Shown here: piece by piece, positions 1-37,114 of the stretch
How positions within the stretch are numbered: position 1 is the first letter of the stretch
Layout of the letters: every line of letters begins with the position of its first letter
Origin: Verrucomicrobiota bacterium
GTDB lineage: Bacteria; Verrucomicrobiota; Verrucomicrobiia; Limisphaerales; UBA9464
Direction of reading: 5' to 3'
DNA: 37,114 bases
Assembly: GCA_947471985.1 (NCBI GenBank)
Contig: CANIZL010000069.1
Location: 1 to 37,114 of the forward strand
Program-made: the position numbers and the translations under genes
Notes under the pieces: generated by a model
Database searches by the model: none
What the model was told of the DNA's origin: nothing
The model's input: the letters and a program-made list of their open reading frames with translations, nothing else

Positions 1-117
1 GCCATGACCCAATCAGAAGGCAACGTATCCGGCGCCGCCCGGTTGCTGGGCGTCACTCGCGATTACGTCCGCTACCGCTTGGTGGACCAAAAGAATCACC
101 AATCACCGCCGCCCTGA
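1..117 (+). CDS. C-terminal end of a Fis-type HTH regulator (partial)
   Basis: Only the last 38 codons are in the window; the reading frame is open from base 1 and stops with TGA at 115-117. The peptide holds EGNVSGAARLLGVTRDYVRY, which matches the Fis-type helix-turn-helix (HTH_8) that closes NtrC-family sigma-54-dependent activators. The AARLLGV turn and the following R-Y-R-L recognition helix are clear. The AAA+ and receiver domains would lie upstream, outside the window. By family it would bind enhancer-like sites and activate RNA polymerase-sigma54; the target genes cannot be told. A stand-alone Fis protein is also possible, since nothing upstream is visible. It is followed by a 32-bp gap before the next gene on the same strand. 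Confidence 0.75.
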   Translation, partial: AMTQSEGNVSGAARLLGVTRDYVRYRLVDQKNHQSPPP

Positions 118-149
118 TCACGGATTAACGCAACCTTCCACCGTCCTGC

Positions 150-893
150 ATGGCTGAAACCTCGAATCCACCGAATCCACCGCAGCCGCTGCTCGCCCTG
201 GCAGAGGTTCCCCGCGTCCTGCCATTCGCGGCGTACCTCCTGATCCCGGCTCTGGGCGCCAGTCTGGTCCCGAATCCCGACTACTGGCTGTATGCCGCCA
301 AGGTAGTGGTCGTAGCCGCACTCATTGGGTGGCTGCGCCCTCGGCTCACCGAAATGAAATGGTCCTTCAGTTGGACCGCAGTGGGCGTGGGCATCGGCAT
401 CGCCATCCTGTGGGAAGTGTTGTCCCGTCAGGTTCCGGGACTTGGGCGGCTCTACGAGCACGCCCGCCATCTGCTGACCGGCTCGGTTCTGCCCCCCATC
501 AAGCCGACCGAACCTTGGAACCCGCTCGTGGTTTTCCGCGACGCGCCCGCACTGGCGTACGCTTTCATCGCCGTGCGCGTGCTCGGACGATCCCTGTTGG
601 TGCCACTCATTGAGGAAGTGTTCTATCGGTCGTTCGTCTACCGCTATTTGGTTCATCCCAAGTTTGAATCCGTCTCCCTGACCACACGGAACACCACCGC
701 CTGGCTGACCACCAGTGCACTCTTTGCGGTGGTACACCCGGATCAATGGCTGGCCGGGATGATTTGCGGGCTGGCTTACCAGTGGTTGGTGCTTCGATCT
801 GGCCGGCTGGGCGATGCCATCCTCGCGCACGGCATCACCAACGGCCTGCTGAGCGCCTGGGTGATCTATCAGGGCACGTGGGACTTTTCGTAG
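150..893 (+). CDS. CAAX-protease-like membrane protein (exosortase-associated type)
   Basis: This 247-residue protein has about six to seven hydrophobic segments and the ABI/CPBP (CAAX prenyl endopeptidase-like) signature. It shows the EE-x3-R motif (E155, E156, R160 in LIEEVFYR), a second-motif histidine (H196 in FAVVHPDQW) and a third motif with H228 and N231 (AHGITN). These residues form the intramembrane glutamate/histidine site of the family. Overall it looks like the 'CAAX prenyl protease-related' group that co-occurs with exosortase and PEP-CTERM sorting in bacteria. That link is family knowledge; no exosortase is in this window. Its substrate is unknown. The stop is one base before the start of the next gene, so the two are probably translationally coupled. 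The ATG at 150 is the first in frame that keeps the first membrane helix. Confidence 0.85.
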   Translation: MAETSNPPNPPQPLLALAEVPRVLPFAAYLLIPALGASLVPNPDYWLYAAKVVVVAALIGWLRPRLTEMKWSFSWTAVGVGIGIAILWEVLSRQVPGLGRLYEHARHLLTGSVLPPIKPTEPWNPLVVFRDAPALAYAFIAVRVLGRSLLVPLIEEVFYRSFVYRYLVHPKFESVSLTTRNTTAWLTTSALFAVVHPDQWLAGMICGLAYQWLVLRSGRLGDAILAHGITNGLLSAWVIYQGTWDFS

Positions 894-894
894 C

Positions 895-2496
895 ATGGAA
901 CGTCGCCCCGACCTGCCTCCGTGCGTGATGCATGAAGACGAGCATCTCCTCGTCGTGCATAAACCATCAGGCTGGAACACTCACGCCCCAGCCCCGCACG
1001 CCGGCGAAGGCATCTACGATTGGTTGCGCCATCGCGAAGCCCGGTGGTCCAGCCTGAGCATTCTGCACCGATTGGACAAGGACACCAGCGGCGTCCTCGT
1101 CTTTGGAAAAACCGCCGCCGCCAACCAATCGCTGACCCAGCAGTTCACCGCCCGGTCGATGGTTAAGCGCTATCGTCTCTGGGTACGCCAGCAACCCGCC
1201 AAAGCGGCATGGACCGCCGTGTCCGCGTTGATCCGGGCGGGCGATCGATATATCAGCCGGGCAACCACCGCGGGTGGCGAAATAGCGGAAACGGCGTTCC
1301 GGCTATTGGCGCCCGTCAAGCACGCCACCGGGATCTACTGGGAATTGGAAGCCACACCTCGCACAGGTCGGACCCACCAGATTCGCGTCCACGCCGCCGA
1401 CGCCGGTTGTCCGATCGTGGGGGACACGCTCTACGGCGGCGTGGCCTTCCCCCGGTTGTGCCTGCACGCTGCCGAATTGGAGTTCACCCATCCCATTCCG
1501 CCCGAGACGTGCCGCTTTCAGTGTCCGCCGGACTTTGGCGCCGAACCCCGGGCGCGATTGCGGGCGGCCTTCATCGACCCCGCGGCCACGAATGCCTTCC
1601 GACGGCACCACGGGGCGGCCGACGGCACCGACGGCGTCTACCTCGATCAATTGGGAGAGTTCACGCTACTGCAAACCGCGGTACCCGGGCCGCTGCCGCA
1701 ATCCATCCCGGCCGATGCCAACCTGTACCGCAAGCTCCTGCGACGGGATGTCCGCCAAACCACGACAGCGGAAACGAGTCCCCAACTGCTCCAAGGCCGG
1801 GAGGCACCGGAACAATTCCAAATCCGGGAGAACGGCGTCCAATTCGAACTCAGCCTCCGCGAAGGCTACAGCGTCGGCCTTTTTCTCGACCAACGCGACA
1901 ATCGCCGTCGACTGCTCACCCAACACGTCGCCGCCAACTTCCCCCTGCGCCCCGACTCGTCGAACCTGCACGGCGCCGAAGTATTGAATGCCTTCGCCTA
2001 CACCTGCGGCTTCAGTGTCTGCGCCGCTCTGGCCGGAGCCCGAACCACGTCCCTGGATCTCTCCCGCAAATATTTGGACTGGGGCCGTCGCAATTTCGTC
2101 CACAACGGCCTCGACCCCGCCGCCCATGATTTCATCTATGGAGACTGCTTTGACTGGATGAAGCGGTTGGCGAAGAAAGGTCGGAGCTACGATGTCGTGC
2201 TGCTGGATCCACCCACTTTCTCCCGATCCAAAGAGCAGGGCGATTTCCGAGCCGAACACGATTACGGCCAGTTGGTGCAAACGGCCCTGCCGCTGGTGAA
2301 GCCCGGCGGCGTCCTTTTTGCCTCCACCAACGCCCTTCGACTCGAGCCCGAGGCATTCCTCGGACAGATCCACGCGGCCCTCGAACGTGCCGGACGACGG
2401 AGCCTCGCGGAACATTACGTCCCGCAATCACCGGACTTCCCCATCGCCCGCGAAGAACCGGGCCACCTGAAAACCGTCTGGCTCCGGGTGGAGTGA
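895..2496 (+). CDS. Fused RluA-type pseudouridine synthase and RlmI-type RNA methyltransferase
   Basis: The 533-residue protein has two enzymes in one chain. Residues about 10-215 form an RluA-family pseudouridine synthase: HRLDKDTSGVLVF (catalytic D61) and GRTHQIRVHAADAGCPIVGD (159-177). Residues about 245-533 form a class I SAM-dependent methyltransferase of the RlmI/RlmK type: SVGLFLDQRDNRR (326-338), the SAM-binding strand and loop VLNAFAYTCGFS (363-374), and the catalytic-site DPP loop VVLLDPPTFSRS (434-445). By family it would isomerise uridines and methylate a base in rRNA; the exact positions cannot be read from sequence. No PUA domain is seen. No S4 domain precedes the RluA part. The ATG lies one base after the upstream stop. 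Confidence 0.9.
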   Translation: MERRPDLPPCVMHEDEHLLVVHKPSGWNTHAPAPHAGEGIYDWLRHREARWSSLSILHRLDKDTSGVLVFGKTAAANQSLTQQFTARSMVKRYRLWVRQQPAKAAWTAVSALIRAGDRYISRATTAGGEIAETAFRLLAPVKHATGIYWELEATPRTGRTHQIRVHAADAGCPIVGDTLYGGVAFPRLCLHAAELEFTHPIPPETCRFQCPPDFGAEPRARLRAAFIDPAATNAFRRHHGAADGTDGVYLDQLGEFTLLQTAVPGPLPQSIPADANLYRKLLRRDVRQTTTAETSPQLLQGREAPEQFQIRENGVQFELSLREGYSVGLFLDQRDNRRRLLTQHVAANFPLRPDSSNLHGAEVLNAFAYTCGFSVCAALAGARTTSLDLSRKYLDWGRRNFVHNGLDPAAHDFIYGDCFDWMKRLAKKGRSYDVVLLDPPTFSRSKEQGDFRAEHDYGQLVQTALPLVKPGGVLFASTNALRLEPEAFLGQIHAALERAGRRSLAEHYVPQSPDFPIAREEPGHLKTVWLRVE

Positions 2497-2607
2497 TCGG
2501 CGACGGCCTGGAGCCGAGCCCACCCCGACGGACAAAACAGGTGATCGACCGGAAATAATCCTGCGCTGGACCAGACCGTCACCCAATAGTGGAGCCCGGC
2601 GAATTCG

Positions 2608-3510
2608 ATGTTCCCCTTTCCCGCGTACCTGCTCCTCCCGTTTCTGGCCGCCCTGGTTTTTGCCACCGGCAGTCTCTGTTTCAAACGGGCTTTTCTCGAG
2701 GGCATCAGTCCGTCCCGCGGCATGGTGCAGACCAATCTCACCATGGGGCTCCTGTTCCTGCCGTTGATGGCGCTGGATACACACCCATTCAATCCGCGCC
2801 TGCTCGGCTGGCCCATTCTCGCCGGGGCACTTTTCTTTCTCGGACAAGGCTGCAATTTCGCGGCGCTGCGGGTGGGCGACGTGTCTTTGGTTACCCCGAT
2901 CATGGGGTGCAAGGTCGTATTGGTCGCCGTCTGCAGCCGCGTTCTCTTCGACTTTCCCCTGACGCACGCTCACTGGGTCGCCGCCACTCTGACCACCCTG
3001 GGGGTATTTGTCCTCGGCGCCACGGATCTGCATCGGGGTCGTCGCATGGGGCTGACGACAGCCCTGGCTGTGGGCAGTTCCCTGTGCTTCGCCTTGGTGG
3101 ATACCGTGATTCAACGGGGGGCGCGGGAGTTCGGGGCTTACAACTTTCTATCGACGCTCTTCGCGACGCTGGGGCTGATCTCCGCGGCGCTCTGGCCTTG
3201 GCTCGGTCGCAACCAAGCAACGGCACCCCACTCCGCTCACGGGTGGTTACTCGGAGCCATTATCCTCACCGCCATTCAGGGTTTGCTCATCAGTTTGAGC
3301 ATCGGCATCTGGCAGGACGCCACCGGCGTCAATGTCATCTACAGCCTCCGGGGTGTCTGGGGCGTGGTGCTGGTGGGACTGCTGGGACGCTGGTTTGGCA
3401 ACACCGAGCGGCATCAAGTCGGCACCCGAACCTTGTGGTTCCGCTTCTTCGGGGCCGGCCTCATCCTGCTGGCCGTAATCCTGACCTTTACCGGCACCGG
3501 GCGGCGCTGA
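2608..3510 (+). CDS. EamA/DMT-superfamily permease
   Basis: This 300-residue protein is almost entirely hydrophobic, with about ten predicted membrane helices arranged as two repeats (roughly residues 5-140 and 150-297), the layout of drug/metabolite transporters with EamA domains. The first repeat contains the typical GQGCNFAALRVGDVSLVTPI stretch and the second the equivalent GVNVIYSLRGVWGVVL. It would sit in the inner membrane and move a small metabolite; the substrate and direction are not predictable. The start codon at 2608 begins directly before the first helix (MFPFPAYLLLPFLAAL). The gene follows the fusion enzyme after 111 bp and converges with proS. Confidence 0.85.
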   Translation: MFPFPAYLLLPFLAALVFATGSLCFKRAFLEGISPSRGMVQTNLTMGLLFLPLMALDTHPFNPRLLGWPILAGALFFLGQGCNFAALRVGDVSLVTPIMGCKVVLVAVCSRVLFDFPLTHAHWVAATLTTLGVFVLGATDLHRGRRMGLTTALAVGSSLCFALVDTVIQRGAREFGAYNFLSTLFATLGLISAALWPWLGRNQATAPHSAHGWLLGAIILTAIQGLLISLSIGIWQDATGVNVIYSLRGVWGVVLVGLLGRWFGNTERHQVGTRTLWFRFFGAGLILLAVILTFTGTGRR

Positions 3511-3528
3511 GACCGCGTCCGGTGCCGG
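3491..3528. terminator. Hairpin between convergent genes
   Basis: A perfect 10-bp inverted repeat, CCGGCACCGG (3491-3500) and CCGGTGCCGG (3519-3528), encloses an 18-base loop and spans the stop codon of the permease gene. It lies just past the end of proS on the other strand. There is no T-tract on either side, so it may slow or mark transcript ends of the two convergent genes rather than act as a classic intrinsic terminator. Confidence 0.45.
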
Positions 3529-3534
3529 GCTACT

Positions 3535-5286
3535 TCAACTGGCTTTATCGGCGTTGAGCGCGGCGAGTTCACCTTGGACGTGCGCCACGATTTCCCGCAC
3601 CGCGTCCTCGACCTTCACGAAGCGGACCACCCCCTTGCGCGGTTTCAATTCCACTTCGCCCTTCACGAGGCCCTTCTCACCCACGTTCACCCGCAGCGGA
3701 AAGCCCACCAGTTCGCTATCCTTGAACTTCACGCCGGGACGGTCGTCGCGATCATCGAGAAGCACTTCGATGCCGGCCGCCGTCAATTCGGCCAGCAACT
3801 TCTCCGCGGTCTGCATCGGCCGCCCGGCCGGGGCGATGTCCAGCACCGTCAGACACACCTGATACGGCGCCACGCTCATCGGCCAGTAGATGCCGTCCTT
3901 GTCATTGCACTGCTCAATGACCGCCTGCAGCGTGCGGGTGACGCCGATGCCATAGCACCCCATGACCGTGGGCTGACGCGAACCGTCCTCCGCCAGGAAG
4001 GTGCTTCCCAATTTCACGCTGTACTTGGTGCCCAGCTTGAAAACGTGCCCCACTTCGATGGCCCGGCGGATCTTCAGCGGCTGGCCGGACGCCACGCACA
4101 ATTCGCCGACTTTGACCGTCCGCAAATCCTCCCATTGAGTTACCCGGATGTCCCGGGCCGCGTCCACATGGCGCAAATGGAAGCCATCCTCGTTGGCCCC
4201 GGTCGTCATACCCCGGGCATCCCGCAACGTCACGTCCGCATAGACCTTCACCGTGGCCGGCACCTGCTGTACGGCACCCAGTGAACCGGGCCGCGCACCG
4301 AGGGTGGCCACGATCTCGTCCGCCGTCGCCGGGCGCGCATGCACGGCGCCCGTGCGGGCCATCAGCTTGGCTTCGTTCAATTGATCGTCGCCCCGGAGCA
4401 GGATCAGGACCAGTTGCGAATCCACGACGTAAACCAAGGTCTTGATCTGGTGCTGGGCCGGCACCAGATACGGGGCCGCGGCGAGAGCATCAATCGTGAC
4501 CACACCCGGCGTCGGAAACTTTTCCGGAGCCTCGCCACTCGACACCGACGGCGTCGGCACGGCGGAGCCGCGACTGACCGCCTTCTCGATATTGGCGGCA
4601 TACTGACCGGACTCGCAGTAGACCACGTCGTTCTCACCCGTTTCCGCGGGGACCATGAATTCATGGGAATAGTTGCCCCCGATCACGCCCGTATCCGCCT
4701 CCACCGGGAACGCTTTCAATCCACACCGTGCAAAGATACGCGTGTAGGCATCATACATCCGGCGATAACTCGCCATGGCGCCGTCATCCGAGGCATCAAA
4801 CGAGTAGGCGTCCTTCATCAGGAATTCCTTCGCCCGCATGAGCCCGAAACGAGGACGGACCTCGTCCCGGAATTTGGTCTGAATCTGATAAAAATTCTTG
4901 GGCAGCTGCCGGTAGGAATTGAGCTCGTTCGCGGCCAGCGTGGTGATGACCTCCTCGTGCGTCGGGCCCAGCACCCATTCCTTGCGCGAACGATCGCGCA
5001 CCTTGTACAGCACATCGGCCGCCGTCTCGTAGCGACCCGACTGCTGCCAGATATCTGACGGCTGCAGCGCCGGCATGTGCACCTCGATGCCCCCGGCCCG
5101 GTCCATTTCCTCGCGGATGATCCGCTCAATCTTCCGCAGGGCGCGCAGGCCCATGGGCAGGAACGTGTACAATCCGCCCGACAGCTTGCGGACCAACCCG
5201 GCGCGCAGGAGCAATTGATGGGAAATGATCTCGGCGTCCGAAGGAGTTTCCTTCAGAGTGGGAATGAACGATTGGGACCAACGCAT
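3535..5286 (-). CDS. proS: Proline-tRNA ligase
   Basis: This enzyme charges tRNA-Pro with proline in the cytoplasm. The 583-residue chain has the bacterial ProRS layout: class II motif 1 region (SGGLYTFLPMGLRAL, about 36-50), the proline-pocket sequence GPTHEE (107-112), motif 2 (TKFRDEVRPRFGLMRAKEF, 137-155), an editing insertion domain (about 230-400) that would clear Ala-tRNA-Pro, motif 3 (GCYGIGVTRT) and a C-terminal anticodon-binding domain (VNVGEKGLVKGEVELK). The reading frame extends 14 codons further up to 5328. The ATG at 5286 is chosen because MRWSQSFIPTLKETP is the usual start of the family. No clear Shine-Dalgarno sequence is visible. It is a single gene, divergent from the next oxidoreductase. 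Confidence 0.96.
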   Translation of the reverse strand: MRWSQSFIPTLKETPSDAEIISHQLLLRAGLVRKLSGGLYTFLPMGLRALRKIERIIREEMDRAGGIEVHMPALQPSDIWQQSGRYETAADVLYKVRDRSRKEWVLGPTHEEVITTLAANELNSYRQLPKNFYQIQTKFRDEVRPRFGLMRAKEFLMKDAYSFDASDDGAMASYRRMYDAYTRIFARCGLKAFPVEADTGVIGGNYSHEFMVPAETGENDVVYCESGQYAANIEKAVSRGSAVPTPSVSSGEAPEKFPTPGVVTIDALAAAPYLVPAQHQIKTLVYVVDSQLVLILLRGDDQLNEAKLMARTGAVHARPATADEIVATLGARPGSLGAVQQVPATVKVYADVTLRDARGMTTGANEDGFHLRHVDAARDIRVTQWEDLRTVKVGELCVASGQPLKIRRAIEVGHVFKLGTKYSVKLGSTFLAEDGSRQPTVMGCYGIGVTRTLQAVIEQCNDKDGIYWPMSVAPYQVCLTVLDIAPAGRPMQTAEKLLAELTAAGIEVLLDDRDDRPGVKFKDSELVGFPLRVNVGEKGLVKGEVELKPRKGVVRFVKVEDAVREIVAHVQGELAALNADKAS

Positions 5287-5387
5287 GTTTAAGAACGGAT
5301 TGGTTAGTTCCGGGCGGGACGCTGGCAAGTGCGGGACGCCCCGAAACCACCCTTGAATCCGGACCAGCGGAGGGCTTACCTACCGCC

Positions 5388-6746
5388 ATGACACGCCGCC
5401 GATTCCTCGAAAGCTCCGCCATGGTCGCTGCCGCCGCCACCTACGTTCCCACCACCTTCGCCGCCGAACCCAAAGCCAAACGCGTGGCCCTCATCGGCAC
5501 CGGCTGGTACGGCAAGGCCGACCTCTGGCGGCTGACCCAGGTCGCACCCGTGGAGATCGTTTCGTTGTGCGACGTGGACAGCCAGTTGCTGAATGAATGC
5601 GCTGATATTGCGGCCCAGAAGCAGAAATCCGGCAAACGCCCGCGGACCTACTCGGATTACCGCAAGCTACTCGCGGAAAAAGACATTGATATCTGTCTGA
5701 TCGCCACCCCGGATCACTGGCACGCCCTGCCGGTGATCGCCGCACTCCAGGCCGGCTGCGATCTTTATGCCCAGAAGCCCACGGGCGTCGACATCGTGGA
5801 GAGCCAGTCCATGCTGGCCGCGGCCCGCAAATACAAGCGGGTGGTCCAGATCGGCACCCAGCGCCGCAGCACGCCGCATTTGATCGAAGCCCGTGAACGC
5901 TTCGTAAAATCCGGTGCCTTGGGCAAGGTCGCTTACGTGGAGGTCTGCTGCTACTACCACATGCGCAATGGCGATACCCGGGCCACGGCGCCGGACACCG
6001 CACCGCCCGCGCATCTGGATTACGAAACCTGGGTCGGCCCCGCCCCCATGCGGCCCTACAACAAGATCGTCCATCCCCGCGGCTGGCGCGCCTTCATGGA
6101 ATACGGAAACGGCATCGTTGGCGATATGTGCGTTCACATGCTCGACATGGTTCGCTGGAACCTCGATCTCGGCTGGCCCCTGAGTGTTGCGTCGACCGGC
6201 GGCATCCTGATGGACAAAGCCGCCCGGGCCAACATCACCGACACCCAGCACGCCACGTTTGATTTCGGTGACGTCAAAGTGGCCTGGACGCATCGCAGCT
6301 GGGGCGCCGCGCCGGACAACAAGTACCCATGGAGTGCCACCCTCTACGGCGACAAGGGAACACTGAAGCTCAGCGTCAACGGTTACGACTTCATTCCCAA
6401 TGGCGGCGGCAAGGCCGAACACAAGGATCAGGTGATGGAACTGGAGGAGTATCCGGAGGACAAGACCGAGAAGGATTTGGAACGGCACGTCGCCCCGGCC
6501 ATCCGCGGGCACATGAGGAATCTGCTGGAGTGTGTCGAGTCCAGGGCGCGTCCGGTGGCGGACATCGAACAGGGCCACATTTCCTCCGCGAGCTGCATCC
6601 TGGCCAATCTTTCACTGCAGCTCGGAGGTCGAACCCTCCGGTGGGATCCCATCAAGCACCAAGTGATCGGTGATGCCGAAGCCAATCGTCTGCTGGCCCG
6701 GCCCTATCGGGCTCCCTACGTCCACCCGACGCCCGCCAAAGTCTAA
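5388..6746 (+). CDS. Secreted Gfo/Idh/MocA-family oxidoreductase (Tat signal)
   Basis: The 452-residue protein starts with a twin-arginine signal (MTRRRFLESSAMVAAAATYV), so it should be exported folded with its cofactor. Residues 31-42 form the Rossmann strand and loop (VALIGTGWYG), and ATPDHWH (106-112) and AQKPTG (128-133, in place of the usual EKP) follow as in NAD(P)-dependent sugar or inositol dehydrogenases. The C-terminal half is the GFO_IDH_MocA substrate domain, with GDMCVHMLDMVRWNLDLGWP near the active site. Such Tat-exported members are abundant in Planctomycetes and Verrucomicrobia; the exact sugar is unknown. GGAGG at 5369-5373 lies somewhat far (14 bases) from the ATG. It is transcribed alone and converges on the CotH-like gene. 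Confidence 0.92.
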   Translation: MTRRRFLESSAMVAAAATYVPTTFAAEPKAKRVALIGTGWYGKADLWRLTQVAPVEIVSLCDVDSQLLNECADIAAQKQKSGKRPRTYSDYRKLLAEKDIDICLIATPDHWHALPVIAALQAGCDLYAQKPTGVDIVESQSMLAAARKYKRVVQIGTQRRSTPHLIEARERFVKSGALGKVAYVEVCCYYHMRNGDTRATAPDTAPPAHLDYETWVGPAPMRPYNKIVHPRGWRAFMEYGNGIVGDMCVHMLDMVRWNLDLGWPLSVASTGGILMDKAARANITDTQHATFDFGDVKVAWTHRSWGAAPDNKYPWSATLYGDKGTLKLSVNGYDFIPNGGGKAEHKDQVMELEEYPEDKTEKDLERHVAPAIRGHMRNLLECVESRARPVADIEQGHISSASCILANLSLQLGGRTLRWDPIKHQVIGDAEANRLLARPYRAPYVHPTPAKV

Positions 6747-6786
6747 TCCCGGCGGCCGTGCGGGGAGAGAGAGGCGGGCCGTGATT

Positions 6787-8718
6787 TTACTCGGGCCGGG
6801 GCCGGAAGGTCCCGGCCATACCCTCTTTCAAGGCTTCCTCGTCGAGGGCCCCGGTCTTGGACGAATCCCATTCATTGAACCAGGTGCCGAACGTCGCCAA
6901 AAATTCGGGGCGACTGATCAATCTGTCGTGGTTTTCATCCGCCAGATCGAGGAAACGGTGGGCCACCACCCGCCCTGGCTCGAATCCGCTGCCCACTTTT
7001 TTGCCCGAGCTTTTCCCTTCCAGCTGGGCCGCCACACTGGCATAGCGAGCGGGCACGAACCCCTTGATGGGTTTGGCAGCCGCACCGCCTTCACCACGCC
7101 GGCCACCCGGCGACTTTGCCGCCTCCTCGGGACGAGCGGCATTCGACCGAGGCGCGCCGGCCTCGCCACTGAATCTCAGGGTCGGCACTGCGTCTCCGGC
7201 CACGACCTTATCAAACCGCGCCAACTTGTCCGCTCCGTCAAGCTTCACCGAATCCCGGATTACCGCCGCCACCTCGTCCACCTGCCGGGCCAGCCTTTCC
7301 GGCTGGAATAGACTGGACTGAAACTCCCGCATGCGATCCAGATAGGCTTGCTTGAACGACGGGATTTTCATCAAGCGGTTGAGGAACCGAACCTCCGGAT
7401 TCCACGCCTCCAGCAGGCTCAACTGTTCCCGCTCCTCCTGCGATCCACGCATACCAAATTGGCCAAAGGCATGGTCCAGATCCCACGGCATCAGCTGCAA
7501 TTTATTCGTCTTGGGATGCAGGTGGACGACAAAGTTCTGCCCCATCCCCAGAATACTATCGAGCGTGGAGATCCAGACAGTAACCGCCAGGAAGCGGCTG
7601 ACTTCATCGAAATCGACGTACTCCGATGCCTGCGCCGCAAAAGTTGCGTCATCGGCATCGGTCAGCAGCCGGCAAAAGCTGATCACCCGCCGGGCTTGCG
7701 ATTCATAGACCGGGTTTTTCGGATCGTAGGTTGGCTTATACTTATCCCAGCTTTCGCCCAGATATTTGAAAAGCTCCGGAGTGGAAGGCTTCAGGAGCAG
7801 ACCCCTTTTCGATCCGAGAACTTCCTCGGCGAAATGGGCATCCACATTTTCCACCATCGTATAAAGCCCCAGAATGGTGTTGGTATGCTCGTGGGAAACG
7901 TTGAGGCGTAACCGGGCATAGCCCACCCGGGGAGCCGGCACGCCGGCATCCCGGTAAAGCCGGTACGCCAGAGCCTCGTTCATCCAACTGGCATCGGTCA
8001 CGCTGTTGTGAAAGTTCAGCTTGGCAATGCCCGCCAATCTCTGTCCCTTGACGAATTCGTTAAGATCGATCTTTAGCGGGCGTTTTGCCTGCCCGGCCGA
8101 CTGCAGGTAGGTGCCATTGCCTTTATAACGAACCGCCACATCGGGAAACATCTCGCCGGCGAACTGGAAGTCGGCGTGAACATAATTGAACTCGATTCCT
8201 CGGGCACTGGAGAGCCCATTGCGCCGCCCGTCCGGTCCCTGGAGTGGCAACCCTCCGAACGGTCCCACACCGCCCAACCCACCCATCGGGGCCGCCAGAA
8301 CCTCATCCAGGCCCGCCTTTAATTCTGCCTCGTTGATCGTCCCCGAACGATCCGCATCCCACTTATCAAACCAAAGCTGGCCCAGCTTCTCCCATTCAGC
8401 CCATGCAACTTGGCCATTGTGGTCCGCGTCGGCCGCTTGAAAAATCCGGGAGCCCAATACTTGGCCCACCCCGGACCGGGGTCCACCCGCCGGCCGCCCA
8501 CCGAATCCGCCTGACAAAAAGCCGAGTCCATCGACGCCAGACGGTTGCAGAGCACGCCATTGGTCCCGGCTGAAGGTCAGATCCACATCCCAGACCTTGT
8601 CGAGTCGAAACAAGTCGCCCGCCGTCTGCGGCCCCCCCGCCAGCGCCTGCCCCGCCAACCCGGAAACGTAAGCCGCGATTCCCAGGCTCATTCTGAGCAG
8701 CAGTGCATGAGCGCGCAT
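6787..8718 (-). CDS. Secreted CotH-kinase-family protein with EF-hand repeats
   Basis: From the ATG at 8718 the protein is 643 residues and begins with a signal peptide ending near QALAGG (about residue 29). Two EF-hand loops follow (ADADHNGQVAWAEW around 97-109; WDADRSGTINEAEL around 120-133). A CotH-type domain covers about 170-540, including FNYVHADFQFAG, NFHNSVTDASWMNEALAYRL, GLYTMVENVD (284-293) and MPWDLDHAFGQF (410-421). Two more EF-hand loops close the chain (DENHDRLISRPEF and WDSSKTGALDEEAL). CotH proteins are atypical secreted kinases, known from Bacillus spore coats; the EF-hands suggest calcium control outside the cytoplasm. An upstream in-frame extension to 8874 is rejected because it would bury the signal peptide. 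Last gene of the accD-led group. Confidence 0.88.
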   Translation of the reverse strand: MRAHALLLRMSLGIAAYVSGLAGQALAGGPQTAGDLFRLDKVWDVDLTFSRDQWRALQPSGVDGLGFLSGGFGGRPAGGPRSGVGQVLGSRIFQAADADHNGQVAWAEWEKLGQLWFDKWDADRSGTINEAELKAGLDEVLAAPMGGLGGVGPFGGLPLQGPDGRRNGLSSARGIEFNYVHADFQFAGEMFPDVAVRYKGNGTYLQSAGQAKRPLKIDLNEFVKGQRLAGIAKLNFHNSVTDASWMNEALAYRLYRDAGVPAPRVGYARLRLNVSHEHTNTILGLYTMVENVDAHFAEEVLGSKRGLLLKPSTPELFKYLGESWDKYKPTYDPKNPVYESQARRVISFCRLLTDADDATFAAQASEYVDFDEVSRFLAVTVWISTLDSILGMGQNFVVHLHPKTNKLQLMPWDLDHAFGQFGMRGSQEEREQLSLLEAWNPEVRFLNRLMKIPSFKQAYLDRMREFQSSLFQPERLARQVDEVAAVIRDSVKLDGADKLARFDKVVAGDAVPTLRFSGEAGAPRSNAARPEEAAKSPGGRRGEGGAAAKPIKGFVPARYASVAAQLEGKSSGKKVGSGFEPGRVVAHRFLDLADENHDRLISRPEFLATFGTWFNEWDSSKTGALDEEALKEGMAGTFRPRPE

Positions 8719-8880
8719 GGCGAATAGACCCCAATACCCTCCAAAAGTTACAATTTGGTTCCGCCGCCACCGCCCGGCAAGCCCGGCCGACGTGTTCCCA
8801 TCGGCCGCCAAAATCAGCCGATCCAAAATCCGAAACCGGGCCGGGGAACCTCCGACCCGGTCTCGACAAGCCACCGCAGC

Positions 8881-9312
8881 TTACGCCGCGGGAGCCGCCG
8901 GTGCTTGACCGGCCGGTGGGGTCGCCACCATCACCGGGATCGGGACCCGGAGCTTCATGACGTCATCAACCAACACTTCCAAGGTGTACACACCGGGGGC
9001 GTTGAATTCGACGTTCTGGAAAAGGCTGACCAAGGTCATGCTCTGCACGGCGTCCGGCAGGGCGAATTTGGCCTGGTTTTTCCGCAAAACCGTCGTGCCG
9101 TCCGGACCGATGAGGCGGACTTCTTCAGTGAACTGGCCGATTCCGGCCACCCAACGGTTCACCACGCACAATTTGGGCGCCCAAACCGGGATTTGGGGCA
9201 GGCGGATGATGCCCAACACCCCGACGAGGATGAGGTTTCCCGAGGCTTCCTGGCGGACATCCTCGCACATCAGTGCACATTGTAGATCAGGCAGAATACG
9301 ATTGGCTTTCAT
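8881..9312 (-). CDS. DUF6941-like small protein
   Basis: A 143-residue soluble protein with no signal peptide. The opening region with LMCEDVRQEASGNLILVGVLG, then IRLPQIPVWAPKLCVVNRW, resembles the family annotated as DUF6941, whose members begin with a conserved CDD/CEDVR-E-x-G-K/N-x-x-L-I-G-V pattern. The middle (EEVRLIGPDGTTVL) and end (APGVYTLEVLVDDV) look like beta strands of an immunoglobulin-like or C2-like sandwich. Function is not known. The tail after residue 128 is a low-complexity Ala/Pro stretch. It sits between the LolA-like gene and the CotH gene on the same strand. Family assignment is by recollection of the motif, so moderately sure. Confidence 0.7.
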   Translation of the reverse strand: MKANRILPDLQCALMCEDVRQEASGNLILVGVLGIIRLPQIPVWAPKLCVVNRWVAGIGQFTEEVRLIGPDGTTVLRKNQAKFALPDAVQSMTLVSLFQNVEFNAPGVYTLEVLVDDVMKLRVPIPVMVATPPAGQAPAAPAA

Positions 9313-9399
9313 GAATAAACAGCGGGTGGAGCAGACAGGCCGTACCGGGGCGGGTCAAAAGGAAAGCGGTGGCACTTCCGTAGCGACACTATTCTCGAA

Positions 9400-9413
9400 A
9401 GTTGGCGCCAACT
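9400..9413. promoter_or_regulatory. Perfect 14-bp palindrome upstream of the DUF6941-like gene
   Basis: AGTTGGCGCCAACT is a perfect palindrome in the 142-bp gap between the LolA-like gene and the DUF6941-like gene, 87 bases upstream of the latter's start. It could be an operator for a dimeric regulator. No -35/-10 pair can be assigned near it with confidence. Confidence 0.3.
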
Positions 9414-9454
9414 CCCGCCAACCGCCGTGCGCAACTTCCAGCATCCGGAAACTG

Positions 9455-10279
9455 TTACCGGACCCGCACCAGATTGGTCCGACCTTCGTGATAGACGACG
9501 TGCTTTTGACTAAAAACCGCCCGTCCCATCAACTCCCAATCCACTCCCCGGGTATACCACCATCCCTCGGGGGTTATCGCCCGTTCAAACGCGTAGGTCA
9601 GGTTTTTCAGGGACCCCGCCAAGCCACCCACGACACTGACGGATTCCTGCAAGTTCACGTTCAGCTTGGCGACAAACCAGGTACGTTCGTCGACCCAGAT
9701 GCGTCCGGCGATGTGCTGCATAAAGCGCTCCTTCAAATTGCGGGGCGAAGGCGCTCGGGGATTGGGGGAAAAGTCCAGAGCGAGTACCGGCCGTCCGTCG
9801 AATTCTTCCCGACCGATCAAGGTAAACTGGAACCGGCTCAGGACGTCACCATCAACAACGGTCTCCTTCTTTTCAATCGCCCGCCCCTTCACGTGCGCCC
9901 CCTTCACCAAACGGAGCTCATTGGTCCGTTCCGGGGCTTCCTCCGCATCCCAATGCGCCCCCATCGGCGATACCGGCCCCCGGGCCGTTGGGGAGTTGGT
10001 ACCCGCTTTCCAGGTCGATTTCACCACCCGCCGCTGCCCATCCAGCTCGTCCTGCTGCTTCCATCGCACGAAGTGATAATGGGACGCAAACTCGGCGTCA
10101 TTGGCGGATTCCCGCAGGGCGTTGGTGGAAACCTGTTGCAGAATGAATTCCACGGACGGCAATCCGGGCTCGCCGTCGACCGCTGCCCGTACCGGCGAGC
10201 GCCCGACCGCAACGGCCAGCACGAGCAAAGCCAGCGAGCCCAGCGTCCTCCCTACCCAACCGGAAAGCGGCCAATTCAT
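9455..10279 (-). CDS. Exported LolA-like protein of unknown function
   Basis: Starting at the ATG at 10279, the product is 274 residues with a signal peptide (hydrophobic LGSLALLVLAVAVG, cleavage near SPVRA). The mature part has the alternating pattern of a LolA/LolB-type half-barrel: HYHFVRWKQQDELDGQRRVV, then FQFTLIGREEFDGRPVLALD, then IAGRIWVDERTWFVAKLNVN and a C-terminal WWYTRGVDWELMGRAVFSQK. This resembles the outer-membrane lipoprotein-sorting-like proteins that are common in Acidobacteria and Verrucomicrobia, but I cannot name a defined family. There is no lipobox cysteine, so it should be periplasmic. The longer frame to 10330 is rejected because it places 17 charged residues before the signal peptide and runs into the repeat at 10325. 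Confidence 0.75.
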   Translation of the reverse strand: MNWPLSGWVGRTLGSLALLVLAVAVGRSPVRAAVDGEPGLPSVEFILQQVSTNALRESANDAEFASHYHFVRWKQQDELDGQRRVVKSTWKAGTNSPTARGPVSPMGAHWDAEEAPERTNELRLVKGAHVKGRAIEKKETVVDGDVLSRFQFTLIGREEFDGRPVLALDFSPNPRAPSPRNLKERFMQHIAGRIWVDERTWFVAKLNVNLQESVSVVGGLAGSLKNLTYAFERAITPEGWWYTRGVDWELMGRAVFSQKHVVYHEGRTNLVRVR

Positions 10280-10324
10280 GGAACTCAGATGCACCTCCCG
10301 CCAACGCCATTCAATCTCGCTGGC

Positions 10325-10435
10325 GGGCATGCCCCCCTTCGGAGTCCATAGCCGTCAGGACGGTGAGTACTGTGCTGGCCTGTGCTCTGACGACTTCTGG
10401 GCATGCCCCCCTTCGGAGTCCATAGCCGTCAGGAC
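10325..10435. repeat. Pair of 37-bp direct repeats separated by 37 bp
   Basis: Two identical 37-base copies occupy 10325-10361 and 10399-10435, separated by a 37-base unrelated spacer, so the period is exactly 74. Each copy begins with the palindrome GGGCATGCCC and, near its end, holds a GTCC/GGAC stem around ATAGCCGTCA. The pair lies between the end of accD and the start of the LolA-like gene. It may be an interspersed repeat, a duplicated regulatory element or a pair of RNA hairpins. No cas genes are near, so a CRISPR array is not claimed. Confidence 0.85.
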
Positions 10436-10485
10436 AGATCCACAGTGTATCTGCCCCGGTCCGAAGCGAAATCCCTCGTAAGCGC

Positions 10486-11421
10486 TCAACGGACTTGTCG
10501 CCCAACCATCAGGAAATCGAGGTAGCCAACCAGCTTCGCCTTCATTTCCAGCCGATCAACGATGGTGTCGATCAAGCCATGTTGCTGCAGGAACTCGGAG
10601 GTTTGAAAACCCTCCGGCAATTCCGCCTGCGTCGTATCCTTGATCACCCGGGCGCCCGCAAAGCCGATCTTCGCCTGGGGTTCGGCCAGAATCAGATCGC
10701 CCACACTGGCATAGCTGGCCATGACCCCGGCGTAACAGGGATCGACCAGCAGGGAGATGTACGGCAGCCGCTCCCTGGCGTGATAGGCCAGCGCACCGCA
10801 CGTTTTCGCCATCTGCATCAAGGAAAACATGCCCTCGTACATCCGTGCCCCGCCGCTGGTGGAAATGATGAGAATAGGCAGTCCCTTGGACGTGGCCGCC
10901 TCGATCAATCGAGTGAGTTTTTCGCCAACCACGGACCCCATCGATCCACCGAGGAAACTAAAATCCATGACCCCCAGAGCGAGCCGATGGCGGCCGATGG
11001 TGCCGATCCCGGTGACCACGGCGTCCCGCATCAAGCCACCCCGCTTCCGCAGTCCTTCCAACTTGGCCTGATAACTGGCGGCCCCGGTGAACTTGAGAAT
11101 GTCCACCGCCTCCATCATCGCGTCCATCTCCTCAAAGGAGCACGTCTCGACCAGCGCATTGATGCGCTCGCGCGCGCCGATGGGAAAATGGTGCCGGCAC
11201 TTCGGACAAACCTTTTGGTTCTCATCAAGTTCCTTGTCGTAGATGAGGGCTCCGCAGGCCGGGCACTTGGTCCACAGCCCCTCCGGGATATCCTTCTTCT
11301 TCACGCGCGGCCCGAGCTTGGGCTTGCTGAGAAAAGTGGTATCAGCCGGAGAAGAGGGAGTCAGTGCCGGTTCGACTGGATCAACGCCCAGTTGCTTCTT
11401 TTTAAGGACTTTGGTAGCCAT
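10486..11421 (-). CDS. accD: Acetyl-CoA carboxylase carboxyltransferase subunit beta
   Basis: AccD pairs with AccA to move the carboxyl group from carboxybiotin to acetyl-CoA, giving malonyl-CoA for fatty acid synthesis. The 311-residue protein has the zinc ribbon typical of AccD (C53, C56, C72, C75 in CPACG and CPKCR) and the crotonase-like carboxyltransferase core, including SGGARMYEGMFSLMQMAKT and PCYAGVMASYASVGDLILAE. The family motif IGFAGARVIKDTT is present. An N-terminal extension of about 40 residues, rich in Lys and Pro, comes before the zinc ribbon and is of unknown role. The start at 11421 (MATKVLKKK) is preferred over the longer frame to 11502. The gene is divergent from acs; accA is not in the window. 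Confidence 0.95.
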   Translation of the reverse strand: MATKVLKKKQLGVDPVEPALTPSSPADTTFLSKPKLGPRVKKKDIPEGLWTKCPACGALIYDKELDENQKVCPKCRHHFPIGARERINALVETCSFEEMDAMMEAVDILKFTGAASYQAKLEGLRKRGGLMRDAVVTGIGTIGRHRLALGVMDFSFLGGSMGSVVGEKLTRLIEAATSKGLPILIISTSGGARMYEGMFSLMQMAKTCGALAYHARERLPYISLLVDPCYAGVMASYASVGDLILAEPQAKIGFAGARVIKDTTQAELPEGFQTSEFLQQHGLIDTIVDRLEMKAKLVGYLDFLMVGRQVR

Positions 11422-11585
11422 GTAATGGACGTCCGCAGATTTACCATGGTTAGCAGCCGGGGTACGATCTGGCCAGCGAAGGTTACGGGCCGGCCCGGAC
11501 ACCCGAAGGCCGGCCGTCGTCCCGGTTCCGCGCCTTCCGGTTTGACGACAACGCGTTTTCCGACCAACAATGCGACGCGATTTCC
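11422..11585. promoter_or_regulatory. Shared accD/acs divergent promoter region
   Basis: These 164 bases separate the start codons of accD (leftward) and acs (rightward) and must hold both promoters if each gene is transcribed on its own. I found no convincing sigma-70 or sigma-54 pair and no strong palindrome. The region is named because the two genes make and consume acetyl-CoA. Confidence 0.4.
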
Positions 11586-13592
11586 ATGAGTAAGAACACC
11601 GCCGGCAATTTCTCCTCGCTATCCACCGAAAAGCGCGTTTTCAAGCCCTCCAAGGACTTCGCGGCCCTGGCCCAAATCCGCTCCATGGCGCAATACAAGA
11701 AGCTGTGGAACGAATCGATCAAGGCGCCCGAGCGGTTCTGGGGCCGGCTCGCCAAGCAGGAACTCGTGTGGCAGAAGCCCTTCAAAAAAGTGCTCCAATG
11801 GCGTGAGCCCGTGGCCAAATGGTTCCTCGGTGGCCAGCTGAATGTCAGCGAAAACTGCCTCGATCGCTGGCTCGGCACCGCCACCGCCAACAAGGCGGCC
11901 CTGATCTGGGAAGGTGAACCGGCCACCGATGGCAAGCCCGGCGAAGAACGCGTCATTACCTATTCCCAGTTGCACCGCGACGTCTGCCGGTTCGCCAACG
12001 TGCTGAAACGCAATGGCGTCGGCCGCGGGGATCGCGTGATCCTTTACCTGCCCATGGTGCCCGAGGCCGCCATCGCCATGCTCGCCTGCGCCCGCATCGG
12101 CGCCGTGCACAGCGTCGTTTTCGGTGGCTTCAGCGCCCAGTCCGTGGCCGATCGTATCCAGGATTGTGGCGCCAAACTGGTGGTCACCGCCGACGGCGGA
12201 TACCGCCGGGGCGCGGTGGTGGCCCTGAAGAAAAACGTCGACGACGCGCTGGAATTGAAGGACGCCGCCGGCAAGTCCCTCACCAGCACGATCGAGAAAG
12301 TCATCGTCCTGCGTCGCTGCGGCAACGAGATCCACATGGCCGAAGGCCGGGACGTCTTCTGGCACCGGGAACTGGAATACGTGGAAGCCGCCTGCCCGGC
12401 CGCCCGGCAGGATTCGGAGGCCCCACTGTTCATCCTCTACACCAGCGGTTCCACGGGCAAACCCAAGGGGATTCTCCACACCACCGGCGGCTACCTCCTC
12501 GGGGCCAAGGTCACCTCCAAATACGTCTTCGACCTGCGCGACGAAGATGTGTATTGGTGCACCGCGGACATCGGCTGGGTCACCGGCCACAGCTATCTCG
12601 TTTACGGTCCCATGGCCAATGGGGCGACCGTGCTGATGTACGAAGGCGCCCCCAATTGGCCCGAGCCCGATCGCTTTTGGCGCATCGTCGCCAAGCATCG
12701 CGTCAGCATCCTCTACACCGCGCCGACCGCCATCCGGGCGTTCATGAAATGGGGCGATCAATGGCCTGCCAAACATGATCTCAGTTCCCTGCGGCTTCTG
12801 GGCTCGGTCGGCGAACCCATCAATCCGGAGGCTTGGATGTGGTACCACAAGGTTATCGGCGGCGGCCGCTGCCCGATCGTCGACACCTGGTGGCAAACCG
12901 AGACCGGCGGCATCATGATCTCGCCACTCCCGGGCGCCACGCCGCTCAAACCCGGGACCGCCACCCTGCCCTTCTTCGGCGTCCACGCCGAAGTGGTCGA
13001 CGACGCCGGCAAGCCCGTTCCGCCCAACACCGGCGGCAAGTTGGTCATCCGCAAGCCTTGGCCGTCCATGCTCCGCGGCATCTGGGGGGATCCCAAGCGG
13101 TTCAAGGAAACCTACTGGACCGAGGTCAAGGGATGCTACTTCACGGGCGACGGCTGCCGGCGCGACAAGGACGGATATTTCTGGATCGTGGGACGGATCG
13201 ACGACGTCCTCAACGTGGCCGGCCATCGCATTGGCACCGCCGAAATCGAAAGCGCCCTCGTAAGTCACCCCGCGGTGGCGGAAGCGGCGGTCGTGGGCCG
13301 CCCGGATGAATTGAAGGGCCAGGCCCTGGTGTGCTTCGTCACGCTGAAGACCGGCCAGGCCAGTTCGGCCGATCTCAAAACCGAGCTACGCAACCACGTC
13401 GGCAAGGAAATCGGTCCCGTCGCCAAGCCGGACGATATCCGGTTTGCCGACGCGCTGCCCAAGACCCGTTCGGGAAAAATCATGCGGCGCCTCCTCAAGC
13501 AAATCGCCAGCGGATTGGAAATCAAAGGGGACACCACGACCCTCGAAGACCTCAGCGTGCTCGCCAAACTGGCCAGCTCCGACGAGCAGTGA
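11586..13592 (+). CDS. acs: Acetyl-coenzyme A synthetase
   Basis: The enzyme activates acetate with ATP to acetyl-AMP and then forms acetyl-CoA. At 668 residues it has the usual length. Visible motifs are the N-terminal ACAS_N region ([19 protein letters not shown]), the P-loop-like [18 protein letters not shown], the substrate-pocket [30 protein letters not shown] with the hinge aspartate, and the C-terminal [14 protein letters not shown]. In the last, K631 is the catalytic lysine that is acetylated for control in many bacteria. The C-terminal tail after residue 640 is slightly extended. Propionate use is possible but the W of the WWQTETGG pocket favours acetate. It is divergent from accD and converges on the HTTM gene. 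Confidence 0.95.
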
Positions 13593-13679
13593 TGCCTTAG
13601 CGACAGATGGCGGATTCGGTCTCTGAACGCCGGGGACCGATCCGCGCCGTCCCCTGCCCCGCCCCCCCCAAGCGCCGGG

Positions 13680-15980
13680 TTACTTGTGCATGTTCTGCAA
13701 GGCCGCCGGAGGAATCCGCTCCAACTGCAGATCCAGTATCCAGGGGTTGTGCCCCAGTAGCTTTACCGGGACGGTCGCCAGATCGACCGTCGGGTCCACG
13801 ACCTGCTGGGGCGGGCGCAGATTGAGGGAGACCTCGGTCAAGGCCCGCACCGCCGGTTGCCGTCCGTTTTCCTGTTCCCAAAGGCGGGCCACCCGACGGG
13901 CATAGCGCCGCAGCAGGAAGGGCTGAGTGCTCGCATGCATCGCCTGCGACACCGTCATATCCCGCATGTAATCCCAGTCCACGTAAGGCGACCGATCCAG
14001 GTGCTCCGCGTCATCACGGACATAGGCAGCAGGGAGGAGACTCCGATCGGCCAACGAAACGTCCTCCAAATAGATCAGCAGCGCGTCTTCAGAAACATGC
14101 GCCTGAGCCGCCATCGGGGGACGCGTCGCCGGCGATCCCTTCCAGACCTTGCGATCGATGGCAAAAACCTTCGTCGGCAACAGCGGGAGCACCGCCGCGT
14201 CATCGACGACCAAAAACGCCGCCGCGGCCGCCGGCCGCTCCAGATTGCTGAATGGATCGGTTCGTTTGAGCATCGGCAACAACTGCCCGCTGCCCTGCCG
14301 TCCGTAAGTTCGTTCCAATTGCGTCAGGACCTGCCGCGGGTCCTGGCTCATCGGCTCCCCCTTTGAACGACGAGCCGCCGCATACCCATTAACCAGTTCC
14401 AACAGAGGAACGGTTCGCCGGATCACCTCGGGTTCCCGCCCGTAAAGTTCCCGCCAAATGGCGCTCAACCGGGACCGCGACTCCGCTTCCGTACGGGGCG
14501 TCGGTACGCCGGAAAACGGATTGTAGAGAACGCGTTCTCCGGTCATCGGCTCGAACAAAACCACCACCTCCGGCATTAGCGCCCAGTTGATCTCTGCCGG
14601 CCGCACCACCCGATAAAGGGCTTTGTCCCCGTGCCATGCCGTCCATTGAATCGTCGTCTTTCCTGGGGTATCTCGCGGAAATAGTGCCGGGTCGTCCAAC
14701 TGGAGCTTGAACGGGGAGGAGCGATAGACATCCGCCTTTAACCGCCAACTGAAGCTCAAGCCCTCAAAGGTGATACGGGAGTCCCCGGGAATGAGTCCGG
14801 CACGCAGGGGAAGGAGAGTCTGCAGGGTCAGCCAGAGGACGACTCCCGCGAGGCCGACTGTGGTGAGAGGAAAGGCCTTCCCCGGTGGTGGCACAGAACG
14901 CCGGGAACGGGAGGCCCACCCCAATGCCGCGCCGACGATCGGCAGGGCAATACCACCCGCCAGAAACCAATTCCAATCGGGACGGATCCAGCGGGGCGAC
15001 CGCAGCCAGGCACCCACTCGGGTCGGCCAATCGGGCTCCAGAAAAATGAAGATCGTGGTCGCGCCCAACAGAGGGAACCATTCGAGATTGCGAAAAAGGA
15101 AGAAATTGTTGGTGCAGTGAAAGATCAGGGTCAGGACCACACCCAACGCCCGGGTCCGCCGCGCCAGCAACAAAAAGCCCACCGCGAGATCAAATATCGC
15201 GCCGACGTAGCACAGGAAAAATGCCGGCCCGGGCCCCTGAACAAAGGCCAAAACACTACGCGCCCAGGTGGCCGGCAGATTGCCCTCAATGATCGCACGA
15301 ATGTGCGGTTCGATTAGAAAATACCGAACCGGCATGGCGTCGAGCAACCAATCCGCATTCAACTTTGCCACGCCCGCATAAAAGTAAGTGATGACCAACT
15401 GGCCCTGTAACAGCACCAGCGCCCACCGGGGAATCATCGGTACCTCCATCCCCCATTTCCTCCCACCAACCGCCCAGGCATAGCGCCGATCTGCGGGAAT
15501 CCAAACCATGAGAAAAGCGAAGAGGAGTTCCAGGTAGTAGTAACTCATCCAATAAGTGCGGGTGGATTCAATCGCGTAGAAATATCCCCACACCAGGAAT
15601 ACCGTGGCCGCAGCCCACCGGTAAGCCACCCCCAGTGCCACCAAGGCACTGGCAACCGCGAGCACTCCCACCAGCAGATGCATTCCCCCGGAGGGCAATA
15701 CCGGCAGCCACTGAAACAGGAGGTACGGAAAGTGGAAATGGAGATTGCTGCCAGCGTAGTAAACGTCCAGCGGAGTTGGCGCTCCGGTGATCATGGTGCT
15801 CGGCCGGACCAGCGTGATCGCCTCCAATAACATGATCGCGCCAAAGACGATGCGGAAGATGCCCAACGAGGCCCCACTGACCGGCGCCGACAACATCTCC
15901 CGCAGGGCGGACCACGGACCACCGCGGCGGAGTGCCGGATCCCCATCACACTCCCGGGAAGATGAAGCAGGCTCGTGCAT
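13680..15980 (-). CDS. HTTM-domain protein, vitamin K-dependent gamma-carboxylase-like
   Basis: A 766-residue integral membrane protein. Residues about 35-330 form the HTTM domain (several helices), with RTYWMSYYYLELLFAFLMVW (141-160) and ITYFYAGVAKLNADWLLDAM (197-216). The second matches the region around the catalytic base of human gamma-glutamyl carboxylase (K218 in AGVKKLDADW); here it is K206. Another helix pair lies around 345-395, followed by a soluble beta-rich part that begins with RITFEGLSFSWRLKADVYRS, as in the carboxylase. Bacterial homologues exist (for example in Leptospira), some without carboxylase activity, so substrate and activity are not certain. The start at 15980 has AGGGAGA 9 bases upstream. 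It follows the peroxiredoxin gene, but a terminator separates them. Confidence 0.8.
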   Translation of the reverse strand: MHEPASSSRECDGDPALRRGGPWSALREMLSAPVSGASLGIFRIVFGAIMLLEAITLVRPSTMITGAPTPLDVYYAGSNLHFHFPYLLFQWLPVLPSGGMHLLVGVLAVASALVALGVAYRWAAATVFLVWGYFYAIESTRTYWMSYYYLELLFAFLMVWIPADRRYAWAVGGRKWGMEVPMIPRWALVLLQGQLVITYFYAGVAKLNADWLLDAMPVRYFLIEPHIRAIIEGNLPATWARSVLAFVQGPGPAFFLCYVGAIFDLAVGFLLLARRTRALGVVLTLIFHCTNNFFLFRNLEWFPLLGATTIFIFLEPDWPTRVGAWLRSPRWIRPDWNWFLAGGIALPIVGAALGWASRSRRSVPPPGKAFPLTTVGLAGVVLWLTLQTLLPLRAGLIPGDSRITFEGLSFSWRLKADVYRSSPFKLQLDDPALFPRDTPGKTTIQWTAWHGDKALYRVVRPAEINWALMPEVVVLFEPMTGERVLYNPFSGVPTPRTEAESRSRLSAIWRELYGREPEVIRRTVPLLELVNGYAAARRSKGEPMSQDPRQVLTQLERTYGRQGSGQLLPMLKRTDPFSNLERPAAAAAFLVVDDAAVLPLLPTKVFAIDRKVWKGSPATRPPMAAQAHVSEDALLIYLEDVSLADRSLLPAAYVRDDAEHLDRSPYVDWDYMRDMTVSQAMHASTQPFLLRRYARRVARLWEQENGRQPAVRALTEVSLNLRPPQQVVDPTVDLATVPVKLLGHNPWILDLQLERIPPAALQNMHK

Positions 15981-16052
15981 GAAGGAATCTCCCTACGGCG
16001 TAAGTCCGCGCGCAGCCATTCTTTTTATCCGAGCAGCGGGAGTTTCAGACGA

Positions 16053-16085
16053 CAAAAAAAGCCACCCCGCTGGAAGGTGACTTTT
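16053..16085 (-). terminator. Intrinsic terminator after the peroxiredoxin gene
   Basis: Read on the minus strand, this is a hairpin with arms AAAAGTCACC and GGTGGCTTTT (one mismatch), a nine-base loop and a run of seven T residues. It lies 22 bases past the stop codon of the peroxiredoxin gene and about 70 bases before the HTTM gene, so these two probably form separate transcripts. Confidence 0.75.
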
Positions 16086-16107
16086 GCCAGCCAGACGAGC
16101 CGGCAAG

Positions 16108-16737
16108 TTAGTGTTTTGCGAGGTAACCCGCGACGCCTTCGTGCGAGGCCTTCATCGCTGTTTCACCCTTTCGCCAGTTGGCCGGGCAAACTTCACCGTT
16201 CTCCTCGTTGAATTGCAGCGCGTCCACCATGCGGATCGCCTCGTCCACATTGCGGCCCAGCGGAAAGTCATTGATCAACTGGTGCCGAACGACGCCTTTT
16301 TTGTCGATCAGATACAACCCGCGGAAGGCAATCATCGGTCCGTTGGCGACCATCTGATTGTTGTCATCCATCTCATACTCGCCAAACAGCACATCAAAAT
16401 TCATCGAGATGGTCTTCGTGGTGTCGGCCACGATCGGGTACTTGATCCCCTGAATCCCGCCTTGGGCCTTGGGCATCTGCAGCCAACCCCAGTGCGATTG
16501 TTCGGTATCGGTGGAACAGGCGACAACCGCGACATTGCGCTTCTCGAACTCTGCCAGCTTCTCCTGAAACGCATGCAGTTCCGTCGGGCAGACAAACGTA
16601 AAGTCCTTCGGGTAAAAGAAGAAGATGACGTGTTTCTTGCCCAGATACTGTTCCAGGGAAAAATCCGCAACGATCTCACCGCCGTTGACGACCGCCTGCG
16701 CTTTGAAAGAGGGGGCTTTTTTGCCGACTAATGACAT
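16108..16737 (-). CDS. Typical 2-Cys peroxiredoxin (AhpC/Prx1 type)
   Basis: The 209-residue enzyme reduces hydrogen peroxide and organic peroxides with a thiol donor. The peroxidatic site is DFTFVCPTE with C50, and the resolving cysteine is in GEVCPANW (about C184). The FYPKDFTFVCPTELHAF block and the C-terminal VCPANWRKGETAMKAS block are textbook for the Prx1 subfamily. The motif GG-x-G/YF that sensitises some members to overoxidation is not evident; GIQGI and a C-terminal GYLAKH are seen instead. No AhpF or thioredoxin reductase gene is adjacent, so the electron donor is unknown. The ATG at 16737 has no clear Shine-Dalgarno sequence. The gene is followed by an intrinsic terminator. Confidence 0.93.
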   Translation of the reverse strand: MSLVGKKAPSFKAQAVVNGGEIVADFSLEQYLGKKHVIFFFYPKDFTFVCPTELHAFQEKLAEFEKRNVAVVACSTDTEQSHWGWLQMPKAQGGIQGIKYPIVADTTKTISMNFDVLFGEYEMDDNNQMVANGPMIAFRGLYLIDKKGVVRHQLINDFPLGRNVDEAIRMVDALQFNEENGEVCPANWRKGETAMKASHEGVAGYLAKH

Positions 16738-17062
16738 TTTTAAAGAGTGTTATTGCTGTTGCGTACGCTTCGTTTTTGACGTCCCGGCCCGAAGAAAACC
16801 GACCGGTGTCAACGTGACCAGACAATCCACTTTGAGCCGGTTGCGTCGGAAGTCAAACGGCTTCGCCGCCGCGCCCAGCAAGCGGGGCCAGGATCCCACC
16901 CGCAGCCGCTTCCTCAACCTTCCCGCCCGCTGTCGGCGCCCGTCTGACACGGAATTGTTGCCCGGATAAAGCTTCCCATTGCTGCCGCTCTACGATTCGT
17001 TGCCCCGCTTGAGAACGTCACCGCCCCATCCCACCAACCGACTGCCCCTCTGTGCGTCGACA
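16738..17062. other. Divergent intergenic region between peroxiredoxin and GDPD genes
   Basis: These 325 bases separate two divergent genes. They hold no convincing gene: the open frames seen (for instance 16750-16950 on the minus strand) are basic, Arg-rich and resemble no family. A longer start of the GDPD frame at 16979 is possible but is judged less likely. No clear promoter elements or palindromes stand out. Confidence 0.5.
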
Positions 17063-17956
17063 ATGGTGCCGAACCTTCCCCGCCAAAGTCGCCCCGGCGC
17101 CCGGCTTCTCGGTGCGCGCTCGCGGTGGTTGGGGCAGGCACTGGGCGGCACGGCCGCAGGGTTGATCGCATGGCTGGGAATCATCAGTCACTCCCCCACC
17201 CTGCGCGCCGCGGACCTGCCCGCCCGAAAGCACTCCACGGTGATCATCGCCCATCGCGGCGAACACCTGCGGCATCAGGAAAACACCCTTCCGGCCATTC
17301 AGGGTGCGATCGACGCCGGAGCCGACTTCACGGAAATGGACGTCCGCCGTTCCCGCGACGGTGAGTACCTGCTGATGCACGATGCCACCGTGGATCGCAT
17401 GACCGACGGACACGGAAAGGTCGCCGATCTGAATTGGTCCGAGCTGTCGAAGCTCGTCGTTCAGGATCGCCGACTCACGAACGTCCCACCTTCCCGAATC
17501 CCGTTGTTTCGGGAGGCGTTGCCAGAGTGCCGGGGCCGCATTCACATCTATCTCGATTTCAAAGCCGGTGACCGTAAAAGCGTTGCCGACTTGGTTCACG
17601 CCGCCGGGATGGAGCTTCAGGTGATCGTTTACGACAGTGCCAAAGGCCTCGCCGAATGGTCCACCGTCGCGCCCAATCTGGCCCTGATCACCAGTCCGCC
17701 ACGGAACGCCGCCAAAAGTAAATCAGTGCTGGCGGATTTCGTGAATCACTTCCATCCGCAGGTCCTCGACGAGGCATCTGACGCCGCGTTCGTCGCGAAC
17801 GCTGTCGCCCTCGGCGTTCTGGTGTGGCCCGACATTCAAAGGCACGACGAAGAACCGGCTTACTGGCAATCCATCTGGGACCGGGGAGTCCGGGGTTTCC
17901 AGACCGATCACCCCGCGGAATTGGCTCAATGGCTCGAAAAGGAAGGACGGCGCTGA
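17063..17956 (+). CDS. Glycerophosphodiester phosphodiesterase family protein
   Basis: The product (297 residues from the ATG at 17063) would hydrolyse glycerophosphodiesters to an alcohol and glycerol-3-phosphate. The N-terminus looks like a signal peptide or anchor (basic stretch, then GGTAAGLIAWLGIISH, cleavage near LRAAD), so it should be periplasmic. The GDPD signature is complete: AHRGE with H64 and R65, EMDVRRSRDG (E91 and D93, metal ligands) and LLMHD with catalytic H106. The barrel ends with VLVWPDIQRHDEEPAYWQSI and GVRGFQTDHPAELAQWL, close to the usual G-x-x-TD-x-P end. A start at 16979 would add 28 residues before the signal peptide. It is followed after 163 bp by the small GIY-YIG-like gene. 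Confidence 0.88.
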   Translation: MVPNLPRQSRPGARLLGARSRWLGQALGGTAAGLIAWLGIISHSPTLRAADLPARKHSTVIIAHRGEHLRHQENTLPAIQGAIDAGADFTEMDVRRSRDGEYLLMHDATVDRMTDGHGKVADLNWSELSKLVVQDRRLTNVPPSRIPLFREALPECRGRIHIYLDFKAGDRKSVADLVHAAGMELQVIVYDSAKGLAEWSTVAPNLALITSPPRNAAKSKSVLADFVNHFHPQVLDEASDAAFVANAVALGVLVWPDIQRHDEEPAYWQSIWDRGVRGFQTDHPAELAQWLEKEGRR

Positions 17957-18119
17957 CTGGGCTCGGGTCGTCAAAATTCGATCCATCGGGCCGCCCTCTA
18001 TGGATAAACCCGAATCGTCCTTCCGTGGGTAAATCCCGCGAAACCGCGGGCGAGTCGGCCGCGCAAAACTCGCGGCGGTTTTCCTCCCCCAACCGGCAAC
18101 GTGCTGCCATTCTTCCCCC

Positions 18120-18464
18120 ATGGAAACTGCCGCCACTCCCGCCGCTGCCGCCACCAATTGGTCGGTTTTTGTCCTCCGCAATCCCGCGGACCGGTTCTTT
18201 GTCGGGCACACGGACGACCTCGAGGGCTTCCTCAGCACTGCCGACGCGAACGTCGCGACCTGGACGGCGCAACCGGGCCCCTGGCCGCTGGTGTGGAAGC
18301 ATGAAGGACTTACCGAAGCGGCCGCCCGGAAATACGAAATCAGTCTCAAGCGGGACAAAAACACACCCCGCTTCTTCACCCGTACCGGAGTTACCCCGCC
18401 GCCGCCGCCCGCGCCCGCCAAGCCGGGAGACGCCCCCGTTGACGCCGCTGGCCCTGCTGAATAA
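18120..18464 (+). CDS. Small GIY-YIG-like protein, apparently degenerate
   Basis: A 114-residue protein. Residues 14-35 (WSVFVLRNPADRFFVGHTDDL) match the start of the UvrC/Slx1-type GIY-YIG fold, where the usual sequence is [VW]Y[VI]L..., [FY]Y[IV]G. Here the GIY is replaced by SVFV and the YIG by FVG. The catalytic arginine helix is not seen, and LVWKHEGLTEAAARKYEISLKRDK (about 57-80) matches the later helix with EAAARKYE. This suggests a structural relic or a protein that binds nucleic acid without cutting it. The tail after residue 89 is Pro/Ala-rich low complexity. It lies between the GDPD gene and the exporter operon. Confidence 0.65.
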   Translation: METAATPAAAATNWSVFVLRNPADRFFVGHTDDLEGFLSTADANVATWTAQPGPWPLVWKHEGLTEAAARKYEISLKRDKNTPRFFTRTGVTPPPPPAPAKPGDAPVDAAGPAE

Positions 18465-18618
18465 GCCGATGGATCAGCGCGGCCGGGATCGCAGGGTGGA
18501 CTTCACAAATCTGCTCACTTAATAAAGTCCCATGCCGGAGTTTCGCGCCAACTCCACCTCCCGGTGGATCGCAACCGACAAAAATTGGAGCCGCAAGTAC
18601 CACCCGAGTAGCCCGCCA

Positions 18619-19608
18619 ATGACGGCGTACTCCTGGTTGCCGGTGCTGATTCTGCTGCTGACCCGCGCCCTCGCTGTCGGCACTCCGGAGGTTCGCGACG
18701 CCAGCGTCTCCGCACTGGGCCGACTGGAGCCGGCCGGCGGACTGGTCCATGTGGCGGCACCCTATTCCATCCAAGGCCCTTCCATTCTGGGGGAATTGCT
18801 GGTCCGCGACGGTGAGTCGGTGACCAATGCACAATTGCTGGCCCGCACCCACACCCATGCGGCGTCACTGGCCGCGTGGCGTCACGCGGAGCGGTTGGCC
18901 GAAGCCGCACGCGCGCGCCAAACCCAGGCGGAAGCGGGCGCCAAGCCGGCTGAGATTGCCACGCTGGCCGCCGAAGTGCAGCGCGATGCGGCACAATTAG
19001 CCGACGCCCAACGGGAATTGCAGCGATTGAACCGGCTCCGGGCCGAAGGCGCTGTCTCCCAGCAAAGCCTGGACGAGGCCCACACCCGTTGGTTGACGCG
19101 CTCCAACATTGTCGAATCCACGTCGCGTCGACTGGCCGCGGGACAGGAAGTTCGGGCGGAAGATGTCGCCGTTGCTCGCGCCGAGGTCGCCGTCGCGGTC
19201 GCGCAGGCCGAACGCGCCCTCGAAGAATTAAATCAAACAATCATCCGCGCCCCGCAGGCCGGACAGATTCTCGCCCTTCACGTCCGGACCGGCGAACAGG
19301 TCGGCCCCGAAGGATTGCTCGATCTGGGACGGACGGACGTCATGGACGTCAAAGTGGAGGTCTATGAGACCGATATCCGGAAGGTGCGGATCGGGCAAAA
19401 AACGGAGGTCACGGGTGATGCCTTTCCGCAAAAGCTCACCGGCAAAGTGGAACAGATCGGGCGTCAGGTCCGAAAACATCGCCTACTGAATCCCGATCCG
19501 TCGGAGTTCGCCGATGCGCGGGTGGTGGAGGTCATCGTCCGCCTCGATAACGGGGTTTCCGTTTCGGGTTTGACCGGAGCTCTGGTCAACGTGCGCATCC
19601 TGCCGTGA
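18619..19608 (+). CDS. HlyD-family periplasmic adaptor of a DevBCA-type exporter
   Basis: The 329-residue product is a membrane-fusion protein with one N-terminal helix (SWLPVLILLLTRALAV). The biotinyl-lipoyl-like halves appear around GLVHVAAPYSIQGPSILGELLVRDGE and LNQTIIRAPQAGQILALHVRTGEQV, flanking a long coiled coil (roughly residues 75-195, rich in Ala, Glu, Gln and Arg). It ends with a beta-barrel-like part with DVKVEVYETDIRKVRIGQKTEV. DevB proteins of cyanobacteria do this job for glycolipid export. The start at 18619 gives a normal signal-anchor; the frame opens further up to 18532. The stop overlaps the next gene's GTG start in GTGA, so the two are translationally coupled. Confidence 0.88.
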   Translation: MTAYSWLPVLILLLTRALAVGTPEVRDASVSALGRLEPAGGLVHVAAPYSIQGPSILGELLVRDGESVTNAQLLARTHTHAASLAAWRHAERLAEAARARQTQAEAGAKPAEIATLAAEVQRDAAQLADAQRELQRLNRLRAEGAVSQQSLDEAHTRWLTRSNIVESTSRRLAAGQEVRAEDVAVARAEVAVAVAQAERALEELNQTIIRAPQAGQILALHVRTGEQVGPEGLLDLGRTDVMDVKVEVYETDIRKVRIGQKTEVTGDAFPQKLTGKVEQIGRQVRKHRLLNPDPSEFADARVVEVIVRLDNGVSVSGLTGALVNVRILP

Positions 19609-20798
19609 AAGTTTCCACCTACGCGACCCTGCGTGACGCGTTGCGCCCCGCTGGCGTGCCGTTGGCGTGGCGACAGTTAACCGCCCGTCGCCTGCGTTTT
19701 TCCGCCGCCGTCGCGGGCATTTCGTTCGCGTCAGTAATGATGCTGATGCAACTGGGCTTTCACGACGCGCTTTATGACAGTGTGATCCTGCTGCACCAGG
19801 CGTTCACGGGCGAACTCGTGCTGATCAGTCCCCAATACGATTCCCTGGGGGACGCCCGCACCTTCACCCGTCACCGCCTGAATCAGGCGCGGGCCGTGAC
19901 CGGTGTCGACCAAGCCCGCCCGCTGTATATCGGGATGGCGCCGTGGAAGAATCCCGAGACCCGGCATGACCGGACCATCTTCGTCATCGGGGTGGATGCC
20001 GCCGCCCCACCGCTGCGGTTGCCCGAGCTGACCCAGTTCCGCTCCATCCTGCAACGCCCGGATGAGATCCTGTTCGATGCCGCCTCCCGGTTGGAATTCG
20101 GTGACGTGGCCGCCCGTCTGCACGCGGGTGAATCCGTGGCGACCGAGGTAAACGGGTTCCGGGTCCGAGTCGCTGGCTTATTCCAGCTGGGAACCTCCTT
20201 TGCCGCGGATGGCAACGTGCTGATGGGAGAGCCCGCGTTTCATCGGCTCTTCCCGCAGCTCTCCCCCAGTCTGGTCAGCCTCGCGGTATTGGAACTTACC
20301 CCCGGTGCCGATGCCCGACACGTGCAGGCAGCGCTCCGCGAACGCCTGCCGGCCGACGTCACCGTGTTGACCCGATCGGAACTTATGGAGCGGGAGGTCG
20401 ATTATTGGGCGCGCCGCACTCCGATTGGTTTTGTTATCAGCGCCGGAATGATCATCGGCTTCATTGTCGGATCGGTGATCGTTTACCAGATCCTCTACAC
20501 GGACCTGAGTGATCATTTGCGCGAGTACGCCGTCCTCAAGGCCACGGGATGTTCGGACGGATTCCTGAACGGTATCGTAGTCCAACAATCCGTGGTGCTC
20601 GCGGTGGCGGGCTTCATTCCCGCCGCCGTGGTTTCCTGGGGGGTCTTCTACGCCACCCGCGTGGCCACGTCATTGCCCGCTTATCTGGATTGGAAAAAAT
20701 CGGCCATTGTCCTCTCCCTGACCCTCGCCATGTGCTGCGTGTCCGGTCTGTTGGCCCTGCGGGTGCTCCGTCAGGCCGATCCCGCTGACGTCTTCTGA
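19605..20798 (+). CDS. DevC-type ABC transporter permease
   Basis: This 397-residue permease belongs to the FtsX/MacB-like DevC family: PLAWRQLTARRLRFSAAVAGISFASVMMLMQLG near the N-terminus (first helix about 30-52), a long periplasmic domain (about 53-275), then three helices (about 280-305, 325-355, 362-385). The start of the last part, GFVISAGMIIGFIVGSVIVYQILYTDLSDHLREYAVLKATGCSD, carries the coupling helix typical of the family (EYAVLKATG). DevC works with a DevA ATPase and a DevB adaptor to push a lipid-like substrate across the envelope. The start is a GTG at 19605, overlapping the upstream stop. The ATPase gene begins one base after its stop. Confidence 0.9.
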   Translation: MKVSTYATLRDALRPAGVPLAWRQLTARRLRFSAAVAGISFASVMMLMQLGFHDALYDSVILLHQAFTGELVLISPQYDSLGDARTFTRHRLNQARAVTGVDQARPLYIGMAPWKNPETRHDRTIFVIGVDAAAPPLRLPELTQFRSILQRPDEILFDAASRLEFGDVAARLHAGESVATEVNGFRVRVAGLFQLGTSFAADGNVLMGEPAFHRLFPQLSPSLVSLAVLELTPGADARHVQAALRERLPADVTVLTRSELMEREVDYWARRTPIGFVISAGMIIGFIVGSVIVYQILYTDLSDHLREYAVLKATGCSDGFLNGIVVQQSVVLAVAGFIPAAVVSWGVFYATRVATSLPAYLDWKKSAIVLSLTLAMCCVSGLLALRVLRQADPADVF

Positions 20799-20799
20799 G

Positions 20800-22113
20800 A
20801 TGGACCCGCTGATCCAGCTGCGCGATGTGTACCACGCCTTCGGCCAGGGCGGGCTGAGAAAAACCGTCCTCCAGGGGGTCTCCGCCGAGATCCGGCGCGG
20901 AGAGATTGTGCTGCTCACCGGGCCATCAGGGGCCGGCAAGACGACGATCCTCACACTGGCCGGCGGCCTGCGGAGCGTGCAGGCGGGTAGCTTGCGTGTC
21001 TTCGGTGAGGAACTCTTCGGCGCCACCCCGGCCACCTTGTTGCGGATTCGACGCCAGATTGGCTTCATCTTCCAAAACCCCAACCTGCTGGACGCCCTCA
21101 CGGCGTGTCAGAACGTGGCGCTGCCCCTGGCTTGGGCCGGAGTCATCGATCCCACGGAGGCCCGGGCCCGGGCACTCGCCCGGCTCGAACAAGTGGGCCT
21201 GGCCGAACATGCCGACAAACACCCCAACAAGCTGTCGGGTGGACAACGGCAGCGCGTGGCCATCGCCCGGGCGCTGGTCGTGGAGCCACGATTGATTCTG
21301 GCGGACGAACCCACCAGTGCCTTGGACAAGCAGACCGGCCGCGAAGTCGTCGAACTGCTGCAACGCCTGGCCCAACACCAGCAGTGCACCGTCCTGCTGG
21401 TCACTCACGATCCACGGATTCTCGACATCGCCGACCGCACCTTGTCGCTGGAGGATGGCCAACTGATCTCCCACGCCCGCGGCGCCACCCAAATGGCCAC
21501 TCAGCTCACCGCCGGGGTGGCTGAACTCGGTCGCCCCGAACTACTCACCCGCCAGGTGGCATCGCTGGACGAACCGGCCTTCTTTCGATTCCTTGAGGAA
21601 TCGACCGGGGAAATGGACGAGCTTCGACGGGCCCTGCAAAAGGCCCGCGCGCAAGTATCCGCCGCCCGCTTTGATCAACTGCTGGTCGCGACGACGTTCA
21701 AGGCCGGGCAATTCCTCCGCGCCGACCGCGTGACCTTGTTTGCGGTGGACGCCGCCGCCGGAAAATTGCGTTCCCGGGTGGCCCAGAGCGGCTCGGACCA
21801 ACTCCTGCAGATCGAACTGGATATCGGTCAGGGTGTGGCCGGTTACGTGGCACGAACCGGGGAGGTCGTTCGTCTGCGGGATGCCTACGAAAGTCCGCTT
21901 TTCAATCGGGAAGTGGATCGGCGGACCGGCTACCGGACGCGCAGCCTGCTGTGCGTGCCAGTGACCAACAGTGCCGGCCAGGTGGTGGGCGTGGCCCAGG
22001 TGCTGAACAAACTCGGCGGCGGCGATTTCGATGAGGACGACGAACGCCGGTTCAAGGAATTCTTCCGTCCGATCGGGCGACTGCTGGACCAATTGATCGA
22101 CACCGAGAGGTAA
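20800..22113 (+). CDS. DevA-type ABC ATPase with C-terminal GAF domain
   Basis: Residues 1-225 are a complete ABC ATPase: Walker [10 protein letters not shown] (41-49), Q-loop [10 protein letters not shown] (91-100), signature LSGGQRQR (145-152), Walker [13 protein letters not shown] (165-176) and switch histidine H203. After a linker of about 60 residues with a helical, possibly coiled-coil stretch ([18 protein letters not shown], around 268-285), residues about 290-435 form a GAF domain. It ends in [13 protein letters not shown] (403-415), which fits NK-X5-F-X3-DE, the signature of cyclic-nucleotide-binding GAF domains of phosphodiesterases and cyanobacterial cyclases. [13 protein letters not shown] (376-388) also fits. 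DevA ATPases are usually about 220-250 residues, so this one is doubled by fusion. Last gene of the exporter operon. Confidence 0.92.
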
Positions 22114-22133
22114 GCTCCGGCGGCCCGTGATCA

Positions 22134-24533
22134 TCAGCGGGCCCGTCGGGCGATCTCCTGCCACTCGGCCAGAGCGGCTTCGTATTCCCGGAGATTTGCC
22201 GCCGGCAGCACCGGCCGATTGCGCTCCAATTCCTCCTGACACCTCTTGACCAGCCAGTCGATCTCTTCCCGCCGAGGCCGCGGTTCCTCCCGGCCCAGGC
22301 GCACGTGCCAGGCACCTGTGTGCGCGAAACGAAAACGCCCCGCTTCACGCGCCTCCCAGGCGCGCACTGCCAGCCATCCGCTGTGCGAAAGGCTCACTTC
22401 GCCGGAAATTACCCCTCGATAGCCGCCACCCGTGCGGGCGGTCATCGCCACACTCTCGGTCGAAACCACCTCGCCATCCGCAATGATTTCCACCGTCGTG
22501 TGCGGCTGTTCCGAAAGAATCTCGCCCTCCACGCGAAAGTTGGCTACGGCCCCGGCACGACGACGAAACCGGGTACCCGGCAGGGTGCCGTTCACCTGAG
22601 CCAGGAGCATGGGTCCCGTGGTGACAAAACTATGCCCCGCCTTCAGTCCGCGCAGCCAGCCGGCCGGGTCAAAGCCGCCGTCCTGATGCACATAAACCCG
22701 GCTGAAACCAAGGGGCACGGGATGTACGCCATTGGCCGTACCCGCCGAGGGCGCGATGGAAAAGCCGCAGTTCAAAAGCGCGTACCAGGTGCGGAATCCA
22801 AACAGCGTCCAGTTCCGTTCGGTGTCGTTGCCCGCTCCCGCCTGCATCCAGGCGGGGGCACCCAGAGCCCAGGACCGCACCCCGAACTCCGTCTGCCAAT
22901 GATGGTTATTCGCCAATTCGAAAAGATCCGGCTTGAGCAAAGGAACCAGCGGCATCGACCACGGCCAGTTATGCTTCTCCAGGTCCAGCAGTGCCCCTTC
23001 CGCCCGCGCCCGGGCCACGACCGCTCGAATGGGTTGGGCGGGTAGATCGAGTACCGTCTTATGATTCAGCACCAGCAGAGCGCCCTGGGTATGCGAGCGA
23101 CCGGCGCTGCTGAAAATCTCGTACTCGGAGTTACGGGCAAACCACGCGTGGGTGGCATCGATCCGTTGCACGGGATCCGCCCACGTTCCCTTCATGTTCT
23201 GCGGACTGTCCTGCGGCGAAACCCGGTCGACGGTCGTCCAGTACACCATGGGCAGGGCGACATTCAAATCCTCCGCCAGTTGCACATTGGGTAGATCCGC
23301 CGGCGAGCGGTGGTTATGCCCGTCGCCACTGAACCAGCCACGTTGATTCATCGGCGCCCAGTGGCGCAACGGGACGCGGATGTCGACGGGCTCAGAACCG
23401 ACGTCGAATTCCACCTCACCCGGCAACCACTCCGGTCCACGCTCGGCCCGGGCCGTGTAGTGACCGGGCGGAAGCCGCACTTCAAAAGGGTCCGCCGAAA
23501 GTGTCGTGTGCATCTCCACGCTGGACGCACCACTCCGGCGTTGGTAGGCGATGGCCGAACCCTGCGGCGCCTGACTGTCCGGAAAATACCAGGTTCCCGC
23601 GGTATCGCGCAGATACAGTCGGGCCGGCAGTAGTTGCTCCGAATCGCCCTCCACGATCCGTCCCACGACCGTGGTCAGGACCCGGGGCCGCGCCTGACGT
23701 TCCTCAATGGCCGCCATCGGCCGCTCCGGCGCCTTTCCTGGATCGACATACCGAGCGAGATCGCGCAAGGCCACCGCGCGATATCCGTTGGCCGCCAGCC
23801 AGCTGACATACTCGGTAAATCGCTCGGGCGGCGTATGCACCCAGGGATGATCCCGGTCGGGCACCCCGTGAAATTGCAGGACGGCGATCCGTCCCTGACG
23901 TGCCAGTCCAGCCGCCCGTCGGAACTCGGCCAGCGTCCAGAACGGCCGGGCGTCGCCCGCAGTCGGGATTAACAGGGCATGATCCAGCCCCGGCTCGTAG
24001 GCCCGCCCCTCACCCTTTTCGTACGGAAACTCGGGCTGCCCGCCCCGCCGGGCCCACGTGTAGCCAAACTCCGCGAGCAGCGGCAAGGCCCCGGGGTGGA
24101 AGGAATTTCCCGGATATCCAAAACTGGTCGGACGTGGAATCCCATTCTCCGCACACCGCTCCTCGATGGCCGACAGTTGTTGGCGCAACAATCCCAATGT
24201 ATCCGCCGACACCCCCAAATGATCCCGCGAGTGGTTGCCAATCTCAAACCCGTCCCGGTGCAGGGCGGCGATCTGCTCCCACGTCAAATAGTCCTGCTTG
24301 TTCGTCCGGAATCCGAATCCCTCCGTGATGAAAAAAGTCGCACCAAAACCGAACTTCTTCAGCAACGGCGCCACCACCGCATGATGGGACGCGACGGAGT
24401 CGTCAAAGGTCAGCACGACCAGTTTGTCGGGAATCGGCTCCAAGGCCGGGAGTCGCGGCACCGCCATTAGTCCAACGAATGCAAACGCCAGCCAACGCCA
24501 CCCGAATCGGGCCGGGAAAACCAGGGGAAACAT
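22134..24533 (-). CDS. Secreted polysaccharide deacetylase fused to CehA/McbA-like metallohydrolase
   Basis: The 799-residue protein begins with a signal peptide (LAFAFVGLMAVPRLPA). Residues about 36-265 are a NodB-type polysaccharide deacetylase: TFDDS (D44, D45), the metal-binding HSRDH (H101, H105), RPTSFGYPGN (135-143) and VLQFHGVPD (218-225). Residues about 285-395 look like beta-sandwich modules (FEVRLPPGHYTARAE). From about 398 the chain has GWFSGDGHNHRSPAD (HNH at 406-408) and continues to the C-terminus as a CehA/McbA-type (PHP-like) metallohydrolase. The two parts suggest deacetylation and hydrolysis on one carbohydrate-like substrate in the periplasm. The gene ends 20 bp from the exporter gene on the other strand. 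The start at 24533 is the first in frame with a good signal peptide. Confidence 0.83.
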   Translation of the reverse strand: MFPLVFPARFGWRWLAFAFVGLMAVPRLPALEPIPDKLVVLTFDDSVASHHAVVAPLLKKFGFGATFFITEGFGFRTNKQDYLTWEQIAALHRDGFEIGNHSRDHLGVSADTLGLLRQQLSAIEERCAENGIPRPTSFGYPGNSFHPGALPLLAEFGYTWARRGGQPEFPYEKGEGRAYEPGLDHALLIPTAGDARPFWTLAEFRRAAGLARQGRIAVLQFHGVPDRDHPWVHTPPERFTEYVSWLAANGYRAVALRDLARYVDPGKAPERPMAAIEERQARPRVLTTVVGRIVEGDSEQLLPARLYLRDTAGTWYFPDSQAPQGSAIAYQRRSGASSVEMHTTLSADPFEVRLPPGHYTARAERGPEWLPGEVEFDVGSEPVDIRVPLRHWAPMNQRGWFSGDGHNHRSPADLPNVQLAEDLNVALPMVYWTTVDRVSPQDSPQNMKGTWADPVQRIDATHAWFARNSEYEIFSSAGRSHTQGALLVLNHKTVLDLPAQPIRAVVARARAEGALLDLEKHNWPWSMPLVPLLKPDLFELANNHHWQTEFGVRSWALGAPAWMQAGAGNDTERNWTLFGFRTWYALLNCGFSIAPSAGTANGVHPVPLGFSRVYVHQDGGFDPAGWLRGLKAGHSFVTTGPMLLAQVNGTLPGTRFRRRAGAVANFRVEGEILSEQPHTTVEIIADGEVVSTESVAMTARTGGGYRGVISGEVSLSHSGWLAVRAWEAREAGRFRFAHTGAWHVRLGREEPRPRREEIDWLVKRCQEELERNRPVLPAANLREYEAALAEWQEIARRAR

Positions 24534-24575
24534 GAGGGGAAATAAACCACCAAATGATTCCGGGCGAGCCGCAAT

Positions 24576-24608
24576 TCCCCTTCGGTCGGTCCGATTCCGG
24601 ACCAGTCA
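24576..24608. promoter_or_regulatory. Shared palindromic element, copy 1 (divergent deacetylase/yggS region)
   Basis: The site reads TCCCCTT, five variable bases, GGTCCGA, three variable bases, CGGACCAGT, one variable base and A. Its core GGTCCG-N4-CGGACC (24588-24603) is a perfect inverted repeat. The same layout occurs at 25507-25539 before the LysR gene (24 of 33 positions identical). It lies 43 bp before yggS and 42 bp before the deacetylase start. Confidence 0.65.
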
Positions 24609-24651
24609 GGTATTCGTTCGCCCGGAAGATTTACTGCGTCATGGTCCGGGA

Positions 24652-25377
24652 ATGACGACTGCACCTGAATCGATCGAGACCCGTCTCGCTCTCCTCCGCG
24701 AGCGGATGGCGACTGCGTGTCACCGGGCGGGGCGGGACCCCGCCACCGTTGAGTTGCTCGCCGTCAGCAAATTTCACCCACCGGAAAGCGTCGCCCTGGC
24801 GGCCGGGCTGGGCTTGACCCACTTCGGTGAAAGCCGGGTCCAGGAAGCCAAGGTCAAGATTCCCCAGTGTCCGGCCCGCTTGGACTGGCACCTGATCGGC
24901 CATCTGCAATCGAATAAGACCCGCGACGCCGTGGCCCTCTTCCCCACGATCCAGAGCGTCGATTCACTGGACCTGGCGGTCGAGCTCCAGAAGCAGGCCG
25001 AAAAGCAATCCCGTACCGTACGTATCCTTTTGGAAATCAACGTGTCCGGAGAGGCTTCCAAATTCGGCTGGAACCCCGATCGGGCACTCGCAGAACTCGG
25101 CCGAATCAACGAGCTGCGCCGCCTTGAAATCCATGGGCTCATGACGCTCGCGCCCTACACGCCGGACCCCGAAAAGACCCGCCCAATCTTCCGCCGCTTG
25201 AGGGAGTTACGGGACGCATGTTCGGCTCAGCTCGGCGCTCCCCTGCCCGTGCTCAGCATGGGCATGAGCGGTGATCTGGAAGTCGCCATCGAAGAAGGCT
25301 CGACCATGGTCCGGGTAGGGACAGCCCTTTTTGGCGAACGGCCGCGCCCCACCCAACGCCCGGACGGCCCGGATTGA
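24652..25377 (+). CDS. YggS/PLPBP-family pyridoxal phosphate homeostasis protein
   Basis: The 241-residue protein binds pyridoxal phosphate and helps control its level; no enzymatic reaction is known for the family. The Schiff-base lysine is K40 in LLAVSKFHPPE. Further family motifs are THFGESRVQEAKVK (about 57-69), DWHLIGHLQSNKTR (79-92), LEINVSGEASKFG and the closing LSMGMSGDLEVAIEEGSTMVRVGTALFG. The frame is open far upstream to 24424, but the ATG at 24652 is where family members begin. A weak Shine-Dalgarno-like CGGGA precedes it. The 33-bp shared element lies 43 bp upstream, and the LysR gene follows after a gap of 174 bp. Confidence 0.92.
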   Translation: MTTAPESIETRLALLRERMATACHRAGRDPATVELLAVSKFHPPESVALAAGLGLTHFGESRVQEAKVKIPQCPARLDWHLIGHLQSNKTRDAVALFPTIQSVDSLDLAVELQKQAEKQSRTVRILLEINVSGEASKFGWNPDRALAELGRINELRRLEIHGLMTLAPYTPDPEKTRPIFRRLRELRDACSAQLGAPLPVLSMGMSGDLEVAIEEGSTMVRVGTALFGERPRPTQRPDGPD

Positions 25378-25476
25378 GCGGTTTGCCCCTCCCCGGCCGC
25401 GGGAAAAAGTAGCACTCCATACCGGCCGATCGATGACGGTCTCCAGAGGATTGCCCCCCCTTGCAGTCGGCAGGCA

Positions 25477-25505
25477 TTGACATTTCCAAAACGGACGTGT
25501 AGAGA
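25477..25505 (+). promoter_or_regulatory. Predicted sigma-70-type promoter of the LysR gene
   Basis: TTGACA at 25477-25482 is a perfect -35 consensus, followed by exactly 17 bases and TAGAGA (25500-25505; three of six positions match the -10 consensus). The shared palindromic element begins two bases later, so a bound regulator would cover the transcription start. Confidence 0.6.
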
Positions 25506-25506
25506 A

Positions 25507-25539
25507 TCCCCTTACACGGGTCCGAAATCGGACCAGTTA
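25507..25539. promoter_or_regulatory. Shared palindromic element, copy 2 (LysR gene operator)
   Basis: This is the second copy of the 33-bp element, with core GGTCCGAAATCGGACC (25519-25534), a near-perfect palindrome whose arms are seven bases. It directly follows the predicted -10 and ends 12 bases before the GTG start. The position fits autorepression by a dimeric regulator, possibly the LysR protein itself, although spacing differs from a strict T-N11-A LysR box. Confidence 0.6.
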
Positions 25540-25551
25540 TGATGATCATCA

Positions 25552-26433
25552 GTGCAAATCGAAAGCTTTAAGGTATTTTGCGATCTGACGGAAACCGAGA
25601 GTTTCACAGAAGCCGCCGAGATTAGTGGAATTACTCAGAGTGCTGTCAGCCAGCAGATCAGTTCGCTGGAACGGCAGTTCAAGTGTCTCCTGATCGAGCG
25701 CTCCAAGAAAAAGTTCCGTCTGACCCGGGAAGGCAGCCTGCTCTATGAAGCGGGCAAGAACATCATGCAGTCCTACGAGGCGCTGCAATGCCGCCTGCAG
25801 GAGGCAACGGATCTGGTTTCCGGCAACATCCGGGTCGCGACCATTTACTCGATCGGCTTGCACGATCTGCCGCCGTACCTGAAGAAGTTCCTGCGACTGT
25901 ATCCCACCGTGAACGTCCACGTGGAGTACCAACGCGCCAACCAGGTGTATGACGATGTCCTCGGCAATGTTGTGGACCTGGGTTTGGTTGCCTATCCGAC
26001 CCGCGAACCCCGCCTGGAAGTGGTGGAATTGCGGCGGGATCCGATGGTCATGATCTGTCATCCCAATCATCCGCTGGCCCGGAAGAAGCAGATTGCGATC
26101 TCCGAATTGCGCGACGAACGATTCATCGCCTTCGAGCCGGACATTCCCACCCGCAAGGCCCTGGACAAACTCCTACGGGACGAAAACGTGGCGGTGAACA
26201 CGACGATGGAATTCGATAACATCGAGACCGTGAAGCGGGCGGTGGAAATCGAGGCCGGCATCAGCATCGTCCCTGCGTCCACCGTCGCGCAGGAGATTGC
26301 CAAGAACACCCTGGTTGCCCTGACCTTCATCGGGCTCGACATCAATCGACCGACGGCCGTCATCCACAAGAAGAACAAGGTACTCAGCCCGGCGATGAAG
26401 CAATTCATCGAGGTTTTGCGGCAGGATCCGTGA
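25552..26433 (+). CDS. LysR-family transcriptional regulator
   Basis: The 293-residue protein is a LysR-type regulator: N-terminal winged HTH (MQIESFKVFCDLTETESFTE, then AAEISGITQSAVSQQISSLE, about residues 1-60), a linker helix (EAGKNIMQSYEALQCRLQE) and a periplasmic-binding-protein-like effector domain from about 90 to the end. Overall it resembles CysL/CbbR/YwfM-type members, but the effector is not predictable. The start is a GTG at 25552; the next in-frame choice would cut the HTH. Upstream lie a good -35/-10 pair and a palindromic element that also occurs before yggS, so the two genes may share control. A hairpin of 13 stem pairs follows the stop. Confidence 0.9.
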   Translation: MQIESFKVFCDLTETESFTEAAEISGITQSAVSQQISSLERQFKCLLIERSKKKFRLTREGSLLYEAGKNIMQSYEALQCRLQEATDLVSGNIRVATIYSIGLHDLPPYLKKFLRLYPTVNVHVEYQRANQVYDDVLGNVVDLGLVAYPTREPRLEVVELRRDPMVMICHPNHPLARKKQIAISELRDERFIAFEPDIPTRKALDKLLRDENVAVNTTMEFDNIETVKRAVEIEAGISIVPASTVAQEIAKNTLVALTFIGLDINRPTAVIHKKNKVLSPAMKQFIEVLRQDP

Positions 26434-26444
26434 GTCACGGATCA

Positions 26445-26485
26445 GCGGGTGCGGGCCATTCCCTGCCCGGACTGGCCCCACCCGC
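26445..26485 (+). terminator. Hairpin after the LysR gene
   Basis: A stem of GCGGGTG + GGGCCA with TGGCCC + CACCCGC (one bulged base) and a 14-base loop lies 11 bases past the stop. It is very GC-rich but not followed by a T-run, so it would be an imperfect intrinsic terminator or a transcript-stabilising hairpin. Confidence 0.4.
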
Positions 26486-27247
26486 CCCGTAACTCCCTTC
26501 CCGTCCGCCGCCGGAACGTCCCAGTTCCGAGGCTTGGCCAGGCCAACATTCGGCACTGAACCGAAATTTCGACTGTTTTCGGGCCGACCGGAAACTCGAT
26601 GTGGGGTTTTCGGTCCTGCCGCCCGGCAAAGTCACCAGATTTGGATGTCGTGCAGACCCATTCCGTTGCCGCCGGTCCTTCGGCGCCGAACGCGGCTCCG
26701 GAAAAGCATGTTTCTTCGCGTTCATTCCCGCTTCAAGGATGGCAAACCGCACCGGCACTTCGGGGTCGTGGAAAGCGTAAGTTCCGCCGGCGCCCGCCAG
26801 ACGCACCCCCCCATCCGTCAGCTGGGGAATTCCAATTGTCGTTATCCAGGAACCCGCCTGGGTCAATTCCATCGCCGGCTTCGACCTCCATCAGGCCAAA
26901 CGACCCACCTCTGCCTCTTCTCCGATGATCGCACCGTGCCCGGGCGCTTCCGGCCCCAGCGTTGCCGGCCAAATTGACCAACGGCACGCTGAGCCGCCCC
27001 GAACATTTTGGGGCTGGGAAACTGGCCGCTGAACTCGGGGGGGACCTCGAAGCTCGACGAGTTCCGGTCCGGTTAACTCGGCCGCAGCCAGGAGGGCACC
27101 CGTTGGGCAGCGTTGCTCGAGGTTTCGGTGGCCTACCGGCTGACCGCCCCGGGGGACTTGTTGGGTGGCAATTTTCACTGGGGTGGCAAGTATCAACTCT
27201 ACGACGTCCTCGACCCGCTGCTGCTCCACAATCTCATCAGCACCCAC

Positions 27248-27303
27248 TTTGAACCTGGCACGCCCTCCAGGGTGGGCGTGCAGGGCAATTTATGAACCTG
27301 GCA
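27248..27303 (+). repeat. REP-like direct repeat, unit A
   Basis: Unit A starts TTTGAACCTGGCACGCC, continues through an imperfect stem (CCTCCAGGGTGGGCGTG) and ends with GAACCTGGCAC. Unit B at 27406 has the same order of elements. The flanking GAACCTGGCAC at both ends of the unit suggests a small repeated element. Similar GAACCTGGCAC sequences are met in REP-type elements mobilised by Y1 (RAYT) transposases; no such transposase is present here. Confidence 0.6.
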
Positions 27304-27405
27304 CGGAGTTCCAACCGCCCGTTCAAGGAGCCTGCCCCCTCAATTCGCCGACGCCGATTAGGGAACATGGTACCCCATCCCACCATCACTCCCACGGGGC
27401 GTAAC

Positions 27406-27461
27406 TTTGAACCTGGCACGCCATCCAGAGTGGGTGCGTAGGGCAAATTCTGAACCTGGTC
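27406..27461 (+). repeat. REP-like direct repeat, unit B
   Basis: Unit B is the second copy of the 56-bp element, starting TTTGAACCTGGCACGCC and ending GAACCTGGTCC, with a period of 158 from unit A. It differs from unit A at several bases, mainly in the GTGGGCGTG-like centre, so the copies are old. Confidence 0.6.
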
Positions 27462-27483
27462 CCGGGCTAATCCCGCCTGAATA

Positions 27484-27564
27484 AGGAACCTGCCCCCCCA
27501 ATTTTGGCCGCACCGGAGGGTGTAGATTGTTCAAGGAATGCGCAGGTTCCCCACAAAATTGGGC
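27484..27564. repeat. REP-like AACCTGCCCCC / CAAAATTG motifs
   Basis: AACCTGCCCCCCCAATTTTG (27488-27507) and, further on, GCAGGTTCC and CACAAAATTGGG (27542-27562) are partial reverse complements of each other in mixed order. A weaker copy, AGCCTGCCCCCTCAATTC, occurs at 27330-27347. These are typical of short intergenic repeat families; no gene is implied. Confidence 0.45.
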
Positions 27565-27611
27565 GCCAGTGCCGAAAGTCGGGCCAGCGCCAAAGCAACG
27601 TTCCCAACGCA

Positions 27612-27639
27612 AAAAAGCCGCCCGAGAGGGCGGCTTTTT
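27612..27639 (-). terminator. Intrinsic terminator of xylA (bidirectional)
   Basis: A perfect 12-bp inverted repeat, AAAAAGCCGCCC and GGGCGGCTTTTT, with a GAGA loop lies 24 bases past the xylA stop. A-runs on one side and T-runs on the other make it usable on both strands. Confidence 0.9.
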
Positions 27640-27663
27640 GCGTCCGAGCACTTCGCTCCGAAC

Positions 27664-28980
27664 TCAGATGAATTCGTTGAAGATGGCCTCCAGCAATTCC
27701 TGCCGGCCGGATTCCAAGCCCGTCACGTTGCCGAGGGCCAGGGCATGTTTTTCGCACTCGGCGAAAGTCGCCTTGCCGGCCTCGATCCGCGCGCCGATTC
27801 CACTGTCCCACGTGCGATAACGATCCTTCACAAATTCCGCCAGACGCCCGTCCTTGCGGATCGCCGCCGCGATCTTCAAGCCCCGCGCAAACGTGTCCAT
27901 GCCCGCAATGTGCGCGTAGAAGAGATCCAGTTCCGTGAAGCTCTCGCGCCGGACCTTGGCGTCGAAATTCACGCCGCCCTTGGTGAAGCCACCGTACTTG
28001 AGCACCGAAAGCATCGTCTTCGCCGTCAGGTAAAGATCCGTGGGGAACTGGTCCGTATCCCAGCCCAGGAAATAATCACCCATGTTGGCATCAATGGAGC
28101 CCAGCACACCGGCGGAACCCGCGACCTCGAGCTCGTGTTCCATCGTCTTGCCCGCCAACCACGCGTGATTGACCTCGATGTTGAGCTGGAAGTGCTCGAG
28201 CAGATCGAATTCGCGGAGGAAATTCAGGCACGAGGCGGCATCGGAATCGTACTGGTGCTTCGTGGGTTCCTTCGGCTTGGGCTCGATCCAGAACGGCCCC
28301 TTGAAGCCCAGCTTCTTCTTGAAATCCACCGCCATGTGCATGAAGCGCGCCATGTGCTCCATCTCGCGCTTGAGATCGGTGTTCAGCAGCGTGGAGTAAC
28401 CCTCGCGACCACCCCAGAACACGTAGCCTTCGCCACCGAGCTCGTGCGTCCATTCAATCGCCTTCTTGACCTGGGCGGCAGCGAAGCAGAACACATCCGC
28501 ATTGCAGCTCGTGGACGCCCCGTGCATGTAGCGCGGATGGACAAAGTTCTGAGCCGTGCCCCACAACAGCTTCACCCCGGTGTCCCGTTGCAGCTTTTTC
28601 AGTTCCTTGCCTACGGCATCGAACTGCGCGTTGGCTTCCTTGAGATTCTTGCCGTGGGATCCGAGATCCCGGTCATGCCAGGCGTAATACGGAATGCCGA
28701 GTTTGGTCGCGAATTCGAAAAAGGCGTGCGCCCGGGCGATCGCTTCCTTGGTGGTGCACTCGCCCGCGGACCACGGCCGATTGGCCGTTCCCCAGCCGAA
28801 CATGTCGCCTCCCGTGCCGCGCATCGTGTGCCAGTAAACCGCGGCGAAGCGCAAGTGCTCGGCCATCGTCTTGCCCTCGACCAGCTCGTCGGCGCGATAA
28901 TGTTTAAACGCGAGCGGATTGCGCGATTGCGGTCCCTCGTAGGAAATGGTCCCGATTTTCGGGAAAAACGGCTTGCTCAT
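27664..28980 (-). CDS. xylA: Xylose isomerase
   Basis: XylA converts D-xylose to D-xylulose (and glucose to fructose) with two divalent metals. From the ATG at 28980 the protein is 438 residues, the usual length of the class II enzymes. The catalytic pair is H102 and D105 in AWHDRDLG; metal-site residues include E233 and K235 in [16 protein letters not shown], with [16 protein letters not shown] (187-202) as the second signature, and [18 protein letters not shown] later on. The reading frame continues open for 277 codons upstream to 29811, but that part is antisense to a prepilin-like gene and has no homology. No xylulokinase gene is adjacent. A strong terminator follows. Confidence 0.96.
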
Positions 28981-29247
28981 GTGTAAAAACCGGCCGGCAC
29001 TGTAGGAACACCGGCGGCCGATGGAAGAGGTTTTTCGGCGGGCCACACACCGCCCGGCACCGGGCTTGTCCCGGGGGAACCGGGCGCCACGATCGTCTTT
29101 TTTGAAACCCCGAGCCCGCCGCACGGGTAGATTCCAGCCATGGGGCACACTGAAGGGCCGTTGGATGGCCAAAACTTTCCTGAACAAAATCCGCCTCCGG
29201 CAAGTCACGCATCCGGGCCGCCGGGCCCCGCCGCTTACTCTCCGCCC

Positions 29248-29964
29248 ATGAACGCAGTCGTCGCCTCCTCTTCCACCCACCGCACCCGCTCCGGATTCAC
29301 CCTCATCGAGCTTTTGGTGGTGATCGCCATCATCGCGATTCTGGCCGCGCTCCTGCTGCCCGCGCTGGCCGGGGCCAAGCGGCGGGCCAACCAGGTCAAA
29401 TGCCTGAGCAACATCCGGCAACTCGGCCTCGGCCTGCAGCTCTACGCCGATGAATTCAACGGGGAATTCCCCCTGCGCCGCTCCAGTCTGACCGGGAACG
29501 CCTGGCCGGATACCGCGGCGAAGTACTACGGCGACCGCCACGTGCTCGTCTGTCCTTCCGATCGCTGGGGCTCCGAACGGAGTTACATCATCAACGGCTG
29601 GTATGACTATTTCAGCACGAAGCTCTCCGCGACCGAGCTGGCCCAGTACACGAATTACACCTACCCGCACGGCTTCAAGGCCGCGGCGGCACCGCAGCCC
29701 AGCGATACCATACTTTTGGGCGAACGCCGGGCGGGTTCCGTCCACACCCACATGGATTTTTTCCAAGGGAACGCCGGTAACGACGTGGAGGAAGTCGATC
29801 AGGTGCGCCACGGCAGTGGCCGGGGCATCGGAGGCGGAGCCAACTACGCCATGGTCGACGGCAGCGCCCGGCTGTTGAAGAACGGAATGGCCACCTTCCC
29901 GGAAAACCTCTGGGCCGTGATTCCCGAATGGCGTTCCGCGGGGGTCAAGGTGATGACCCCCTGA
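29248..29964 (+). CDS. Prepilin-like protein with H-X-DG C-terminal motif
   Basis: The 238-residue protein starts with a type IV prepilin signal: [20 protein letters not shown], in which a prepilin peptidase would cut after G16 so that F17 becomes methylated. The rest is a general secretion pseudopilin-like chain ([20 protein letters not shown]). It ends with a variant of the H-X9-DG motif of the prepilin-associated proteins that are numerous in Planctomycetes and Verrucomicrobia. In this copy the spacing between H and DG is 15, due to six extra residues (GSGRGI) before [11 protein letters not shown]. Its role in a secretion or pilus machine is likely but unproven. The start at 29248 gives a six-residue basic leader before the cleavage site. 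It converges on the radical SAM gene, 15 bp away. Confidence 0.88.
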
Positions 29965-29979
29965 CGTTCTACCGCCGCA

Positions 29980-31590
29980 CTAATTCGTCGCGGGAGTGCC
30001 GCCACCCAAATGGCGCACCTGGCGTTTGGGCAGGGCCGCTCCTCCCGTCACCGACATCACTCCCACGGGGAAAACCACCCCGACCGCGTCCCCCAACCAC
30101 CGCGGCACATCCCGTCGACCGCTGCGCTGGTAATCCCGGGTCATCGGCGGCGCAAGGACCGACGGGTCATGCCGCTGCCCGAGGTATTCCCACAATAATT
30201 CGTACTGCCGCACCAAGGCGATGCCGCTCAACTTCACCCCGCGCCCGTGCAACCAGTCCGTCCAATCCAGGAACCGCCAGAAGGGCGACGAACCCGGCTC
30301 CGCTGCCGCCACGTGCCCCGCTTCGGTCGCCGGCCGGGTGGACTCCGCCCAGATCCACGGCAGGCTCTCGACGAAGTTGCCGCTGTTGCCAAAAATGTCC
30401 CAGAATTTGGCGAATCGCCGCATTCTCGCCAGCGTGGCGAAATCCAGCAGGCGATTCTGCAGGATTTCGTAGGGCGGCTGCGGATTGTATTTCATCGACC
30501 ACGCCACGTCGTGCCGGACGATCGGCGTGCCCCGCAACCGCTTGAGCACACCCACCTGAATCTCCTGCGGTCGCAGGGCTAACAGTCGATCAAACCCCGC
30601 GGCGAAACTCTCCAGCGATTCCCCGGGCAGGCCCACAATCAGGTCCGCGTGGATATGCACACCGCTGTGTTCGCGCAGCCAGTGGAAGTTCTCCTCCAGC
30701 CTATCGAAATTCTGCCGCCGGCTGATGAGTCGGCCGACCTCCGGATCAAAACTCTGGATGCCGACCTCAAATTGCAGCGCCCCGGCCGGGAAACGCGCGA
30801 TCACCTCCCGCAGCGCTTCCGGCAGCCGGTCGGGCACCATTTCAAAATGGACAAACAGTCCCGGCTGCCACCGTTCCAGAAAGAACTCCAGAATTGCCCG
30901 ACTGGTCACCAGGTTCAGGTTGAACGTACGGTCCACGAACTTGAACTGGCGCACCCCGCGATCCAGCAGGCATTGCATCGCGCCTAAAAAGGGCTCCAAG
31001 GGCACCGCCCGTACCGGTACATCCAGTGAACTCAGGCAGAATTCGCAGGTAAAGGGACAGCCCCGGGACGCCTCCACATAGATCACCCGGTGCGCCGCAT
31101 CCCGCTCGTCGTAAAGGTCGTAGGGCAGAACCAATTTCGCCAAGTCCGGCAATTCCGCGGGGATGATCCGCGGCAGAGCCGGCACGCTCGACGCCCCGGC
31201 CTCCGTCAGCAATCGCCGACAAACCTCCGCGAACTTCAAATCCGCCTCGCCCGTGATGACGTGGTCCACCAGGCGGACGATCTCCTGCTGCTCGCAGTCA
31301 AAACTCACCTCCGGGCCGCCCAGAATGATGATCAGTTCCGGCCGGATCCGCTTGAGGATCGCCACCAGCTCCGTGGTGGGCAGAACATTCCAGATGTACA
31401 CCCCGAGCCCGACAATGCGCGGATTTTGCGCCAGAATGACCTCGGCGACATCAATCGGTCGCTGATTGATATCAAACTCCAGCAGGGCGGCGCGGGATTG
31501 CAGCTCACCCAGATTGGCCAGCAGGTAGCGCAGGCCAAAGGCGGCATGAATGAACTTCGCGTTCAGGGTGCTCAGCAAAATCTCCGGCAT
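29980..31590 (-). CDS. B12-binding radical SAM protein (DUF4080 type)
   Basis: From the ATG at 31590 the product has 536 residues. The N-terminal third is a cobalamin-binding-like Rossmann domain (IVGLGVYIWNVLPTTELVAI, 59-78; IIILGGPEVSFD, 87-98). The radical SAM domain carries the iron-sulfur motif C178-x3-C182-x2-C185 (RGCPFTCEFC), followed by the barrel sequences FKFVDRTFNLN, LQFEVGIQSFDPEVGRLISR and IHADLIVGLPGE. The C-terminal part looks like the DUF4080 domain found after this arrangement. By family it performs an S-adenosylmethionine-dependent radical reaction; the substrate is unknown. An in-frame start at 31617 is possible; 31590 is preferred because MPEILLSTLN is the usual opening and a weak GGTGG precedes it. 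Divergent from the copper-oxygenase-like gene. Confidence 0.9.
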   Translation of the reverse strand: MPEILLSTLNAKFIHAAFGLRYLLANLGELQSRAALLEFDINQRPIDVAEVILAQNPRIVGLGVYIWNVLPTTELVAILKRIRPELIIILGGPEVSFDCEQQEIVRLVDHVITGEADLKFAEVCRRLLTEAGASSVPALPRIIPAELPDLAKLVLPYDLYDERDAAHRVIYVEASRGCPFTCEFCLSSLDVPVRAVPLEPFLGAMQCLLDRGVRQFKFVDRTFNLNLVTSRAILEFFLERWQPGLFVHFEMVPDRLPEALREVIARFPAGALQFEVGIQSFDPEVGRLISRRQNFDRLEENFHWLREHSGVHIHADLIVGLPGESLESFAAGFDRLLALRPQEIQVGVLKRLRGTPIVRHDVAWSMKYNPQPPYEILQNRLLDFATLARMRRFAKFWDIFGNSGNFVESLPWIWAESTRPATEAGHVAAAEPGSSPFWRFLDWTDWLHGRGVKLSGIALVRQYELLWEYLGQRHDPSVLAPPMTRDYQRSGRRDVPRWLGDAVGVVFPVGVMSVTGGAALPKRQVRHLGGGTPATN

Positions 31591-31725
31591 AGCGCTCAGC
31601 CACCCATGTAAACCCATAACGTCGCTTGGAAAATCTGGATCCACCCCGGCCGGACCGGTGGTTTCCGTTGAATTTCCCTCCAATCGTCGCTTGGCCGGAA
31701 CGCAATACCGTGGTTTATTCGCGCG

Positions 31726-33669
31726 ATGATAAAGCGTATGGCCATATGGGGGGCCTGGGCGGGTTGTTGGATGGGGAGCCTGGTCTGCGGGCAGTCGCTG
31801 ACCACGGTGGTGGATCCGTTGTGCGGATTGCCGCGACTGGGACTCAACGGCACCCCCGCCGATGATTCGGTGCTGATCCTGCGGGGAGGCGACGATCTGG
31901 CGGCGGTGGATACCTGGCCGGCGATCCTCCAACTCGGGAGCGGGGATCCCGGACACAATCACCAGTGGTTCGACCCCGAGACCCGCGCGGCGGCCCGACG
32001 GTTTTACCGGCTGGAACATCAACCCCGCATTCCGCTGCGGCCGGTGCCTAATTTCCGCCTCACCGATCACCAGGGCTTCTCCCACGAACTGCTCCGCGAA
32101 GGCGATGCCAAGCTCGTGGTTCTGATTTTCACCGACAACGCCTCGCTGGCCACCACTTGGAACTCGGTGAAGCCCTTGCAGGAAGCCTACGCCAAACAAG
32201 GAGTCGTCTTTTGGCTGATCAATCCGATCGACGACCGCACGGCCCTCGCGGAAGCGGCCGCCGGAGCGAACGTCGCCATCCCGATCCTGCACGACGCCGC
32301 CCAATTGGTCGCGCGCACCTTTGACGCCACGACGTCCGGCGAAGCCATCGTCATCCAGAACAGCACTTACGAAACCGTCTACCGTGGACCGATCGAGGAT
32401 CTGTGCGCCGGGCCCGGCGGAATCCAGGTCCAGCAACCATACCTCGCCGATGCCCTGGCCCAGGCCGTGGCCGAACGACCGGTGGCCTTGGAGCGGGTTC
32501 GGGCCCGGGGTAACGCCCTGCCCCTCCGTACGCGTACCGTACCCAATTACGCCCAAACCGTCGCCCCGCTGCTCACGGAAAAGTGCGCCAACTGCCACCG
32601 CCCCGGCGGCATCGGCCCCTGGGCCATGAACGGCCACGAGATCCTGCGAACCAAAGCCGAACTCATGCGGGAAAACCTCGTCGAAGCCCTCATGCCGCCT
32701 TGGCACGCCGACCCGGCCCACCAGAGTTTTGCCAACGATTTCAGCCTCACTCCCGCCCAACAGGCCACCTTGGTGGATTGGATCGACGCCGGAACCCCGC
32801 GGGGTGACGGCCCCGATCCGCTGGTCGCGGTCACGGCCGATCCCAACACCGAATGGCCTCTGGGCAAACCCGACGTCATCCTCAAAATCCCGACCCAGTC
32901 CATTCCGGCGACCGGAAAAATTCCGTACGCCTATGTTTTCGTAAAGAGTCCGCTTCGTACGAATGCCTGGATCCGGGCCGCGGTGGTAAAACCCGGGAAC
33001 AAGACCGTCGTCCATCACTCCCTGATATTTTACGGATCCTCCCAGGTCGCCGCCTTGCTGGAATCTGCCGGCGGCCTCAACGGATTCTTCGCCGGCTATG
33101 TACCCGGCATGGATCAAGTCGAGTACCCCGCCAATACCGCCAAATTCCTCCCCACGTATGCCAACGGTGGGTTCCTCTTCCAGATGCACTACACGACCAG
33201 CGGAAAAGCGGCTACCGATGTGACCCAACTCGGGCTTTACCTGGCCTCGGCTCCCCCCGCGTACGCCCTGAAAACCATCGACGGCACCACCACGGACATC
33301 ACCCTCCGCCCCGGGAGCCGGAGCACGGAAATCCTGACCGAACAGATCATCAGCAAGGATTCCCTGTTGCACGAGATGAGTCCCCACATGCATTTCCGGG
33401 GCGACCGTATGCGTTTTGAGGCGTTCTATCCGGATGGCCGGCAGGAAATCCTGCTCAACGTGCCGAAGTACGACTTTGCCTGGCAGGCCTTGTATCGCCT
33501 CACTCAGCCGAAGGCGCTCCCCGCCGGCACCCGCATCCGCATCACCGGGTCGTTCGATAACAGCCCCTATAATCCCTTCAATCCGGACCCAACCCAGACG
33601 GTCACCTTTGGGCTGCAAACCAGTGACGAAATGTTCATTGGCTACATGAACGTCTCGGAGGCGCGCTAG
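31726..33669 (+). CDS. Redoxin / cytochrome c / copper type II monooxygenase-like protein
   Basis: The 647-residue exported protein (signal peptide ending near LVCGQS) joins three modules. Residues about 105-250 have a thioredoxin-like fold (VPNFRLTDHQG..., KLVVLIFTDNAS), but the redox CXXC pair is absent. Residues about 272-360 are a cytochrome c-like part with haem-binding C287-A-N-C290-H291 and an APPWHADP-like axial region (MPPWH 323-327). Residues about 380-647 resemble the two copper sites of peptidylglycine monooxygenase and ascorbate-dependent monooxygenases: HH at 430-431, MHY with H488, and HMH with H554 and H556, then the closing EMFIGYM. Family members with this order are seen in environmental bacteria, but the substrate is not known. 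The gene ends with a hairpin before imuB on the other strand. Confidence 0.8.
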   Translation: MIKRMAIWGAWAGCWMGSLVCGQSLTTVVDPLCGLPRLGLNGTPADDSVLILRGGDDLAAVDTWPAILQLGSGDPGHNHQWFDPETRAAARRFYRLEHQPRIPLRPVPNFRLTDHQGFSHELLREGDAKLVVLIFTDNASLATTWNSVKPLQEAYAKQGVVFWLINPIDDRTALAEAAAGANVAIPILHDAAQLVARTFDATTSGEAIVIQNSTYETVYRGPIEDLCAGPGGIQVQQPYLADALAQAVAERPVALERVRARGNALPLRTRTVPNYAQTVAPLLTEKCANCHRPGGIGPWAMNGHEILRTKAELMRENLVEALMPPWHADPAHQSFANDFSLTPAQQATLVDWIDAGTPRGDGPDPLVAVTADPNTEWPLGKPDVILKIPTQSIPATGKIPYAYVFVKSPLRTNAWIRAAVVKPGNKTVVHHSLIFYGSSQVAALLESAGGLNGFFAGYVPGMDQVEYPANTAKFLPTYANGGFLFQMHYTTSGKAATDVTQLGLYLASAPPAYALKTIDGTTTDITLRPGSRSTEILTEQIISKDSLLHEMSPHMHFRGDRMRFEAFYPDGRQEILLNVPKYDFAWQALYRLTQPKALPAGTRIRITGSFDNSPYNPFNPDPTQTVTFGLQTSDEMFIGYMNVSEAR

Positions 33670-33682
33670 GCGGCCCTTCTCC

Positions 33683-33708
33683 CCGGGCGCGTTTTCCGGC
33701 GCGCCCGG
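33683..33708. terminator. Hairpin between convergent monooxygenase-like gene and imuB
   Basis: CCGGGCGCG (33683-33691) and CGCGCCCGG (33700-33708) form a 9-bp stem around the loop TTTTCCGG. It lies 14 bases past the plus-strand stop and 23 bases before the end of imuB. There is no T-run, so it is a possible shared transcript-end hairpin rather than a strong terminator. Confidence 0.5.
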
Positions 33709-33731
33709 AGTTGCCGCTCCGCGGGCGGATT

Positions 33732-35249
33732 TCAATCCAGCACATCGGTCACCTGCCACCCGGCCGCTGAAAGGCTGAGCCGGGCGGCGGCACCCGCCGC
33801 GGTCTCCACGGCCCAATCCTCGCGCGCCCACGCCCCGGCATCCCACCATTGGCCGGAAGCGCGCCAGGGGCCCAACGTGATCTTCAAACGCCCGGCCACC
33901 ACCGCGCACCGCACCGCCAGCGGTGCTCCCCCGTTGGTGTCCACTTGAGCCGTCGGAGCCGGTCGCAGCCGCCGCCACGGCACCGGTTGCAGCAACGCGG
34001 GCCGGGGTGGCGTCGGGGCCGGTGGTTGATCGAAGTCGGGACGTTCCAATCGGAAGGCATCCCGTTGATGCCCGGACACGCGCACCGGCGTGCCCACCCG
34101 ACCGGGCCCCAGCAAGGCCTCCAACCGTCCCAAGGTTTCCTGCCATTGCGACGGATCCCGCAACCCGGCCTGAAACAGCTGGAACTGCCGCACCACCGCC
34201 CGCCCCGGCTGCACCGTCAGGGCCAACCCCGTCACCGCCGCGTCCGTGCGCACCGATTCCAGGTGCGTGTGCCACATCCGGAACAACACATCCGCGTCCC
34301 GCGTGGGCTCCGGCACGTTCAGGTGGCGGACCAGCGGATCGCCGGATTCCAGGCGCAATTCCAGACGCATCCCGCCCACGACCAAGCCCGTCGGAGCCAG
34401 CCGCCGCACCAGTTGATCGAGAAAACGGCGCAACAGAAACAACACGGATTCCAAGGTATCCACGGGTTCCTCGAACTCATGCGCCTCCGCATAACGCTCC
34501 ACCGGTTTCAACGGCCGCAAAGGCCGCGTGCTGGTGACCTCCGCCGCGGCAAACAATCCCAGCGCCTCCAACCCCAGTCGATCCGCCACCGCTGCCAGCC
34601 CAAGTTTCCGCAACTCGCCGACCGTCCGCACACCCCACATTTCGAGGATCGAGGCCACAGCTGGTGAGGGTTCCAAAACCGTCACCGGCAGCGCCGCCAC
34701 CCAGGCGGTGGAATCCAACACCACCTGAACGCCCGGATGAACACACCCAACAACGCCGGCACCCGGGCCACCCGGTGTCCCCCACCGGGCCGCGTGGCGG
34801 GCCAGGTTGGGAGTTAGCCCGAGGCCAAGTTGGGCGTGCAATTCCAGCCCCCGCAGCGCCGCCCGCAGGCGTTCCCCCCACTGCCGCAAGGCTCCTTCAT
34901 CCGCGCCCTTCAACGCCGCCAGCGCCCGCAAATCCAGCGTCCAACACCCCGGCGCCGTGGCTTCAATCGTCGGGGAAAAGGCAAAGGCGCACTGGGCCAC
35001 GGCTTCCTCCGCCACAGTCTCGCGCTCCACGGAACGGGGACGAATCTGCACGGCGCCACAGCGGGCCTGCGCCTGGGTGGAGGTAAGCCCCGGGGTGATC
35101 CCCTGCGCCCGCGCCGTCGCCGTCGCTGCACACACCCGGACCGGGGTGCGGTCCGGATCCACCAGCGCCACCGGCACCGCCCACAACTCCGCGCACCCGC
35201 GCAGCGCCGCCTGCAGCGGAAATTCCGGGAGAAAAATGACAGCAAACAT
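33732..35249 (-). CDS. imuB: ImuB-like Y-family polymerase homologue
   Basis: The 505-residue protein is a Y-family polymerase homologue of the ImuB type. Its N-terminus has FLPEFPLQAAL in place of the DxDAFFA metal-binding motif, and FSPTIEATAPGCWTLDL replaces the catalytic SxDE. This loss of catalytic residues is characteristic of ImuB, which bridges the beta clamp and DnaE2 in SOS-type mutagenesis. Thumb and little-finger-like parts follow (ILEMWGVRTVGELRKLGLAA, about 215-234; VERYAEAHEFEEPVDTLES). The C-terminal 110 residues are Pro-rich. The gene starts 29 bp after the imuA stop on the same strand, so they form an operon. No dnaE2 gene follows; a gene on the other strand does. Confidence 0.85.
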   Translation of the reverse strand: MFAVIFLPEFPLQAALRGCAELWAVPVALVDPDRTPVRVCAATATARAQGITPGLTSTQAQARCGAVQIRPRSVERETVAEEAVAQCAFAFSPTIEATAPGCWTLDLRALAALKGADEGALRQWGERLRAALRGLELHAQLGLGLTPNLARHAARWGTPGGPGAGVVGCVHPGVQVVLDSTAWVAALPVTVLEPSPAVASILEMWGVRTVGELRKLGLAAVADRLGLEALGLFAAAEVTSTRPLRPLKPVERYAEAHEFEEPVDTLESVLFLLRRFLDQLVRRLAPTGLVVGGMRLELRLESGDPLVRHLNVPEPTRDADVLFRMWHTHLESVRTDAAVTGLALTVQPGRAVVRQFQLFQAGLRDPSQWQETLGRLEALLGPGRVGTPVRVSGHQRDAFRLERPDFDQPPAPTPPRPALLQPVPWRRLRPAPTAQVDTNGGAPLAVRCAVVAGRLKITLGPWRASGQWWDAGAWAREDWAVETAAGAAARLSLSAAGWQVTDVLD

Positions 35250-35278
35250 GACCGGATGAAGCTCGCTTCCGCCGGCAC

Positions 35279-36010
35279 TTACCCGGCCAAGGCCCAGCGC
35301 TCACCCAATGGAGCGGCCAACTCCGAAGTAGCCGCGGCTTCTCCCCCGCCACGACCACTCATCTCGCGCAGCACGGTGAACTCGAGGTCCGCCAGCACTT
35401 CCCCGGGCGAACGTTGGGCATCTCCGACCCCCAGCGGTGCGGATCGGCCCGAGGCGACCTGCACCCGCCGCGCCGCGCCTCCCACCGTGGGCCGCGGCGT
35501 CACCACCAGCAGCGTGGTTCGGTTTTGCTCGCGCAACCGGTCAAACCGCGGCCACACGGCGCCGGAGACTCGCCGCCATTCCGCCGCCGGATTCAATTGA
35601 AGATCCAGGATCAACAGCGGGAAATTCCGATCACGCAGCAACAGATCCGCCGCCGCCAGCGCCTCGCCCACCGTCCGGCAGCGCACCCATAAAAGCCGGG
35701 CCAGCTCACCCACTTCCAACGCATCGACATCCAAACTGTCCGCCCCGTCGATCAGGGCCACCAACCGGCCATCCGCCGCCGCCCGCCGCAGTACCGCGTG
35801 GATCACCTGGGCCGAACCCGCCCCGGCTCCCGCACCGACGAGTTCCGTGATTTCCCCCTGGGGCAGGCCACCGCCCAGAGCCAGATCCAACCGACGCACC
35901 CCCGTCGGCACCACCGCGGCAGGCGCCCGCACGGCAAAACCCGTCCGCGAACGCGGCAACCGCTCCGCGAGCAGTTGCCGCACCTGTTGAATCGAAACTG
36001 GATCACCCAT
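35279..36010 (-). CDS. imuA: ImuA-like RecA-fold protein
   Basis: This 243-residue protein resembles ImuA/SulA-like proteins encoded before imuB. The RecA-like start TGVRRLDLALGGGLPQGEITELVG (about 36-59) is followed by a P-loop region GAGAGAGSAQ, which departs from GxxxxGK[ST] because the K-S/T is replaced by S-A. It also has LIDGADSLDVDALEVGELARLLWVR and NFPLLILDLQLNPAAEWRR. ImuA acts with ImuB and DnaE2 in mutagenic repair; its biochemical role is poorly known. A palindrome about 90 bp upstream is a possible regulatory site, but I see no clear LexA box. Its ATG is at 36010. Confidence 0.82.
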   Translation of the reverse strand: MGDPVSIQQVRQLLAERLPRSRTGFAVRAPAAVVPTGVRRLDLALGGGLPQGEITELVGAGAGAGSAQVIHAVLRRAAADGRLVALIDGADSLDVDALEVGELARLLWVRCRTVGEALAAADLLLRDRNFPLLILDLQLNPAAEWRRVSGAVWPRFDRLREQNRTTLLVVTPRPTVGGAARRVQVASGRSAPLGVGDAQRSPGEVLADLEFTVLREMSGRGGGEAAATSELAAPLGERWALAG

Positions 36011-36097
36011 AAACCACCGCGGCCCGCCGCACCCGCCACCCTACGGCAACGAACCCGCACCGGAACCCGGATGTGTCCTGAGTTATTCACCAACCGG

Positions 36098-36116
36098 TCG
36101 GTCATTGGCTGACCGA
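36098..36116. promoter_or_regulatory. Palindrome in the imuA/GH30 divergent region
   Basis: TCGGTCA and TGACCGA form a perfect 7-bp inverted repeat around TTGGC. It lies 87 bp from the imuA start and 96 bp from the GH30 start. It could be an operator for either gene; it does not look like a known LexA box. Its half GGTCAnnnnnTGACC resembles many dimeric regulator sites. Confidence 0.4.
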
Positions 36117-36212
36117 TCCGATCGAAATCACTCGCCTTTTCACCAACGGGAACCCCATACCCCTGTCACGGTCGCCCTTGTCGACACCACGCTCACTCGT
36201 GATGCTGCCCGC

Positions 36213-37114
36213 ATGATACACCGGCTGGGATTTTGGATGGCCTGCACGTGGCTGGCGCTGGGGACCGGCGGATGGGCCGCCGATTCCGTGCGGGTCTGGC
36301 TGACCACTGCGGACCGACGCCTGGAGCTTCAGGAACAAGCTCCGCTCGCGTTGAACACCCCAGCGCCGTCCACGGCCAGCCACATCACGGTGGATCCCTC
36401 CGTGACCTTTCAAACGATGTTCGGCCTCGGGGCGTCCCTCGAACATTCCACCTGTTCCAACCTGATCCGCCTCCCGGCCGCCGAACGGGCCCGCGTCATG
36501 GAGCGTTTGGTGGATCCCCGCCGGGGCATCGGTATGAACCTCATGCGGGTCAGCATCGGCACGTCCGATTTCACCGGGGAACCCTGGTATTCCTATGACG
36601 ACCTGCCCCCGGGCCAGACCGATCCGAAACTGAAACACTTCTCCATCGCCCGGGATCGCGATTACATCCTACCCTGCCTCCAACTGGCCCGACGGAAAAA
36701 CCCCGAGCTGCGATTCTTCGCCTCGCCGTGGAGTCCCCCCGGCTGGATGAAGACCACCGGCAACATGATCGGTGGCGAACTGAAGCGGGAATGGTATCCG
36801 GCTTACGCGAACTATTTCGTGAAGTTCCTGCGGGCCTACGAGCGGGCGGGAATTCATATCCATGCGGTCACCGTACAGAACGAGCCCGGCGTGGATCGGG
36901 CCCGGGAGAAGGACCCCAAGTGGTTCTATCCCTCGTGCCACTGGACCGGCGAACAGGAGCGCGACTTCATCCGGGACCACCTCGGACCGGCCCTGCGGCG
37001 GGCGGGACTGAAAACGGAGATCTGGTGCTACGACCACAACTATAACGTGGAGCCCAAGGGCGAATCCGCCGGGCTCGGCCACCCGCGCACCATCCTGCAG
37101 GATCCCGCCGCGGC
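36213..37114 (+). CDS. GH30-family glycosidase (partial, runs off the window)
   Basis: An open frame of 300 codons starts at the ATG at 36213 and is still open at base 37114, so the C-terminus is missing. A signal peptide is seen (hydrophobic FWMACTWLALGTG, cleavage near GGWAAD). The chain has the landmarks of glycoside hydrolase family 30 (glucosylceramidase/xylanase type): FQTMFGLGASLEHST, GIGMNLMRVSIGTSDF, FFASPWSPPGWMKTTG and HAVTVQNEPGVDR, in which E224 is the acid/base residue. The nucleophile glutamate would be beyond the edge. It would cut beta-linked glucose, xylose or related chains outside the cytoplasm. It is divergent from imuA and lies near xylA, which fits carbohydrate use. Confidence 0.88.
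   Translation, partial: MIHRLGFWMACTWLALGTGGWAADSVRVWLTTADRRLELQEQAPLALNTPAPSTASHITVDPSVTFQTMFGLGASLEHSTCSNLIRLPAAERARVMERLVDPRRGIGMNLMRVSIGTSDFTGEPWYSYDDLPPGQTDPKLKHFSIARDRDYILPCLQLARRKNPELRFFASPWSPPGWMKTTGNMIGGELKREWYPAYANYFVKFLRAYERAGIHIHAVTVQNEPGVDRAREKDPKWFYPSCHWTGEQERDFIRDHLGPALRRAGLKTEIWCYDHNYNVEPKGESAGLGHPRTILQDPAA

Follow-up and report, generated by a model that had tools for sequence, protein, structure and literature searches.

DevBCA-HgdD, the heterocyst glycolipid exporter of Anabaena sp. PCC 7120, contains a permease (DevC) and an ATPase (DevA) that are dimeric, as described in PMC6161253. In MetNI and ModABC, C-terminal ligand domains on the ATPase subunit control ATPase activity, and the C-terminal regulatory domain of MetNI pairs across the dimer (both from PMC10710835). 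For HetC of Nostoc PCC 7120, PMC10986499 reports that the sensor domain is needed for function. Here, we analyzed a stretch of 37,114 nucleotides (the window) containing an operon with the same three subunits as DevBCA-HgdD, in the same gene order and from the same families (TIGR02971, TIGR01185, and TIGR02982). The TIGR02982 model comprises the ATPase only (220 positions), whereas the DevA of the window has about 215 extra residues that include a GAF domain.

The devBCA operon and its neighbors

Positions 18619 to 22113 of the window hold devB, devC, and devA, adjacent on one strand, and all three products score above their NCBIfam cut-offs. The devB-type periplasmic adaptor (18619..19608, + strand) matched TIGR02971 with 221.8 bits (cut-off 129) as well as HlyD_3 and HlyD_D23, and the devC-type FtsX-like permease (19605..20798, +) matched TIGR01185 with 404.3 bits (cut-off 290.35) and PF02687. 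The devA-type ATPase with its C-terminal GAF domain (20800..22113, +; 437 amino acids) matched TIGR02982 with 304.3 bits (cut-off 295.8) and PF00005 with 111.3 bits. The devC gene overlaps devB by 4 bp, and a single base separates the devC stop from the devA start; with the three family matches, this layout bears out the tight adaptor-permease-ATPase operon proposed in an earlier sequence-only reading. Judged by family assignment, the operon product is a DevBCA-type (MacAB-like) three-part exporter. The devB frame is open from 18532, and the ATG at 18619 is internal to it (Met30) and lies directly before a hydrophobic N-terminal segment, making Met30 plausibly the likelier start. In DevA, the ATPase motifs are Walker A GPSGAGKT (residues 41-48), LSGGQ (145-149), and H203; the positions given for them and for the NK-x5-F-x3-DE motif in the earlier reading were all correct on re-check.

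That reading had also proposed a lipid or glycolipid cargo. We found no support for such a cargo in this operon: a Pfam scan of the 13 other window frames turned up neither a lipid nor a polyketide synthase, and a search of the window's genome did not detect PfaD. The sole lipid-related neighbor is a GDPD-family phosphodiesterase frame (16979-17956). The same Pfam scan found no TolC-type outer membrane channel among the 13 frames. A promoter scan returned 0 sites, and terminator-like sites numbered 9 against 3.8 expected, with none immediately 3' of devA.

Identity and constraint of the GAF domain

The GAF domain is intact and occupies DevA residues 290-430 (21667..22089, +) and scored 59.6 bits against PF01590 (Pfam cut-off 22.4) and 40.4 bits against PF13185, also above the cut-off. 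The best PDB match was 1ykd, both by phmmer (E 5.3e-36) and by profile search (E 3.9e-64). The profile search gave 28 rows at E 0.01; cyclase or phosphodiesterase chains made up 20 of the 21 best (E 1.1e-12 or better), and the last 7 had E-values of 8.2e-7 or worse. The one exception, 4mcw at rank 10, is annotated "metal dependent phosphohydrolase" and counts against a cyclic-nucleotide reading. The nearest relatives of the domain are the cyclic-nucleotide GAFs of CyaB2, PDE5, PDE2, and PDE10.

Alignment with CyaB2 GAFa and GAFb and with PDE2, using the CyaB2 ligand contacts given in PMC4411481, placed six residues in a putative ligand pocket: R310, T312, V327, A328, D373, and T376 (21727..21927, +). 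Their CyaB2 GAFb equivalents are R291, T293, I308, T309, D356, and N359, respectively; R310, T312, and D373 are identical to GAFb, while V327, A328, and T376 match GAFa. Hence, a GAF family lacking the nucleotide pocket, the outcome that the earlier reading had named as fatal to its second-messenger idea, was not what the sequence comparison returned. The NKFDE motif spans residues 403-415 (N403, K404, F410, D414, and E415; 22006..22044, +) and, according to PMC11977230, makes no ligand contact itself. None of the seven other PF01590 matches in the window's genome carries this motif, and since it is missing there and conserved among the fusions, the GAF/NKFDE assignment goes beyond chance.

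Among the seven full-length fusions, the N, K, F, and D of the motif were invariant, and the E was kept in six (Ala in G077). Four of the six CyaB2 contact positions were likewise invariant in all seven, and the remaining two were kept in six. Contacts and motif together were invariant at 8 of 11 positions, compared with 24 of 130 other GAF positions (Fisher p 3e-4). Two observations go against a cyclic-nucleotide reading: two of the contact residues are replaced in the Nostoc fusion (R310 to Q and V327 to N), and the G077 fusion is without the motif E. On balance, the sequence supports cyclic-nucleotide binding by the DevA GAF.

Against the G020 and G023 orthologues, dN was 0.24-0.25 for the GAF part and 0.18-0.19 for the ABC part, with a dS of at least 1.2, near saturation. 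By these rates, the GAF domain is under purifying selection, much like the ATPase part. The least conserved part of DevA is the linker between them (residues 229-289; 21484..21666, +), with a dN of 0.37-0.38 compared with 0.18-0.25 in the flanking ABC and GAF parts. The linker is probably helical, its helices appearing only in a low-confidence, single-sequence AlphaFold2 model (mean pLDDT 41.9).

Recurrence of sensor domains on DevA

Across 320 genomes of the window's order, 8 of the 10 DevA proteins detected carry the GAF fusion; besides the window's, it occurs with the same linker in seven other genomes, two of them cut by contig ends. DevA was defined by at least 282 bits to TIGR02982, rows at 242 bits or less being excluded from the counts, and for each genome the searches scored the 7 or 8 top first-look candidates (5 or 4 in some), so that DevAs may be missed. 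In the two truncated fusions (G170 and G136), the contig runs out within the GAF, and neither reached a GAF Pfam E-value of 0.001; they were counted because the fusion-profile and tblastn matches continue into the linker and GAF or across them. Among 58 relatives, the GAF alone was matched in seven genomes (E 1e-10), and among these seven, DevA fusions were found only in the window, G020, and G023. A scan of genome contigs with the full DevA-GAF gave 11 loci, 10 on the ATPase side only, 1 on part of the GAF only, and 0 spanning both; it used short exact patterns that would miss known orthologues, and the 0 is no evidence of absence.

The fusion was also found on a complete plasmid sequence of the cultured organism Nostoc sp. 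C052 (protein WP_256875377.1), so the GAF recurs in other DevA homologues, a check that the earlier reading had called for. The Nostoc linker-GAF had no match in phage records. That reading had further held that DevA proteins normally lack such a domain, which agrees with the plasmid DevAs (1 of 12 records had a match that covers the GAF) but not with the two genome samples, in which C-terminal domains were present in 21 of 28 DevAs taken together; an unrelated, unnamed C-terminal extension was seen in 5 of 28 and no extension in 6 of 28.

Unexpectedly, 8 of 19 DevAs from 387 genomes of the phylum have a cNMP-binding domain, unrelated to GAF, at the same DevA junction, and all eight domains score above the Pfam cut-off. 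When one of these DevAs was compared with the PDB, the closest match was a TGME49 protein with several cNMP-binding domains (a locus tag that we take to be from Toxoplasma), followed by cGMP-dependent kinases and PKA regulatory subunits. In a plasmid search with a cNMP-domain DevA, 0 of 23 strong-match records covered 80% of the query; no plasmid-borne DevA with this domain was thus found, which counts against a cyclic-nucleotide gate. The earlier claim of a DevBCA-type ATPase with a cyclic-nucleotide-type GAF domain is thus upheld by the profile and PDB matches, the pocket residues, their conservation, and these sister DevAs.

In a tree of the ATPase parts (Nostoc left out; six dropped lower-scoring rows as outgroup), the eight cNMP-domain rows and one truncated DevA fall together on a starred branch, and the GAF rows lie elsewhere, in two groups of five and three. 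The two kinds of domain were gained separately because their folds are unrelated. A single branch for the GAF fusions appeared in 1% of bootstrap trees, but with the deep forks open, the tree speaks neither for nor against a common origin of these fusions. Among the matches listed in a search of the open-access literature, which is not proof of absence from print, no DevA-GAF or DevA-cNMP fusion was described.

Fusion operons other than the window's adjoin PfaD or polyketide synthase genes. PfaD adjoins devBCA-GAF in G102, G136, and G170 and was not found in the other five GAF-fusion genomes, the window's included. PfaD thus occurs in 3 of 8 GAF-fusion genomes and in 24 of 312 others (Fisher p 0.02, the rows being non-independent). 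Of 40 genomes picked outside the order, two had it: G638 (with the cNMP domain) and G440 (with a truncated DevA). As for cyclic-nucleotide signaling, the window's genome has four class III cyclase-type matches, one of which (L028) appears to have an intact cyclase core, and 14 PF00027 matches, 13 of them above the cut-off. A cyclase was present in 45 of 50 hand-picked genomes (25 with and 25 without DevA), with or without the fusion, and its presence was discarded as a marker of the fusion.

A candidate gating mechanism and known systems

From the domains, the conserved pocket and motif, the constraint, the recurrence, and the cyclase-type genes, we infer nucleotide binding, a dimer arrangement, and gating as follows. 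Two DevA subunits would power one DevC dimer, each bearing a C-terminal GAF via the probably helical linker, and the GAF pair would most likely dimerize below the ATPase pair. This pair would bind a cyclic mononucleotide, cAMP being likelier than cGMP, made by the class III cyclases of the cell. Ligand binding would shut the GAF pocket and shift the linker helices, and this shift would alter how easily the ATPase domains close on ATP, so that the export rate would be set directly by the second messenger and not via transcription. We lean slightly toward this reading, in which a cyclic mononucleotide, probably cAMP, controls the DevA dimer allosterically, with the C-terminal domain as the gate.

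Many GAF domains merely dimerize, and that of DevA could likewise be a ligand-free module that joins two DevAs or docks them to another protein, a role consistent with the sampled DevAs that have an unrelated extension or none. A pure dimer module, however, need not retain a pocket, and with invariant positions commoner in pocket and motif than elsewhere in the GAF, we consider this role improbable. A decaying, functionless fusion remnant or an assembly artefact would suit the patchy occurrence (8 of 320 genomes of the order), but the same fusion and linker recur in seven other genomes and on the complete Nostoc plasmid sequence, and in the GAF, dN lies far under dS, at a level like that of the ATPase. 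The conservation of the GAF refutes a remnant or artefact in the main, and we give it next to no weight.

The GAF might instead bind another small ligand, such as ppGpp, a dinucleotide, or a cargo-related metabolite, with export gated by product or stress sensing. At the position aligned with what we take to be the Asp that faces guanine in PDE2 and PDE5, the eight fusions have Q, L, or S, and a cGMP-type contact may be missing. GAF ligands are many, as PMC4411481 sets out, and MetN and ModC are trans-inhibited by their substrates via their C-terminal domains (PMC10710835). The cNMP-binding domain of HetC bound ppGpp, not cAMP (PMC10986499), so the ligand does not follow from the kind of domain. 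Nevertheless, the pocket and motif fit cyclic-nucleotide GAFs specifically, and a canonical cyclic-nucleotide domain sits at the same place in sister DevAs; we rate a different ligand as unlikely but not negligible.

With two unrelated sensors at one DevA spot, a cell signal molecule may directly turn export on or off. More broadly, and with somewhat less than even confidence, we propose that DevBCA-type exporters include a second-messenger-gated class, in which direct binding of a cyclic mononucleotide to a DevA domain sets the activity of the ATPase. Such control would have arisen two or more times, from unrelated folds (GAF and cNMP-binding) joined to DevA at one and the same C-terminal junction; the GAF form apparently occurs in two phyla (the window's and Cyanobacteriota) and partly beside polyketide- or PUFA-type synthase genes. 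In bacteria, cAMP is known chiefly as a transcription signal. If the gating reading is true, a pump motor that reads a cyclic nucleotide would couple the second-messenger level to export at once, without gene expression. The unrelated sensors added at one place on DevA form a natural experiment on the gating of ABC motors, and the idea can be put to a direct test in Nostoc sp. C052, which is in culture.

Compared with DevBCA-HgdD, the operon has no heterocyst or glycolipid context within the window. The GAF shares most contact positions and the NKFDE motif with the tandem GAFs of CyaB2 (PDB 1ykd) and the GAFs of PDE2, PDE5, and PDE10, but it is single and C-terminal on an ATPase, whereas theirs are tandem and precede a cyclase or phosphodiesterase. 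MetNI and ModABC are importers inhibited by their own substrate, whereas the window encodes an exporter, and to our knowledge their regulatory folds are unrelated to GAF. In HetC, as in the DevA of the window, a nucleotide-type sensor domain is attached to an ABC exporter; unlike this DevA, HetC belongs to another ABC class, with membrane, ATPase, and peptidase parts fused, and its sensor has another fold, is N-terminal, and takes ppGpp as its ligand.

The GAF domain of DevA and its conservation

The operon at 18619-22113 (+ strand) had been described in the sequence-only reading as a DevBCA-type exporter with a cyclic-nucleotide-type GAF domain; all three genes match that description by family profile, and the residue numbers given with it proved correct on the translated sequence. 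DevA consists of a complete DevA-family ATPase (residues 1-228) and a complete GAF domain (residues 290-430). The open frame of devB begins further up, at 18532, and contains the ATG at 18619; since a hydrophobic anchor follows that ATG, 18619 is the likelier start. A small GIY-YIG-like frame (18120-18464, + strand; 21.7 bits, slightly below the Pfam cut-off of 22.6) lies just upstream.

The solved structure nearest to the window GAF by phmmer was 1ykd (E 5.3e-36), which belongs to CyaB2 of Anabaena, an adenylyl cyclase (name from PMC4411481), followed by PDE2, PDE5 and, lower, PDE10. When the search was performed with a profile built from seven fusion GAFs, the gap between cyclic-nucleotide GAFs and ordinary GAFs widened. 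It gave 28 chains up to E 0.01; of the first 21, all but 4mcw, which ranks tenth, are from cyclases or phosphodiesterases (20 chains), and the last seven are ordinary GAFs, from E 8.2e-7 on. The residues with which CyaB2 GAFb contacts its ligand are given in PMC4411481. At the corresponding positions the window DevA has R310, T312, V327, A328, D373 and T376, each shared with GAFa or GAFb of CyaB2. Where PDE2 and PDE5 have what we take to be the aligned, guanine-facing Asp, the fusions have Gln, Leu or Ser and CyaB2 GAFb has Gln. This favours cAMP over cGMP, though weakly, as CyaB2 GAFb in isolation binds both nucleotides (PMC4411481).

The NKFDE motif (N403, K404, F410, D414 and E415) was found in none of the seven other PF01590 matches of the same genome. 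These residues do not contact the ligand, and in PDE2 GAFb single alanine changes in the motif abolish cGMP binding (PMC11977230). Across the seven full-length fusions compared (the window, Nostoc, G173, G077, G102, G020 and G023), 8 of the 11 contact and motif positions are invariant, versus 24 of the 130 other positions in the GAF domain. The departures are Gln for R310 and Asn for V327 in Nostoc, at the contacts, and Ala for E415 in G077, in the motif. Among nearer orthologues the GAF dN is 0.19-0.26, close to that of the ATPase part, and synonymous change is near saturation. By these sequence measures, the low dN beside near-saturated synonymous change and the invariant contacts and motif, the GAF domain is maintained.

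Two kinds of sensor at one junction

DevA proteins were defined by a score of at least 282 bits to TIGR02982, and the counts are lower bounds, with the best few first-look candidates scored per genome. The window's order (320 genomes searched) yielded 10 DevA proteins in 9 genomes: eight with GAF (six complete, and those of G170 and G136 truncated where the contig stops), one with an unnamed extension and one bare. A phylum-wide sample (387 genomes) yielded 19 in 18 genomes, eight with a cNMP-binding domain, four with the same unnamed extension, five bare, one with GAF (the window itself) and one truncated (G440). With the window counted once, a cyclic-nucleotide-type sensor is thus present on 16 of 28 DevA proteins. 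Twelve plasmid records matched at E 1e-60, and in one of them the alignment extends across the GAF domain: FD723_RS37470 on plasmid pC052_C of Nostoc sp. C052 (42% identical, NKFDE motif complete). DevB, DevC and DevA of that operon are all above the NCBIfam cut-offs.

The cNMP-binding domain (PF00027; 71.6-83.8 bits on the eight DevAs, cut-off 27.5) has a fold unrelated to GAF and is joined at the GAF's junction, directly after the ATPase core. For the one such domain compared, the closest solved relatives were a protein with several such domains whose TGME49 tag presumably denotes Toxoplasma, cGMP-dependent kinases and PKA regulatory subunits. Seven of the cNMP-type loci gave devB and devC matches, and these operons differ from the GAF operons in having two successive devC genes; the eighth locus (G638) gave no devB or devC match in the fetched stretch. 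An outer membrane efflux protein gene precedes three of the four cNMP operons examined (G329, G364 and G459), and a Fic-domain gene takes that front position in the fourth (G569). The ATPase tree groups the truncated G440 with all eight cNMP rows in a single starred branch (99/99), separate from the GAF rows. That one transporter motor acquired, independently and at a single junction, two sensors of unrelated folds for the same ligand class is our strongest argument that the ligand class matters.

Other C-termini were also seen. G440 (L069 / L126) has a DevA core that falls in the cNMP-domain branch, with a transposase frame, which we take to be IS30-like, directly behind the core; an insertion may thus have removed the C-terminal domain. 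This genome also has PfaD matches inside frames of more than 6,000 residues. The unnamed extension, a third kind of C-terminus, occurs on five DevAs (L066 in G467, L044 in G481, L045 in G688, L049 in G329 and L110 in G170). It is about 190-200 residues long, looks helical by eye and has no Pfam match of its own; the one tested gave no PDB sequence match at E 1. Here DevA may carry a third regulatory domain where others have GAF or the cNMP-binding domain. A 697-residue frame from the window's own family (G004:C12, loci L012 and L016) has two fusion-GAF matches and a class III cyclase match, the CyaB2 layout, and is a possible relative of the GAF's source.

Ligand supply and cargo

Four class III cyclase-type matches were found in the window's genome, among which locus L028 combines a HisKA segment, a receiver and a cyclase domain that keeps what we take to be adenylyl cyclase residues. 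Such matches occurred in 45 of the 50 genomes tested, at least one in each of the 15 other fusion genomes included; since they are found with or without a fusion, they show only that the ligand could be made.

Anabaena DevBCA exports heterocyst glycolipid, and its paralogues have other roles, including drug efflux (PMC8277102). The Nostoc C052 fusion operon is surrounded by two type I polyketide synthases, an NRPS, ectB and a carbamoyltransferase. A PfaD gene (TIGR02814, 602-661 bits), found in just 27 of the order's 320 genomes, adjoins the fusion operon on the same strand in G102, G136 and G170, about 1 kb from devB in G170. It is reasonable to guess at a polyketide- or PUFA-like cargo for some fusion members. 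For the window operon such a cargo, like the lipid or glycolipid export proposed earlier, is unsupported. PfaD was not found in its own branch (G000, G020, G023, G173 and G077), and a GDPD-family frame upstream (16979-17956) gives a thin hint of lipid metabolism. The window also encodes, in one frame (895-2496, + strand), an RNA pseudouridine synthase domain (PF00849) with a SAM-dependent methyltransferase domain (PF10672), and a 766-residue HTTM protein (13680-15980, - strand) matching the vitamin K-dependent gamma-carboxylase lumenal domain (PF05090, PF22777).

Comparison with known regulated transporters

DevC and DevA of the Anabaena pump are dimeric (PMC6161253). The C-terminal domains of the two DevA subunits would then come together beneath the ATPases, an arrangement known from MetNI. 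There, methionine at the C-terminal-domain interface props the ATPase domains open, and ModABC is similar (PMC10710835). In CyaB2 GAFb, cAMP binding increases solvent access of the terminal helices (PMC4411481); by analogy, the helices affected in DevA would include the linker to the ATPase, which is the least conserved part of the window DevA. Counter-evidence comes from HetC: this ABC exporter also has a cNMP-binding domain, and in vitro it bound ppGpp and not cAMP (PMC10986499). Among the matches listed from the open-access literature, we found no description of a DevA-GAF or DevA-cNMP fusion. The joining of a sensor to a transporter as such is already known, since a review mentions MFS transporters fused to cNMP-binding domains (PMC10710835).
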